The notes under the pieces were generated by a model. That model searched no databases. It saw only the letters and a list, made by a program, of their open reading frames with translations, and was not told the DNA's origin. Of a stretch of 64,000 bases of DNA, positions 1 through 64,000 are shown in pieces (the first letter of the stretch is position 1; the number at the start of each line of letters is the position of its first letter). This DNA comes from Stentor roeselii. Its lineage: Eukaryota > Ciliophora > Heterotrichea > Heterotrichida > Stentoridae. The stretch spans positions 35,331 to 99,330 of the forward strand of contig RSEH01000176.1 of assembly GCA_006503475.1 (NCBI GenBank), written 5' to 3'. The position numbers and the translations under genes are program-made.

Positions 1-578
1 TTCCCCCTGCGATATTTAGGGTCAGCCCCGTGGTCGATAAGAACAAGGGCAGCTTCGTATTTCTTCATCTTAACAGCAAGCATCAAAGGAGTGTTTCCAG
101 CAGGGTCAATTCCGTCAATATCAACGAAAATACAGGAAGGGTCTTCACCAACACACAACTTGTGGATCTTGTAAAGGTCTGAATTAAAAACTGCTCGATG
201 AAGGGAAAATTCAGAGACTTCGAAGGAATCGTCGTGAATGTTCCACACAAATCGAAAAATCTGATCTTTTAAAAAACTCGCGGGATTTGAAGTGTCTAGA
301 CCCAGCCAGAACTGAAAAAAAATTCTTCGGACTAAAGGTCTTTCCCAGTCTTCCCTGCGAATATGTTTTTTTAGCCGTTTGGCAGTTTTTCTCTCGTTTT
401 TGGGAAAAAAGCGTATATGGTGGTCGGTTAACTTGGAAATTAAAGAAATCGCTGATAAAATCTTTGACTTTCTCTCGTTTTCTTGAACTGATTTAAACCT
501 TCTTGAAATCAGGGACTTCTGACAAGTACAGCAAGCTTTTTGCAATTCAAGTAATCCCCATCTCTTCTTAATATTCAT
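1..578 (-). CDS. Ankyrin-repeat protein, N-terminal part (ANKRD13-like?), cut by window edge
   Basis: An uninterrupted reading frame runs from ATG at 578 (context TATAAACATG) to base 1 without a stop, so the gene continues beyond the left edge. The first ~100 residues are basic and helical, with a CCTC cluster. From about residue 120 the sequence becomes ankyrin-like: a repeat starting HRAVFNSDLYKIHKL, then IDPAGNTPLMLAVKMKKYEA, then the end-of-repeat signature LIDHGADP. The wording DPAGNTPLMLAV resembles the first repeats of the ANKRD13 family (endosomal ubiquitin-binding or receptor-chaperone proteins), but the diagnostic downstream domain is outside the window. Ankyrin assignment is firm and ANKRD13 is only a suggestion. 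The preceding minus-strand gene ends 24 bp upstream. Confidence 0.75.
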   Translation of the reverse strand, partial: MNIKKRWGLLELQKACCTCQKSLISRRFKSVQENERKSKILSAISLISKLTDHHIRFFPKNERKTAKRLKKHIRREDWERPLVRRIFFQFWLGLDTSNPASFLKDQIFRFVWNIHDDSFEVSEFSLHRAVFNSDLYKIHKLCVGEDPSCIFVDIDGIDPAGNTPLMLAVKMKKYEAALVLIDHGADPKYRRG

Positions 579-602
579 GTTTATATTGGCAAGACTAGCC
601 TA

Positions 603-2117
603 TTACTTTAAATGGTTTACGCTTTGATACTGAACCATTATCTTCCCCGTTTCTAGCAACTTGTCAAAATCGAATCCTTGACTATGCCGCACCTGCTGAT
701 CTGCAGGTGATAACTGGAAGTACTTCATCGTCTTTTCAGGAATTCTTATCTCTACCTGTGATAATGAAGTCTTTTGCAAGTCATTTCTCATCACCGCGTG
801 GTAATCTGGAATTTCATCTCTTATCCTTTCAGCCTCATGACGTTCGAAGTAAGGGTCAAATGTGCATCCGTTCAACTCTCGGCCTTTCTGAATTTCTCTG
901 AGATTTTTCAATTTTTCATCTTTTGTCTGCAGCCATGAAAGATTTTTAGAATAAAAATCTTCGTCTTCCGGTTGTTTTTCAAGAAGTTTTTTTAACAGGC
1001 TGTGTCGCAAACTATCTGCTGAGGCGAAGCCATTTTCAGATTTCATTTTAGAATCGTTAGGAACTCGAAAGCTGAAAAAGATTGGAGAAGACTTGCAGTT
1101 TGTCAGGTTAATATGACATCTTGGGGTGTATCTTCCTACAGTTGTTGGGTTTAAATGGAGAAAAGTTGCTTTTGTGGCGGATTCCTGAAGTTTTAAAGAT
1201 TGTCTTCGAATGATGTCAGGTGTTCTGCAGGTGACTGTTGTAGCTTCAGTCTTTCCTTTTAAGAGAGTTGAGCAGACTTCGAAAAACTCGACGTTTTTCT
1301 TATCACTGAGTGAAGAAAGTTGAGGTACATGGTCGATACTTGAAGGTGCATGTGGGTTGACTAGTCTCGGCATGGACTTATGCTTCGGTGAATTCAAACT
1401 AGCGGATTTTTCATGTTCAGTCTTATCAGACTTGAAGTCTTCACTTTTCATGTTTAAAGGACTTGGCTCTGAAGGCTTGGTCTCGCCTTGCGGTTCATTC
1501 AAAACAGGCGATAATTGATTTTTCCCGTTGTTTTCAAAGTTCATGTCCTTGCAAGCCTCTTCCAGTTCATTCAGCTCATTCGTGTGAAAACTTGAACCTT
1601 CTGCATCTTCATTCAAAGCAAGTTCCGGGTACTCTCTTTGAAGTTCCGCTTGAAAGGCTTGAATGTTTTCCATGTTGTTAATCATTTCGTCTTTCTTTTC
1701 TTCAACCAACACAGGAAGGTCCTCTGAAGTGACTTTCGCATCAGGAAGGTCAGGGACGGGAGTCTTTTCTTTTGACTCAGGTTGAGGCGTTGGTTCAGGT
1801 TCTTCGATTTTGCTTTCTTGTCGCACTCTGCTTGGACCGTCTTGAACTGGCTTTTTGAAGGACTTGGAAGGCTTTGAGGCAGGGGGCGACTTGGGAATAG
1901 TGAAAGTCGGCTTTTTTGATGGAGCTTCTGTCGGCTGGATGCCAAGAGAAGCTAATTCGTTCTGAGTCAGCGCTTCTGCCATCTTTCTGCTCAGAGGGTC
2001 TATTTGAGGAGCGCCGGTGGATTCTTTCAGTTCTTTTGTCTTGACTTCAGCTTTTTGGTTGTAAATTTTAGATTCTCTGTCCTTTTGTTGTTGAAGTGGA
2101 TCGTTTCTCTTATCCAT
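603..2117 (-). CDS. Hypothetical low-complexity protein with C-terminal CTFDP-type motif
   Basis: 504 residues, starting MDKRNDPLQQQKDRESK. The first ~300 residues are rich in Lys, Glu, Ser and Pro and look disordered. The last ~120 are more conserved in character: a helical stretch with WLQTKDEKLKNLREIQK followed by NGCTFDPYFERHEAERI. A Trp, a Leu-Arg helix and then CTFxP is a pattern I have seen in many ciliate and flagellate structural proteins of unknown function, so a cytoskeletal or cortical role is a guess. The gene is intronless as far as visible and codon use matches its neighbours. It lies 78 bp downstream of the next minus gene's stop. No enzyme motif or membrane segment is seen. 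Confidence 0.8.
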   Translation of the reverse strand: MDKRNDPLQQQKDRESKIYNQKAEVKTKELKESTGAPQIDPLSRKMAEALTQNELASLGIQPTEAPSKKPTFTIPKSPPASKPSKSFKKPVQDGPSRVRQESKIEEPEPTPQPESKEKTPVPDLPDAKVTSEDLPVLVEEKKDEMINNMENIQAFQAELQREYPELALNEDAEGSSFHTNELNELEEACKDMNFENNGKNQLSPVLNEPQGETKPSEPSPLNMKSEDFKSDKTEHEKSASLNSPKHKSMPRLVNPHAPSSIDHVPQLSSLSDKKNVEFFEVCSTLLKGKTEATTVTCRTPDIIRRQSLKLQESATKATFLHLNPTTVGRYTPRCHINLTNCKSSPIFFSFRVPNDSKMKSENGFASADSLRHSLLKKLLEKQPEDEDFYSKNLSWLQTKDEKLKNLREIQKGRELNGCTFDPYFERHEAERIRDEIPDYHAVMRNDLQKTSLSQVEIRIPEKTMKYFQLSPADQQVRHSQGFDFDKLLETGKIMVQYQSVNHLK

Positions 2118-2195
2118 TAATTATTTAAAAGCTGTTTGAAATAATAATTAGTTTGAACGTTTTAACTTCAGTGAAATGATTGATTTTTTAACAAG

Positions 2196-4154
2196 TTATT
2201 CAGTTGTTTTGTTTTCTTCTGTTATTGATGAAAAAAACTCCCCTACGCCATTCCAGATTCCTTCACCTCTGAAGAGCGGCCTTGTGTATTCATTAAACCG
2301 ATCCGAGTTGACTTCAGGCGACTTGCTTCTCTTTCTAGCAACTTTTCTCTCATTAGGACTAATTCGTTTAACTTTCTTTTTTTCAATCAAAGGAGGGACT
2401 TTCACAGCTGTCAAGTCCCAGGCACTTCTTTTTTTCTCTTTTTTGGGAAAGTCAATGATTTGGCGCGGGTCGTCTTCGAAGTCGTTGAGCATGTCTCTTA
2501 AACTTTCAGACCTCAGATGTTTTGACTCGAGTTTCGGCTGTTCTTCAGGAGGATGAGCCTTCGGAGGACTGCGAAGTTGAATTGAGTCAGTTAAAGAATT
2601 CATTTGGCAACCTTTTGACTTTTTTTTCATGTTTTTATCGGAATGGACGACAATTGACTCTTCTTCGTCCCAGGCTGTTCTTTTGTTTAGAGGAAGACGG
2701 TAAAATGATCTTACTTCAGGAGAAGAGGACTCTGAAGTGTCTACTACGAATGAAGAGTCTTTTGATGAAGCGTTTGGAACTAATTGTGAAATTTGAGTGT
2801 TTATTTTTGCGAGACGGGAATTTTGCTTGTCGATTATGCTGAGGATTTGATGGTTCTCGTCGAGTAACTTTGAGAATTTTTGAGAATTTGAAGGCTTTAA
2901 ATGAGATTTTAGGTTTTGGACTGGCGCTCCTGGTACTTGGATTGAACGGTTTTTTATTTGGGAATCGGACTTTTGGGACTTGAATGACTCGGATGGTTTG
3001 GAAGGTGGAGGATTTCTTGAATCTGTTTGGGTCCAGCAGTTTGACTTGGACAACTCATCATGAGCCGGGTCTTCAACGAAGCTAAATTTTTTACTGCAAG
3101 ACTTACCTGATTTCGGAGTGGCTTTCAAAATAGGTCTCGGGTAATCTAAAGAAACTGGTTCTTTAGAACATGAAAAACTCAGATCTTGCATGAGAATCAT
3201 TGAAAACTTTAAAGTTCTAAGCAAGGCCTCATCAAACATATGCCTATCAATTAGTTTATGCAAGCTTTTCGAACAAATGAAAGATTTTTTGAACATACTG
3301 TGAAGACTTACAGAAGAATGAACCATTTCAATAAGATCAACTGCAGTTTCTTGTATTTCAAAAAAAGTATTCGAATCAGTCCCAGCTTTACTGATCAAAT
3401 CAAGTTCTTTTTTCAGTTTTTTGTTGATTTTTTCCAGTTCTTTAACTTCATTTTTCGTACTTTTTTGAATATCAGGAGGTCTTTGATAGTCATTTAAGAC
3501 ATTCCTGACAATTTTCATCCTTTGAATAAAAACTTCTAAATCATTTTTTCCGATTTCAGCTCCTTTATTACATATAAAGTGTTCAGAAAACAAAGAATTG
3601 ATGATTTCAAAAACATCTTTCCATTCAATTTTCGATTGATCCTGCATCTTACCATTCAAGTTCTTTATCTCAAGTTTTAAATTTTCATTAACCTTTGCAA
3701 TATTTTTATAATTTTCTTCAAGATTTTCTAATTCTTTAATCCTTTCTTCAAGTTCCACAATATTTTTTTCTTTCTTTCCCACATCAAACATAAGCTTCGA
3801 GTAAGACTCTCGAATGACCTGTACTTCACCCTGACTATTTCTAAAGTCTTTTAATTTTCGATGAAGTGATTCAATAGTTCTATCTTTTTGAATTGCAAGA
3901 GTCCTCAAAGAGACAAGTTCATCTTTTAAAGCTCTCTTTTTTAAAGAGTCTTTTAATTTTTGATTAGATTTCAAGTCATTCGGAGCTTCTGGACTTCGAA
4001 TCATTTGAGCAAGTCGGTCACGTTCAGACTTGAGAGCTCCTATCGTGTCTGAAGCCAGTCGGAGGTTGTCGTGCATCATGCTGAGCTTTTCATGGCTCAA
4101 GGACAGGTCATCAGGTGAGACTTGTCTGGGCACTGAGAACTTATTTTTATGCAT
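2196..4154 (-). CDS. Coiled-coil protein with disordered C-terminal half
   Basis: 652 residues. Residues ~15-270 form long heptad-like helices (DRTIESLHRKLKDF, NIVELEERIKELENLEENY, KELEKINKKLKKELDLI), typical of a coiled coil. Residues ~350-650 are Ser/Lys-rich and probably disordered. Two copies of a short R(S/T)AWD motif (KRTAWDEEES and KRSAWDLTAV) lie about 90 residues apart in the tail and may be a docking motif. No catalytic domain is recognisable. The start ATG at 4154 is 53 bp from the start of the divergent UBE3D-like gene, so the two probably share a promoter region. A scaffold, centrin-associated or basal-body role would fit but nothing here proves it. Confidence 0.8.
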   Translation of the reverse strand: MHKNKFSVPRQVSPDDLSLSHEKLSMMHDNLRLASDTIGALKSERDRLAQMIRSPEAPNDLKSNQKLKDSLKKRALKDELVSLRTLAIQKDRTIESLHRKLKDFRNSQGEVQVIRESYSKLMFDVGKKEKNIVELEERIKELENLEENYKNIAKVNENLKLEIKNLNGKMQDQSKIEWKDVFEIINSLFSEHFICNKGAEIGKNDLEVFIQRMKIVRNVLNDYQRPPDIQKSTKNEVKELEKINKKLKKELDLISKAGTDSNTFFEIQETAVDLIEMVHSSVSLHSMFKKSFICSKSLHKLIDRHMFDEALLRTLKFSMILMQDLSFSCSKEPVSLDYPRPILKATPKSGKSCSKKFSFVEDPAHDELSKSNCWTQTDSRNPPPSKPSESFKSQKSDSQIKNRSIQVPGAPVQNLKSHLKPSNSQKFSKLLDENHQILSIIDKQNSRLAKINTQISQLVPNASSKDSSFVVDTSESSSPEVRSFYRLPLNKRTAWDEEESIVVHSDKNMKKKSKGCQMNSLTDSIQLRSPPKAHPPEEQPKLESKHLRSESLRDMLNDFEDDPRQIIDFPKKEKKRSAWDLTAVKVPPLIEKKKVKRISPNERKVARKRSKSPEVNSDRFNEYTRPLFRGEGIWNGVGEFFSSITEENKTTE

Positions 4155-4207
4155 TTAATTATTTCTCATGCATTTAAATTCTTTAAACTCTTAAAGAAAT
4201 ATTTAAT
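4155..4207. promoter_or_regulatory. 53-bp divergent intergenic region
   Basis: This AT-rich gap lies between the start codons of the minus-strand coiled-coil gene and the plus-strand UBE3D-like gene. Both promoters must lie here or within the coding ends. It carries several TTTAAA/ATTTAA elements. The regulatory role is inferred from position only. Confidence 0.5.
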
Positions 4208-5110
4208 ATGAAGTCATTTCATGGAGAGTTTTCGAAAAACCTCGGATATACTTTTCATGTACAAATGACTGAAACTCAAGAAGTGAAAATTCTTTTAACC
4301 CCAACCGCTGAGCACTTGTTCATTCAGTTAAATCTTCAAGTCTTTAAAATTTCTCTTCTTTATCCAGTCCAGTCCCTTGAAAGTGCGATTTGCAGACAAG
4401 AAGGTGAATGGATTTATATAAAAGTTCCTGTTGTTGGGAACTTCGACCATGACCTTGTTTTTAAACGTGAACGTGAATCAGACATTAAGCAAATAAACTG
4501 TAAAAAGTGTGACCAAACACTGGTCAGAGGTTTGGAAAAGACATATGACTTGCCTTCAACCAACTGGGAGACCCTTAGTGAGTTTTGGAACTGTCACCCT
4601 TCACATGAACAGGTTTATAATGTGAGTAAAAGTGGAAGAAATTGCTATGTTTCTCTTTTTTACCTTCATTTTCAACAGAATTCTTTGGATGTTCAACTTG
4701 AAAATGATGGAAAAGACCTTTTTTGCCCTGCTTGTCATGAACATGTTGGAATATTTGGTGAAGAGTTCTCGATTTTTAGGCATAAGGTTAGGACTGGAGA
4801 TGAGGAAAGTCTTCAGTTCTTGCTTAAAGAAGCTTTTATTGAGAGGGTTAATGAACTTAATCGTGATTTGCATCTTGCTGGAATCACTGTTAGGCTGCTT
4901 AGTTGGAATTGCTGGGTTTTTAGAAAGGATCGATTTGTTAGAGCTATGAAAGTCTTGTATTCTAAGTCGGCCACTCCTGGAATTCAACTTCCTCAACAGG
5001 ATGAAAATTTTGTAAAGGATCTTTTAAGGAAAATGAATCGGAAACTACCTGAGAACTGCAGAAAATTCAATGATTGGAGAATTAGTTTTGTTTTAATTGA
5101 TAGAAGTTGA
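4208..5110 (+). CDS. UBE3D-like HECT_2 family E3 ubiquitin ligase
   Basis: 300 residues, somewhat shorter than animal UBE3D (about 390). The HECT_2 family (UBE2C-binding protein, E3D) acts as a ubiquitin ligase working with the E2 UBE2C/UBCH10. Diagnostic features are a zinc-type CKKC pair at residues 98-101, then LPSTNWETLSEFWNCH (about 115-130), which matches the family's LPS..W.E...W.CH box, and a later C-x2-C-x-H (FCPACHEH). The last third, with LLSWNCWVF and a closing RKFNDWRISFVLI strand, fits the C-terminal HECT-like part. The gene ends in TGA at 5108-5110, which supports the standard code. It is convergent with the SHIPPO gene, 87 bp apart. Confidence 0.75.
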   Translation: MKSFHGEFSKNLGYTFHVQMTETQEVKILLTPTAEHLFIQLNLQVFKISLLYPVQSLESAICRQEGEWIYIKVPVVGNFDHDLVFKRERESDIKQINCKKCDQTLVRGLEKTYDLPSTNWETLSEFWNCHPSHEQVYNVSKSGRNCYVSLFYLHFQQNSLDVQLENDGKDLFCPACHEHVGIFGEEFSIFRHKVRTGDEESLQFLLKEAFIERVNELNRDLHLAGITVRLLSWNCWVFRKDRFVRAMKVLYSKSATPGIQLPQQDENFVKDLLRKMNRKLPENCRKFNDWRISFVLIDRS

Positions 5111-5197
5111 TTACTTATTCATATGTAAATGCACAATAATTCGATTTTAATATCAAGTCAAATATTCCAAATTCAAAACATCTTTATATACTCCTAA

Positions 5198-6169
5198 CTA
5201 TTTCCCCTTCTTTACAGATGCAGGACTAAACGAAATATCATAACTTCCAGGTCCAGGAACCCAATTTTTCTGTTTCATAAAATCTTCAGTAAACCTCACA
5301 TCCTTCGACTTCGAAATAAAAGGCATCCTATCACGATGTTCAAGCACATAACTAGTAAAAGCCCTTTCTTTTTCCTTATACTGTCCAACCCCAGGCACCC
5401 ATTTATTCCTATTTGCGATTTCCTCACACTTCCTAACAATCTTGGCCTTAGGCACTACATACTGAGGAGTAGCAGTTGTCAAGCTCCTCTTATGAAAATT
5501 CGATTCCAAGTCCTTTAAATACCCAGGTCCAACCAAGTCTTTTTCCTTAACTTTCTGATTTTTAACCTGATGATACTTAAAAACCGGCATACGAGTCTCA
5601 ATCTTCGAAAACTATTTAAAACTTACAGCCTTGTCCCTATCTTCCAATTTCGAATAATAATGAGGAGACCCGGGGCTTTGTTCAGCTTGAAAACAGATTT
5701 CATTTAAAAAAGTTGTATCTTTGTCTTTACTGCTTAAGACTTACTCGAATTTTCCAAGTAAAGCTCTTGGCATTGAAAGTGACTGGCCTTTAGGGATTGG
5801 CATGTAGTCCCCTGGACCTGGGATTTTTTTGCTTATTTTAATGGCTTCTTCTGTGAAGGTTGTTCTCCGGTTTTGAAGGAACTTTCCATTTGAAGGGTTC
5901 CAGAATTTTTTTTGGATTTCTTCGGCTTTTGGGGAATAAAGTGTCGGGTCTGGGTCTTTTGCTCGCTTTGAGACTTCGTAGACCATGTCTTTTTTCTTCT
6001 CGGATGGAAACTTGAAGGACCGGGGAGAGTACTGAGGAGTTGAGGGAAGCTGGTAACCTTTTAAGTCACCGATTTTGTGGACTCCTCGGGTTATGTCGTA
6101 GATCTGCTCGATTGGCATCATTGAGGATGTTTTGTTTAAATTTGAGTTTCGGTCTGAGTCGGACATCAT
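5198..6169 (-). CDS. SHIPPO/STPG-repeat protein, three exons with two 15-nt introns
   Basis: The gene is rebuilt by joining two open frames. Exon 1 is 6169-5745, exon 2 is 5729-5627, exon 3 is 5611-5198; the sum is 942 nt or 313 residues. The introns (GTAAGTCTTAAGCAG and GTAAGTTTTAAATAG) each contain or create an in-frame stop if retained. The protein carries repeated Pro-Gly-Pro-x-x-Tyr elements: PSTPQYSPRSF, DPTLYSPK, KIPGPGDYMP, QSPGSPHYYSK, LVGPGYLKD, WVPGVGQYK, WVPGPGSYD. These define the SHIPPO/STPG family of ciliary and sperm-tail proteins, some of which are microtubule inner proteins. An axonemal or cortical microtubule role is inferred from the family. Exon 2 encodes one repeat, and splicing keeps all repeats in frame. 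Confidence 0.88.
5612..5626 (-). other. 15-nt intron 2 of SHIPPO gene
   Basis: Reads GTAAGTTTTAAATAG on the minus strand, with A at position 10. Its removal joins DRDKA to FSKIETRMP and skips an in-frame TAG. Confidence 0.9.
5730..5744 (-). other. 15-nt intron 1 of SHIPPO gene
   Basis: Reads GTAAGTCTTAAGCAG on the minus strand, with GT..AG ends and A at position 10. Its removal joins ...GKF to DKDTTF and avoids an immediate TAA. Confidence 0.9.
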
Positions 6170-6598
6170 TATTGATATGAAAAGTGGATTTTTAAGGAGA
6201 ATTTGATTGAATTTAATAAATAATTTATGGTTTTGATGGATTTTATGGTTTCAGAACTTTGAAATATGTTTTTGACATCATTTCATTTGAAATGACGGTT
6301 TCATATCTAATTTTTTAAGATGCCTAATTTGCTGAATTTTTTTCAAAATCATCAAAAATTCTCCTGAATTATTTAATTTAAACTATTTTCATCTGTCTAA
6401 TTATCTCCAAGAATTAAGTCTCAATCCCTAAAAACCTAACCAGTATAATTTGAAGTAATTTTACCAATTTAGAATATTCTTTGACCAAAATTAAAAAAAG
6501 ATTCTTCATGATCCATTCTTTTCATGGCAAGATAATCACTAAAGTTTATCTTTTAGATCATCCTCAACATTAAACTCTGACTTTAGCAAGTTACAAAA
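6170..6598. other. Divergent intergenic region, 429 bp
   Basis: Very AT-rich sequence between the SHIPPO gene start and the zinc-finger gene start. I see no open frame of note, tRNA box or repeat. It presumably holds both promoters. Confidence 0.5.
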
Positions 6599-7072
6599 AT
6601 GAAAACTCGGATGTTCTCCTGCTCCAAAGAAGGATGCAATAAATCTTTCAGAGATGAAGAAACACTCAACAAGCACCATGTTTCTCATGAAAAAGTTCTG
6701 CTGCAACCGGTGAATAACAATGTTTGCAAAAAATGCAGCAGGGAATTTTCAACAAGGCAAAGTCTTAAGGAGCACATGTATACCCATTCATGTAAAAAGA
6801 CTTTCAAATGCCAGGAACCTGGCTGTGGCAGAGCCTTCAGACAAAGCAGCCAACTGTGCAATCACAAGAAAATCCATAAAGAAATGATTCAAATGATTGT
6901 CAGAAAAAATGAAGAGGATGGAAAAACTTTAGAATTACTTCAAGACTTGGTACTGAAGGTTAAGAGTGGAGAGGTTGAGGAATTTTCTGACATTAAACTT
7001 CCTTTGATTCGAGGACCTGAATCAGGAATAGTTTTGCCGAAGTTAGATAGTTTAATAGATAGAGATAGGTAA
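6599..7072 (+). CDS. C2H2 zinc-finger protein, family A (three fingers, LPLI tail)
   Basis: 157 residues. Three C2H2 fingers are visible: CSKEGCNKSF..HHVSH (about 8-30), CKKCSREFSTRQSLKEHMYTH (about 43-63), and CQEPGCGRAFRQSSQLCNHKKIH (about 71-93). The linkers are looser than the TGEKP type. The tail reads IKLPLIRGPESG then VLPKLD. The zinc-finger gene at 24328-24738 has the same order and an equivalent tail, so the two are paralogues. A DNA-binding transcriptional role is likely from the family, with no target known. The start ATG at 6599 follows a GTTACAAAA context. Confidence 0.85.
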   Translation: MKTRMFSCSKEGCNKSFRDEETLNKHHVSHEKVLLQPVNNNVCKKCSREFSTRQSLKEHMYTHSCKKTFKCQEPGCGRAFRQSSQLCNHKKIHKEMIQMIVRKNEEDGKTLELLQDLVLKVKSGEVEEFSDIKLPLIRGPESGIVLPKLDSLIDRDR

Positions 7073-8119
7073 CGATGATTATTTAGAAGACTTTCATTAA
7101 AAAGTTCAATCTTGTAATTTCAATAAGTTATTCTAGATAAAGAAAGATTTGAACCTCTTTGTTGATGATTAAATTCGAGTCAGTTGAGATTTGTAAAAGA
7201 AATTTTGTAGGGCCTTACAAGTTTTTTTTTTTTCATCATGTAATTTTTAACAAATATCACAGTTAAGTAGAAATTTAGATGTTAGGTCATTTTTTCAGTG
7301 GATCTGGATTGAAAATTTAATCATTAATGTTTGTTTTTTCCCTGGAATATATTCAAATTATACAGAAACTTATATAATAAGTTTTTTCTATAAAGTTAAA
7401 ATATTAACTATTGTTTAGGGAAAGAAATCAGATAGATTTATAGATTTTTAAATTCAGATTTTTTTTATAAGTAACTAGATCCAAAAAAAATAGTAAGAAG
7501 ATGTAATGATAAAGGCTGAGAAATAATATTTATAGTCTAGAGAGTTATAATAAAAAATCACAATGTTTTGTAATACATCTTTCATTAAGTAGCTCTAGAA
7601 CTCCCTTATATAAAGGATCTGATGATTTTAAGTAGTTGAGGATTTATCAAGTTTAGAATATATAGATATTGATTAGATTTTATTTTAACTTACAATTATT
7701 TTATCGAATTTCTACATTAAGATAAGAATGATGATTTATTTCAGTTTTTGGACAACTAAAATAAATAAATAGTTTCAGAGTTTAATCTGGGTTAAGCAAA
7801 GTATATTCATTTCCTTAAAGAATACTTTTTGACATCCTAAATTATATTTGACATGAGATTTTCTGTGTACTTTTGAATGTGATTAAATAATAAAAACAGA
7901 ATTTTAACGATAAAAAATATGAATAGACAACCTGATTATAAAAATATCAAACTTTCACAAACCCTAGGCATTAATTTTAAATCTTTTAAATAACCCTCAA
8001 CAAACCTAAATAAAACTTAAAAAACTTCCAGTTTTAGTAAATTTCCTCAAAAAGTCTTCAATCTATTTTCGACTCAAAACCAAAATCTTAACCTAAACCA
8101 TTTCTCAATAATTCTAACT
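7073..8119. other. Convergent intergenic region, ~1.05 kb
   Basis: Strongly AT-rich with runs of T and A, between the stops of the zinc-finger gene and the glutamate-cysteine ligase gene. For two convergent genes this is unusually long compared with gaps of 0-90 bp elsewhere in the window. I recognise no gene, tRNA or repeat in it. Confidence 0.5.
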
Positions 8120-9931
8120 CTACTTAAATACTTCAGGAAGTGGTCCTAAAAGTGCTTCATTCCAAGTATCTCCTCTTCCAAACGAGACAATATCAGAAGC
8201 AATCAAAGGAGTGATAAGCGAGTCTTTGCGATAATCCGGATGACTTAAAATAAAATCCCTCAAGAACCGTGCCCCAGTGGGTAGTTCTCCTAAGGCTCTT
8301 TTCCTAATAAGTTCCAGATAAGGTCTAATCATTTGATATCTTTCCTCACTACACCCAACAACTTCAAGCAAGTACTTATCAATATACCCAAGAAGTCCTA
8401 AAAACTCTCCTTTTCCACAAAATATTTCATTTACACTCATTTCCTCAAGTCTATCCACACAATTCCCAGTCCTGAGTCCTCCAAATACAGAATCTTTACA
8501 GTTACTACTGACGATATTCACTTTAAACCAAAACTTCTGATTCAAAACCGCATCTTTTTCAACAGCTTTTTCAAAATTACTATGAACTTTACTCATGGGC
8601 ACCTGAAAGTTAAGTCCAAGTGAAACAATCATCCTAGACAGAAGAATAACAAAAATGACATAAGCCGCATTTTCAAAGTCACTTAACTGAATATCCATCG
8701 TTCGAAACTCGACCCTCCACCCAACATTCGAAGTCATCGTCGGAGGAGGTTTAAACCTGACTGAATTCCAATTAGTGCTCTGAAAGTTTTCAAAGTGATT
8801 CGTGAAGTTCTGATCATCAATATAAATTTTATCAGGAAAAACAACGAGTGGGTCTCTAGAAAAAACATAAGCCAGATGTTTTGCCAGGCTTTCATCAATT
8901 CCATTTTCTTTGAAGTACTCAAAGGTTGGTTGGTGTATTGTGACTGCGACATCATTATAATCTGGGCGGTTGGTCTTGCAATCTGACAGGTAAAGAGCTG
9001 AAGGACTGTACCTTGGAAAGATTCCTGAAGCCTTTTCAACGTCGGTCCTGTCGTCCATTGACTGGCTTAAAACGCTCCAACGAGTGTCGAGTGTTGACAG
9101 CTTTCCTTTGAAGTAAGGGGTGCAGGCGGATAAGGCTAACATTATTGGACCTAAGGGAATCAGCTGGTCGTGAAGGTATCTCGCCTCTCTGATGCTCTTT
9201 GTGTTGATTGTCGTTTGGACACAACACATTCCCATACCGAAACCGCTTGCGTCCATGTGGATGAAACCAACACGAGGCTCGTCGATTATGCTCGTGTTTT
9301 CGTCTATGAAGAGAGGAGCGTACATCTCTAGTGCACGGCCTCGACGGGCTACGATGTTTTTGGTTAGAGTTGGGAAACGAGGATGGGGACAGATTATCTG
9401 ATCGTCTAAATAAATACTTGAACTTACACGGTTGCTGTTTTCATGATCTCTTGGATAGAAAAACTCTCCAACACCCATCAACGGAAAGCAAGGTAAGCTA
9501 ATCGGAAAAAGGTCAGGATCGATTTCCTTCAACAAAGCCTTCATTTTTTTTCTTCCCAGTTCAAGTTTAGCCTTAACCTTGACAAGTTCCTCAAGATACT
9601 CATTATAAGGTTCTTTCGGTACACATTCAATCATCCAAGCTCCATATTCTAAATGCCAAGAATGGCTTCCCTGAATGATTTCCTCTGCCCGAGCAAGTGC
9701 CGAAACAGCAGATTCTGCAGTTTTCAAGTAAATTCGAGGCGGCCGTGACGAGGGCTGATAAACTCCATGATATTCCATTTCCTCTCCCCACATGAGTGAC
9801 TCATTAGTCTTGTCCTTATGCAGGTTGTAAAGGTTGAGGAACTGGATGGCGCCGTGAGTTCTGATATAGTCCGCTATTGCTTGACAATCTTCCCATGATA
9901 GAGGAGGTTCTCCAACTTCTAGAAACCCCAT
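8120..9931 (-). CDS. GCLC: Glutamate-cysteine ligase catalytic subunit
   Basis: 603 residues, the usual length for the eukaryotic catalytic subunit. It ligates glutamate and cysteine with ATP to make gamma-glutamylcysteine, the first and limiting step of cytosolic glutathione synthesis. Recognition comes from the N-terminus (GEPPLSWEDC, YIRTHGAIQFLNLY, LMWGEEMEYHGVY), where GEEMEY matches the family's metal and glutamate site, then HLEYGAWMIECVP, FPLMGVGEFFYP, YAPLFIDENTS, HMDASGFGMGMCC and GWRVEFRTMDIQLSDFENAAY. No intron is evident. No modifier subunit is seen nearby. The start ATG at 9931 lies 9 bp from the ATG of the divergent J-domain-like gene. Confidence 0.95.
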   Translation of the reverse strand: MGFLEVGEPPLSWEDCQAIADYIRTHGAIQFLNLYNLHKDKTNESLMWGEEMEYHGVYQPSSRPPRIYLKTAESAVSALARAEEIIQGSHSWHLEYGAWMIECVPKEPYNEYLEELVKVKAKLELGRKKMKALLKEIDPDLFPISLPCFPLMGVGEFFYPRDHENSNRVSSSIYLDDQIICPHPRFPTLTKNIVARRGRALEMYAPLFIDENTSIIDEPRVGFIHMDASGFGMGMCCVQTTINTKSIREARYLHDQLIPLGPIMLALSACTPYFKGKLSTLDTRWSVLSQSMDDRTDVEKASGIFPRYSPSALYLSDCKTNRPDYNDVAVTIHQPTFEYFKENGIDESLAKHLAYVFSRDPLVVFPDKIYIDDQNFTNHFENFQSTNWNSVRFKPPPTMTSNVGWRVEFRTMDIQLSDFENAAYVIFVILLSRMIVSLGLNFQVPMSKVHSNFEKAVEKDAVLNQKFWFKVNIVSSNCKDSVFGGLRTGNCVDRLEEMSVNEIFCGKGEFLGLLGYIDKYLLEVVGCSEERYQMIRPYLELIRKRALGELPTGARFLRDFILSHPDYRKDSLITPLIASDIVSFGRGDTWNEALLGPLPEVFK

Positions 9932-9940
9932 TTTTTTATA
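9932..9940. promoter_or_regulatory. 9-bp bidirectional start region
   Basis: Only TTTTTTATA separates two divergent ATG codons. Read rightward it gives TTTATAATG. Read leftward, the plus gene's own start codon forms part of CATTATAAAAAAATG. Any TATA-like element of one gene must overlap the other gene's start codon. The promoter role is inferred. Confidence 0.55.
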
Positions 9941-10420
9941 ATGTTTCTACGCAGGTTCATCAAAAACAGCGTGCAAAACGTGAACTATGCGAAATTTCCT
10001 ATTGTTTATCCGAATATTCAACCTGAACCACCCAGGGATGAGGACTTTGATTTACTTGGAGTCACAAAAGAAGTTAATAATAGAGAACTCGTCATGGCCT
10101 TTCGTGAAAAAAGTATTGCTGTGCATCCTTCTGTTGTTATTTCTGTTGGGGCTCAGATTGAGTATGATAGACTTGTAAAGGCTTATGATCGGATTGTACT
10201 TTTTCGAATGGCTCAGGATGGAGTGCCTCAACCTTATACGCATGTTTATTATCCTCCCGGAACTCATACGAAAATGATTCGGGAGTTTATTGATGAAAAC
10301 GTGTTTTGGACTTTTCATGTCCACGAGCAATACAACAAATTCGTCTTAGTCTTCTGGGTGCTCTTCGGTATAATCCACACAATGATGCAAACAACTTTCC
10401 TTAAAAACCCAGACCTCTAA
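9941..10420 (+). CDS. J-domain-like protein lacking HPD, with C-terminal membrane segment
   Basis: 159 residues. The first ~20 residues (MFLRRFIKNSVQNVNYAKF) are basic and amphipathic, fitting a mitochondrial targeting sequence. Residues 34-86 resemble a DnaJ domain: DFDLLGVTKEVNNRELVMAF, then YDRLVKAYDRI. The Hsp70-activating HPD tripeptide is HPS at 62-64, so J activity is probably lost or altered. A hydrophobic span at about 131-150 (FVLVFWVLFGIIHTMM) is a likely single membrane anchor. A degenerate J protein of the inner mitochondrial membrane, as in PAM16/import-motor or assembly-factor types, would fit, but this is inference. It is convergent with the E2-like gene, 16 bp apart. Confidence 0.65.
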   Translation: MFLRRFIKNSVQNVNYAKFPIVYPNIQPEPPRDEDFDLLGVTKEVNNRELVMAFREKSIAVHPSVVISVGAQIEYDRLVKAYDRIVLFRMAQDGVPQPYTHVYYPPGTHTKMIREFIDENVFWTFHVHEQYNKFVLVFWVLFGIIHTMMQTTFLKNPDL

Positions 10421-10436
10421 TCTAAAAAATGAAGAA

Positions 10437-11114
10437 TTAATTATTTTCCAATAGAACTTCGATTTTCATATCATTTTCATCATGAACAACTTTCCTCCTC
10501 TTCGAGTTCTCAAAAATCTGTTGTCTACACCTCTTCGAAACTAAAACTTCTCCATAATTCCTTTCAAAGAAGTACTTTTCCATGATCCAGCCTCCATTGA
10601 TAGTTGTTTTGACCCTAGCCACGAATTCTTGAAAGTTATTCAAAACAACTTCTTTCATTTCAAAATTCGCAAAATTTTCCGGAATGCAATTTAAATCAGG
10701 ACTATGTAAAATGACTTCAAAAGCGAAAATAATTGAATTAATAGTCAAAACAGGGATCCATTCTGTTAATCTCAGAATCCTCAAAGAGACCTGTCCTGTA
10801 TCAAGGTCAATATTCGGATGATAGACCTGGTTTCGGACAATCATTGACGGCGGGGAGAAAGGATATGAACTTTTAATAATGATCACTGTGTCAAAAATGC
10901 ATCCACTGTACAAACTCCCTGATTCCGGCTTGACTTTAAAAAGAACTGGGACAAGAATCGAGTTTTCTTCTTTAAAGGCCGGTGAAACAAAAAAGTGGGT
11001 GTATTGTGCGAAGTATCTTCGAACCACCAGGTCTTCCATGTCTTTAGCCAGTCTTAAACCTGCCACTGTTGGCGATGAAGAGGCTGGGTTGGATTTATTT
11101 TTGAATAAAATCAT
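10437..11114 (-). CDS. UBC12-like E2-fold protein with Ser in place of catalytic Cys (pseudo-E2)
   Basis: 225 residues. The N-terminus MILFKNK with LRLAKDMEDL, the VYHPNID box (HPN at 99-101), and the segment WIPVLTINSII closely follow the NEDD8-conjugating enzyme UBC12/UBE2M. In active enzymes the next box reads NVCLNILR; here it is QVSLRILR, with Ser (TCT) at residue 110. The thioester cysteine is therefore absent. The protein also has a C-terminal extension of ~45 residues with a KRRK basic patch. It is probably a UEV-type non-catalytic partner or decoy in the NEDD8 or ubiquitin pathway. A true UBC12 should exist elsewhere in the genome. A Ser-based oxyester is formally possible. It starts 5 bp after the neighbour's stop. 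Confidence 0.8.
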   Translation of the reverse strand: MILFKNKSNPASSSPTVAGLRLAKDMEDLVVRRYFAQYTHFFVSPAFKEENSILVPVLFKVKPESGSLYSGCIFDTVIIIKSSYPFSPPSMIVRNQVYHPNIDLDTGQVSLRILRLTEWIPVLTINSIIFAFEVILHSPDLNCIPENFANFEMKEVVLNNFQEFVARVKTTINGGWIMEKYFFERNYGEVLVSKRCRQQIFENSKRRKVVHDENDMKIEVLLENN

Positions 11115-11119
11115 TTTTA

Positions 11120-11602
11120 TTATATAGAAAAAGTGAATAAAAGTTGGATTATCTCCCCCAAGTAAAAACCGATATTGTAATAAAAGCCGTTTTCGAGGGA
11201 TATCAGAAAGTATTTCACTAGTAAAATGAAGTATGTGATGTTACTTGCTAGGATTATTAGTATTGGCTGAAGCACTTCCCATTGGTATATTGAAAACATT
11301 CTTGTAAATAAGGATTCAACTTTGCAGGTTGATACTAAGTCGGAGAATCGGTTGAAGAATATCTGGAAACTGTGAAGTTTCGGCTGGAGTGAGGTCTGGG
11401 GGAGAGTTGATTGGAAACTGGTGTAGGCTTCTACTGTCTTTGGGTAACCTTTCATACATTCTCCTGGTTTACCGTCTTTCATCAACCCTGTACGAAGACC
11501 GTTCCAGATTTCAGTACTTGGTGAAAGGTCCTGTCCAAGTCCAACATCCCCAGCAACAGCAACAACCACAAACCAAGCCACGATCCTAATGAACCAAGCC
11601 AT
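11120..11602 (-). CDS. Small secretory/membrane protein with signal peptide
   Basis: 160 residues. The first ~24 residues (IRIVAWFVVVAVAGDVGLGQ) form a signal peptide with likely cleavage after the Gly-rich end. A soluble segment with two Cys follows, then a hydrophobic span at about 112-132 (LQPILIILASNITYFILLV) and a second at the C-terminus. I do not recognise a family. The gene is squeezed between the SLD5 gene start (15 bp divergent) and the E2-like gene (its stop lies 5 bp before that ATG), which shows how short its 3' end must be. Confidence 0.7.
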   Translation of the reverse strand: MAWFIRIVAWFVVVAVAGDVGLGQDLSPSTEIWNGLRTGLMKDGKPGECMKGYPKTVEAYTSFQSTLPQTSLQPKLHSFQIFFNRFSDLVSTCKVESLFTRMFSIYQWEVLQPILIILASNITYFILLVKYFLISLENGFYYNIGFYLGEIIQLLFTFSI

Positions 11603-11617
11603 TTAAATATTATAAAA
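11603..11617. promoter_or_regulatory. 15-bp bidirectional start region
   Basis: TTAAATATTATAAAA separates divergent ATG codons. Rightward it gives ATTATAAAAATGG; leftward TTTTTATAATATTTAAATGG. Both genes have a TATAA-like element within this gap. The role is inferred from position. Confidence 0.55.
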
Positions 11618-12223
11618 ATGGCTCTTTCTCAAGAAATCCTACAACTAGAGTCATGGCTAAGGCGCGAAAAGGTGTCTCCCGAGATCTTGATGTACCAAGA
11701 GGCCTTACTTAACAAAATCATAGAAAGAATAGAGTCGAAGCAAGAGCAGCTGATATCTTCAGCGACAGAAACCTTAGAAATCCAGTTCGACAACCAAATC
11801 TACCAACTTGACCTAGACCGAATGAAGTACCTTGTCGCGAATTACTTAAGAACGCGTTTATTGAAAATACAAAACATGGCAATTTCCATCGTTTATAACG
11901 GGCAAGCTGATATGTTATCATCTAAAGAATACGAATTCCTCACAAAATTTTACCTGCTCAAAACAAACCACTTTAAAAAGTCCTTCCTTCTTAACATTCC
12001 TGAAGAATTTCGTAAGATTGAAGACGAGCAGCACTCAAAAACTCCGATAACAAGAGTAAACTTAAAAAAACATGTAATTGTAAAGGCTGTGCAGGACTTA
12101 GGCACTTTTAAAGTTGATGAAGACTCAGACCTGATAGTCAATTTAATGAAAAACGACATCATTGTATTGCCGTACAGCTCGGTGAGGGACAACATGATGA
12201 CTGGAAGAGCTGATTTCATATAA
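11618..12223 (+). CDS. SLD5: GINS complex subunit SLD5
   Basis: 201 residues, a normal size for SLD5/GINS4. GINS (SLD5, PSF1-3) joins MCM2-7 and CDC45 to form the replicative CMG helicase. The A-domain signature is clear: ESWLRREKVSPEILMYQEAL at the start (compare W..E..SPELL.Y) and DRMKYLVANYLRTRLLKIQ at about 68-86. The C-terminal B-domain has DLIVNLMKNDIIVLPYSSVRD followed by a short GRADFI end, as in other SLD5 proteins. It is intronless as seen and convergent with the U-box gene, 24 bp apart. Confidence 0.85.
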   Translation: MALSQEILQLESWLRREKVSPEILMYQEALLNKIIERIESKQEQLISSATETLEIQFDNQIYQLDLDRMKYLVANYLRTRLLKIQNMAISIVYNGQADMLSSKEYEFLTKFYLLKTNHFKKSFLLNIPEEFRKIEDEQHSKTPITRVNLKKHVIVKAVQDLGTFKVDEDSDLIVNLMKNDIIVLPYSSVRDNMMTGRADFI

Positions 12224-12247
12224 GTAGTGATTTGGGTGTTATTCAGA

Positions 12248-13191
12248 CTAATAGTATTTAATATTGAAATTTCCTGATTCCACCGCAATCTCAGCTTTAG
12301 TCCGCATCTGGTTCAGTCTTTCTGAAGTGACGTCTGCGAAAGGTACTCCAAACTGATGTCCATAAACTGTTTTAAACAAGTCCTTCACAGTATTCGTGTT
12401 TAAAGCAGGACTCGGTCGAAGGTTGAGCACGTCAAGAACTTCTCGATATGCCTGAACTGCCATTTTAATCGCAAAGTTCGGCCGTAGACTTTTATCAGAT
12501 AAAGGCAGTCCAGTGACAGGTGAAGTTGAGTGATTCTGAAGCCAAGCTTCAATATTTTTCTTTTCAAAAGTATGACCGTCAGCAGTTGAGACAGGGTCTT
12601 CTAAGATCTCTTGGCTGATAGGGCACAGTAGGTACTTCGGAGGCGACTTGAGACTCAGCAGTCCTTGAAGTTTCTCTATTTACAAAGTACCTCGTTCATC
12701 GCTTTCACTTGCTTTATCTCAGCAGACTCGCTGGGCCCACTAGGATGAAAATGATCAAAAACCTTTCTAGCTTCTTGCACATTGAAAAAGTTTCTTAAAG
12801 TCTCTAAACTCATCTTGGAAAGAGTCTCGACTGAAAGTTTTTCCTTTCGCAGGACTTCAAAGTCCTCGATCGCCAATCGAGTTATGAACTTTTCTAACTC
12901 CGGGTCTTCTGGCTCCATCGCTCTTGATAGGCCTTGTTGGTCTCCTGAGTCGATTATGCTTTCTAAGGCAATTCGCCCTGCGTTTAAAATGGCTTCTTCT
13001 TCGTTGCGGCCGAAACCTGCGCAATGTTTTTGGTCGTTTACAAGGATGCAACATTCGAAGCACTTGTAAGCCTTTTGAGTTGTGCTTACTGAAAAGGACT
13101 GGCATTTTAGGCTGTAGTATCTTGATAAGAGCTTCACGGAATCTGATGATGACTGCTGGTAAATCTTTTGCTTTAGGTGAAGTGCTGACAT
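12248..13191 (-). CDS. dsRBD-like plus U-box protein (putative E3 ligase), two exons
   Basis: Exon 1 (13191-12691, 167 codons) holds a possible double-stranded-RNA-binding fold: FECCILVNDQKHCAGFG followed by EEEAILNAGRIALESI, the usual strand-strand-helix order. Exon 2 (12673-12248) holds a clear U-box: PPKYLLCPISQEILEDPV, TADGHTFEKKNIEAWLQ, SPVTGLPL, FAIKMAVQAYR. U-box domains recruit E2 enzymes for ubiquitin transfer. A canonical 15-nt intron (12676-12690, GTACTTTGTAAATAG) sits at the junction, but removing it leaves exon 2 out of frame; 17 nt (12674-12690) must go to reach the U-box frame. There is no ATG in frame before the U-box, so the exons belong together. The dsRBD call is tentative; the U-box is confident. 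Expected length is 308 residues. Confidence 0.7.
12674..12690 (-). other. Intron with frame conflict (15-nt consensus, 17 nt needed)
   Basis: GTACTTTGTAAATAG (12690-12676) matches the 15-nt consensus with A at position 10. Keeping the U-box frame needs two more bases (AG) removed, giving a 17-nt intron that also ends in AG. The alternatives are a 2-nt sequence error or a real frameshift. Confidence 0.6.
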
Positions 13192-13253
13192 TTTGAATAT
13201 TATTCTTAGGTGGTTCCCGCTTCTTGTTAATTAGGGATTAGAAGTGGAGATTA

Positions 13254-14429
13254 TTAACAGGATAGGAATGGATGGCTTAGTAATGACTCTGCACTTGATC
13301 GGTTTTCGTATTGAAGGCAATTTGAAATGAAATCTGAAAATTCTTGAGTGCTTCTGAGCTCTACTTGGAGAGTTCTTGTTTGGGTTGATGTTTTTATTAT
13401 ATCTTGAAGATCGTCTGATGCGAATTTGGTGTAACTCTCAGGAGGTGGTCCCAAAACCGAAATAATCCTTGCAAGTTGATCAGAATTATCCCTTCCCTGA
13501 AACAAAGGAATTCCAGTATACAATTCACTAACAACACATCCAAAAGACCAAATATCAATCGAATAATCACATTCAACATCTAAAATAACTTCAGGTGCCC
13601 GATAAAACCTGCTTTGCATATACCCAGGCCTGTTAATTTTCCCCACAAATGAACATCCAAAATCTCCAAGTCTTATTTTAATATTTTCCAAACTTTCAAC
13701 AAAAACATTCTCAGGTTTCAAGTCAGCATGACAAAGCCCAAGCCTATGCAAGTACTTCAAAGTTCTAAGCAATTGCCTTGCAAGCACCTTGACCATCTTA
13801 ACAGGAAGCCCTTCATAAGCCGTGCGACTCAACATATGAAAAAGACTCATTTCATACAAAGGAAAAACAAGACAACGATTCCCTTCAAAAGAAAATTCCT
13901 CAACAAGCTGACAAATATTTTCATGATTTTTCAGCATGTTTAAAGTTTTAACTTCAGTCTGAGCTGCCCTTCTTGACCTAAATTCACGTTTCGCGACTTT
14001 CAGGGCAAAACTTTTTTGAGTTGAACTTTCGAAAACTTGGTAAACTCTGCTGAAGCCACCTTCTGCGATTTTAGAAATTATTTCAAAACGGTTTTCTAAG
14101 ATTTTTCCAATCATTTCATCAGTTTGGCGAAAGACTTGATCAACTTTCCCGGTGAAGGAAAAAATTTTTTTTGATGAAGTTGTAGTGGAAAAGAGAGAAG
14201 GTTTGGAAGATGAGGATATTGAAGTTCTTGGAGAATTTCGAAGAAAGTTCTTGATTTTAGGGTCTTTTGATATGGGAGATGATAGGATGCTCATTGGATC
14301 TGATTTTGGAGTCTTGAAGACTGTTGATGGACGAGTTATCTGTGAGAGGGTTTTACGTGAATTCGCTTTTGCTTTTCTTTTCGCTTGGTCTGAGTTCATT
14401 CGGAAGTGCTGGGCTCGGATTTTTTCCAT
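13254..14429 (-). CDS. CMGC protein kinase, DYRK-like
   Basis: 391 residues. After a basic, Ser-rich N-terminus (1-110), a kinase domain begins at about 113. The Gly loop is IAEGGFSRVY, the ATP-binding Lys sits in FALKVAKREF, the catalytic loop is CHADLKPENVFV (HAD rather than HRD or HCD, with the catalytic Asp kept), the metal motif is GDFGCS, and the activation segment is YMQSRFYRAPEVIL. The Tyr-x-Gln-Ser-Arg-Phe-Tyr-Arg string is the DYRK/HIPK hallmark, whose first Tyr is autophosphorylated. It should be an active Ser/Thr kinase. It has no non-kinase C-terminal domain. Start ATG at 14429. Confidence 0.85.
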   Translation of the reverse strand: MEKIRAQHFRMNSDQAKRKAKANSRKTLSQITRPSTVFKTPKSDPMSILSSPISKDPKIKNFLRNSPRTSISSSSKPSLFSTTTSSKKIFSFTGKVDQVFRQTDEMIGKILENRFEIISKIAEGGFSRVYQVFESSTQKSFALKVAKREFRSRRAAQTEVKTLNMLKNHENICQLVEEFSFEGNRCLVFPLYEMSLFHMLSRTAYEGLPVKMVKVLARQLLRTLKYLHRLGLCHADLKPENVFVESLENIKIRLGDFGCSFVGKINRPGYMQSRFYRAPEVILDVECDYSIDIWSFGCVVSELYTGIPLFQGRDNSDQLARIISVLGPPPESYTKFASDDLQDIIKTSTQTRTLQVELRSTQEFSDFISNCLQYENRSSAESLLSHPFLSC

Positions 14430-14741
14430 TATGAGTAACGATTAGTGGATTCATGGAGAAACTTTGGATTTTTTAGTAGTTTTTGAGAAATTTTAACGGT
14501 GGTTGTGGAAAAGTTGGAGAATTGATTTGGGTTTTAGTTATTCAGGGGAATGAGGAGATAGGTTTATTATTAATTTTAATGGTTTTTAGAAAGGCACTAA
14601 AAAAATGCATAAATTTGATTATTAATGTTTTAGAATTTAACTTAATACATCTGGATTTTTGAAAAAAGTACTGAAAAAGTACCTAAAATTAATCTTTAAT
14701 ATTTTAGTATTGAACTTAAAGTTTCCATAAATTATCTATAA
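14430..14741. other. Divergent intergenic region, 312 bp
   Basis: AT-rich region between the kinase and VWA gene starts. It contains an imperfect internal repeat: AAAAAAGTACTGAAAAAG near 14659 echoes GAAAGGCACTAAAAAAATG near 14590, both followed by AAT-rich sequence and TTTTAGxATTxAACTTAA. Its role is unknown. Confidence 0.45.
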
Positions 14742-16901
14742 ATGGATTCTGACGATGATCTGGGAAACGAAAATATTATCGGATATCCGAATCCCATAAG
14801 AAACACGAACAACAACCCAAATTTGGTTCAACCAGGGAACATATCCCCTTCAAGTGTCTTACAAATCAACCTTCCAGGTCCTCCACCTGCCGCATCATCT
14901 GGATTTCCAGGAGTGCCATTAAATCCAAGCATTAACTTATTCTCTCCAAGTCCATCAACCAACACCTCATTTACACCCCCTACGGTACCAGGCTACCAAT
15001 ATATCCAATCTCCTCAGAGATGGCATCCTCAGAACAGAAATAATCAACCAGGAGGTCTAACACCCTACCACCCGTCAATGCAACTGAACAACGACGAAGA
15101 CTTCGAGTTGAAAGAAGTATCCGAGATAAAAAATATCTCAGAAGAGCCAGTCACATTAAAAATTTCAAGTCATCCAAACAAGTTAAAGCTTGGAAATCAT
15201 TCAAAAGAACTCTTCTGCAGCCTTTCTTTGTTAGGTCTCAGTGCAGAAATCGAAGAAATCGAGAAAAATCGAGAAGGAATCGACCTGGTCTTCGTAGTTG
15301 ACATCAGTGGAAGTATGGGAAGTGGTAAACTCGAACTTGTAAAGGTGACGATTTCTTTTGTTCTAACAATATTAAAAGATTTCGATAGGGTCTGCATTAT
15401 CGGCTTCAGTGATCAAGCCTTTATCTTATGCCCGCTGTTGAGAATGAACGAAGAAGGCAAGGCAAGGGTCTCAGATATCATCAGGTCCATGGGGCCGACA
15501 GGAGGAACTCAAATAGAAGCCGGGGTCCGAGCGGCCCTGCACGTTTTGGCTGACAGAAAAAAAATCAACCAAATCACTTCAATCATGCTTCTAAGTGACG
15601 GGGTCGACAACAGCACTGCCACTGTTAATCAAAGGTCAATGGCAGCCATTCAAGAGTTCAAGCCGAAGATTCAAGATTCATTCAAAATGCATACTTATGG
15701 ATATGGAACAGACCACGACTCTCGTGTCATGAACCTTCTTGCAGAGTTAACAAGAGGAAATTTTTATTATATTGAAAACGAGGCAAAGGTCTCAGAAGCT
15801 TTCTCGAACTGTATGGGGGAACTGGTTTCACTTGTCGCTAATAAAGTCCATGTGAATCTTACTACCCTGCCCTGTGAAGTGAACTTCAGGTTAAAGCAAG
15901 TCTTTTCTATCAATGAAGATACTTCTTTTGACCTGCCTGATCTTTTCTTTGATGATCAGCAAGATGCGGTGTTTATTTTAGAATTCCCTCCAAGTGACTC
16001 TTCTCATGCTGGAATCACGATTCGCCCTGTTAAGGCGGTTGTTTCTTATGTGCTTAAAGGAGGAAGTAATGTCATGAAAGAAGTCTTTTTAGATGTTGAT
16101 ATCGTTGATGATGATAATCTTTGTACTTCGAATAAGGAAGTCCTTTTAGAGTATTATAGGGTTCGAGGTGCACTGGTTTTAAAACAAGTCACAAAACTAG
16201 CTGATGTTGGAAAACTTGAAGAAGCACGACAGGAAGCTCATAATTTTGAGGAACAATTGAAAAATTGTGAAGTGAAAGATAACCAGAAGATTAAATACTT
16301 GCTTGAAGATATTATTGACTCACAGAAAAGGACTCAGTCGGCTTATGCTTGGAATTCTGGAGGAAGGGCACAGGTTACTTCGGTTACTAATACGCATTTT
16401 AGTAAGATATCATCGAATAACTGTGTTAGTTATCAGAAACCAGTGCAATGCATGTATAGTGCTAGCTCAATGAACTATGCTCAGACTGTTCAAATTCCTC
16501 CAAATTACCCTCAGAATATGAATGTTAGTATTCCTATGAATCATTTTTCTGCACCTGCACAACCAAACCTTTTTCAGCAGATGCCTCAACATTCAGTAAA
16601 TTATAATATACCACTTGGGCTTTCACCACCTGGACCTTTTCAACCCGGACCATTACCATCAATGCCTTTCGGTAGCCCTATGAATGTACCAACAGGAGGG
16701 CCTTCACCACCTCAAATGCCATATCCTTCATTCCCAGTAATGCAAAGTGGTCCAACCCCACCGCCACAGCAAGCAGTTCCATTAAACAACCCAAATTTGA
16801 TTTCTCACAACATTCCCAACGTGAATCAAATTCCACCTCCAGGGAATCCAGGCGTATTCCCATCATTCCCATCATTCCCAGAATCTCAGCAGAAAAAGTA
16901 G
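14742..16901 (+). CDS. VWA-domain protein with Pro-rich flanks
   Basis: 719 residues. Residues 1-125 are Pro/Asn/Ser-rich. The von Willebrand A domain begins at about 180: DLVFVVDISGSMGSGKL supplies a complete DxSxS metal site, with GPTGGTQIEAGV (the MIDAS Thr) and IMLLSDGVDNST (the MIDAS Asp) following. After ~360 comes a beta-rich segment, then helices, and a long Pro/Met/Asn-rich tail (580-719). The order resembles ciliate and plant proteins with a VWA plus VWA-linked C-terminal domain, such as the WAV3/EDA40 group, but no RING is seen here. It is intracellular, since there is no signal peptide. The start context is CTATAAATGG. Confidence 0.8.
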   Translation: MDSDDDLGNENIIGYPNPIRNTNNNPNLVQPGNISPSSVLQINLPGPPPAASSGFPGVPLNPSINLFSPSPSTNTSFTPPTVPGYQYIQSPQRWHPQNRNNQPGGLTPYHPSMQLNNDEDFELKEVSEIKNISEEPVTLKISSHPNKLKLGNHSKELFCSLSLLGLSAEIEEIEKNREGIDLVFVVDISGSMGSGKLELVKVTISFVLTILKDFDRVCIIGFSDQAFILCPLLRMNEEGKARVSDIIRSMGPTGGTQIEAGVRAALHVLADRKKINQITSIMLLSDGVDNSTATVNQRSMAAIQEFKPKIQDSFKMHTYGYGTDHDSRVMNLLAELTRGNFYYIENEAKVSEAFSNCMGELVSLVANKVHVNLTTLPCEVNFRLKQVFSINEDTSFDLPDLFFDDQQDAVFILEFPPSDSSHAGITIRPVKAVVSYVLKGGSNVMKEVFLDVDIVDDDNLCTSNKEVLLEYYRVRGALVLKQVTKLADVGKLEEARQEAHNFEEQLKNCEVKDNQKIKYLLEDIIDSQKRTQSAYAWNSGGRAQVTSVTNTHFSKISSNNCVSYQKPVQCMYSASSMNYAQTVQIPPNYPQNMNVSIPMNHFSAPAQPNLFQQMPQHSVNYNIPLGLSPPGPFQPGPLPSMPFGSPMNVPTGGPSPPQMPYPSFPVMQSGPTPPPQQAVPLNNPNLISHNIPNVNQIPPPGNPGVFPSFPSFPESQQKK

Positions 16902-16940
16902 GAAATTAATTAGATTATTAAAAATCTCTAACATTTTATA

Positions 16941-17186
16941 ATGAACAACTTGAAATATGCCAAAATCTTCCTTGGCTTGGGACTGGTTGTTGGAGGTTCA
17001 GTTCCAGTGATTGTGATTACGAATCAAAATATTGCATCTGCGAGAAGAAAAGAAGGAATATTGAAGGACCAGGAAAGGATAAAAAAGAAATTATCTGAAA
17101 ATCCGAATCTTACTTTTAAGACAGACACGTCAATTTTACCGATTAATGATGAACAATTAGGAATAATAATGAAAGGAAAGGATTAG
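16941..17186 (+). CDS. Small single-pass membrane protein
   Basis: 81 residues, starting MNNLKYAKIFLGLGLVVGGS. One hydrophobic span covers about residues 8-27, followed by a basic helix (ARRKEGILKDQERIKKK) and a short tail. The size and order (short N-terminus, one membrane helix, basic coiled helix) resemble mitochondrial respiratory-chain assembly factors, but no diagnostic residues are visible, so the family is unassigned. It starts 39 bp after the VWA gene stop with TTTATAATG before it, like other starts in this window, which supports it as a real gene. Confidence 0.6.
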   Translation: MNNLKYAKIFLGLGLVVGGSVPVIVITNQNIASARRKEGILKDQERIKKKLSENPNLTFKTDTSILPINDEQLGIIMKGKD

Positions 17187-17235
17187 GTTTGTGAATATAG
17201 TAGTGATAAAGGGTAGGATTATGAAAATCAGTAAT

Positions 17236-18741
17236 TTAAAAAAAGTGAATGATTTTAATAAGGTTCTCTTTTACTACTTTCTTGTCAAGATCATTAAAAT
17301 CATTTAAAGTTCTATCAACAGCTTCATTTAAACTGCATCCTTGCTCAACTTGATGAAAAAGCTTTAAAAAGACCTGCCCCATCCAAAGTTGTCTGCTGAG
17401 GATATTTTTGACTGACGTTCTATACAAAATCTATTTTTTAACTACCGCGAAGTAAGACCTAATCGTCATTTTTTTCCTAATCAACTCTAAATCCTCATTT
17501 AAAGTCGTAGGGAAAGACTCAAGTTTTTCTTTAATTAACTTGCAGAAAATCTCAAAAGTTTTGATTCCAGATGAAGATTTTAAATCTAAAATCGAAAGGT
17601 TGAACCTGATTGAACTGATCAAGTCAAGACAGAGATGGTCTAGTTTGATTTTGAATAAATATTTAATCTTTTTAGAATTTTTAATGAAATTTGAACTTCC
17701 CAAGGATAGCTGAGATGGACTTAGTACCAGTCTTGCAAAATCATAACAATTATCCTGCAATGCGAAGCCATAAGTACTTAAAAGCATGTAATTCGAGTAC
17801 CTTCCATAAGACATGAAGACTTGTTCCCCTTTTTCATAAATTTCTTCATCAGTTTTGATAATCATTTGATTTTTCAAGCTTTCTTCAAATTTCCAATCAA
17901 GATCTGCAGATTTATTAACTTTTCCTTTATATGTCGATAAGGAATGAGCCGAAGTGAAATCTTTAACCCGCCCTTGAAAAGAAAACTGATCATCATTATC
18001 TTCAAATTTTTCAAATCTTTCATATCTCCTGTTATAACTTGAATCATTTCTCTGTTTTCCATACAAATAATAAGTTTTTGTATTGTGATGATTGAAAAAC
18101 TCAGCAATCGGTGCAAGTGTGACATAAGGACAGAACTTTCCAAAAGACCTGGTCGTGACTACTCGATAAGCTGCTTTAAAAGCTTCTTTATCAGTCAATT
18201 GTGAAGGAAACCTGCATCGAGTGACCCATTTTTTCCATTCAAAATACGTGTCAAGGTAGTTCTCCAAGTTTATCTTAGTGTCGTAAACAGCTTCCAGGTC
18301 TTGAAGCTCTTGGAGCTCTTCTTTAGACCAGTCTTGCAACAAGTCGAAGTCTCGAGGCTGGTTTTGCAAAAAGAGAAACCATTTCGAGTCTTTGCCTTTT
18401 GAACTTTCGAATAGTAAATAAGTCACAAGCGCTATTTCTTCAAAGTTGGAATCGTTTTTACTGAAGGGACAAGAAGGATTTGTCAGGATTTCTTGAATCT
18501 CGCTGTTTTCTGCTAGCTTTGAAGTGATTAATAGACTTTCAGGGACTGACAGTAGCTCATGATTGGAAGTTATTGTTTCAGTTGCTTGAAACCCGAGATA
18601 CCCGGGGTGGAAATAAGCGGGATAGTCGATGTTGTGCATTTTTACACCGTTTTCACCTGCCCATTGGAAGTACTCTGATAATTTTCTAGGTTTTTTTAGG
18701 ACTTCTGGGAAGTTGAAGCCTTTTTTTATTATTTTAATCAT
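17236..18741 (-). CDS. SET-domain protein methyltransferase (SETD/Rubisco-LSMT type), two exons
   Basis: ATG is at 18741; the longer upstream frame begins with GTG and is rejected. Exon 1 (18741-17446) and exon 2 (17430-17236) join over a 15-nt intron to give 496 residues. The split-SET hallmarks are present: HPGYLGFQATETITSNHELLSVP near the start, YVTLAPIAEFFNHHNT (cofactor-binding NH), and FMSYGRYSNYMLLSTYGFALQDN (catalytic Tyr and YGF). The C-terminal helices match the substrate-binding domain of the SETD3/SETD4/LSMT group, which methylates Lys or His on proteins. The substrate is unknown. Exon 2 was previously an isolated frame with no ATG. Only 8 bp separate this start from the stop of the upstream receptor gene. 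Confidence 0.85.
17431..17445 (-). other. 15-nt intron of SET gene
   Basis: Reads GTAGTTAAAAAATAG on the minus strand, with A at position 10. Its removal joins RSYFA to ILYRTSVKN and skips an in-frame TAG. Confidence 0.88.
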
Positions 18742-18749
18742 TATTAGTT

Positions 18750-21416
18750 CTAAAGGAAAACCTCTCGATAAGGACACAAAAATGCTTCAATTTCCTTAAA
18801 AACAATTTTACAGGATTCTACACTTTGGATAAAGAACTGGTGGATTCTTTTTCTTCTCAGGTCTTTATTTCCGAAAAGACCTGATTGGAAAAAACAGTTT
18901 ATGATGATCACTCTTGCTTGACTTTGAGAAATTTCTCTGATTATTTCTTTTTTGGTTAAAACAGAGCCGTTATCTTCCGCTTCACAAAGAAGGATCACCC
19001 ACTCGTTTCTATCATTTGCTTCTGAAAATCGGTTAAATCTGAACTGTTTCAGTCCTTCACGTAATGCACTAAAAGCAAGATTTTTTTCAGACTGATTCAA
19101 AATTCTTTGTATTTCTATTTCTTTTCCAGGGATTTTAGTTAAGTTAAAAACAATTTGCACACGGTCTGAGTACTGAATAAGAGAAGCTTTATCAAAAGGT
19201 TCTAAAATTGATTTTAAAAAGACAGAAAGAGACCATCCGATTATAGTAGAGGCCAAATGATCAGCACAAACAATAACCACATCTTTTTTATAGTTCATTT
19301 TCTTATTCTTCAGAAACATATTCAAAGGGACTTGAGACTCCAGCAAGACTTGATTCAACAAATTAACAGCTTTCATTGAAATATCAGGAAGAAACTCAGA
19401 AAAATCTTCTAAAATACTTCGAATCATCAAAGCAGCTGACTTGTACTTCTGACAGTTCTTGTAAAAATAAGCCTTTACATAAAAAAACTTCTGTCTAAGC
19501 AGTTCCCTCTCAAGAGGGTCAGAATTTTCAAGATGTTTTTCAATGAAATCCAGATGTTTCTGTTTAAGTTGATGAGTTTCCGCAAGACTTTCAGTGATTT
19601 CAATCATAGCAACAACGATATCAGTATAATGATTTCCTCTAGTAAATATTTTCACAGCTTCTTTAAAGATTTTCAGACCTTCTTCTCTTTTTTCACATGT
19701 TTTTACATATGCCGTTGCTGTATCAGTTTTTATTCTAGCAATTTCATAGTCATTATAACACCCAAGTTTAACAGCAAGGGTAAGAGCTTGATGAAGAAAC
19801 ATTCCAGATTCAACCCACATCTTTTTCTTATAACAAATATACCCGAGTTCTCGATAACAGATCTCCATAGCTTGTTCATTTTGAAAGTTCTTGAAAAGCA
19901 TGAGTGCCTGAGAATAGACAAAAGAAGCTTCTGTGATTTTTTCCTTGTCAATCTGCTGAAACCTAAGAACTACTCGCAATTTATCAAAAACATCGTAAAG
20001 AACTGTGATTTCAGGAGGTGAAGGCTGGTAAGCCGCGTGAATATCGATTGCAAGGTCACCATCTTTTAACCTTTTCATTAGTTTTAAAAGTTGATCAATC
20101 GGGCCGAGGACATGGGCTGTAAGTGTGTCAGTCATGATGACCGAAAAAACAATGATTAAAAAACTCAGAATACTTTGAAGGATCACTTGAAACAAAAGAC
20201 TTTCATTGCATGAGTCAATCAATTTTTGAAAGTCTTTCTCGACGTGTCTTTTCTTCATCACAACTGCAACAGAAGCTACTTGTGCAGGGGTGTCTCCTGA
20301 GCTGAGCATCATTAGAACAGGAGCGATGGCGATCATGATTTTATCGCCGTACCTTTTGTAATAAGTAAACTTTGCGACTTGGTTGGTCATTAGGCTGACG
20401 ATTGTCTTGTTGAACTTTTTCATCTCGCTCTTCACGGAAGAGCTGCTCCTGTCATGATCGAACTCCAGTTGACTGATGGTCTTATCTCCTATTTCAGCTT
20501 GATTGTAATTTTTATATGTGATCACTGTTTGGCTCTTGTCAAGTGAAAACGAGTAACAATTTGAAAGTTTACCGGTATTTACTAAAAACGACTCATAATG
20601 ATTCGGAATTAAGAAATCGATGCAGTATGTTAATACTATTGAGTTAGTTGAAAAGTTCCAAAGACCTTTACATGCACTTCGTCCTCTTTCGTGATCTGAG
20701 AAGTTGTAAGGAGAGGTTAAAATAGCACCGTAGTCGTTTTCTTCTATCACTTTCAAGAAGAAAGGACGACATGTTGGGTTGTAGTAAGGAGGGTTGATAT
20801 CTGAATCGTTTAGACAACAGGATGATTTAGTGTCTGATGATATACAGTTTGGAAGGAGTTTTGTCCTATTTGCAGGATTTGAGTAAATCAAGTTGTTTTC
20901 GTAGGTTAAATAAGCAGACATGTAAATTGTTGAATTTATTTTCAAGAAAAATTTTGTTGCTGGTCGAATCAAAGTGTCATAAATAGCTGAATAGTTCAAA
21001 GAATCTGAGATTTCTTCAGGTAAATCAGATGTTTCATTCTTACTTAAATAGTACCAGGTAGATAAACCGTCTTGTTTGTTACCCAATGTTTTTTCGTAAT
21101 TCTCGTAGATTAGGCTTGTTTTCACCGCGTCGTTCACTATCATCCCGTAAAACATGTGAGATTGGATGAAGTCTGAAACAATGTTCACCAGGTCTAAAGT
21201 TTTCTGAATGTAACTAAAGCCTGAGGATTTTCCTAGCAATGTCGATTGACTTAAAAGTACGGTTTTTTGGTGGTCGATCATTTTGTCGGCGTAGTGGTTC
21301 ATTAGGTTTGGGTATGTGAAGTAAACGTATCCGATTGCTGATAGTTCTGATAAGATCAGTCCGAGAACACAGGGGACGACCACCACAAAAGTTATTTTCT
21401 TTCGAAGGCCTTTCAT
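18750..21416 (-). CDS. Receptor-like protein: membrane helix, ectodomain, membrane helix, HAMP, TPR, VWA-like
   Basis: 888 residues. TM1 covers about 9-33 (FVVVVPCVLGLILSELSAIG). An ectodomain of ~370 residues has clustered Cys and several N-x-S/T sites; its sensor-like shape suggests a Cache-type fold but this is unproven. TM2 (FQVILQSILSFLIIVFSVI) leads into a HAMP-like segment (HVLGPIDQLLKLMKRLKDGD). TPR-like helices follow (MFLHQALTLAVKLGCYNDYEIA and onward). The C-terminal ~190 residues look like a VWA fold (DVVIVCADHLAST, then WVILLCEAED), but the DxSxS metal site is absent. There is no kinase or cyclase domain. The same order is found in the genes at 51608-54526 and 62654-64000. A surface sensor passing signals through TPR/VWA partners is inferred. 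Confidence 0.75.
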   Translation of the reverse strand: MKGLRKKITFVVVVPCVLGLILSELSAIGYVYFTYPNLMNHYADKMIDHQKTVLLSQSTLLGKSSGFSYIQKTLDLVNIVSDFIQSHMFYGMIVNDAVKTSLIYENYEKTLGNKQDGLSTWYYLSKNETSDLPEEISDSLNYSAIYDTLIRPATKFFLKINSTIYMSAYLTYENNLIYSNPANRTKLLPNCISSDTKSSCCLNDSDINPPYYNPTCRPFFLKVIEENDYGAILTSPYNFSDHERGRSACKGLWNFSTNSIVLTYCIDFLIPNHYESFLVNTGKLSNCYSFSLDKSQTVITYKNYNQAEIGDKTISQLEFDHDRSSSSVKSEMKKFNKTIVSLMTNQVAKFTYYKRYGDKIMIAIAPVLMMLSSGDTPAQVASVAVVMKKRHVEKDFQKLIDSCNESLLFQVILQSILSFLIIVFSVIMTDTLTAHVLGPIDQLLKLMKRLKDGDLAIDIHAAYQPSPPEITVLYDVFDKLRVVLRFQQIDKEKITEASFVYSQALMLFKNFQNEQAMEICYRELGYICYKKKMWVESGMFLHQALTLAVKLGCYNDYEIARIKTDTATAYVKTCEKREEGLKIFKEAVKIFTRGNHYTDIVVAMIEITESLAETHQLKQKHLDFIEKHLENSDPLERELLRQKFFYVKAYFYKNCQKYKSAALMIRSILEDFSEFLPDISMKAVNLLNQVLLESQVPLNMFLKNKKMNYKKDVVIVCADHLASTIIGWSLSVFLKSILEPFDKASLIQYSDRVQIVFNLTKIPGKEIEIQRILNQSEKNLAFSALREGLKQFRFNRFSEANDRNEWVILLCEAEDNGSVLTKKEIIREISQSQARVIIINCFFQSGLFGNKDLRRKRIHQFFIQSVESCKIVFKEIEAFLCPYREVFL

Positions 21417-22377
21417 TCTTTATATATGCGGAAATATTTTCTACTATTTTTTCTTATCATCTGGAAATGTGAATTTTTCATCATTTTGAAAGAATGGACA
21501 ATTTAATTTTAAGTCGCTGTGTATAGAAATTAATAAAAGATTAATAGTATTGATTTTAGTTAAGGAAATCAGAAAGTCAGATAAATAGAAGTAAGTGTGA
21601 AGATGGACTGGGAAAGATTCATTCTTTAAAATGATTATTTGTATAAAGTAAGAATAGGAAAAGATGTGATTGAAGGTTAAGGAATCTAACTGTTGAAGAA
21701 ATTAATGTTAATTGAAGCTTATCTAGTTATTTGATAATATGAGTATTTTATCAGCTTATATGATTAGTTCAACCTGAAATACCTTAGCCCACTTTCTACT
21801 AAAAAAAATCTGTCCATAATTATGATTCAAAAAAACTTACTGAGACTTGCAAACCATTTAGCTAAGTTTACTTCTGTTAAATTAAAAATGAATACTTTAA
21901 ATTTTGCAATAAAATTGATTATAGGGTTTTATTGGAGAGTTAATGTATTATTATTTAGAGAGTGTTGTTGATTTTGTGATTTTGAGATGAGGACAGCTTA
22001 TCGCAAATGAGCATTTTAACTATATCAGATTTCTTTGTGAATTTAAAACTCTGATCTAAATTACCTCTAGGTCTAATTATAGAAGGCTAAATGGCTTAAA
22101 TTTATAAAATTATAAATTTCAGAGGATATTCAGCAGATTCCTCTGAAATCAAACTACATTAAAATTCAAAATTCTTGAACCAATCCAATAAACTCTTCAA
22201 TAAACTCCACAGATATCAGATAATCCAAACATCCAGTTAAATTCATCTAAACTCTCAAGTCACCCCTGTATCCAAATCAAATAAAATCACTAGATTCCAA
22301 AGATACCTAAAATCCCATAATCACCAAAGTATTGAAAATCAAGTTAAAACAAAACATTTACGCCTACTTCATTATAA
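21417..22377. other. Divergent intergenic region, 961 bp
   Basis: AT-rich region between a receptor gene and a small-protein gene. It is longer than most divergent gaps here. No gene, tRNA or clear repeat was recognised; it may hold larger regulatory regions. Confidence 0.45.
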
Positions 22378-22800
22378 ATGTCAGCAAAGTTAACCTCTAA
22401 CGTCTGGCCGTGCAGGTCAGGCAACGCAGACTACGCCGAGTACCACAAACTAGAAGACGTGACAAAGTACAACGTTTCAGTCTACAACGTAGCCTTCTAT
22501 AAAAACTCGCCAAACCGAACAGGTACGCCATTACCTCCAACTCCAGCGAAAACCAGCAAATCAGTTCAAAAGCGCGTAAATCCAAAAGACCGTTACCTTG
22601 GAGAAATCTTGAAAAAAGCGCCATTCGTTGAAAGAATCTTCCAAAACGCAATAAACTTCCGTCCTCGTAACACTCAAGTCACATTTCCGATAGTTCGACA
22701 TTCAATTAAAGCGAAAAATTCTGTTTATAACGATTATCATATTCGAGAGACAAATTCAGGTTTTGCAAGAAACAGCTACGGAGGGTTTTATACTAAATAG
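22378..22800 (+). CDS. Small basic hypothetical protein (possible ciliary structural protein)
   Basis: 140 residues, starting MSAKLTSNVWPCRSGNADYA. It is basic and Asn/Tyr/Pro-rich, with no membrane segment. The end reads HIRETNSGFARNSYGGFYTK. A terminal RExNxGFxRxxxGGFYT string resembles the ends of small axonemal microtubule-associated proteins, but I cannot name a family. The start is TTATAAATG, and the downstream CFAP100-like gene begins 28 bp after its stop. The real-gene call rests on length, codon use and start context. Confidence 0.65.
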   Translation: MSAKLTSNVWPCRSGNADYAEYHKLEDVTKYNVSVYNVAFYKNSPNRTGTPLPPTPAKTSKSVQKRVNPKDRYLGEILKKAPFVERIFQNAINFRPRNTQVTFPIVRHSIKAKNSVYNDYHIRETNSGFARNSYGGFYTK

Positions 22801-22828
22801 TTTAGATGAAGTTAACTGTTAGATAAAA

Positions 22829-24151
22829 ATGAACCCTTTCACTTTGCCAACAAATGACTCGTCTTTGTTTGTTTATCGGGAAAAGCAGAGAGTGCTTAAA
22901 TCTGAACATGAAAAAGAAGTCAGAGCCATTCCCATTTATCATCGCTCGCCAGAAGTCAAGGTCCCTATCTTGGCTGAACTGAGAAAATCAAATCCTACCT
23001 TCGAGCCTTCTCCTTCGAAATTCAGAAGAAACAGCTGCGCTGCTATTCGGGAAGACCTTCAAGAACTCATTCAAAGGAAAAGAGATATTTTACTTGTCAA
23101 GAAGTCCATTGAAAATAAAGTAAAAAATATCGAATTTCTTCAGGTCTCTGTTACGGAAAGGGAAAAAATGAACCGCGAACTAAAAAAGAGACTTGAAGAG
23201 GAATTGCATATGTTTGAAAAATTTGAAGAAAAAGTCATGCAAGAAACTCGAGTAAAAGCTGAAAACTCAAAAAAAAAGTACCTGGAAAGGGTAAAGGTTT
23301 TAGAAAATCTTGAAAAAATTCAAGAAGAAATCGAATTTCTTGTAATTAAACTTGAAAAAAAAGGAGAAGAACTGAAAAAATATGAGAAAATCAAGGAATT
23401 TGTAGAAGAAGTTTTCACTTGTTTGAATCAGAAAGATGATGTCGACATGTTTATCACTCAAGAACCTGGGTTATTCAAAAGTCCTGCTCAACTGGTCGAC
23501 TTGATCAATTCTTTCGAGTCAAAAAGTCTTTACCTTGTCAACCAGGTCCAGACTGACGAGCACCAGCTTGAGAACTTGAAGTCCTTAAGCCAAATGTCGA
23601 AAGCGGACCAAGACTACGACTTGGAAAAGCTGGAAACTCAAATAAAATCTTTAGAAAAACAAAAAGAAATCCTTAGTGAAAAACTGAAAAAGTACGGAAA
23701 GGTCGAAAAAAAAGAAGACAATGTCATGGATGAAGGGACTTTAAACCAGATCTATGAAAAACTTGATGAAATGATTGAAATCATCGGAATCGACCCTAAA
23801 ACACGCCCTGGCGCTCTCGACTTACTTGAAAAAATCGAGAATGACTTGAAAGCCATGACTCAAAAATGTCTGACTTTTCCAGAAGAAAGTGTAAAAAAAC
23901 TGGAAAAAGAAATCGATAAAAATAGAAGAGCGGATAATGTTGAAAAGTTGAAGGAAATAGAACTGGAAAAAATCAGGGAAAACGACCTTAGACTCAAGAT
24001 GAGGAAAAATAAAAGGGTTAAGAAACATGGAAGGACTTTGAAACCCAAGAGTAAAATTGAGGAAAAAGTTATCGTTGCTGAGGTTCGAGAAATTTCGCAG
24101 GATGTTTTAGATAGGATTGAATTTTTTGGAGACCCTTTTACGGGGAAGTGA
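22829..24151 (+). CDS. CFAP100-like (DUF4200) axonemal coiled-coil protein
   Basis: 440 residues. It opens NPFTLPTNDSSLFVYREKQR, similar to the NPF..P.D...F..RE.E start of CFAP100/MIA1. Residues ~85-200 form the DUF4200 coiled coil: LIQRKRDILLVKKSIENK, then SVTEREKMNRELKKR, then HMFEKFEEKVMQETRVKAE. More coiled coil and a conserved helix (DEMIEIIGIDPKTRPGALDL) follow. CFAP100 with CFAP73 forms the MIA complex, which regulates inner dynein arm f in cilia. The assignment is by pattern, and CCDC38/CCDC42-type relatives are alternatives. It ends in TGA. Confidence 0.65.
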   Translation: MNPFTLPTNDSSLFVYREKQRVLKSEHEKEVRAIPIYHRSPEVKVPILAELRKSNPTFEPSPSKFRRNSCAAIREDLQELIQRKRDILLVKKSIENKVKNIEFLQVSVTEREKMNRELKKRLEEELHMFEKFEEKVMQETRVKAENSKKKYLERVKVLENLEKIQEEIEFLVIKLEKKGEELKKYEKIKEFVEEVFTCLNQKDDVDMFITQEPGLFKSPAQLVDLINSFESKSLYLVNQVQTDEHQLENLKSLSQMSKADQDYDLEKLETQIKSLEKQKEILSEKLKKYGKVEKKEDNVMDEGTLNQIYEKLDEMIEIIGIDPKTRPGALDLLEKIENDLKAMTQKCLTFPEESVKKLEKEIDKNRRADNVEKLKEIELEKIRENDLRLKMRKNKRVKKHGRTLKPKSKIEEKVIVAEVREISQDVLDRIEFFGDPFTGK

Positions 24152-24327
24152 TTTTTAGCCTTATAAAAACCTAATAAAATCGGAGGATATTAAAGTTGTT
24201 TAAGGTGAATAAGTGGTTTTCTTAGGAATTTAATTGAAAATAGATGAAACTTTTGAATTTCTTGATAAGATAAGTAATTTTATCACTAATTCTAATATTT
24301 TTTCTTAAAGTTTAGCATTACTTTATA

Positions 24328-24738
24328 ATGGAAATGAAAAGAACTAACAACCACAATCTTTATGTCTTGGATGACCGTCGAAATACCGAGTTCCTTGAGA
24401 ATGTCCTTCAAAGGCATGAAAATAAATTTTTATGCCAGGTCTGTTTGAAGACTTTCTCTTCAAAGCATTGTTTAAAAGAGCATGGATACACGCATTCGAA
24501 TTTAAAACCTTACAAATGCAGGAACTGTCCAAAGACCTTTAAACATGCGAGTCAACTCTCAGTTCACAAGAAGGTCCACTTGAATACCTATAAACCTGTT
24601 TGGCCAAAATTGACTCAAATGCTGAGTCATCCTGTTTTGAAGGAGAAAATAAAAGACTTTGATGTAGAAAAAGTGGAATTGCCTTTGATTGCTGCTCCTC
24701 AGGCCTGGAGCCTACCTAAGATAATTATTTTAGAATAA
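24328..24738 (+). CDS. C2H2 zinc-finger protein, family A (two fingers, LPLI tail)
   Basis: 136 residues. Two fingers are evident: CQVCLKTFSSKHCLKEHGYTH (about 36-56) and CRNCPKTFKHASQLSVHKKVH (about 64-84). The tail reads VELPLIAAPQAWSLPKI, matching the LPLI..P....LPK tail of the zinc-finger gene at 6599-7072. Fingers 2-3 of that protein align with both fingers here (LKEHxYTH and QLxxHKKxH). Likely a sequence-specific DNA-binding protein. The start context is TTTATAATGG. Confidence 0.85.
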   Translation: MEMKRTNNHNLYVLDDRRNTEFLENVLQRHENKFLCQVCLKTFSSKHCLKEHGYTHSNLKPYKCRNCPKTFKHASQLSVHKKVHLNTYKPVWPKLTQMLSHPVLKEKIKDFDVEKVELPLIAAPQAWSLPKIIILE

Positions 24739-25289
24739 TTTGGAAAAATATACATGACATCCATAAAAGAACCATTTTTTAGGAGTTTTTTTTGGAAAAA
24801 GGTTAGTGCATTAGATGAGAAAGGAATTAATAATAGATTTAGTTTTAGGGGTTTTTTTGATTTGGATTAAGTTGAGGTATAATTTTTAATTTTTTTTTAG
24901 ATTGCTGTTGTCAAAATAACTATTTTTGGGTTGCTTGTCAAATCTTAAATTACAAAATTTAGCAAGCATTCACTTAAAAAAACTATTTAAGATTTTTCTC
25001 TGAAAATTCGCCTAAAACAATTATATTAAAATCCATATTTTAACACTTCTTATGTTATAAGTTTACCAAATATTTCTTTACTTTTTATTATTCACTTAGA
25101 TAACCGAAGAATTAATTAAGAAAGATAATAAATTTCCAGATTTCTTAGTAAATAGATGTAATGAATTTTATACTACCTATTTATAATAATTCTGATGATT
25201 TTGAATATCTTTAATGTTTATCTGAATCATTTAGCAGTAAGTAAGTCTATTAGTTTAATCAAGAAATTCTAAAAAATGCGGGGACTATA
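24739..25289. other. Tandem intergenic region, 551 bp
   Basis: AT-rich sequence with T runs between the zinc-finger stop and the Tpt1-ERI1 fusion start. No gene or repeat recognised. Confidence 0.45.
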
Positions 25290-26516
25290 ATGGAATCTGA
25301 CAATGAAAATCTACTTCTACCATTAATGATCCATGCTAATTCAATCTTAACCCAAACTACTTCTAAAACCAGCCTATTAGAAATCTTAAAATCCTTGAAA
25401 GACTCCTGCTACTTTTCATCAAACCCAATTAAAGGTTTTTCATCCTCAGAAACTGAAGAGATAATATCAGAGCTCTTAATAGTCCTTTCAAAATCATCCC
25501 AAAATACATCTCAAGATCGAACGACTCTTACCCAGTTCCCCACCCCTCAATTTTCACTGATCCATCTGAATTCATCAAATTTTCCAAGATCCATAATTCA
25601 CGGAACAAGCAAATCTGCCTTCAAATCAATAAAATCACGAGGTTTATTCAAAATGCATCGAAACTTCATCTTCTTTTCAAACGAACTTCCAGCTCCTAAG
25701 AAAAACATAGAAGGAAGTAAATTGAAAAACGAAGTTTTTCTCTATCTAGACCCCGAAGCCAGTATAAGCTTTTTCGAATTTTTCCTGTTAAACTCCTCAA
25801 CCATTCTCAGTAAAGGAAAAAGTGGCTTTATTTCCCCTTTTTTCTTTTCTAAAGTCCTCATCAACCGCATCGAGCGTCCTTTTTCTTACAACCCGGCCCT
25901 TCTCGACTATTTCATCGTCATCGACTTAGATGCCACTTGTTGCGAGTCAAGAAAAATAGACTGTCAAGAAATAATTGAATTCCCTGCAGAAATCATAAAT
26001 TCTAAAACATTAGAAACTGAATTTAAGTTCCATAGATATGTAAAACCTACAGTTTTACCTGTTTTGACAACATTTTGTGTGGAATTTACAGGAATTCAAC
26101 AGGAAACTGTTGATCAAGCTGGAGATATTTTTCAGGTTTTTCAGGAATTTGAAGAGTTTTTAAGGATTTCTGGGATTTGGGGGAAAAAATGGATTTTTGC
26201 CACTTGTGGAGATTGGGACCTTGGAGTTTGCTTGAAAAAAGAACTGGAGTTTAAAGGTGTGAAAATTCCGAAGTTTTTAAGGTATTGGGCTGATGTTAAA
26301 AAAATGATTCCTGGATTTAAAAAAGGTGATGTTTTAGATGTTTGTAGGAGTCTTGGGGTTGAACCTGCTGGGAGAAGACATTGTGGAATTGATGACTGTA
26401 GGAATACAGCGAATTGTTTAAAAGCTCTGCTGGGTGCTAAGGTGTTGTTTTTAAGAGAAGATATTAGTGGAAATTTAGAGGAATTTGATGAATTCATCAG
26501 GGATTGTCAATATTAA
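25290..26516 (+). CDS. Fusion: Tpt1/KptA-like RNA 2'-phosphotransferase lobe and ERI1-type 3'-5' exonuclease
   Basis: 408 residues. Residues ~95-190 match the C-terminal lobe of Tpt1/KptA (an NAD+-dependent enzyme that removes an RNA 2'-phosphate): IIHGTSKSAFKSIKSRGLF, HRNFIFFS, VFLYLD, then a SKGKSGFISPFFFSKV segment. The N-terminal lobe lacks the family's Leu-Arg-His motif. Residues ~206-395 match ERI1-family DEDDh exonucleases: FIVIDLDATC (exo I, with Asp replacing the usual Glu), FATCGDWDLGV (exo II), and GRRHCGIDDCRNTA (exo III His and Asp). ERI1-type enzymes trim small RNAs, histone mRNA or 5.8S rRNA ends. The fusion is continuous with no stop and no intron needed. A combined RNA-end repair and trimming role is inferred. 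The start context is CTATAATGG. Confidence 0.72.
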   Translation: MESDNENLLLPLMIHANSILTQTTSKTSLLEILKSLKDSCYFSSNPIKGFSSSETEEIISELLIVLSKSSQNTSQDRTTLTQFPTPQFSLIHLNSSNFPRSIIHGTSKSAFKSIKSRGLFKMHRNFIFFSNELPAPKKNIEGSKLKNEVFLYLDPEASISFFEFFLLNSSTILSKGKSGFISPFFFSKVLINRIERPFSYNPALLDYFIVIDLDATCCESRKIDCQEIIEFPAEIINSKTLETEFKFHRYVKPTVLPVLTTFCVEFTGIQQETVDQAGDIFQVFQEFEEFLRISGIWGKKWIFATCGDWDLGVCLKKELEFKGVKIPKFLRYWADVKKMIPGFKKGDVLDVCRSLGVEPAGRRHCGIDDCRNTANCLKALLGAKVLFLREDISGNLEEFDEFIRDCQY

Positions 26517-26678
26517 AATTATCAATGTTTAAATAAATCCTATGAATAATTCGAAACAAATATACCTTTTGTAACTCTTTAATCATCTTTTATAAATTTT
26601 ACATAAATTGATGGTGATTTTTAATGATCTTAAGAAAAATCTAAAAAAATTTAAAAAAATCTGTAATAATATTAATAA

Positions 26679-28343
26679 ATGCCTTCAGCTAAATGTCACA
26701 TATTATCCCTTTCTTCGATTTCTGTTCTATCATCAGCATTATTTATTTTATCTTATTTCGAGTTTCACTCAGAATCAGTGAAAGAGAACTATTACCGCAT
26801 AATCCTAGTTCTCTTCGGTTTACTCTTTAGTTTACTAGCGACTCAAAAGGCCTTCAGAACAGACAGAAGTAGTTTACTAGTGATCTCTTTAGTATTTTAC
26901 ATCACAGTAACCTCATTGAAACTAAGCCAGTACCTTTTAAGGATCGAAGAAACATTAATGCTCTGCACAAACAACATAACACTTACACTTGGCCTAATCC
27001 TATCAATTTACACAATAATCTCCCATGTGGGATTCTACTTTCCAAGCCAATTCCACGTATTGTTTCCTATGATGCTTACATCTCTTTATTTAGGAGGGAT
27101 ACTAGGAGAAGTTCTTTCAACATATCTGACACTCGAGTTCTTTCCATTTGTTTTTATTCCACTTCTTGCTTTAGTCTTGGTCTGCGACTGGATTCTTTAT
27201 ATTTTTTCCAATATTGACTCAGAAAGTCTCACTTTTACCAACATAAACCTCTTCAAGTACTTGAATGAAAACGTAACTACTAATCAGGAAGAGAAGAAAA
27301 AAATCGGTTGTTTTGTATTGCTGGTTTCAAGTCAATTCACTCAATATTTATTGCTAGAATTTAAAAGAAACCTTCTAGTTATCTCCTTGGACTTCTTGTT
27401 TTATACAATGGGAGGACTTGTATCAGTTTTGCCTTTAAAATCTTACAAATTTTACTACCTGGTAATGTTTCTGATGTATGGATCAACGACTGTCTTTCTC
27501 ACTTTCAAAAAACTTTTAATGTTTTTTTTACTTGCACGATTTTTAAATATTTTCGTGTTTTCAACACTTCTGGCAAGTCTTTTCTGTGACATCACTTCAT
27601 CAAGGACCTTGAATCTGTCCGATGAGTGTTTATCAAGTTGCAAGGCATCACTATTCATATTCCTATCATCATTCAGCCTCCTCCTCTCAACAATTCAACT
27701 CGAACTGCCTGACTATCTTCTTTCCTCATCACTTTTCCAGTTCTCTCAATCAACCTGCATATTATTCATAACTCTCTTACTATCTTTTCCTTCCTCTCCA
27801 AAATCAAATCCAAACAGAACAGAAACCGAGCCAGCTGAAGCCGCGAACCAACTTTCAAGTCGATTCGAGAAGCCACTTCCAGATGACAGCAGTGATTCAA
27901 TAAAAATCCATCTTTCAGAAGGAAAAAACGAGAAAAAGTTAGAAATAATTGAAAAGTCTTTACAAGACCTGGAATACAACTGCCTTGGTATCGTCTGTGG
28001 GTACTTCCCAGATGAAATCATGGAGAACACAAAGGAAAATTTTAACATTTCTAGAACTTTACATTCGAGGAAATTTAAAAGTTTTGGAGAAACCATCGAC
28101 GAGTTGGTGGGTCAAGAAAGTGACAACTCAGGAGTGGACTCTAAGAATGGGTCAGTTAAACGAGAGAGGAAGTCGCAAGGGTCGAAAAGCAGCGGGTCGA
28201 GTCTCAATGCAAGTCTCGATGAAAAAAAAACATTAAGAGCTTCTTTGAGTAACTTGAAAGATTTCACCAAAGAAGAGTCCTCAAAGGCTTTTTTAATGGA
28301 TTCTAAAGGATTTACTCGAAGTGCTTCAGACATATATAACTAG
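26679..28343 (+). CDS. Multipass membrane protein with cytosolic Ser/Lys-rich tail
   Basis: 554 residues. The first ~385 contain about 10-11 hydrophobic spans, for example ILSLSSISVLSSALFILSYF, IILVLFGLLFSLLA, FFPFVFIPLLALVLVC and FIFLSSFSLLLST. The last ~170 residues are charged and Ser-rich (EKLEIIEKSLQDLEYNCLG, KSQGSKSSGSSLNASL) and probably cytosolic. No transporter signature is recognised. Regularly spaced spans without obvious pore motifs leave transporter, scramblase or receptor all open. It ends 12 bp before the next gene's ATG. Confidence 0.7.
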   Translation: MPSAKCHILSLSSISVLSSALFILSYFEFHSESVKENYYRIILVLFGLLFSLLATQKAFRTDRSSLLVISLVFYITVTSLKLSQYLLRIEETLMLCTNNITLTLGLILSIYTIISHVGFYFPSQFHVLFPMMLTSLYLGGILGEVLSTYLTLEFFPFVFIPLLALVLVCDWILYIFSNIDSESLTFTNINLFKYLNENVTTNQEEKKKIGCFVLLVSSQFTQYLLLEFKRNLLVISLDFLFYTMGGLVSVLPLKSYKFYYLVMFLMYGSTTVFLTFKKLLMFFLLARFLNIFVFSTLLASLFCDITSSRTLNLSDECLSSCKASLFIFLSSFSLLLSTIQLELPDYLLSSSLFQFSQSTCILFITLLLSFPSSPKSNPNRTETEPAEAANQLSSRFEKPLPDDSSDSIKIHLSEGKNEKKLEIIEKSLQDLEYNCLGIVCGYFPDEIMENTKENFNISRTLHSRKFKSFGETIDELVGQESDNSGVDSKNGSVKRERKSQGSKSSGSSLNASLDEKKTLRASLSNLKDFTKEESSKAFLMDSKGFTRSASDIYN

Positions 28344-28355
28344 TTCTTATAAATA

Positions 28356-29120
28356 ATGAACTGCTCAGAGGCTCAATGTTCTTCTCCAGGCACTAAAATA
28401 CTCAGAATCCAGGCTTTTCGTCAGAGATTCTGCGACTTTCACTATGAAAACAAAAGAAATTCTTTGATTCACACTCGAGTCGCAAACAACCCTGACCTTG
28501 CTCGCCTGGTCAGTGAATTCAAAGACTTTGTTCAACAAACTGCCTCGAAAATCGTGATGGAGTCTTCAATGACGATCAAAGCCATCCAGATTAAAACTCA
28601 GGCAGACTTGAACCTTCTGAATTTGGTAAAGGAAATGATTAAGGACTCTGTTGCTTTGGATCAAGGTGGAAAAATTAATTTTTATGAAAACTTTACCAGG
28701 AACTGTTTACAACATGCTCATTTTGAAAACCATTTTCAAGAACTTGCTGTGAAAGTTAAGAAATTTGATGAAAAAATCGAAATTGTGAAGAAAAATCAAG
28801 ATTTTTCTGCTGGGTTGATGAGGACCAAGATTCAAATTCCTGAAAAAAATAATGAAAAGTTTAGTGAATGTTTATCTTTGCCGAGTAGAGCTAAGGTCAC
28901 TGGGAAGTATTTAATTGAAACTAGGAATGGAAGAAAAGTTATCCCTGCGCATATTGCTGCTCAGATTGACAGAGCAAGGGAAAAAGGTGAACACTTCGTG
29001 AATATAAACAACGGGGAAAGGATAACGAATTATGTTGATTTGGTTAACTGGAAGTCTTATAAAATCACAGCGGAAAATGAACAGGAAACTTATTATTACA
29101 GGATATTTCCTCAAAATTAA
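28356..29120 (+). CDS. Hypothetical protein with N-terminal Cys/His cluster
   Basis: 254 residues. Residues 3-29 hold C-x4-C...C-x2-H (CSEAQC, then FCDFHYENK), which could bind one zinc like a partial B-box or similar finger. The middle is helical (ASKIVMESSMTIKAIQIK and so on). The C-terminal third is a basic segment (RNGRKVIPAHIAAQIDRARE) ending in beta-like sequence. I recognise no known family. The start ATG at 28356 follows CTTATAAATA and lies 12 bp after the previous stop. Confidence 0.65.
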   Translation: MNCSEAQCSSPGTKILRIQAFRQRFCDFHYENKRNSLIHTRVANNPDLARLVSEFKDFVQQTASKIVMESSMTIKAIQIKTQADLNLLNLVKEMIKDSVALDQGGKINFYENFTRNCLQHAHFENHFQELAVKVKKFDEKIEIVKKNQDFSAGLMRTKIQIPEKNNEKFSECLSLPSRAKVTGKYLIETRNGRKVIPAHIAAQIDRAREKGEHFVNINNGERITNYVDLVNWKSYKITAENEQETYYYRIFPQN

Positions 29121-29185
29121 AGACTAGTTAAGGTTATTACTAATCATCATGATATTCCTTATTAACCCCATTAATTCCTGAATAA

Positions 29186-30112
29186 ATGAACACATCTCTG
29201 ATAGCTTTCATCACATTTTCTGTTCTGATCTCTTATTTCACTCCATTCTGGGTAAGTCTTCCCACATTATCAACTTTCTTCCTGATCAACTCATCATCTC
29301 TTATCTCTACTTTCAATACCTTTGTTTCTTACCTTTTATTCCGTACAAACAAATTCAAAAGATTTTTCTGGTTGCAAGTCTACAAGAAACTATCAACAAA
29401 AAACCAAAGCGAAAGCTGGAAATGCATGAACTACGGATACGCTTCTTCAAACAACCTGATTCAAACAGAAAGTGAAGAAATTTACTGTCTTCAGCTTTAT
29501 CACTTCATGGCTTCAGGGCTTCTCTCATTCAAATCTCTGGAAAAAAAGCAGTTGTTAGAAGTTGGCTCAGGCAGAGGAGGGGGCCTTGAATATATTTTTA
29601 ATACTTTTAAACCTTCTTCTGCAACTGGTCTTGACTACTGCCAGAACCAGATCAATCTTTGTAAAAAATTTTATTCTTGTGGAAAAGGACTTGAATTTGT
29701 GCAGGGCGATGCGGAGAACCTTCCTATGTCGGGTGAGTCGTTTGATGTCGTCATTAATATTGAAAGTTCTCATTGTTATGGAAAAATTGAAGGCTTTTTT
29801 GATCAGGTTTATAGGGTGCTTAGAAAGGGAGGAATTTTTTTGTATACTGACTTCATGAAAGTTGAGGAAAGGAAAAGAAGAGAAGAGCTTTTGGAACAGA
29901 TTGGGTTTAGGATGGTTAAAGTTGAAGATATCACTGAAAATGTGGTGAGGAGTATGGACTTTGAACAGGAGAGGAAGTTTGACAAGGTTAAGAACTTCAA
30001 TAGGTTTACTAGGGCTTTTTTGGATCAGTTTGTTGGGCTTCAAGGGTCTAAACCGTATCAGGCTTTTGTGAGTCGGGAATGGGTTTATATTGCTTATTTT
30101 TTGGAAAAGTAA
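29186..30112 (+). CDS. Class I SAM-dependent methyltransferase with N-terminal membrane segments
   Basis: 308 residues. Residues ~1-55 contain hydrophobic spans (TSLIAFITFSVLISYF, ISTFNTFVSYLLF), suggesting membrane anchoring. The methyltransferase core begins at about 115: LLEVGSGRGGGLEYIF (motif I, E/D-x-G-x-G-x-G), GLDYCQNQI (post I), FVQGDAENLPMSGESFDVVI (motif II region) and VLRKGGIFLYTDF (motif III). The layout is like sterol and lipid C- or O-methyltransferases and the phthiotriol methyltransferase group. The substrate is probably a lipid given the anchor, but this is unproven. Confidence 0.8.
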   Translation: MNTSLIAFITFSVLISYFTPFWVSLPTLSTFFLINSSSLISTFNTFVSYLLFRTNKFKRFFWLQVYKKLSTKNQSESWKCMNYGYASSNNLIQTESEEIYCLQLYHFMASGLLSFKSLEKKQLLEVGSGRGGGLEYIFNTFKPSSATGLDYCQNQINLCKKFYSCGKGLEFVQGDAENLPMSGESFDVVINIESSHCYGKIEGFFDQVYRVLRKGGIFLYTDFMKVEERKRREELLEQIGFRMVKVEDITENVVRSMDFEQERKFDKVKNFNRFTRAFLDQFVGLQGSKPYQAFVSREWVYIAYFLEK

Positions 30113-30520
30113 TAATTTTATCAAAAATAAACTTTTCTATTTGGAAGATTAAACACACTCTATTTTCATTTATAACAAAAATATATAGATAGAAAACACT
30201 TAGATTTCCAATGAAATATGAAACCTTCATCAGTATTATCTGGATAATTTTGAATTATAAAATATCAAACATTTCAAAACTAAAATTTCTTTTTAAATCT
30301 TTAATAAAACCACGCATTCTCACAAACACCATAATTTCATTTATTCCATCACTAAATTATTCTATTAATTTCTCAAAATATCAATCTATTCAACAGAAAA
30401 TAATACAAAATCATTACATTCAATCTGATTACATAAACTAATTTTCCTATTTAAATAATCTCTACTCTTCCCATAAAATCTTGAAACTTTCAACTATTCT
30501 TATTGAACCTTACCAATAAA
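30113..30520. other. Tandem intergenic region, 408 bp
   Basis: Extremely AT-rich. An open frame at 30211-30441 (Ile/Asn/Lys/Ser only) looks like composition chance rather than a gene. Probably holds the promoter of the WD40 gene. Confidence 0.45.
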
Positions 30521-31840
30521 ATGATCCAACTATCTAAAAACCTCAAGTCTTCCAAGTTTTCTTCCGTAAGAGATGAAGACAAGTCTAAACTAGACTATCT
30601 CGAAGGCCATTCTTCAAAGATCAACGTAGGAATCATCACTGCCGACAACGAGTTCATCCTCACAGCCAGCGGCTCAGGGACTTTCGGCGACGCAGACAAT
30701 AAAATCAGGGTCTGGAGTGTGAAAAGCCGAAACCAACAGAAAATCTTGAAGAGACACTCATCAAAAATAACAGCTCTTGACACAACATTAGACTATCAAT
30801 TTCTTTTCTCAGGAGATAATCAAGGACTGTTACTTGTCTGGAAGTTCGAGACTGAAGAAGTAGTGCATCAGGTCAATAATGGTTCTATGATCACCTTTTT
30901 GAAGTTCGATCAGAGGACAAGTCAGCTTTTCGGGTCCATTCGCAACTCTACATTGAAAGTTTGGAAATTTTTAACAGAGGACTTAAGTTTGGTTCAAGTG
31001 TTCAAAACGGATTTTGATGTGAATTTTTTTTATCTGAGTAAAAATTCAACGTTTTTCATGATAAATAATGCGAATCTTCAGAGTAAATGCTTTTTCTTAT
31101 ATGGCCTGGAAGATCATCAAATTTTTAAAAGTTTTCAGGTTGATAAACCAATTACTTGCATTACTATTAAAAATGATCAGACTACTGCAATAATCGGTTC
31201 CCAAAATCATGTAATTTTCTTTGAGACTTCTACTTCAGCTAAATGCAAGAAGTATAGTCATAAGTTTTCAGTGATTCTCGCTGAAGTCTCGAATGATGAT
31301 TCAAAGTTGATGACCTGCACTCTTTTTTCATTCATCATTTGGGATCTTGTATTAAACTCTCAACTTTTTAACATCGACCATGTGGGAAAAATCATTCAAG
31401 TCTCTTCAGACTTCCAGAATTTTTTAACTTCTCAAGGAAAGACAACAGGATTTTACAATCTTCAAGAAGGAAAACATAGAAAATTATTTAATACACATAG
31501 AGGAGTCATCACAAGTGCCTTCACAAGTCCTGAGAATTATGAATTAGTTACTCTGGGTGTTGATTCGATGTTGAAAGTATGGGACTCTCACACTTTACAG
31601 ATTAAAAATAATGTCTTGGTGAAGGAAGAGTTTTGGCAAGATTTAAGGCTGCTTAAATCTGAAAAATTTTATCTTATTTGTTCAAAGGCTACGGTTCTTA
31701 CTATGAAACTTCAGGTATTGTTGGAGTCTTCGGTGGAGAGTAGTGATTTGATTCCGAAAGATGATGAACTTAGTGAAAACTTTCAGCCTCATGATTATGA
31801 TAATTTCACTTGGGAGTCGATTCAAAGATGCCGCTTTTAA
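30521..31840 (+). CDS. WD40-repeat protein
   Basis: ATG at 30521 (MIQLSKN) is chosen because the frame upstream to 30503 begins with TTG; this gives 439 residues. WD-type blades are visible: LEGHSSKINVGIITADNEFI..DNKIRVWSVKSR, LKRHSSKITALDTTLDYQFLFSGDNQGLLLVWKFE, then weaker blades, and HRGVITSAFTSPENYELVTLGVDSMLKVWDSHT near the end. About seven blades fit one propeller. There is no other domain. It is similar to many ciliate cytosolic WD proteins of unknown function and probably a protein-interaction platform. Confidence 0.8.
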   Translation: MIQLSKNLKSSKFSSVRDEDKSKLDYLEGHSSKINVGIITADNEFILTASGSGTFGDADNKIRVWSVKSRNQQKILKRHSSKITALDTTLDYQFLFSGDNQGLLLVWKFETEEVVHQVNNGSMITFLKFDQRTSQLFGSIRNSTLKVWKFLTEDLSLVQVFKTDFDVNFFYLSKNSTFFMINNANLQSKCFFLYGLEDHQIFKSFQVDKPITCITIKNDQTTAIIGSQNHVIFFETSTSAKCKKYSHKFSVILAEVSNDDSKLMTCTLFSFIIWDLVLNSQLFNIDHVGKIIQVSSDFQNFLTSQGKTTGFYNLQEGKHRKLFNTHRGVITSAFTSPENYELVTLGVDSMLKVWDSHTLQIKNNVLVKEEFWQDLRLLKSEKFYLICSKATVLTMKLQVLLESSVESSDLIPKDDELSENFQPHDYDNFTWESIQRCRF

Positions 31841-33304
31841 ATTATTATAAACGAGTATAGGACTAATGTCTTTTCATGAGATTTTATATGAATAATTTTT
31901 AATATAATTAAGCCAGATTATTGTGAGTTAGGAATTAAATCAAAGAGTAATAAAGACAGGTTTTACAGATTAATCTTTATCTAATTATTAGATAAATGCT
32001 TAAAATGTATAGAATATTTGGATTATAGTCTTGAATACACCTCAATATAAATTTACCCTTAATGATGCAACCGACTAGGGGCTTCTAAGTGAACTAAAAA
32101 CTTTCATGATTGCTAAGGTGTAAGTTAAAGCAGCTTTTTCATAAATCGCAGAGAAACTCTAAATTTTCGCAGTTTTTTTAGCTTTTTAATTCTTTTTTCA
32201 AAGTTCCAATAAACCCTGATAATTTCAAGTCAATCCATTCGAATTGATCAAGGGGTTGATATTTTTCAGTTATTTTTAAAAAATCTCTCTCTTTCTACCA
32301 AAATTAAAAATATTTCTCATTCAATAAGGTCTAGACAAATCAAAGTAAAACGTCAGTTTTATGATAAATCGAAAATAAGTCATATGCTTAACCTTCAAAT
32401 GATTTCGTTACTTGTTGAAAGTCATCCAGCCTGAATTTTTTACGACTCTCAAACCATAAGCTTGAAATAGGTTGAAAGGCTGAACTTAGGACCTGATTTA
32501 CAAGAAACTTTTGAATCTCTTCTCTCAGAGTCAAGTTAGAGTTTTTAATTTATTGTTTTGAATATATGAAATGTCAATCTCTCTATGAAATTATAATTCA
32601 CATGAAATAAATCTGCCCTAGACTCTCTTCGCACAATAGATAAGAGGCTTTGAGATATGAAAAGTTATATTTTCAGAATGAAACTGTGATATCAACTAAA
32701 AGAACTGAAGTTTAGAGACATATATTAGCATGTATAGTTTAATTTCTTAAGCTGAGAATCAAGAGTTTGGAATCATATTTCAATCAAGGATCCTAATTGT
32801 AATTGAGTAAAAAAGATTAGCTGGCTCAATGAAAGTCTTTAATAATAATACTAAGATTAATAAAAATTGGTTATTGTAGTCAGGAGTATTATAGTTTAAA
32901 CAGTATTCGAATTTATTGAACCTATTAATTGATTCTTGGATGAATAACGTAATATTGAAATCTTCGTTTGCTAATTAATAAAACATCTTATATTCAATCT
33001 TTTGGAATCATAGAAATAAATCCTCAAGCCTGCTCCTTAACTTAAATCAAAATTACCCAATCCCAAAAAAAAATTTCTGGAGGCCCAACTTAAAAAAACT
33101 GTGAAAAAACACAATAAAAGAAAACATCCATCAAGAACTCACAAAGATTTTCTATCATGACAAGACTTCACTCATAAAATAATTTTCCTAAATAATCAAC
33201 ACCTTAATAAAAAAACCAAAAATCTCAAATATCACCATCCCAGACATAATGAAAACCAATTAACTTCAGAAATAACTCCTTTATAAATATCCTAAAGACC
33301 ATAA
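31841..33304. other. Long convergent intergenic region, ~1.46 kb, with possible gene relic
   Basis: The longest gene-free stretch in the window, between the stops of the WD40 and DYRK genes. The middle (about 32060-32670) is less AT-rich and gives coding-like minus-strand fragments broken by stops and frame changes; see the separate pseudogene entry. The rest shows no recognisable feature. Confidence 0.5.
32060..32670 (-). pseudogene. Possible decayed protein-coding gene
   Basis: On the minus strand, several successive frames give protein-like strings interrupted by stops or frame shifts. One run from about 32594 to 32391 contains NLTLREEIQKFLVNQVLSSA and WFESRKKFRLDDFQQVTKSF. Another from about 32288 to 32180 contains DFLKITEKYQPLDQFEWIDL followed by KLSGFIGTLKKELK. 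The amino-acid mix resembles real proteins here rather than AT-rich noise, but there is no start codon, intron removal does not rejoin the parts, and I recognise no family. Random open stretches of this length are possible in AT-rich DNA. Confidence 0.35.
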
Positions 33305-35032
33305 CTAATTTACATTAAATATGAAACTCGGTGCCTTTGCCCCTTTACAAGTCCCAGCAAGAAACGAGTTCCTAATACTACAAGTTCCTTCTTCAAAGCT
33401 AATCTTATGACAATGTCCCTTTCCTTGATGCGGCTGTGAACTTTCCCTTCTTGAAAAGTTCTTCGTGGCACTCATCCGATTTTCTTTCATCCAAGCATGT
33501 GCCAATATTTCATCAGGTGTGATTCTAGAAGCAGGGTCCCATTCAAGACATTTTCTGACAACATCCACAAGTCCAGGTTCCGCATTTTTCATAATATTTT
33601 CCAATGACTTGCTGTTGATTTTCCTAACTTTTCCCCTCGAGTTCATAAAGATCTTCGGACAAAGTTCATCATCAAAGAACTTCTCAACTCTCGGAGCTTG
33701 TTTCAGCAAATTCTTAGGCGGAAGGCCTAAAACTTCCATGATACAAGCGATTTGCTCAGCTTCGCTTTCGCCAGGGAAAAGTGGGTGGCCGGTCTGTAGT
33801 TCGACGAGAATGCACCCGAGACTCCAGACGTCAATAGCATGATCATAAGGAATTCCCAGAAGTACTTCAGGAGCTCTGTAAAACCTTGACTGTATATAAG
33901 TATAAATTTGTTTTTCTTTGAAGCAAGACGAGCCGAAATCAATGACTTTGATACTAGACCTGTTGATATGTCGAAGTAAAATGTTCTCAGGTTTCAAGTC
34001 GCAGTGAATGATTGAGTACCTGGACAACAGCCTTAAAGCATTCGTGATTTGACATGCGAATCTTCTGATCAAGTTGCAAGAAAGCCCGTTGAACTCGTTA
34101 GTCTTGAGTAACTCGTAAAGATTCAAGGAAAGCAACTCAAAGACGATGCACTAACTAGTCCTTACCATATGTTTTCTAAACATGAAATGACTCACCATGT
34201 GCACCGTGCTGTATTGGTCGTTGCAGTCTTTTTCAGTCAATAAGGCCAGGACCTCCACCTCGACTAAAGCTTGCTGATGAAACCGGGTCTTGTTTCGGAT
34301 TATTTTTAATGCAAAATTTTCACTTGTCTTGTGATCGCGCACCAGCAACACCTGACCGAAACTTCCACTTCCAAGAGTTTTCAAAATCTCAAAACGGTAA
34401 CCGATGTGGTCGTGAATCGCGACTCGGTAGTCGCCTCGCTCGTCGTCAAAGCCGAAATTCAGTTTTTTTTCTGATTTAGTCTTGGATTTACTTGCTTTTA
34501 CGCCAATGCAGAAAACTTCTGAATAGTTTAAAATCTCTGATTTTTCGTATTTTGAAAGAGTTTTAGAGAAATTTTCTACTATTGAGCATGGACTCTGAGG
34601 AAGCGGCAGAAAGGACCAGGCGGTTATCTCGGATTCTGATGGACCTGCTTGAAGTGATTCGGGGTTTTCGATGTTTTTTAAAATTCGCTTTGAGGATGAA
34701 GTTAAAACGATTTTTTCGTTTGGAGCTGATGATTTTGATTTTTTGTGACGACGGGATGAACTTTTTCTTTGTGATGATTGATGAAGACGTGATGAGGGGG
34801 GGTTTATTTTGCTTGGGGAGAGAAATGATGGGATTTTTAACTTTGGGATCATTTTTGATGTCGCTTTTTGCCGCTTTGGGTTTGTCTTTGATGATGTTGT
34901 GTTTGATTTGGATACCTTTGGACTTGATGACTGCTTACGGGAACGTCTTGTGCTTTGGGTTGCTGAGGGTTTTGCCCGGGTTTTTGAGTTTGGACTTAGG
35001 TTTTTGGCCTCAGTTTCTTTGGTTTTTTGCAT
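33305..35032 (-). CDS. DYRK-family protein kinase, two exons
   Basis: Exon 1 (35032-34166) and exon 2 (34150-33305) join over a 15-nt intron in the kinase N-lobe to give 570 residues. The N-terminus (~1-205) is basic and Ser-rich. Next comes a DYRK-homology-like lead-in (DYRVAIHDHIGYRFEILKTL), Gly loop GSGSFGQVLLV, Lys in FALKIIRNK, then after the intron CIVFELLSLNLYELLK, catalytic loop IIHCDLKPENILL (HCD is typical of DYRK), DFGSSCF, and activation loop YIQSRFYRAPEVLL. This is a class II-like DYRK (DYRK2/3/Pom1 type) and should be active. These kinases act in cell polarity, growth and stress; the role in this organism is unknown. It is a better match to DYRK than the kinase at 13254-14429. 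Confidence 0.9.
34151..34165 (-). other. 15-nt intron of DYRK gene
   Basis: Reads GTAAGGACTAGTTAG on the minus strand, with A at position 10. Its removal joins RKHM to CIVFELL and restores the kinase domain. Confidence 0.92.
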
Positions 35033-35429
35033 TTAAATAATTTAAAGGATTTTATTTCAAAATGAACAATAGGAGAAAATTTAGGTTATTTAGCTGAAGG
35101 ATCTAGAAATTTTAGAGGTTTCGTTGAGAGATTTAAAAAGGATGTGTTCAGGAAAAAGGATTTGCGAGTAAATTGGTAAAAAAAATTTTTATCTTGCATT
35201 TCAGTTGTTTCTTCAAGTTTTAATTAAGATTCCATATTGGCTAAACTCGGATTAATTTTTTTTAGTAGCTTTAATGTGCCATAAGTCTAATCAACATATC
35301 TCGGAACCTAATATTCCTTCTAATTCATTTTTAAATCAACATTCTTATTCTTTAATCAACATAATTTCCCTTGATTAGATTTTACAATTTAATTACTCCA
35401 TTTACTTCTAACCATTTAATTACCTCTAA
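35033..35429. other. Tandem intergenic region, 397 bp
   Basis: AT-rich sequence between the IFT144 stop and the DYRK start, both minus strand. Presumably the DYRK promoter; no other feature seen. Confidence 0.45.
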
Positions 35430-38400
35430 CTAAAAACTCTCTTCATCTTCCGGCATGGCAACTATATCTTTCAAGTCATCCAGAGGATCATTGACCAATG
35501 TTAGACTCGAAGCACTGATCTTAGCAGTGCACATGGGACAATCGCCTTCACTTTCTAGTGAATTAGTAAATTCTGAATAAAGAGCAGGGAACTTGCAATT
35601 CGGGCATTCACTCCAAGCACTGAGCTGCATGTGTTTTCCAGAAGCAATACAAAAAGGAATCGAGTTTTTGCAGCTTTCACATTCGAGCTCGTAGTCTAAA
35701 ACACTAGCAGTGCAGAAGGGACAACTGGAAACAGCTTCCTCAGGATCACCACCCTTGGGCCGTTTGATTGCGACTTTTTCTATTTGTTTCTTGAATTTTT
35801 CATCAATATGAGGTCGGTGTTCAGGTCTCATCAATACACAAGCCCAATTATAAGCAGCTTCTTTCAAATTTCCCCTCATACACTCAACAACAGTAGACGT
35901 TAAAATTTGTACAGCATGAGTAGGAAACTGAGAAATATTTTTCGAAACCCTAATAAGAAGTTTCGCAGCCGAGTAATGATCCTGCATTTTTACAAACCTC
36001 TTAACCAAAACATACGAATGCACAATCATGAGCTTATTATTAAGAAGTTGAGGCACTTTAATCTTCTGAAAGCGCATATCTCTAATAGTCTCAAAGAGCC
36101 TATCATGAGCCGCTTTATAATTTCCAGTTTCCTGCTCTTCACTAGCAATAATAATAGCAGTACTAGCAGCTTCCTTCAATTTCCCCATAACCAAATTAAG
36201 CTCATAAATAAACTTAGGGTCCTTAGGAATCCCATCAACTTCTCCCATGAAAAAATCATAAAGTTGCATGAAAATCACATCACTTTTCGCTCTAGCTGCC
36301 ATTTTAATAGAAGCCGAGTAGAACTCTTCACCAGCGAGCATGAAAAGTTGCAAAGCTTTTTGTAAATTTCCAGATTTTTCATAATGCATTGCAGCTTTTC
36401 CTGGTTTATTTTTTCCTTCAAAGAAAAGAGCGATTCTTGTATGTTCTTCAGTATTTTTATCATCACGTTGTAGAATAAGTTCTGCATATTTATCCATCAA
36501 ATCAAAACTTTGAGCTAATACAAAAGCGTCTTCTTTTTTATCTGCGAGGATGAGAAACTCAAGAGCAGGCTCTTTAAGACCTTTTTTTTCGTAGTAGTCG
36601 GCCATCTGAGAAGCTGCTGACTGGGTAGGACACTTGTTTTTTACGAGGGTCTTCGCACGTTCTGCGTTGTCCAGTTGGTTTAGGTTGAGACGGATCACGT
36701 TTTCGTAGTCTCCAGCTTTTTCGTAGGCCATTTCGGCTTCTTTGAAGTTGCCTTCGACTTCTCGGGCTTTTGCAAGTTGAGTTAAAAGCTTTGGTGTTGT
36801 TATCACGTCCATTAGGTCTCCGGCTTCTTTCCATTTTTTCATTTTTATGTAGAGAGAGGCTGCTTTCTCGAGTTGACCGGCTCGGTGGTAAAGCTGAGCA
36901 GCTTCTGAAAAACTTTTTACTTGCTCGCAGACTTGAGCACAGTCGACTTTTACTTGTGGGTCTTGAAGGTCCATTGCGATTTTAAAACCTCTTGATACGT
37001 CTCCTGTACGGATTGAGTTTCGGGCTAGGCCTGCGTAGCATTGGGTTGTGTTTAAGGCGATTTCGGATGGGGACATCTCACAAGCATCCATATTTGAACT
37101 GGCTCTCTCGAAAAGTTTCAAAGCATCGGCATAGTTGCCTTGCGACTCAACTTGTGCAGCCAAGTTTTTGCAAACAATCGGTTCCATGTGAGGAGCAATT
37201 AAACGACTTAGTTGAAGAGCGATTATCCAGTCTTGAAGGTCACATCGCATGTCAAGAGCGAGTCGAGGTTTCGAACTTTTAAGGAAAAGGTCTTGCGCCA
37301 TGTCATGTTCATGTAAAATCATTGCCACGTATCCTAAAAGGATCTGCTTTTCACTTTCTTCTTTAATTGAGCGGATTGAATAGACCATTCCTACATTTTT
37401 GCTTAGTTGATATGCACGTTCTGCTACTTCTAGGTCAAGATTTTGAAGGGATAACTTTCCAAGAACTTCAGGTATTTTAACAGTTCCAAGTTTTTCAGCA
37501 ACATGATAACAAGAATTAAATCTTTTCAAAGCAAGATTCTGTAAAAAGTACTTATAATGTCCTTCAGGGGTATCATTTTTCCCTCTCCACAAAGACAAAT
37601 AAGTATGACTAGACAAGAAGTTTCCCTTAACCGATCCCGAGCTTTCAGAATGACAAAAAACGACTCCCTTGCTAAGCAACAACGGTTTGAGTCCTTTTTC
37701 AAGCATGGTAACCGAATCTCTGGTATTCCTATCAAGATCTTCAATAGAAAGTAATTCCCTAATCGGGTCCACCTTCGCTCCATAAAGTGTGACCGGGCTA
37801 TAAAGATACCCATTAAGTTTTTCACTTTCACAAGTAATAAAAACATTCAAATCATGTTCATCCCAAAGAACTTTCACCACCGAACTTGAAAAGTTCGAAA
37901 TAGGCAAACGTGACTCACTCATCGGCGTATAAAGAAAGCCTCCTCCTGTGATATCCTTCACAACTATTCTCGTTCCTGAGCTGTTGGGATAAACAGCTAA
38001 AACTCCTGAGTCAAAGCGAATTTCACTCACGTAGTTCTGGTCTTCAAGCGAAAAACACTTGACACGGTTTGAAGAGTCGCCGAGGACCAGGGTGTTATTC
38101 GTGATTCCCATGCAGAGGATGTCAGGGAACTGTTGTTTTATCATTTTTTCTTTGATCAGGTGCAAATTCACAGTGTTTCCAGTTAAAACAGCAGCCCAGT
38201 CACTGTTGATTAAAATTTGGCTGCCGGCACCTGGGTAGTCCATTTTACCTTCAGCGAAACCATTCGGGAATAACTCTTTTGGACTTTTCCATCTGTAAAA
38301 AAGACTAGTTGAACCGTTGAGAACTGCGACGTGAAATGGCCCAAGGGCCATTTTTTGAGGTTCTGAATCAATTTTCACCTTGTTTATAGCCCTGACACCT

Positions 38401-39515
38401 CCAACACATTCATAAATGTTGATTTCAGTTAAACTTGAAAGTAACGCAACGAGACTTCCACAAGAACAACTTAAACTAGGAACGACTAGCAAGTAATTTA
38501 AAAGTTTTCCACTTGCAGTGAGGAGAGTAAGGATCTGCCCATCAGAAGTCCAAGTCATTCTGTTGATTCTTCCGACGTCGTAAGCGAGTTCGATTTTATC
38601 ACTTCTGATTTCTTTCATGTTGTTTAGATTAAAGAATCTGATATTGTTGTCTCCACTAACTGATACCTTGTTTTCTCCTCGATTCACACAAAGGCCTTCG
38701 AAAGAGATGTTGAATAATTTATAAGAAAATAATTCAGTTCCGCAGTTTGAACGGTTTACACTTATTCCTACCACCCACCCTTCGTAACACCCCACTATTA
38801 TTTTGTCGTCTGCGTAGAAGTCGTAGGTTATAATTCGTCCGAAGTGCTGTTGAAGAGTGAATTCTTTTGATGCGTAGCTCTCTGATGACCAGATGATGTT
38901 TATTGCCACGTCTTTTATCATCATTGCGATTATTCCTGAGGAACTCCAGATTATACGGTTTGCGGTGTTCTTCAGGGTGTTGTTTTGAGGGTGAGTGTCA
39001 CCGGAATAGGTTGAGATTGTCAGGGTTTTGTCCTCGCTTGTTGTTACTAATAGGTCGTCTTTGCTCCAGTCCCCGCCTGAGACGCGCATTGAGTGCTTGC
39101 CGATCGTGGGAATCTTGCGTTGAGTACCTTTGTTGTAAAAGACTATACCGCCTTTCTCTGTTCCAATTGCTAAGATAGGCTGCACTTTGCTCCAGCGCAA
39201 GAAGGTTGGAGAGTCCCCCGCGCCTATTTCAAGTTGAGTGAAAGCTAGGGTGTTGATGTCCCAAACTGTCACATAGCTGACACGCTCCTGCAAGACGGCA
39301 ATAACCTCTCCATCCTTATCCCACTCCATATCCTTAACAGGGCGGTTATCAGGCAATGTGAGTTGTTTGAACTTTTTGCCCTGCCTATCCAGAATATGAA
39401 CAAGTGAAGTTCCACCACTGACAGCAACGAAATTATTTGCCTTTTGCCAACTAAAGACCGGGTCTCCTCCCTGCAAGATGTCTTCGCCAATATTAAACAC
39501 GGGTTTAGAGTCCAT
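35430..39515 (-). CDS. IFT144: Intraflagellar transport protein 144 (WDR19)
   Basis: 1361 residues, the usual length for IFT144. It is a core IFT-A subunit needed for retrograde transport and for import of membrane cargo into cilia. The N-terminus GGDPVFSWQKANNFVAVSGG, DRQGKKFKQLTLPDN, EWDKDGEVIAVLQE, FLRWSKVQPILAIGTEKGG and VYNKGTQRKIPTIGKHSMRV equivalents are all IFT144-like, and two seven-bladed propellers cover about 1-620. TPR-like helices follow (~640-1240). The C-terminus has paired Cys motifs (CPFCTASVLDYELECESC, CPNCKFPA, CPMCTAKI), a zinc-binding end. It is intronless as seen. Its start is 17 bp from the start of the VPS39-like gene. Confidence 0.93.
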   Translation of the reverse strand: MDSKPVFNIGEDILQGGDPVFSWQKANNFVAVSGGTSLVHILDRQGKKFKQLTLPDNRPVKDMEWDKDGEVIAVLQERVSYVTVWDINTLAFTQLEIGAGDSPTFLRWSKVQPILAIGTEKGGIVFYNKGTQRKIPTIGKHSMRVSGGDWSKDDLLVTTSEDKTLTISTYSGDTHPQNNTLKNTANRIIWSSSGIIAMMIKDVAINIIWSSESYASKEFTLQQHFGRIITYDFYADDKIIVGCYEGWVVGISVNRSNCGTELFSYKLFNISFEGLCVNRGENKVSVSGDNNIRFFNLNNMKEIRSDKIELAYDVGRINRMTWTSDGQILTLLTASGKLLNYLLVVPSLSCSCGSLVALLSSLTEINIYECVGGVRAINKVKIDSEPQKMALGPFHVAVLNGSTSLFYRWKSPKELFPNGFAEGKMDYPGAGSQILINSDWAAVLTGNTVNLHLIKEKMIKQQFPDILCMGITNNTLVLGDSSNRVKCFSLEDQNYVSEIRFDSGVLAVYPNSSGTRIVVKDITGGGFLYTPMSESRLPISNFSSSVVKVLWDEHDLNVFITCESEKLNGYLYSPVTLYGAKVDPIRELLSIEDLDRNTRDSVTMLEKGLKPLLLSKGVVFCHSESSGSVKGNFLSSHTYLSLWRGKNDTPEGHYKYFLQNLALKRFNSCYHVAEKLGTVKIPEVLGKLSLQNLDLEVAERAYQLSKNVGMVYSIRSIKEESEKQILLGYVAMILHEHDMAQDLFLKSSKPRLALDMRCDLQDWIIALQLSRLIAPHMEPIVCKNLAAQVESQGNYADALKLFERASSNMDACEMSPSEIALNTTQCYAGLARNSIRTGDVSRGFKIAMDLQDPQVKVDCAQVCEQVKSFSEAAQLYHRAGQLEKAASLYIKMKKWKEAGDLMDVITTPKLLTQLAKAREVEGNFKEAEMAYEKAGDYENVIRLNLNQLDNAERAKTLVKNKCPTQSAASQMADYYEKKGLKEPALEFLILADKKEDAFVLAQSFDLMDKYAELILQRDDKNTEEHTRIALFFEGKNKPGKAAMHYEKSGNLQKALQLFMLAGEEFYSASIKMAARAKSDVIFMQLYDFFMGEVDGIPKDPKFIYELNLVMGKLKEAASTAIIIASEEQETGNYKAAHDRLFETIRDMRFQKIKVPQLLNNKLMIVHSYVLVKRFVKMQDHYSAAKLLIRVSKNISQFPTHAVQILTSTVVECMRGNLKEAAYNWACVLMRPEHRPHIDEKFKKQIEKVAIKRPKGGDPEEAVSSCPFCTASVLDYELECESCKNSIPFCIASGKHMQLSAWSECPNCKFPALYSEFTNSLESEGDCPMCTAKISASSLTLVNDPLDDLKDIVAMPEDEESF

Positions 39516-39532
39516 TATAAGTGTTGATATAA
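39516..39532. promoter_or_regulatory. 17-bp bidirectional start region
   Basis: TATAAGTGTTGATATAA lies between divergent start codons. Leftward the minus gene reads ...CTTATAATG and rightward the plus gene reads GATATAAATG, so each ATG has its own adjacent TATAA-like element. The role is inferred. Confidence 0.6.
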
Positions 39533-42292
39533 ATGGCCCAAGTCTATACCATTCACTCTTTGAACTCCGCTGACTACCGTTGTACAGCTTTGGAAGCAGC
39601 GAGAAACAAGCTGTACATGGGCGACACCAAGGGAAACGTCTTCATGTACAACATTTTAAGTCCTGGCTCCAGTCAAGAAACCCTCGTTCAGACTCAGAGC
39701 GTCGCCAGACATGGAAGGTCAAAGTTCGATAAAATTAAAGCTGATAAGGAAAGAGGCGTTCTTTTTGTCCTCAGTGAAGGGTTTTTAGCTGCTTATGAAC
39801 TTGATGGACTTGAAGAAGTTCAGAACTTTGGAAAGAATAATAACATGTTTAGTATCAATGAAGCTCCGAATTATGGAGGAGAGGTTTGTGTTGTGCAGAA
39901 TAAGAAAAAGATTATTATTTATAAGTGGAACTCTATTAAAAGTGGAGCTCGATCACGGCCTGGAGGATTTTTCCCTGAAAGAGAATATCCGATTGTGGAA
40001 CCTCCGGCTGCTATGGTTTGGTGGAAGGATTATATTTGTTTGGGATTTTTGAAGAAAAATTATATGATTATTAACTCGGAAAGTGGACAGTCTATCACTA
40101 TGGAGGTGAATACTGGACCTACTAACTCTACACCTTATATTAAGGCAGTTGGAGATGATTTTTATTGTCTTTGGGGAAACATCTTACTACCAATGGAAGC
40201 CTCAACAGGTAACAACGCATTAAAAAACCCAATAAGTTTTTCCGAAAAGGCAAGTCTCGTCTGTGCAGCAGTAAACGACCAGTTCATGATAATCGCAACA
40301 GTAAACACTTTAGAAGTCTACAGCATATCAGACGGTTCCCTGATCCAAAAAGAAGACCTAACAAGCCAGCCAGCTCTTTTCATCGCTGAAAACGAGAGCC
40401 AAGTTTACTACTGCACAACAACAAGTCTTTTCTCCCTTCACCAAGTGCCTTTAAGCGACCAGATAAACCGTCTTCTAATCGAGTGCAAAATAACAGAAGC
40501 CCGAAAGCTTTTAGGCAAGATGCTTGAAGGTGAAATCAACACAGAGAGCCAATACGAGCAATTTAACCTTGACGCAGCTTGGTGCTTATTTAAATCCCTG
40601 AAGTTCTCGACTTCCGCTGAAAACTTCGTCTTGACCAACTTCGACCCTCGAGAACTGATGAGTCTCTTTCCTGATTACTACGCTCGCCCAGGCGAGCGTG
40701 GAAAGACAATCACTTCAATCATCAACGAGTCTACCAGCGGCCTCGCCTCAGGCGATTTGACTGGAGTCGTCAGAGACAAGCTTTTTCAAGCGAAACTCGC
40801 AGTCGTCACTATCTTGTCACAAAAAAGAAAAACCATCTGTGAACCTCCTCGAGCGGGAAAAGTTTTAAATTCTTATAATTTTCTCAGGTCCTCTTTCAGT
40901 ATCAACCGATTGGGAGGGGAAAGTGTCCCTAGAGAAGAAGTCATTGAACTCATTGATACTTTTTTACTTAAAGTTCTTGTCGACCTGAACTTCTCAGAAA
41001 GTGACAGTAAAAAGTTTAATGAAAAACATGGAAAATTCCCTATCAAGGTCTTAACTGAAATGTTTGAACCTGGGTATAAAATTTCTTTAAATTTTCAAGA
41101 AAGTGAAAGTTTTTTAAAGTCAAAAGGTGATAAAGCGCGAGTTCCTCTTGCAATGTTTTACGAAGCTTCAGGACGTAAAGAAGAGGCTTTGAAGATCTTC
41201 CGTGATCAGACCTCGAGCGACATGAAGGTGAAGGAAGACTTCGCAAAGCAGACAGTTCGGATTTTGTTGAGAGTAAACGACCGTCAAACTGTTTTTACTT
41301 ATTCTGAATGGGTTTTAAACGCTTTTCCTTCAGTGGGATTAGAAATTTTCACGTCAACTGAAGCACAGCACAACATTCCTCATGACGTCGTCCTTGACCA
41401 CCTGAACAAGTTCAAGTCTGACAACGTGTCACTCGTCGAGGCTTATTTAAAGTGGATAGTCGAGGTGAAGCAGGTGGAAACTGAAAGATACCACACAAGA
41501 CTCGCCGTTTGTTACATTGAAAAACTTTTCAACTTGCTGCCTAAGGGCAGCAAGGAAGAGGCTTTGCCCTCAAACGTCAGCAACTCGACTTTTAACAAGT
41601 ACAAAGCTGACTTGAAGAAAATCTTAGAAACCAGCAGATTTTACAACTCGAAGATTATTTTAGAAGAAATCGTCGGCACTTGGATGATCGAAGCTGAAGT
41701 ACTACTGCTTGGAAAAGAAGGAAAACATGCAGAAGCTTTAAATATTTTGATTTTAAAAGATAATTTCGCGGAAGCTGAAAAATATTGCACTACTCAAGGA
41801 TCTAATTTACTCAGCGCACTTTTAAAGGTTTATATTGACCGGGCTTTAGAATTAGAAAAAAATGACCCGCCTGCTTCTCAGAAGTTTAAAAAAAGCGCTT
41901 TTGACTTGTTGAAGAAATATTCAACTCATGCGGATCTTGACCCTTCTTCTGTTATGGACATTATTCCTGAAGCTTGGTCATTGTCTGACAAGGAAGGAAG
42001 TCTTCAGCTTTATTTGCATGTCGCTCTTTCTCATTCGCTGCATAAGAGTCGAGTTGCGAAAATTGTTAGACATTTAAGTGATATGGAACTCATTCAGACT
42101 GAATGTGAATGGACCGAATATCGAAAGGCTTTTGTTAGGATTACTGGGGAAAAATTGTGTGATGTTTGTAAGAAGAAAATTGGAGATCGGCCTTTTGGAG
42201 TTTATCCTAATGGCAAGGTTGTACATCAGAAATGCATGACTGCTCCTAATATTTGTCCTGTTACAAATATCAACTTTGAGTCTCTTGTTTGA
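39533..42292 (+). CDS. VPS39/TGFBRAP1-like tethering-complex subunit (HOPS/CORVET)
   Basis: 919 residues. The N-terminal half is a citron-homology-type beta-propeller (SADYRCTALEAARNKLYMGD, GVLFVLSEGFLAAYELDGL, AMVWWKDYICLGFLKKNYMI). Residues ~310-860 are a helical solenoid, including QINRLLIECKITEARKLLG and EAYLKWIVEV. The C-terminus has a compact Cys motif CDVCKKKIGDRPFGVYPNGK then HQKCM, like the zinc end of VPS39/TGFBRAP1. These subunits bind Rab GTPases and tether membranes during endosome-lysosome fusion. VPS39 versus TGFBRAP1/VPS3 cannot be resolved here. It ends in TGA. The gene is head-to-head with IFT144. Confidence 0.8.
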   Translation: MAQVYTIHSLNSADYRCTALEAARNKLYMGDTKGNVFMYNILSPGSSQETLVQTQSVARHGRSKFDKIKADKERGVLFVLSEGFLAAYELDGLEEVQNFGKNNNMFSINEAPNYGGEVCVVQNKKKIIIYKWNSIKSGARSRPGGFFPEREYPIVEPPAAMVWWKDYICLGFLKKNYMIINSESGQSITMEVNTGPTNSTPYIKAVGDDFYCLWGNILLPMEASTGNNALKNPISFSEKASLVCAAVNDQFMIIATVNTLEVYSISDGSLIQKEDLTSQPALFIAENESQVYYCTTTSLFSLHQVPLSDQINRLLIECKITEARKLLGKMLEGEINTESQYEQFNLDAAWCLFKSLKFSTSAENFVLTNFDPRELMSLFPDYYARPGERGKTITSIINESTSGLASGDLTGVVRDKLFQAKLAVVTILSQKRKTICEPPRAGKVLNSYNFLRSSFSINRLGGESVPREEVIELIDTFLLKVLVDLNFSESDSKKFNEKHGKFPIKVLTEMFEPGYKISLNFQESESFLKSKGDKARVPLAMFYEASGRKEEALKIFRDQTSSDMKVKEDFAKQTVRILLRVNDRQTVFTYSEWVLNAFPSVGLEIFTSTEAQHNIPHDVVLDHLNKFKSDNVSLVEAYLKWIVEVKQVETERYHTRLAVCYIEKLFNLLPKGSKEEALPSNVSNSTFNKYKADLKKILETSRFYNSKIILEEIVGTWMIEAEVLLLGKEGKHAEALNILILKDNFAEAEKYCTTQGSNLLSALLKVYIDRALELEKNDPPASQKFKKSAFDLLKKYSTHADLDPSSVMDIIPEAWSLSDKEGSLQLYLHVALSHSLHKSRVAKIVRHLSDMELIQTECEWTEYRKAFVRITGEKLCDVCKKKIGDRPFGVYPNGKVVHQKCMTAPNICPVTNINFESLV

Positions 42293-42363
42293 AGTATTAA
42301 GTAGGTGTAGATTGGATTAACTTTATTTTGAATTTGTTTAGATTGGGAAAAGATTATTAAAAG

Positions 42364-43071
42364 ATGGACTCTTGCATCGTAAACATAGAAAACGATGAAA
42401 TATTCGATGATTTCAGGTACGCTAACTACAAAACCTTGATATTCAAAACCTTTTCATGTGAAATCAGTGTGAAGCAAGATTTTCGACTAGGAAAAGGAGG
42501 GATTTTATGGGACGCTTCTTACATCCTCGCGAAATTTTTAACTAATTTTGACCTTTATGGAAAAAACGTTTTAGAACTCGGAGCAGCGACAGCTCTTCCT
42601 TCATTAGTAGCAGCGACATTAGGTGCAAAAGTATGGGCAAGCGACATTTACCCAGCATTGAAATTGACAGAAGCTTCAGCCGAGTTGAACAATTTAATCC
42701 TTCAAGGCAATCTTCAAGTATTCGAGCTTGACTGGTGCGAAGTTTCTCATCGACAAAGACTTTCAGGAGTTGCCTTCGAATATATTTTATTATCAGATGT
42801 TTTTTACTTACCCGTGATAGAAAATTAGGAACTCGCTGATGATTTCATTGAAACTCTTCTTTACTTCTGTGAAAGAAATACTGTTGTCCTAATCTGCTAC
42901 AAACATCGCATTGATCCAATAGTTTTACCTTACCTAGAACGACTTTCTCTTTACTTCACCCTAGAAAATCACGAAGATTTCCTGAAATCTATCTACAAAG
43001 GTGAAAACACGTTTTTGATATCATGTAAAAAGAAATCTTCTGAAATAATCAACTCCTCTAATCCTTCTTAA
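42364..43071 (+). CDS. METTL21-like protein methyltransferase (methyltransferase 16 family), two exons
   Basis: Exon 1 (42364-42813) and exon 2 (42829-43071) join over a 15-nt intron to give 230 residues. The family core is clear: GKGGILWDASYILAKFL, then GKNVLELGAATALPSLVAAT (SAM-binding motif I), ASDIYP (post I), ELDWCE, and EYILLSDVFYLPELADDFIE (the D..Y motif that the intron would otherwise break), then LICYKHR. METTL21/EEF1AKMT members methylate Lys of chaperones and elongation factors. The substrate is unknown. Retaining the intron would stop the protein at TAG right after VIEN. Confidence 0.85.
42814..42828 (+). other. 15-nt intron of METTL21-like gene
   Basis: Reads GTGATAGAAAATTAG, a GTG-type donor with A at position 10. 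Its removal gives FYLPELADDF, matching the family better than the unspliced frame. Confidence 0.9.
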
Positions 43072-43086
43072 CTTTCTATAAAAGTA

Positions 43087-44031
43087 ATGATGTTTCTTGT
43101 CCTTCTTGGAATAGCATCTGGCCAGGACTGTTCCTGGTTCACCTGCGAAGACAACTCAAAAGTCATTCCGAAGTCCTTCAAAAATGACGACTTTTGCGAC
43201 TGCCCCGACGGTTCAGACGAGACAAGAACATCAGCCTGCAAAAATAATCAGTTCGACTGCGGAAGGAATAAAATCCATTCGTCCTACGTTAATGACGGAA
43301 TTTGTGGTAATCTTTAAATAGACTGCTGCAACGGCTCTGATGAACCTGAAGGAAACTGTCAAGACTTCTGTGAAAAACAGACTTTTATGGAAAATGATGA
43401 ATTTTTTGGATGGCAAAAGGCAATCAGGGCAAAAATCGAGAATTCAATTAAAGGAGCCTTTGAATTTGATCAACTTGATGAAAAAATTCAGGAAATCTTC
43501 TTGAAACTTCAACAAACTGAAGAAAAAATCAATCAACTTGAAGCAGTTAAAGAAGGTTCTCAGGATTTTGATGTTTCTTTTGAAGAGATCAACGAAGCAC
43601 TTAAAAAAGAAGACGATATTAAAAGAGAACTTGAAGAAAACCTGAAAAATGTGAAGAAAATGAAAGAAATGGACTTTGGTGTGAATAAAGAGTTCTTGGT
43701 TTTATATCAGAAGAAGATTGAATTTGAAATTGATGAATATTCTTATGTTGTTGAACTTTATGAAAATGCTTATCAGGCTGAAGGACATATGAAGTACTGC
43801 CTGGGGTAAGGGCCAGACAGGTATTGGGCGGGCTTTGATGAAGACTATTCAGTGATGAGGTTCACGGGGGGGACTATATGTCCCAATAAAGCTCACCGTT
43901 CATTGACTCTTTACCTGCAATGTGCTGATTACTTCGATATTTATGATTTTGAAGAAGTTTCGACGTGCACATATGAAGCAAATCTATTTCATCCTTCTTT
44001 CTGTTCTTACTCTCAGGCTGGTATTAATTAA
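43087..44031 (+). CDS. Glucosidase II beta subunit (PRKCSH-like), three exons
   Basis: Exons 43087-43306, 43322-43805 and 43821-44031 give 304 residues. The ER enzyme glucosidase II (with its alpha subunit) trims glucose from N-glycans during folding quality control; the beta subunit retains and targets it. A signal peptide ([12 protein letters not shown]) is followed by two LDL-A-like Ca-binding modules: [10 protein letters not shown] and, across intron 1, [13 protein letters not shown] helical acidic segment (~105-235) leads to an MRH-like lectin domain ([19 protein letters not shown] region, then LTLYLQCAD and [13 protein letters not shown]). It is shorter than the animal protein (about 530). 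No C-terminal HDEL is seen. It is convergent with the CDPK gene, 10 bp apart. Confidence 0.88.
43307..43321 (+). other. 15-nt intron 1 of glucosidase II beta gene
   Basis: Reads GTAATCTTTAAATAG, with A at position 10. Its removal creates [11 protein letters not shown], completing the second LDL-A-like module. Confidence 0.93.
43806..43820 (+). other. 15-nt intron 2 of glucosidase II beta gene
   Basis: Reads GTAAGGGCCAGACAG, unusually GC-rich but with A at position 10. Its removal joins KYCLG to [10 protein letters not shown] within the MRH-like domain. Confidence 0.9.
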
Positions 44032-44041
44032 GTTATCTTGC

Positions 44042-45511
44042 CTAGTCGATTTTTGCCGTCATTAACTCAATAAACTCCTTTAAATCAATCACCCCGTCGC
44101 CGTTTTGGTCAACTTCTTTTATTATTTCTTGCCAAGCGGCACTAGGAACTTTGTTGTCTCTTCCAAGAACTTGCATTATTTCGTCAGCAGTGATAAAACC
44201 GCTGTGGTCTATGTCAAAAATCTTGAATGCAGCTTCGAGATTTTGTCTGCTTAGATACTTTTTATAGTTCATGCATGCGGACAAGAACTCTGAAAACTGA
44301 ATGTCTCCACTGTTGTCACTGTCCACCTCCTTCATAACCTTTTCCACTATTTCTCTAGCAGTGACCTCGTCCATGACTTCCAAGTACTTCTCCATAAGTT
44401 CGTCTCTGGTAATTTTACCGTCAGAATTTTTGTCAATAGACTGAAAAGACTGAGTCAAAACACGACATTCTTCACTAGAAATCACATGAGTGGCTAAATA
44501 AACATGAACAGCATCCTTAAGTTTAACAGAAGCATGAAAATTTCTCAAAGATTCCAGACTTCCAGTCAAGTCACATCCATCCTGCATGGACTTATGATTG
44601 ACAATCCATTCATGATTAACTGCATCTTTCGCCGTAATTCTAAGCTTGGGGTTAACCTGTAGCATTTTTTTCAAAAGATCAACACAAGCTGGACTAACTC
44701 CCGCCATTTTCTCAGAAGTGATCGTCAAAGGTGCAGTTTTTACCAAATTTAAAATCCTTTTAGAGTCTTTTCCAGGGTAAGGTGGTTTCCCTGTGATCAT
44801 GATAAAAAGAATAACCCCACAACTCCAAACATCACATTTTTCATTATACTCATCAAGAAGTACTTCTGGAGCAACATAATAAGCAGATCCAAAGCATCCA
44901 TTGATAAGTTTATCAGGGTCAATAAAGCAAGAACTTCCAAAATCCGCGACTTTTATCGAAAACGAGTCATTTTCAGTGATTAAGATATTTTCAGGTTTTA
45001 AATCACGGTGAATAATGAGTCGCTCGTGACAATGACTGACAGCAGACAACAACTGGCTCATGACATTCGCAGCATTTTTTTCATTAAACTTCTTAAGTTT
45101 CGCGATTTTAGCAAAAAGTTCTCCTCCTTCGCAGTACTCCATACTGATGAAGAATTTCCACTGGTCTTCGAAGATTTCATAACAACGAACGATGTTTGGA
45201 TGGTCTAAAGCTGTTAAAACGTTTATTTCTTTAAGAAGAAACTCTGAATCATGTTGTTGCTCATGAAGACCTACCTTGTGAATGATCTTCACTGCTCGAA
45301 TCGAACTAGTTTCAAGATGCTCGCAAAGTTTTACCTCTGCAAAAGCACCTGACCCTATAGTCTTAAGTTCTTTGTAATGATTTGAAAGTTTTCCTTGATT
45401 CTTGCTTAAAAAACACCCGCCTGTTATTTGCACCAACTCAGAAAGTCTTCTTTTTCCTGATAATTTTGTTTCTCGCTTTGGAGCTTTTTGACGCATTAAT
45501 CCACAGCCCAT
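44042..45511 (-). CDS. Calcium-dependent protein kinase (CDPK)
   Basis: 489 residues. MGCGLM at the start fits N-myristoylation on Gly2 and palmitoylation on Cys3, so it is probably membrane-attached. The kinase domain (~45-310) has IGSGAFAEV, AVKII, HRDLKPENILI, DFGSSCF and APEVLL. A junction helix then leads to four EF hands: DKNSDGKITRDEL, DSDNSGDIQFSEF, DIDHSGFITADEI and DQNGDGVIDLKEF, all with full Ca-binding loops. CDPKs are typical of ciliates, apicomplexans and plants and link Ca signals to secretion and motility. It is intronless as seen. Its start is 13 bp from the divergent neighbour's ATG. Confidence 0.95.
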   Translation of the reverse strand: MGCGLMRQKAPKRETKLSGKRRLSELVQITGGCFLSKNQGKLSNHYKELKTIGSGAFAEVKLCEHLETSSIRAVKIIHKVGLHEQQHDSEFLLKEINVLTALDHPNIVRCYEIFEDQWKFFISMEYCEGGELFAKIAKLKKFNEKNAANVMSQLLSAVSHCHERLIIHRDLKPENILITENDSFSIKVADFGSSCFIDPDKLINGCFGSAYYVAPEVLLDEYNEKCDVWSCGVILFIMITGKPPYPGKDSKRILNLVKTAPLTITSEKMAGVSPACVDLLKKMLQVNPKLRITAKDAVNHEWIVNHKSMQDGCDLTGSLESLRNFHASVKLKDAVHVYLATHVISSEECRVLTQSFQSIDKNSDGKITRDELMEKYLEVMDEVTAREIVEKVMKEVDSDNSGDIQFSEFLSACMNYKKYLSRQNLEAAFKIFDIDHSGFITADEIMQVLGRDNKVPSAAWQEIIKEVDQNGDGVIDLKEFIELMTAKID

Positions 45512-45524
45512 TGTTTTGTTATAA
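45512..45524. promoter_or_regulatory. 13-bp bidirectional start region
   Basis: TGTTTTGTTATAA lies between divergent ATG codons. Rightward it gives GTTATAAATG. Leftward the CDPK start reads CATTTATAACAAAACAATGG, whose TATAA overlaps the same element. The role is inferred. Confidence 0.55.
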
Positions 45525-46859
45525 ATGTTGAGGGTCCTTTGTAGGTACGTGGTCTTTAAGCCTAATCTAGGGTTTATTTATGGGCAACTTTTACCTGAAA
45601 AGACTTACATGCAGAATCTAAGCGAAACTCAAAAGAAAGAGGTTCAAAAAAAACTTTTCAAATATTTTGGAAATACTCCAAGTTTTGACTTGAGTAAGTT
45701 TTTGGAAGAAATGGAAAATGTTAAATCGAAGGCTCTTCAAGATTTTTTGAAAAAAATTACTGATGAATATTTTTTTTGCCTTCATGAACAGAAATTGAAT
45801 AAGATTGTGTTGACCATGACTGAATGTAAGAATAAAATTGGGTGTGTGATTTTTTTGAGGATTTTATTGAGGATTTATTCGAATATTGAATCGATAATCG
45901 TAATAACTTATATCAATCATATGCTAGAAAAATTCAATTTGGATGATGAGTTAAAATCAATTATTGGTTCAAAGATGAGTAATTTGAAAATCACAATGAA
46001 AAATATTTATTCTATTTCTTTCATGTTGAAATATATCTCAATGCCGAAGATTGAACAACAAATCTTGGAATTTATTAAATCAAATGAGGAAATGTTTTTA
46101 CCAACATATAAAATTAAAATTTATTACAATTTAAACAGGAATCAAATGCTTTCAAAAGAAGATAAATTGAGAATTTTATCAGAAATAAAAAATTTACGTG
46201 ATTTTTATCCTCCAGTAATCTTGAAAATCTTTGACATATTCTTAAAGATCGACGATAACTTTCCGAATTTCGTCAATATGGTAGAAAATGAAATTGATTG
46301 GATATTAGAAACTTTCGATAATGATCAACTTATAAAATTTTTCAACTACTTAGGCCTTCAAAACCAAAACTTCAGCAAAAAGTCAATAGAAAAAATTTAC
46401 GATAAAGTAATTTCAACAGATTTAAGTTCATCTCCAAATAACCTCGTGATAGTCCTTCACCAAGCCCGCAGATTATCACTAAACATCAAGAATTTATTGA
46501 AGTGCATCACCGAGAATCTATTAAATACCTTATCTCCAACTCAAGTCGCTATAATCTACCATTCCACTTACAAGTATCTCGACCAACCAAAACTTACAAT
46601 TTTAAAAGAAAAAATCCTGAATGATATGGAATTGATTTCACCAAAGCTCATCCTCAACATCGCAAAAGATCTTGTCGATGACAGAAACAACTACGACAAG
46701 GACTATATCGCGGAATTTGAGCCAAAAGCATCAAAACTCTTTCTTCTTCACAATGCTCCAAGTATGTTAGAATTCAAAACTCAATTGATTTCTTTTTACT
46801 TTTTAAGATTTAAACGAGAAAGAAATTTGGTATCTTCTGATGATGAGAGTGAAGAATAG
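45525..46859 (+). CDS. Helical hypothetical protein, probably mitochondrial
   Basis: 444 residues, starting MLRVLCRYVVFKPNLGF, basic and without acids for ~20 residues as in mitochondrial presequences. The rest is helical, with regularly spaced Leu/Ile/Phe/Asn (LEEMENVKSKALQDFLKKI, SMLEFKTQLISFYFLRF), resembling an alpha-solenoid as in PPR/FASTK-like organelle RNA factors. No exact repeat consensus is visible, so the family is unassigned. The start context is TTATAAATG. The RFC2 gene begins 21 bp after its stop. Confidence 0.65.
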   Translation: MLRVLCRYVVFKPNLGFIYGQLLPEKTYMQNLSETQKKEVQKKLFKYFGNTPSFDLSKFLEEMENVKSKALQDFLKKITDEYFFCLHEQKLNKIVLTMTECKNKIGCVIFLRILLRIYSNIESIIVITYINHMLEKFNLDDELKSIIGSKMSNLKITMKNIYSISFMLKYISMPKIEQQILEFIKSNEEMFLPTYKIKIYYNLNRNQMLSKEDKLRILSEIKNLRDFYPPVILKIFDIFLKIDDNFPNFVNMVENEIDWILETFDNDQLIKFFNYLGLQNQNFSKKSIEKIYDKVISTDLSSSPNNLVIVLHQARRLSLNIKNLLKCITENLLNTLSPTQVAIIYHSTYKYLDQPKLTILKEKILNDMELISPKLILNIAKDLVDDRNNYDKDYIAEFEPKASKLFLLHNAPSMLEFKTQLISFYFLRFKRERNLVSSDDESEE

Positions 46860-46880
46860 CGATTTTAAGATTAAGTATAA

Positions 46881-47846
46881 ATGGTCGACTTCGAAATGCC
46901 TTGGGTCGAAAAGTTCAGACCGCAGGTCTTGGAAGATGTTGTCGGCAATGAAAGAACTGTTTCTCAATTGAATACTATCTCTGCACAGGGAAATATGCCG
47001 AACTTGCTACTTGTTGGACCCCCTGGATGTGGAAAAACTACCAGCATATGGTGCTTGGCGCGGCAAATGCTTGGAGAAACTGCCCGTCAGGCTGTTTGTG
47101 AACTTAACGCGTCTGATGACCGTGGAATTGATGTCGTTCGAGAAAAAATAAAAAGCTTTGCACAACAGAAAGTAAATGTTCCTCCTAATATGCATAAAAT
47201 CATTATTTTAGATGAAGCTGACTCGATGACTGCCAGTGCACAGCAAGCACTGAGAATGATAATGACAGACTACACATCAACCACTCGTTTCGCCCTAGCT
47301 TGCAACGACTCATCTAAAATAATCGAAGCGATTCAATCAAGATGCGCGATTTTAAGATTCACTCGTTTAAGTGACCCTGATGTACTCTCAAGATTGATGA
47401 CAATAATAAAATCAGAAGAGGTGAAATTTGAAGATAAAGGTTTAGAAGCCCTGATCTTCACAGCAGAAGGAGACATGCGAAACGCGATAAACAATTTACA
47501 AGCAACAGTCTCTGCATTTGGACTTGTAAGTTTTGACAATGTTTTTCAAGTCTGTGACCAGCCACATCCTGACATATTAAGAGACGTGATCAGCAGATGT
47601 CTAGAATCACAATTTTCAGCTGCTTGCGGATGTTTAAAGGTTTTATGGATTCAGGGATATAGCCCTTTAGATATCATTGGAAGTTTATATAAAGTCGTTA
47701 CGAATTACTCGATGAATGAAAACTTGCAGCTGAAGTTTTTAAAGGAACTCGCTATTTTGAGAATGAGACTTTTAGATGGCGTTTGTACTTTGTTGCAGGT
47801 TCATGGATGTCTGGCGAAGTTGTGTGAATTAAGTATGGCTAATTAG
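46881..47846 (+). CDS. RFC2: Replication factor C subunit 2 (clamp loader)
   Basis: 321 residues, the usual size for a small RFC subunit. RFC loads the PCNA sliding clamp at primer ends. The N-terminus PWVEKFRPQVLEDVVGNERT and GNMPNLLLVGPPGCGKTTS (Walker A, residues ~37-55) match human RFC2 (yeast Rfc4) better than other small subunits. Walker B is IIILDEADSM, and the SRC motif with the arginine finger is IQSRCAILRF. The C-terminal collar helices complete the protein. Start context is GTATAAATGG. It is intronless as seen. Confidence 0.9.
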   Translation: MVDFEMPWVEKFRPQVLEDVVGNERTVSQLNTISAQGNMPNLLLVGPPGCGKTTSIWCLARQMLGETARQAVCELNASDDRGIDVVREKIKSFAQQKVNVPPNMHKIIILDEADSMTASAQQALRMIMTDYTSTTRFALACNDSSKIIEAIQSRCAILRFTRLSDPDVLSRLMTIIKSEEVKFEDKGLEALIFTAEGDMRNAINNLQATVSAFGLVSFDNVFQVCDQPHPDILRDVISRCLESQFSAACGCLKVLWIQGYSPLDIIGSLYKVVTNYSMNENLQLKFLKELAILRMRLLDGVCTLLQVHGCLAKLCELSMAN

Positions 47847-47873
47847 AGTTGAGGGTTGAAAGATTGGTTATAT

Positions 47874-48260
47874 ATGGAAGATCATAGTGAAAAACTTTAT
47901 AGGTTTTTAATTGAGTGCTTTTTTCATGAGGAGTTTAAGAGAACTCATTTTGCCAAGAGGGTTAGTTTTGGGTCAGTTGTTTTTTGTTGGGGGTACTTCA
48001 AATTATTTAATTGTGCTCATCCTGCGAGGAATTTGGTTGTTTCAGCGATTGCTTTAGGAGGAGTTTATCATGTTTTTGATACGTTTAGGAATGAGATCTT
48101 TGAGGTTTCGAAAAATGATACACCTTTGGCTGGACGTCTTCGTTTGTATCATCAGCAGGCTTCTTACAATAATATTTTTATACCTTTCTTTAAGGGTGAA
48201 ACGAAGAGAGCATTTAAAAATAGAGAAAATTCTTTGAATGAGTCAAATGTTCAGAAGTGA
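47874..48260 (+). CDS. Small membrane protein, hypothetical
   Basis: ATG at 47874 (MEDHSEKLYRF) is chosen; the longer frame begins with TTG. 128 residues. Two hydrophobic segments lie at about 34-50 (SFGSVVFCWGYFKLF) and 56-72 (NLVVSAIALGGVYHVF), with basic flanks (KRTHFAKR) and a charged C-terminus. No family recognised. Size and two spans would suit a mitochondrial or ER accessory protein. It ends in TGA and starts 27 bp after the RFC2 stop. Confidence 0.6.
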   Translation: MEDHSEKLYRFLIECFFHEEFKRTHFAKRVSFGSVVFCWGYFKLFNCAHPARNLVVSAIALGGVYHVFDTFRNEIFEVSKNDTPLAGRLRLYHQQASYNNIFIPFFKGETKRAFKNRENSLNESNVQK

Positions 48261-48515
48261 GGATTTAGTTATTAATTAAGAGAAAAGTTGATTTTGGTGC
48301 AAGTTTAAGAAGGTGTTTTTTAGGGTAGCTTCACTAGCAGAAATTCCGAAGCATACAAGTGACCCAGAAGCAAGAAATGATAACCCCGATTAATTATCTC
48401 AAGTACAATTTAACTCAACCCAATTATTTTAAATCTTTCAAATCTATCTAAAATACAATCCTATATCATGTATATATTCAAACTTAAAACACAAGCAAGT
48501 AGAAAATATAAACAC

Positions 48516-50192
48516 TTACTCTAGGTTGTGTGGCTTATTTGTAGTCCCTATTTGACTCAAGAGACTATCAACATCAAGCTCCTTCTTTTCCTTCTTCTTT
48601 CCTTTCAAGTTTCCAGCCTTCATCAAAGCACTAGTCCTGTTCAACCCTTTGATCCCTGCAGCTTTTCCAGGTCCACTTCCATGAATAGCTCTTCTAAGCA
48701 CAGACTGAAGTTTCTCAGAATCATCCAAATCAGGAAGAAAAGCAAGAACTGCACAAATTTCAATAACAAGCAAACAAGAGTTAATTGACAACAACTCAGA
48801 ATTTTCACCAACACAAAAACAATAAAACAAGTCATCAAGTCTTGCTTTAGTGATAAGTTCAGGGTAAAGCTGAAAATCACTACAAAATTTCATCAAGTCT
48901 TCAAAAGAAAAGAGCTTTGTCCTACTATAAAGTGATAAAAAAGGTTTTAAAGACTTTTCAAAGCCTTGGCAAGTCTGACTAAGGTCTTCCGAGCTGATTC
49001 TTTCAATATACTCAGCGAGTTTATTTTTTTTATTCAGGAACCAAGGTGATTCTAAGATGCAATCAAGAAGAACATCACTCGAATCATCACGTTCAGTGAT
49101 TTTTTCGCTGATTTTCAAGAAAATCTCAGAAAATACTTCAGGAGTCACATCTTTTTTAGAGAAAGTTTTGAAGATCAGTTCGATTTCATATAAGTTTTCT
49201 ATCATTATTCCTAGATTCGATAAAAGGTCTTTCAATTTTCGGAAGTTTACTTCTTTTGGGTTGCCGAAGTACTTCAAATAATTGTAAATTATGAAAATTT
49301 CTTGACGAAAGACCTTTTTTGCTTTTTTTGGACTGGAAAGTCTTGAAGGGTTTTTTACTACGACCGATCCGCCGCTGATTTCTTTTCTTTCACTGCAGAT
49401 TTCCATTGTTTCCAATAAGGATAAGAACTTTTCATGTAGATTATCGAACTTGTGCTTGAATGTGCCGAAGGCTGCTGAGATCGTTAAAAAGGCGACGAAT
49501 TTATTGTATGTAAAAACACGGCCGATGCTTGGAGTTGGAATCAAAGAGACAAAATCTGGAGGGCATTCATTTAGGTTCTCCCAAATGCTTTTGAACAAAC
49601 TTCGAGTGATAATATCAGGATACACCTTATATCGATGCAAAAGGCTCAAAAGTGACTTTTCAGACAGTTTCTGAATCCGCACCGAGGACTGTGCCGAGCA
49701 AGTTTCCCACGTAAAGTAAAGTTTATAAAGACCGTTAAGGTACTTATGAACCGAACTCAACAACTGGAGAAAGGGTGGCGAAATGCTGATCTCAAAGTTA
49801 AAAAGCAATCCTCTTCCAATTAAAGACGTATGCAAAGGCATCACATAACTGGTCAAAAGTCTAAGCAAGGCCTCAGCTCGATTCACAAGAGACTCCTGCG
49901 CAAAGACCATTTCAGCCAACACCAGAAAAGCTTCACAAAACCTATGAAAGTTAAAAGTCTTTTGTTGTTTCAATCGAGACCTAATGAACAAATCTGCACT
50001 TTCAACAGAAAAAGCATCAGAAACCATTCCAGAGTCTTTTAAAAGTTGAAGAAAACTCGAGTGAGACACGCTTCCCACACGAGTCCTGTCACCCGAGTTT
50101 GAATAATGAAGGAAAAGTTTGATTAGAACACTTTTCATATACTGTTGTCCAAGTGCACTGTTTTCACTTTCATTTGTTGAAAGGTCATTCAT
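48516..50192 (-). CDS. Large helical hypothetical protein
   Basis: 558 residues, mostly helical with repeated Phe/Leu/Ser patterns (KTFNFHRFCEAFLVLAEM, TYNKFVAFLTISAAFG, SFEDLMKFCSDF). The recurring F-x-K/R-F-x-x-F/A pattern and paired modules resemble degenerate EF-hand or p25-alpha-like repeats, but Ca-binding acidic loops are not evident. The C-terminal ~50 residues are basic (KGKKKEKKELD). No family assigned. Its ATG overlaps by one base the stop codon of the upstream gene (TAATG). Confidence 0.7.
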   Translation of the reverse strand: MNDLSTNESENSALGQQYMKSVLIKLFLHYSNSGDRTRVGSVSHSSFLQLLKDSGMVSDAFSVESADLFIRSRLKQQKTFNFHRFCEAFLVLAEMVFAQESLVNRAEALLRLLTSYVMPLHTSLIGRGLLFNFEISISPPFLQLLSSVHKYLNGLYKLYFTWETCSAQSSVRIQKLSEKSLLSLLHRYKVYPDIITRSLFKSIWENLNECPPDFVSLIPTPSIGRVFTYNKFVAFLTISAAFGTFKHKFDNLHEKFLSLLETMEICSERKEISGGSVVVKNPSRLSSPKKAKKVFRQEIFIIYNYLKYFGNPKEVNFRKLKDLLSNLGIMIENLYEIELIFKTFSKKDVTPEVFSEIFLKISEKITERDDSSDVLLDCILESPWFLNKKNKLAEYIERISSEDLSQTCQGFEKSLKPFLSLYSRTKLFSFEDLMKFCSDFQLYPELITKARLDDLFYCFCVGENSELLSINSCLLVIEICAVLAFLPDLDDSEKLQSVLRRAIHGSGPGKAAGIKGLNRTSALMKAGNLKGKKKEKKELDVDSLLSQIGTTNKPHNLE

Positions 50193-50437
50193 TATAAAAA
50201 GCTACTTATGATTAAGATCGAAATTGAAAGAAAGATAAAAGGTTTCAAAAGTTTCTCGTTTCGCATCACTGCCCGTTTATCAATAGAAGCTCTGACTTCA
50301 ATCAACCCGAAGATGATTCCTTTAAAAAGCCCTTTTTTACATGCAAGCCACAAGTAAACCCAAGTCGTTTTCCTTTTTTCTCTGTGAGTCCAGATCGATC
50401 CAAAAGTTTCACTTTCCCAGTTTTCATGATTTTTCAT
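50192..50437 (-). CDS. Small C-terminally anchored protein
   Basis: 81 residues, starting MKNHENWESETFGSIWTHRE. It is basic and Trp/Lys-rich (KRKTTWVYLWLACKKG) with a C-terminal hydrophobic span (FIFLSISILIISSFL), so probably tail-anchored. No family recognised. Its TAA stop shares its last A with the ATG of the next minus gene, and its start is 12 bp from the stop of the TPR/IQ gene. It could be a real small gene or an upstream piece whose splicing I cannot see; no 15-nt intron rejoins it to the next gene. Confidence 0.55.
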   Translation of the reverse strand: MKNHENWESETFGSIWTHREKRKTTWVYLWLACKKGLFKGIIFGLIEVRASIDKRAVMRNEKLLKPFIFLSISILIISSFL

Positions 50438-50449
50438 TTTACATAACCT

Positions 50450-51550
50450 TTATTTATTAACACCTTTCTTCCTAAGAGTCATTTGTTTCAACTTCTCGTA
50501 TTCTTCCACTGCCCGACGAGCCTTAAGTTCAGCCATTTTCAACTTTGCATTGATTTTCAACTCATTAAATTTTTTCCTAGCAAGAAATCCTTTCCAGTGA
50601 CTTTGAATCATGACAGCAGCGACTCTTTCTGTTGCTTTATGTTGTTGAAGGTCGATTTTTCGAAGAGCTGAATTGATTGAACTGAAGCTTTTATCAGTTT
50701 TTATTGAAATTTCTTCTTCACTGAAGATTTTAGGGACAAATGGCTTTTGAATCTCGAATTTTTTCATTATTCGAGTCTTGGTTCTTGTCGGGTTTGAAGC
50801 TTTTCGGAAAGAGTCTCGGTCAGTCACTCGGCTTCGGCCTTCTCGGTAAAGACTTTTGCGGCTTTCGTGACTGTTGGCTCTTGACTTTGCGCTTACAATT
50901 GGAAATCTTGATCTGGGAGTTGGGACTTTTACGAAGTAGTCGAAACCGGGAGATCTTGACTTGGTTAGTTGGGAAAGAGCTGTTTTTACTGTTATTGTTA
51001 GAGGGTGTTGGGCACCTAACTGATCCGAACTTAATCGAGTTGCTACTTTTAAACAGTCTTCTGCGTCTTCTGGTTGGTTTAAAAGCTGGTACTCGGTTGA
51101 TACGTTGTGGTATGCGATTACTAGAGTGGGAATGTGCTTTGGTTGGTCTTTTTGGATTGATTTCAGAAGAAAAATTGAACGAAGTCCGTGACGGATGGCC
51201 TTCACATGATCTTTCTGTTGAGAAAGAATAGAGCAAATGTTAAGATGGGCTCCAGCAATAGTAGCAGCTTCATTTGGAAGTTTGTTTTCAAGGTCAATAG
51301 CTTTGAACAAGTACTTAAGAGCTTCTGAATAATTTTTCGTTCTTTTGAAGAGACATCCTAAGTTATTGAAGGTGATGGCCATCAGTTTACTCTTTTGTAT
51401 TTCTTCTGTTATTGACTTGATACCCATCAGAGCTTGCTTTAAATAAGACATTGAGAGCTCGAATTTATCCTGTTGCAGCTGTTCCATAGCTAGTTTGTTG
51501 TAACTTATGACCACTTCTTCCTTTTGCTTGCTATTGAGTCCTCTGGACAT
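50450..51550 (-). CDS. TPR-repeat protein with C-terminal IQ motif
   Basis: 366 residues. Residues ~12-190 form about four TPRs: NKLAMEQLQQDKFELSMSYL, TFNNLGCLFKRTKNYSEALKYL, then similar helices up to LSQL. Residues ~200-290 are basic and Ser-rich. An IQ motif (VMIQSHWKGFLARKKF) at about 310 should bind calmodulin or centrin, followed by a Lys-rich helix. TPR plus IQ suggests a Ca/centrin-linked adaptor; a cortical or ciliary role is inferred. The gene lies 57 bp downstream of the receptor gene's stop (51608). Confidence 0.75.
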   Translation of the reverse strand: MSRGLNSKQKEEVVISYNKLAMEQLQQDKFELSMSYLKQALMGIKSITEEIQKSKLMAITFNNLGCLFKRTKNYSEALKYLFKAIDLENKLPNEAATIAGAHLNICSILSQQKDHVKAIRHGLRSIFLLKSIQKDQPKHIPTLVIAYHNVSTEYQLLNQPEDAEDCLKVATRLSSDQLGAQHPLTITVKTALSQLTKSRSPGFDYFVKVPTPRSRFPIVSAKSRANSHESRKSLYREGRSRVTDRDSFRKASNPTRTKTRIMKKFEIQKPFVPKIFSEEEISIKTDKSFSSINSALRKIDLQQHKATERVAAVMIQSHWKGFLARKKFNELKINAKLKMAELKARRAVEEYEKLKQMTLRKKGVNK

Positions 51551-51607
51551 CGGCTGTTAGAATATAATATGAACACATGATTATTTGAGTAAATACTTAT
51601 TCTAATT

Positions 51608-54526
51608 CTACTGATTCTTCATACTATCATAAACATTCGACAATGCTTTTTTAAAAGGAAGTTCATTTCCAAAGGGAATAACCATAGCTCCAATTTTACT
51701 CATCTGTTCCAAAAACTCATCTCCAGTCAGCACTCCTTCCTTAGTCAAAACATAAAGTTTAATTCCATTATCACGAAGCAATACCAAGTCGCTAGCAGCG
51801 CAGCATCCATATCCAGAAAGTTCACAAATAATAATAAGCATAGTTCTTTTCGTATGATCCTGTTCATCTTCAAAATAATTAATCGAATTAATCATCACAT
51901 CATAAATCGACTCCTTTTTTGTATCCTCCTTCGCAGCCAAGATGAGATTTTCAAGGTCTCTATCAGGCATATCACGTGAACAAGCTTTCATTTTAAGTTT
52001 TTGATTCGGGTTTAAAGTAGCAGCGCCGATTTTCCACTTTTTTCTTAGTTTCGCTTCGACGAAGTTGATAAGGTCTTCTGAGAGTTTCTGGTATTGGTAC
52101 AAGTCGTAAGCCATGACAATGACTAAAGAGTTTTCAAGGGTGTTAAGACTGTTGTTCATTTCAACGAGTTCAGGAGTTTCTTTTAATAGTCCAAACTTTT
52201 CTAATAAACTGTGAAGTGACTTGACTGCCAGTTTTCTGATGTTCGGGTCGAAGAACTGTCCTTTTTCCTATGTTTTGCTTACAATCGCGAGGGTGAAGGC
52301 TACAGCGGCTTCATAGTGTTTGTCGTTTTCAAGAAGTAGAAGTCCTCGGCGATAGTACATCATTTGGGAAAGAATGTCTTTTTCATATGTGATGTTTTTC
52401 ACGTCAAAATGCAAGCTTTTGTTGTACTCGTCGTCGATTTTTATGTTGACTCCTATTCGAGATAGTCTTGTTATGTCGATGTCGATTTGAGTACCGCTTT
52501 CGATTTCAAGTTTACGAAGTTCATCATGAACGATGTCTAAAAGTTCGATTCCTGAATGGTAATATTTTAGCTCTTGGAAGACACCTGCGATGTCTATCAT
52601 TACTTTTAATAGTCTTAGATAATGCTTTCTGCTTGATGCGTAGTAGTTTAAAATTTCATGCTGGTAGTTGTAGATGTCTTTTAAACGTGCTCGTACTTCT
52701 GTTAGTTCTAAAGCTGATTCGTGAAGTTCTGCTTGGAGGCCCATGCAGAGCTGTTGTTTTCGGTCTATTATGCTTTCTTGTAAAAATTGCTTTTCACTAT
52801 CCCAGCTTAATGAATCTTTTCCTGCTTTTTTTTGTAGGATGATTTTTTCATTTTCGGTCAAGTTGCGCTCGTCTTCTTCTTGTTGGCTTACTTCTTTCGC
52901 AAGTTCTTCGATTTCATGTAGAGACTCTCTGTAGTAGTTAACGGCTTGACTGTAATCTCTTGTTAAATAGCAGATATTGCCAAGAAGGTTATTAATAATC
53001 GCTTTTCCTCTCCGATTTTTTATTTCAACAAAAAGTTTCAGGGCTTCTTTTAAGTTATTTTCACGAATGGCTAACTTAGGGTTATTAAGAAAGCTGGGTT
53101 CAATCATTCTTTCTAAAGTTTCAAGGAGCCTGAGGTAAGACAAGATTTGATTAACTTCTTTATTGTACCTTCTGTCCATAGCTTGAAGACTGAGCTTGCC
53201 TCGAAGGTACTGTTCAAACAAGTAAATCGGGTGAGTGATTTTGTCAGTGATCGCCATTCCCAAGAACCAAACAGTAGCGATAGTGATGCAGAGAAGGATG
53301 AGGAAGATCACCATTTGTATGATGATAGTATCGATCACTCCATCCAAGACTTGATTCCACTCTTCAAAGACAATTCCTTCATTGATATAACTTCCAACTG
53401 ACATAGTCCCATTTTCTCCAGCTTCAAGTTCAGTTTTCCAAGACTTAAAAAAAACGTCCATTTTTGAAAGGCTTCCGTAAAACTTTGAAAAATAACCGTC
53501 AAGTGAAAAACGTGTCAAATTGAAGTCTTTGTCATCGGTTTTGTCAAAAATGTTCATTGTTTCTTCTTTAAGCACGTCATCTGTGGGGAATAGGGACTCT
53601 GCTATGGACTGGCTACTGACACTTGAAGTGTTTGAAGTTTTTTGACCTTTCTGGAAGGTTCGAATGGTTCTTTTACCGTCGATGGTAGTGAGGAAAAACT
53701 GGTAATCTTCAACGTCTTCAAACAAGTAATCGAAGTAGTCTTCAGGGAGGTAATAAACAAAAGCTCCATTTTCTGAGTTCAAGAAGACTTTTAACTGATC
53801 GTCTTCCGCATAGACTGTGACATTGTGATCGTTATTTTTGAGTTCTAAGTACCCGTCAGTGCATCGAGCGCTGTAGGCTCCTTCAGTTTTACATTCCTTA
53901 TTCTTAGAATCGTATTCGAACTTGCCTTTCTTGATGTCAGTCATATCAACCTGTGGATATCGATAGTCAAGTATTTCATTACTGTCAAGTCCAGGGTAAT
54001 CTGCAAGGATCATCCCTATTTGACGAATATCTCTATCAGTGTCATTGTTCATGACAATTCTCATGAAAATATCAGTCACAGCTGTTTTGTTGATAATTTT
54101 TTGTCCATACTTACTGAAATCAGTGTATTCCTTGTTGTCCGAAAGCCAGACTGACTCTGTCCTGGTCTTCGTGTCTGCTTAAGTCTTACCATTTTTGGCA
54201 TTATACAAGTTCTCAGTTGTAATGAATTTATTTCCATTATCGACTAAAACAATTTCAGAATTAAACATTTCATCTAACATGTTCATTTCAAAGACCATTT
54301 GTTTCAGCTTCGAAGCGATCAGGTCTGAAGAAGCTGTTGAAAGCTTTTCAAGGTTTTCGTATTCGGAGGTCTTGATGTAGTCAGTTGTTTTTCTTATCCA
54401 GCCTAGGTAGGCACTGAAGAGAATTGCGATGATTATTATTGTACAGACCAGAATACCGGATAGCAAAGGGCAGAGAGTTACGATTTGAAGACGCTTGCTG
54501 AGCTTTGGCTGGGTTTCTCCTTCCAT
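51608..54526 (-). CDS. Receptor-like HAMP-TPR-VWA-like protein, copy A, three exons
   Basis: Exons 54526-54190, 54174-52283 and 52267-51608 sum to 2889 nt, 962 residues. TM1 covers about 13-37 (IVTLCPLLSGILVCTIIIIA). An ectodomain of ~370 residues follows. TM2 (QMVIFLILLCITIATVWFLG) is followed by a HAMP-like DKITHPIYLFEQYLRGK segment. TPR-like helices come next (NNLLGNICYLTRDYSQAVNY and others). The C-terminal ~190 residues resemble a VWA fold (NSLVIVMAYDLYQY, TMLIIICELSGYG), but the DxSxS metal site is absent. No output enzyme domain is seen. It is near-identical to the partial gene at 62654-64000 and a distant relative of 18750-21416, sharing the V..xPxxxG pattern in TM1. A sensory receptor role is inferred. 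Confidence 0.8.
52268..52282 (-). other. 15-nt intron 2 of receptor copy A
   Basis: Reads GTAAGCAAAACATAG on the minus strand, with A at position 10. Its removal joins TLAI to EKGQFFDPN, linking the TPR part to the VWA-like end. Confidence 0.9.
53174..54526 (-). repeat. Inverted-duplication arm A (partner 62654-64000)
   Basis: This 1353-bp stretch, read on the minus strand, aligns with 62654-64000 (1347 bp) with one 6-nt length difference. I count about 40 substitutions over the first ~541 bp from the ATG and none over the next 806 bp. The arm continues at least to 53174 and may go on to the gene end at 51608; its true end lies outside what can be compared here. Confidence 0.92.
54175..54189 (-). 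other. 15-nt intron 1 of receptor copy A
   Basis: Reads GTAAGACTTAAGCAG on the minus strand, with A at position 10. The same intron, with one base changed, occurs in copy B. Confidence 0.93.
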
Positions 54527-55862
54527 TTATTTGTTTGAATCAAGAGGTAATGGGAATTAGAAGTTTTTAAGGTGATTGAAGATGAAATAAAAATATTGAT
54601 TTCTAGTAGATTAAAGTGATTAAAACAACAGATTTAAAGAGCTTTGTTTGATGAAAATTTATAGGTTTTATGAAGTATTTGAATCTATTGATATATATTT
54701 CAATCTTAATTTGAAGTTATTTAGAATAAATGATAAACTGATTTAAGAACCTCATTTTCAGTTCAAGGTTTGATTTTGGTATGATTAGCTTAAATTAGAG
54801 CTTCCTGTTCAAAATATGTGAAAGGTTCATAATTTCTTTGATCTTTCAGGTTTTACCACATTGGGATTGTATTAGTAAGTCAGAATACTAAAAATATAGT
54901 TTTGTATCTGTAATTATCTGAAATTAAGATATGATGCAGATATAATTGATATTTAGAATATCAAGTATGAAGCAGATCTTAGAAATTTTTAGTAAAATAA
55001 ATGTATATCATTATAAAGAGATAAAAACAAATGCTTATTATCTGACCGAGAAAAGGCTATTTTAATCTTATTAAAGCTAGCCTTTCCTGTTGAGAAATCA
55101 ATTATTTACTATAAAGAAATTCAAAATAACTTTCATTTGAATAATTAGACAGTTTTTTTTACATGAAAGAGTAAATTTTTAGATGAATTAGTTAAATTAT
55201 TTTTATTAGAAGGTTATATACTATATTAGGAACTAATTCGAAACAAAAAGAGGATTTATCAGGACCAAGAGGAGCGAATTTCAAACCATGAGAGTAAGTT
55301 TTTTTACAAACTTACTGGAGACTCATCACATTATATAAAATATGATTAGATTCGATTATTCATGATGAATTTTTTCTACTGAAAGGCATTAATGACTCTG
55401 ATAATATTAAAATATCAACACTATAAATAGACTTTATTAACAATTAGTATTAAATAATCAGTCTAACTTCCGAAAAAAAGTTAATTATACTGTAAAAATA
55501 AAAATTATTTTACAATATCAAACTCTTATAAGAATCTGATGATAAACAATAACGAAAAAAGTTCTTAAAGTTGGGTATTAATTAACTATGCATATCTGAA
55601 CAAAGCTTGCATCATTATTATAATAATAAATCTGCGGAGTTGGCATAGCCACCCTTAAAAGTCACAAGAAAACAAATATTAAAACAAACTTCTAAATTTT
55701 CAAAGCCCAAAACAAATGCATTGAAAACTCTAAATATCATTAGAAATGAATCACATTTTACCTAATTTCCTATTAATTCTACTTAATCTACTGATGAAAA
55801 ATGCTTCTATTAATTCTAACTCTAATAGTAACTGTTGACATCTGTCAAATATTTTATTATAA
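54527..55862. other. Divergent intergenic region, ~1.34 kb
   Basis: Highly AT-rich region between the receptor copy A start and the sirtuin start. The first ~90 bp next to the receptor resemble the sequence upstream of receptor copy B. A locally GC-richer patch (CTGCGGAGTTGGCATAGCCA) lies near 55632. No gene or tRNA recognised. Confidence 0.45.
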
Positions 55863-57224
55863 ATGCAAACCTGCTACTCTTGCGCTAATACATCATGTTG
55901 CCCAGAGCACTGCTGCGACTGGGATCACTGTCTTTGTAAAGACTGCGAAAACTGCGGAGGTCCACCTTCAGCCATAGTCCCAAAAGTTCAAAACATTCCT
56001 CCATCACCATCACCATCATCTTCGAAAGCTTCAACTAAATCATCTACCTATTCTCCTTCAGTATTCAAAGGGCCGAACAATGAAGATCTTTCAATAGACG
56101 AGTATATAAAAATGCTTGCAGCTGAAAGTCTTCGAAAGCAACGAGAAGAAGAAGCAACACGTCAGGCTATATTTGATGAAAAAAGAAGAAAAGAAAGAGA
56201 AGAATATGAAGAAATTATTGCTTCAACTAAGAAATGTTTGGAAAGAAATCGAGAAGTTTTATCTAGTACTTCGACGACACTTTCTCGACTTCAGAGCACG
56301 ATGGAAGGCATTCGTGACACTGAAAAAAGATTTCAAGAATATAAAGATGCTTTTGGAGAAGTCATGAGAAGAGCTCTTGAAAATGCTTTTGGGTCTGGGG
56401 AAAATGTTGAAGAACTTAAACAGCAGTTTGGAGTACCAAAATTGTCGAATGTTCGTGAAGTTGCTCAAATACTTAAAAATTGCAGAAATATTGCGATTAT
56501 TACTGGAGCTGGTGTTTCTGCTGAAAGTGGAGTGTTTACTTATAAGGATAATGAAGAAAAGTACAATATTGCTGGGGCTAAATTAAAGTTGCAGGAAATT
56601 ATGAATATCAATATCTACGAGTACCATCCACTAGAGTTCTGGCAAAACATCCAATTCAATCGAAAGCGTTTTTCATCCTGCAAGCCAAACTCAGTCCACA
56701 AGTCTCTATTCGACCTAATAATCAACTACGAAAAGAAAGGTCGAAAAGTATCTCTAATAACTCAAAACATCGACGGTTTCGACAAAATCCGTTTAAGCTC
56801 CAATCCAAACTTCTTCGAAATTCACGGAAACACTAACGAAATGAGGTGCAAGTCAGTTTGTTCCCCAGCAGTTCTTCCATGTCCAGAAACAAGCGAAGAG
56901 CTTGTCGAAGTTCCAAAATGCCAGCAATGCAAATCACTGATGCGTCCAAATGTATTGTTGTATGGAGAAAGCTATTCTGAAGAGTATTATCGAGCCAACT
57001 CAGCAGCTGAAGCGTGTAAAGCAGCCGATGCCTTGATAATCATCGGAACTCAAATCAAGTGCGGCTTTCCGGAGTCAAGAGTGAAAGACTTTGGAAAAAC
57101 TGGGAAGCCGATAGTTGAGATTAACATTGATCCTGTTGTTGAGTATGGAAGAGTGTTCGTGCTTAATGGAAGGTGCTCGGAAAGCTTTCCTTTGCTGGTG
57201 GAATTACTTATCAAGATGAAATAA
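55863..57224 (+). CDS. Sirtuin (SIR2-family deacylase) with N-terminal Cys/His cluster
   Basis: 453 residues. Residues 1-33 are packed with Cys/His (CYSCANTSCCPEHCCDWDHC), probably binding two zincs like a B-box. A coiled coil (~80-165) follows. The SIR2 domain (~195-453) has GAGVSAESGVFTYKD (the usual GIPDFRS is altered), SLITQNIDGF, the catalytic His in EIHGNTNEMRC, a Cys-Cys...Cys-Cys zinc module (MRCKSVC, PKCQQCKSLMRPNVLLYGES) and GTQIKCGFPE in place of GTS. Sirtuins use NAD+ to remove acyl groups from proteins. The altered NAD loop makes activity uncertain. The gene's stop abuts the stop of the convergent CLC gene with no bases between. Start context is TTATAAATG. Confidence 0.85.
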   Translation: MQTCYSCANTSCCPEHCCDWDHCLCKDCENCGGPPSAIVPKVQNIPPSPSPSSSKASTKSSTYSPSVFKGPNNEDLSIDEYIKMLAAESLRKQREEEATRQAIFDEKRRKEREEYEEIIASTKKCLERNREVLSSTSTTLSRLQSTMEGIRDTEKRFQEYKDAFGEVMRRALENAFGSGENVEELKQQFGVPKLSNVREVAQILKNCRNIAIITGAGVSAESGVFTYKDNEEKYNIAGAKLKLQEIMNINIYEYHPLEFWQNIQFNRKRFSSCKPNSVHKSLFDLIINYEKKGRKVSLITQNIDGFDKIRLSSNPNFFEIHGNTNEMRCKSVCSPAVLPCPETSEELVEVPKCQQCKSLMRPNVLLYGESYSEEYYRANSAAEACKAADALIIIGTQIKCGFPESRVKDFGKTGKPIVEINIDPVVEYGRVFVLNGRCSESFPLLVELLIKMK

Positions 57225-59309
57225 TTAGTTAGTTCTGGTCTTGCTGAAACTTTCTCGTGAAATCATACCCACCAGCTGCCCTTTCCTTACAACATAAACC
57301 TGGTTGAATCCCAGCATAATAAACAAAAAGTGCACCTTAGCCAAAGGCGTGGATTCATTCACAGCGAACGGCGAGTCTTCTCCTAAAAGAAAATGACTTG
57401 AAAAGTCAATCATTTTACAAAGAAGAACTTTCACTTCTTCACTTTCTCCTTGGGCCATGACCATGCTTTGGTAGGAGTCATCAAGTACACTTGAATAGCT
57501 GTTGCTTGTTAAGAATCCAATATAATTCTTTATTTTTTCTTGCTCCGCTTCTGAGATGTCCTTTGAATGCTCCAGGGCGCAGGCCCTGAAGTAATCTTTA
57601 AGATTTGAAAGCTTCAGGTCGTAGAGCAAGTTGCTCTCTGAGTCTACGACTGGCACTCGGCTGAATGCTGAACCGGCTTCGAGGATACTTTCAGCTACTT
57701 CTTTTAATGTTCCACCTTGCATCAACTGTGGATGAGAATATTCCATCACGTCTCTTGCTGTTAGACTTTGAAGCTTTGATGGCTTTATTGAAGGCAAATA
57801 TGGAAGGCCTTTTATTTCGAGTAATGCGTCGTAGATGGACATGCTGAAGAAGTTACTTACGGAATATGATACTAGCACTGATACTATCATTGGAAGGAAG
57901 TAATGGATTTGACCTGTTATTTCAAAAACAATAACAGTTACAGAAATGGTATGTGTAGTTGCCGAGACCAATGAAGCCGCTCCAACCGCAGCATAAATCC
58001 CGGGATTCGATGTAAAAACAATCATCCCCACAACATTTTCAAAAAGTCTTCCAAAAACCGCTCCAGCAGTCATCAAAGGATACAAGACCCCAGCAGGTAA
58101 AGGACAACTGAGACTAATAAGAGTAAGAAACAGCTTACAAAAGAAAAAAACCGTTAAAGCAAAAGTGACACTAGAAGCATTCCAAGAATTATCCTTAAGA
58201 TCTGAATGCAGCATATCATTGATAACAGTCATATCATTTTTCCTCAAATAAGGCGTGATAAAAGTGACAACCGCACAAATAACGGCAATCAAAAGTGTAT
58301 ATCTATAAGGCCTATAAAGCATAGGATAAGTATTATGTTCCCTCAAACTAATCAACCGACTTGAAACACTAATAAAAGCCGCTCCGAATACCCCAGAAAG
58401 CAGTCCAAGCACGATAAACAACAACAACTCCGGTGAAAGTTCAAAAGCAGGAAAATCAGTCGGTTTAATCATATCAGCGAGACTCGACTCACGGAGCCAA
58501 ATGATTCCTAAAGCGCACCAAATTGAACAAAACGCTGCTCTCCACATATTGCTCACTATATAATACGTCGAAGTCACCTCAATGCTGTAAAGAACTCCGC
58601 CGATTGGACATTGAAAGACTGAAGCCACCCCTGCTGCAACTGCTGAAGCGAGGAACTGATTTCGAAGACTAATGTTCTGAATAAAAATTACGCTTTGGAT
58701 ATGACTGAAAATTCCTAGTTTTGAGATGTGGTGACTGAAAATACCTGAAATATGAACAAATGGACCTTCTTTTCCGATACTCAAACCACCACCGATTCCG
58801 AGGATTATTCCAAAGGCTTTTGTTAGAAGTGTTCGATAACTCATGAATCGCTTTAGCTTTACTCCTGATAGGATTGCTTTCATTTCGGGAATTCCTGAAC
58901 CTTGGGAGTCTTTGCTTAGGAAGGTTGAGAGGAAACATGATAGTTGTGTTAGGATCACGCAGAAGATTATCCAGATTCCGAGGTCCAGGATTGTATTTCC
59001 GGTGTTTGAGGAAATTATTCTTAGGTTTTCTAAGGCTTGAATGGCTACTTCCACAAAAAAACTAAAGATTGAAGTAGCTAATCCTAAAAGTATCAGCGCG
59101 AGAATCACTGTTGGATTCAAAACATGGTGGCTTCTCAGAAAAGCTTTTAAAGAAGACTGATTTTCTGAAGTTGGATCAGATTTTTGATTGACTTCTTCAA
59201 TGTTTGTGATCAAGTCTGTGATAATGAAATTTGCCTTAGCTGGTCTATTTGGGTTCAGCTGGAAAATCGATTCTCGTCGGTGCCGAGCCATAGATGAATA
59301 GACTGACAT
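57225..59309 (-). CDS. CLC-family chloride channel
   Basis: 694 residues. About 80 cytosolic residues precede the membrane domain. Diagnostic motifs are SQGSGIPEMKAIL (selectivity filter with Ser, typical of chloride), GKEGPFVHISGI (gating Glu kept), and PAGVLYPLMTAGAVFGR. After GGVLYSIEVTSTYYIVSNMW, Val sits where proton-coupled antiporters have a Glu; animal channel-type CLCs (CLC-0/1/2) read SIEVTS at this place, so a channel rather than an exchanger is predicted. Two CBS domains close the protein (DVMEYSHPQLMQGG... and ...FAVNESTPLAKVHFLF). It is in the plasma or vacuolar membrane. Its TAA stop begins directly after the sirtuin stop. Confidence 0.92.
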   Translation of the reverse strand: MSVYSSMARHRRESIFQLNPNRPAKANFIITDLITNIEEVNQKSDPTSENQSSLKAFLRSHHVLNPTVILALILLGLATSIFSFFVEVAIQALENLRIISSNTGNTILDLGIWIIFCVILTQLSCFLSTFLSKDSQGSGIPEMKAILSGVKLKRFMSYRTLLTKAFGIILGIGGGLSIGKEGPFVHISGIFSHHISKLGIFSHIQSVIFIQNISLRNQFLASAVAAGVASVFQCPIGGVLYSIEVTSTYYIVSNMWRAAFCSIWCALGIIWLRESSLADMIKPTDFPAFELSPELLLFIVLGLLSGVFGAAFISVSSRLISLREHNTYPMLYRPYRYTLLIAVICAVVTFITPYLRKNDMTVINDMLHSDLKDNSWNASSVTFALTVFFFCKLFLTLISLSCPLPAGVLYPLMTAGAVFGRLFENVVGMIVFTSNPGIYAAVGAASLVSATTHTISVTVIVFEITGQIHYFLPMIVSVLVSYSVSNFFSMSIYDALLEIKGLPYLPSIKPSKLQSLTARDVMEYSHPQLMQGGTLKEVAESILEAGSAFSRVPVVDSESNLLYDLKLSNLKDYFRACALEHSKDISEAEQEKIKNYIGFLTSNSYSSVLDDSYQSMVMAQGESEEVKVLLCKMIDFSSHFLLGEDSPFAVNESTPLAKVHFLFIMLGFNQVYVVRKGQLVGMISRESFSKTRTN

Positions 59310-60453
59310 GATGAAATTAACTATTTAATAATTCTTTTAAGTCTTTGAAATAAAATTAGTTTATTTAATAGTTTGGTTAAGTACCTTTACATTCCAGTTG
59401 AAAGTAAGTAAAACACATGTGATTTATGACTATTGAAATAAGATTCTTATGAATTAAATCGAATGAAAAACAAAGAATTTTTGTATTCAATTTTCTCATG
59501 AAGAGTTAATTTGTATAATCGTCGGAGTTATTGTCATTTGGTCAACTTAAAGTCTCAGAACTTTTCTATAGATTAATGCCATAATTCCTAACATTCACTT
59601 ATCTTAACTTGCGGAGTTATTAATGTTAGATATGTACCAAAAGAATTTTAGTGACAGGGTTAGACTATGAAAATTTTAATAATTTGCTTAAAATAGTTTT
59701 TCTTGTGAAATAGAATGACACTCTTTTTAGTAAAACCTCGAGTCAATTCGATAAGATTTACTATCAATTCTCGAATTTTCTGAAATTTCCTTTATCCTTT
59801 AAGTTAACTTTCAATGCTAACATTTATAAAAATATGGAAGAGTTCATTAATCAAGCCAAGGAATTATTTTAATGACAAATTGAACTCTTCATCCTTTAAG
59901 TCTTCAAGTCTTGATGCTTTGCATTTAAAAATCATTTCTGAAAACAACTTATGAGATATTTAAGATGAGTTAATAATCTTTACATGACAATTTCAAATGC
60001 AGCTTAACTAAATCATAGTTATTGAAGTAGAAAATAACATTGTCTTTAATATTTTTCTTATAACAAGACTTCCTTTTGCAAATAAATTTAAAGTTAAATA
60101 GTTAGTCGTATTTAAGATTGAAAAAATATAGTCTTGACACATTATATAACAATCTTAAGAAGGTAGAAGTTTGAACTATAGTTCAGTACAAATTTCTGTA
60201 TAAAGAAAAATGCAAATCTTCCAATAAGTAACAAGCTTTCACACCTCTATGAAACTTATATAATTAACTATTAATACCAATAATTCCCAAAATTCCTACA
60301 TGAATCTCAACGATAAAATCTAAAAAAATTATAACCTAAGACATCTATAAAAACCAAACTATTTTTATTAAATATCCTAACAATTTAATCATCATCCTAC
60401 ATAAACTACCAAATCTTTCCAAACAACAAGCAAATCTAAATAAACCAAAAAAT
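59310..60453. other. Divergent intergenic region, ~1.14 kb
   Basis: AT-rich region between the CLC and coiled-coil gene starts. On the minus strand, fragments near 59840-60080 read like protein (for example RKSCYKKNIKDNVIFYFNNY and KLFSEMIFKCKASRLEDLKD) but are broken by stops and frame changes. This could be a decayed gene or chance. No start codon or family is seen. Confidence 0.4.
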
Positions 60454-61812
60454 ATGTTAGACTCTTTTAACCTGACAATCCTGAAAGTAGAATGCGAAGA
60501 CCGACGACTCCAGCCGAAATGTCTAGTCTTCGAATCAGGTCAAATCAAAGACGAGATCTCAATGTCATCCCCATCAGTCCACCCAGTTCTAATCTCAAAC
60601 CCAGAACTGAAAATAGAAATTTGCGACCAAGACCTAAGCGTATCTTTCAACTCAAGCATAATCCAAAAGTCAGGCTTCCATTCCCTTCCTTTATTCCCAT
60701 CATCAAATTCAACCGAATTAAAAGAAATCCCTAAACAAGTGCAAGTCCCTCGCATTCTAATCAACGTTTACCCGAAACTCTTATCTCCCAGCTTCGAAAT
60801 AACTGAAAGTTCTGAAGGTCTTGAAGAAGTCTCTGAAAATTCTCCTGTTGAAGACATTTCGAAGGTCATAATGAAAAATTTTGAATTAACAGCCAAGGTC
60901 TTAGAACTTGAAAAGTCTTTAAAGATGAAAGAAGAGAAATTTTTTAAAGAAATCGAGGAAATTACTATGAAGTATAAGGAAAAAGTCAGGGGTTTAAGTG
61001 AGGAAATAGAAAAATTAACTGTCATTCAAGCTAAGAATTTGAAAATTTCAGCGGAAATTAAAAAGGAAAATGAAAACTTGAAGAAGAAAATTGAGGAAAG
61101 TAATGTGGAGAGGGAGGAGGTTGAGGAAAAACTGGAGAAATTTAATAAGGTGAATGAAGAGTCTAGGATCAGGGAAGAATCGATTTTAATGATTTTGAAA
61201 ATTAAGGATAAGGAGATCATGAGACTGAAAAAACAGGGAATTTCAGGGAATTTAAAAATTCAGAAGCAAGAATCTCTTCATTTCAACAAAATCTTGCTAT
61301 CTGGTGAAAATCAAGGAAAATCTGCAAGAGATGTACATGAAATATTAAACTATAACAAAGAAAAACTTGATTTTTTGATAAGTCTTGATAAAAAAGTCAC
61401 TCAACTCACTCATTCACTTGGGCTTGATGGAATTCTTGTCTTGACTGACGAACTTTCTTATTCGATTGGAAGCAAAAAGGTGAACGTCTTAGTAAAAAAA
61501 GGACAAATTTACATTCGCTTCGGAACTTGTCTTAAACCTATCGAAACTTTTCTTATTAATAACTGTGCACAAGAAGTCCAGCAATTCAAAATTCTTAGAA
61601 AAAAATCTGACCTTAGGACTGTTCATAAAAAATCACTTTCTGAGCTGGAAAAGATTGAAAACTCTTCGATTTGCAAGACTTTTGATGATGAATTTCGCAA
61701 AAAACTTCTTACTATACAAACTAGTCGAAGTTCAGTTCCTCGATCAAGGAACTCGTTTTCGCCGATGTCACAAGTTCTAACTGCTCGAAATTTGAATATT
61801 TTTAACTCTTAA
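60454..61812 (+). CDS. Coiled-coil protein with possible C-terminal GAR-like segment
   Basis: 452 residues. Residues 1-110 are beta-like with hydrophobic strands (LTILKVECEDRRLQ, ELKIEICDQDLSVSF), possibly C2-like. A coiled coil spans ~140-265. Near 340-375, NVLVKKGQIYIRFGTCLKPI followed by ETFLINNC has the K-x-G-x-x-x-V/I-R-x-G pattern seen in GAS2-related (GAR) microtubule-binding domains and in many protist proteins. This part is tentative. The C-terminus is Ser/Arg-rich. A cytoskeletal role is inferred. Its start at 60454 lacks a TATAA but has an A-rich context. Confidence 0.65.
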   Translation: MLDSFNLTILKVECEDRRLQPKCLVFESGQIKDEISMSSPSVHPVLISNPELKIEICDQDLSVSFNSSIIQKSGFHSLPLFPSSNSTELKEIPKQVQVPRILINVYPKLLSPSFEITESSEGLEEVSENSPVEDISKVIMKNFELTAKVLELEKSLKMKEEKFFKEIEEITMKYKEKVRGLSEEIEKLTVIQAKNLKISAEIKKENENLKKKIEESNVEREEVEEKLEKFNKVNEESRIREESILMILKIKDKEIMRLKKQGISGNLKIQKQESLHFNKILLSGENQGKSARDVHEILNYNKEKLDFLISLDKKVTQLTHSLGLDGILVLTDELSYSIGSKKVNVLVKKGQIYIRFGTCLKPIETFLINNCAQEVQQFKILRKKSDLRTVHKKSLSELEKIENSSICKTFDDEFRKKLLTIQTSRSSVPRSRNSFSPMSQVLTARNLNIFNS

Positions 61813-62653
61813 TGGAAATAGGAATTTTTAAGTCATTTTAAGGTTTTTCACGTTTGATAATACTAGGATAATTGAATAAGGAACAACACCGAAGTTCAAA
61901 TCACTCACAAATTTAAACATTTATAGTATTCGTATGACCACTAAGTAGACTATTTTTCTTTCTAGTATACTTTTCATTAGTTCCCTATTCCTATTGCGAT
62001 ATTTATACAGCACTTGCAATAATATATTTTTTCTCATAAAGAAATAGTATAATTCTTCCCACTGTAAAAGAAACAATTCTCAAAAGAAGGATCCTTTGAA
62101 TTATAAAATTTATTTACCCTGAGCTATATAGTTAATAATTGATTTTCTTAAGTCTGTAATGATAATTAATTAAAATATCTTCCTTGATGCAAAGATCTCA
62201 TATATTACTTATACTTTATATTCTAAATAGTTTATAATTTCTACACAATATGGATACTGAGTTACGTTTATGCTATTTCTCTTATATAAGCACTAAAAAT
62301 CTAATTTACTAATAATCCCCAAACATCATAATCCCGAAAACATCAAATAATGCTACACCTAATTCACATCTTTTAAAAAGTAGATTTTAATTATCGCTGA
62401 TAGTATTCAAAATTAAAGACCTAGAACTTGTAATAAGGTTCTTTAAATATATTTTGACATTCTTTATACGAAAAACTTCAAATTATTTAAATAAGATTCC
62501 AATCATATACAAAACATTTAAAATTTCATAAAAACTAAAGACTATCAAATCCTGTATATCTAAAACTTTAACATACTATCTTCATCTTCTAAAAATCTTA
62601 AAAAAGCCAATTACTCTAATTTCCCATTAAAACCTTCAATTCAAAACTTATAA
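61813..62653. other. Tandem intergenic region, 841 bp
   Basis: AT-rich sequence upstream of receptor copy B. The last ~90 bp resemble the sequence upstream of copy A (for example CTCTAATTTCCCATTAAAAC and then TTCAATTCAAA). Otherwise no feature recognised. Confidence 0.45.
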
Positions 62654-64000
62654 ATGGAAGGAGAAACCCAGCCAAAGCTAAGCAAGCGTCTTCAAATCGT
62701 AACTCTCTGCCCTTTACTATCCGGTATTCTGATCTGCACAATAATAATCATCGCGATTCTCTTCAGTAACTACCTCGACTGGATAAAAAAAACAACTGAC
62801 TTTATCAAGAACTCTGAATACGAAAACCTTGAAAAGCTTTCAACAGCTTCTTCAGACCTGATCGCTTCGAAGCTGAAACAAATGGTCTTTGAAATGAACA
62901 TGTTAGATGAAATGTTTAATTCTCAAATTGATTTAGTCGATAATGGAAATAAATTCATTACAACTGAGAACTTGTATAATGCCAACGTTGGTAAGACTTA
63001 GGCAGACAAGGAGGACAGGAAAAAGTCAGTCTGGCTTTCGGACAACAAGAAATACACTGATTTCAATGAATATGGGCAAAAAATCATCAACAAAACAGCT
63101 GTGACTGATATTTTCATGAGAACTTTCATGGACACTGACAGGAATATTCGCCAAATAGGAATGATCCTTGCAGATTACCCTGGACTTGACAGTGATGAAA
63201 TACTTGACTATCGATATCCACAGGTTGATATGACTGACATCAAGAAAGGCAAGTTCGAATACGATTCTAAGAATAAGGAATGTAAAACTGAAGGAGCCTA
63301 CAGCGCTCGATGCACTGACGGGTACTTAGAACTCAAAAATAACGATCACAATGTCACAGTCTATGCGGAAGACGATCAGTTAAAAGTCTTCTTGAACTCA
63401 GAAAATGGAGCTTTTGTTTATTACCTCCCTGAAGACTACTTCGATTACTTGTTTGAAGACGTTGAAGATTACCAGTTTTTCCTCACTACCATCGACGGTA
63501 AAAGAACCATTCGAACCTTCCAGAAAGGTCAAAAAACTTCAAACACTTCAAGTGTCAGTAGCCAGTCCATAGCAGAGTCCCTATTCCCCACAGATGACGT
63601 GCTTAAAGAAGAAACAATGAACATTTTTGACAAAACCGATGACAAAGACTTCAATTTGACACGTTTTTCACTTGACGGTTATTTTTCAAAGTTTTACGGA
63701 AGCCTTTCAAAAATGGACGTTTTTTTTAAGTCTTGGAAAACTGAACTTGAAGCTGGAGAAAATGGGACTATGTCAGTTGGAAGTTATATCAATGAAGGAA
63801 TTGTCTTTGAAGAGTGGAATCAAGTCTTGGATGGAGTGATCGATACTATCATCATACAAATGGTGATCTTCCTCATCCTTCTCTGCATCACTATCGCTAC
63901 TGTTTGGTTCTTGGGAATGGCGATCACTGACAAAATCACTCACCCGATTTACTTGTTTGAACAGTACCTTCGAGGCAAGCTCAGTCTTCAAGCTATGGAC
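62654..64000 (+). CDS. Receptor-like HAMP-TPR-VWA-like protein, copy B, cut by window edge
   Basis: Open from ATG at 62654 (context TTATAAATGG) to the right edge, with a 15-nt intron at 62991-63005. The visible part holds TM1 (IVTLCPLLSGILICTIIIIA), the ectodomain, TM2 (QMVIFLILLCITIATVWFLG) and the start of the HAMP-like segment. It is the same protein as the gene at 54526-51608, with about 10 amino-acid differences before the intron, several after it, and a 2-residue deletion (NN in MNNDTD). After base 63194 it is identical to copy A to the edge. No stop or frame shift is seen, so it is probably functional. TPR and VWA-like parts should lie beyond the window. Confidence 0.85.
62654..64000 (+). 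repeat. Inverted-duplication arm B (partner 53174-54526)
   Basis: See arm A. The two arms face each other head-to-head across an 8.1-kb spacer (54527-62653) holding the sirtuin, CLC and coiled-coil genes. Weaker similarity extends ~90 bp upstream of each ATG. Confidence 0.92.
62991..63005 (+). other. 15-nt intron 1 of receptor copy B
   Basis: Reads GTAAGACTTAGGCAG, one base different from the copy A intron, with A at position 10 kept. Confidence 0.93.

Follow-up and report, generated by a model that had tools for sequence, protein, structure and literature searches.

Gene conversion between paralogues irrespective of their orientation has been described in C. elegans for the hsp16 modules and for an adjacent inverted hsp70 pair (PMC3966223). 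Among ciliates, Stentor coeruleus has introns of 15-16 nt and the standard code (PMC9505925), and Blepharisma has telomeres of the sequence CCCTAACA (PMC9942806). The locus analysed here lies in a 64,000-nt stretch of DNA (hereafter the window; C89:35331-99330) within a 44.4-Mb assembly of 522 contigs, which was searched, and holds two inverted genes, A and B, whose 5' ends face each other across 8.1 kb. Tiny 15-nt introns with in-frame stops, the use of TAA or TAG but never TGA as stops inside the A and B frames, and TGTTAGGG repeats, present in 3 of the 15 right ends of contigs analysed as 200-nt pieces, together appear to fit a heterotrich ciliate. We find that A and B share a tract of complete identity enclosed by diverged sequence, and we consider it likely that they are an old inverted duplicate homogenised patchwise by interlocus gene conversion, with the 806-nt tract as the newest patch.

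Results

Layout of genes A and B

The two copies and their parts are listed in Table 1. With its continuation on contig C81 included, B encodes 974 aa, against 962 aa for A. Because hydrophobic peaks lie at aa 18-36 and 396-414 of copy A, the product is predicted to be a two-TM protein with an outer domain of ~360 aa and a long inner part carrying TPR-like repeats. Pfam searches with A return weak TPR matches below cut-off; across exon pieces of six family members TPR models recur and other models match weakly, in one or two members. Profile matches in the PDB are to TPR proteins, mostly designed, or are weak, and single-sequence structure predictions of two pieces, made without an alignment, were poor (pLDDT 36-38). 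Neither Pfam nor PDB profiles recognise an extracellular sensing domain of a known receptor family, so the label 'receptor' in the original prediction amounts to a guess from the putative two-TM/TPR layout. The first intron sits at codon ~77 in the paralogue on contig C103 and at codon ~113 in A and B, a difference that points to tiny introns being gained, lost or moved within this predicted two-TM gene family.

Table 1. Features of the inverted gene pair (window positions)
Feature	Position	Strand	Remarks
Copy A, predicted two-TM membrane protein gene	51608..54526	-	962 aa once two 15-nt introns are removed
Copy A, intron 1	54175..54189	-	15 nt, in-frame stop; removal opens the frame
Copy A, intron 2	52268..52282	-	15 nt, in-frame stop; removal opens the frame
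Copy A, 5' diverged part	53980..54526	-	Predicted TM1 and outer ectodomain, about codons 1-181
Copy A, identical tract	53174..53979	-	806 nt; predicted remaining ectodomain, TM2 and juxtamembrane region
Copy A, 3' part	51608..53173	-	TPR-like region, C-terminal domain; diverged from gene B as continued on C81
Copy B, 5' half	62654..64000	+	To about codon 446 of A; truncated at the end of C89
Copy B, intron 1	62991..63005	+	15 nt; one base unlike copy A intron 1
Copy B, identical tract	63195..64000	+	Alignment with copy A
Terminal overlap with the end of C81	63924..64000	+	77 nt, exact
Upstream flank of A	54604..54884	.	Homologous to the B flank; strongly diverged, with indels
Upstream flank of B	62300..62578	.	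Homologous to the A flank

A tract of complete identity bounded on both sides

We aligned A, read leftward from 54526, with B, read rightward from 62654, beginning 400 nt upstream of the ATG. Between the ATG and position 63194 (541 nt in B, 547 nt in A) the alignment contains 40 substitutions, one of them in the 15-nt intron, and a single 6-nt indel, which is exactly the original prediction of about 40 differences, one intron base among them, plus a 6-nt indel. Thereafter 63195-64000 is the reverse complement of 53174-53979 at every letter for 806 nt, about codons 182-446, taking in most of the ectodomain plus TM2. This identity had been said to run to the window edge, and it does; the edge is also the end of contig C89 (99,330 nt), and the tract stops there. 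The last 77 nt of C89 recur without mismatch at the end of contig C81 as a terminal overlap, and the first base past the overlap already differs between A and B. C81 carries gene B onward with 84% nucleotide identity to A over 1,729 aligned columns including the overlap, and its protein matches A residues 422-961 at 81%, so that C81 supplies the 3' half that gene B lacks on C89. Once C81 is added, diverged sequence lies on both sides of the tract, the pattern sought for gene conversion. The 3' boundary is taken from C81, whose link to B is drawn from the 77-nt overlap and the continuity of the gene.

Divergence along the pair

Only codons that specify one and the same residue in the two copies and are able to vary silently entered the count of silent differences. 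By this measure A and B differ at 12 of 147 sites in the 5' part, 0 of 254 in the tract and 79 of 403 in the 3' part, and the 5' and 3' parts also differ from each other (Fisher p = 0.001). The longest silent-identical run covers 268 codons, whereas none of 20,000 shuffles of the 804 sites gave a run longer than 114; the 806-nt identity is therefore not due to chance. A change-point search yields five segments: codons 2-166 (12/134 silent differences), 168-458 (1/279), 459-519 (8/56), 520-620 (31/73) and 621-961 (39/262), the splits at codons 520 and 621 being weaker (5/500 and 2/500 shuffles). Downstream in B, where the original prediction proposed to look for further conversion tracts, silent divergence varies across the last three segments; taken by itself, the 3' part has no unusual silent-identical run, its longest being reached in 5,153 of 20,000 shuffles. 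NG86 gives dN = 0.061 and dS = 0.140 for the 179 codons of the 5' part, zero for both over the 264 codons of the tract, and dN = 0.107 with dS = 0.425 for the 517 codons of the 3' part.

The most diverged part of the proteins is the 3' part, with 80% amino-acid identity between A and B as against 88% in the 5' part. This runs counter to the idea that the sensing end diversifies while the rest is homogenised, as does the position of the tract, which is itself most of the ectodomain together with TM2. The upstream flanks are homologous (local alignment score 90, versus at most 42 in 300 shuffles) with 54-63 identical columns per 100 from about -346 to -46. The figure of about 7 percent is not the divergence from which the pair started, as the upstream DNA and codons 520-620 are far more diverged than that.

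The 5' part has a dN/dS of 0.43 by NG86 and 0.67 by YN00, and 22 of its 34 changed codons alter the residue. The earlier remark that most coding changes there alter amino acids is correct as a count; the proportion (65%) is nevertheless below the ~73-78% that random change would give, and neither dN/dS nor the codon counts show an overall excess of amino-acid-changing differences. Positive selection over the whole 5' part is therefore unsupported. One cluster, at codons 55-135 (window 54107-54364 and 62816-63073), contains 12 codons at which A and B encode different amino acids and none at which they differ silently (Fisher p = 0.002 in comparison with the remainder of the 5' part, for a region chosen post hoc). 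The same codons form a silent-identical run of 64 sites, a length reached in 6 of 20,000 shuffles, and the cluster could stem from selection acting locally, from an earlier conversion patch or from chance.

Paralogues and neighbouring genes

The genome holds at least seven loci of this family (9 matches). The next closest relative, on C103, shares 45% amino-acid identity with A in the tract and 46% in the 3' part; a further member, on C171, shares 21% and 37%, respectively. Between A and the C103 paralogue, silent differences affect 55/110 codons of the tract, compared with 40/82 for the 5' part and 127/225 for the 3' part. The tract thus resembles its flanks and is under no special nucleotide constraint that would account for the silent identity of A and B.

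Confusion of alleles with paralogues was rejected, since one contig carries both genes, separated by unique DNA, and their 3' sides differ. A is followed by a TPR/IQ gene, which has no match at E 0.001 in the 7,469 nt analysed from C81; these contain a sirtuin relative instead. A third gene copy as the source of C81 finds no support among the best-scoring matches listed, which consist of A, B, the 77-nt end of C81 and three weakly matching pieces of C103.

Between the two genes, the 8.1-kb spacer contains a gene with a Sir2 domain, one with a voltage-gated chloride channel (CLC) domain and one without a Pfam match. A three-gene block with members at 50453-51550, 51608-54526 and 60457-61809 of the window recurs at C103:38000-45000, where the homologues lie side by side, and is an old paralogous block; tblastn identities are 36% for the gene without a Pfam match, 45% for the two-TM gene and 50% for the TPR/IQ gene. 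The sirtuin-like gene within C81:100000-107468 is 41% identical to the window sirtuin at 55863-57224, and it lies close to the B gene on the opposite strand.

The contig end and the assembly graph

An exact 77-nt terminal overlap also joins the right end of C6 to the left end of C149, the one case among 19 further ends sampled (10 left, 9 right); the remaining 18 have no such overlap. Since exact overlaps of this length occur both at C89/C81 and at C6/C149, the assembly is likely a k=77 de Bruijn graph assembly. On that reading the tract is probably one graph edge that the assembler output twice, in which case the assembly could have erased isolated mismatches between the copies, and the real identity of the tract may be below 100%. 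The shared stretch is far longer than k and would not be fully resolvable, which fits the stop of C89 at the far end of the tract with a 77-nt overlap into C81; the two contigs are probably neighbours, and the pairing of 5' ends with 3' ends depends on the path taken by the assembler. A and B share only two blocks of at least 77 nt, of 108 and 806 nt, and the 271 nt of B between these blocks carries 26 substitutions and a 6-nt gap relative to A. The assembler retained both versions of this diverged stretch as separate paths and so left A and B unmerged at this place.

Several sampled contig ends resemble diverged repeats or other ends. The left end of C103 is 87% alike to the right end of C87 over 394 nt, and the left ends of C82 and C51 are identical for their first 172 nt and remain 89% alike over about 600 nt.

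Discussion

We propose that an ancient duplication gave rise to the inverted pair, and that ectopic (interlocus) conversion, in which one copy is repaired from the other, would have homogenised parts of it on separate occasions. About 0.8 kb, codons ~168-458 as judged by silent sites, would belong to the most recent event or events, and the 5' part would be a moderately young patch, perhaps one of others, against a background of strong divergence that would persist in the upstream DNA and codons 520-620. Because that background is far more diverged than the 5' part, the latter was probably converted as well, at an earlier time; the lower silent divergence there could in part be regional rate variation, and the non-coding divergence of the flanks and the silent divergence of codons are different measures. 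Conversion as the mechanism, its recency and the older 5' events are what we infer from this pattern, and the finding of a second boundary together with the paralogue control strengthens the original view that a gene-conversion tract is the best explanation.

The alternative most closely tied to the contig end is that the copies truly differ within the tract and that a short-read graph assembler merged them up to that point. The identity does stop exactly where the contig does, with a 77-nt terminal overlap, and the overlap between C6 and C149 likewise indicates a k=77 graph. In 2,000 simulations per divergence level over 2,896 nt, the median longest shared run was 77, 53 and 39 nt at 7, 10.7 and 15% divergence, so that a shared 77-nt run is not rare at 7% and single merging anchors are possible. 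The maxima, however, were 263, 179, 137 and 78 nt at 5, 7, 10.7 and 15%, far below 806 nt, and an artefact would therefore need many merged pieces. The 271 diverged nucleotides between the 108- and 806-nt blocks stayed unmerged, and at either end of the tract the contigs lead into the variants specific to each copy. It is simpler to suppose that the tract is real and nearly identical, and we regard an assembly artefact as unlikely. A recombination between the arms, which would leave the 8.1-kb spacer in both orientations and swap the 5' ends between the 3' ends, would agree with long inverted arms 8.1-9.1 kb apart and with a contig that ends at the B-side exit of the tract, and short reads should, by our reasoning, give the same junctions for both orientations. 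Yet in the orientation given by the assembly A and the gene at 60457-61809 are transcribed away from each other, as are their C103 homologues, which mildly favours one ancestral orientation, and this inversion seems to us improbable. We are more doubtful still that repeated conversion keeps the arms similar enough for the 8.1-kb spacer to flip in a polyploid somatic nucleus; if true, the two cytosolic halves, each with its own neighbours, would exchange the N-terminal halves (TM1 and outer ectodomain).

The remaining accounts dispense with conversion altogether. Had the pair arisen by a very recent duplication whose ends then diversified fast, the upstream and 3' regions would be more diverged than the middle, as they are; the ends, however, differ at silent and non-coding sites and by indels, and such a history would demand divergence outside the tract and zero inside, which the silent-site pattern contradicts, making it very improbable. 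Selection at the nucleotide level, through an overlapping gene or RNA structure that preserves the tract, is scarcely credible: the C103 paralogue, which in the tract has 55/110 silent differences and is 45% identical in amino acids, is about as diverged there as in the flanks, and contradicts such a constraint. Patchwise interlocus conversion is of a kind already known and is an ordinary mechanism; what the locus would offer is a clean, checkable example of it in an old inverted gene pair of a ciliate-like genome. The adjacency of C89 and C81 matters to users of this assembly, and the locus carries a warning that sudden perfect identity reaching a contig end is first of all an assembly feature.

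In that respect the locus resembles described graph-assembly behaviour, in which a contig ends where a shared stretch ends and continues into the next contig by an overlap of fixed length, with the difference that the assembler here is deduced from two exact 77-nt terminal overlaps. As to the genes themselves, A and B resemble the C. elegans hsp16 modules and inverted hsp70 pair (PMC3966223) in their inverted orientation and close spacing, and differ from them in belonging to a ciliate-like genome and in having a tract known from the assembly alone.
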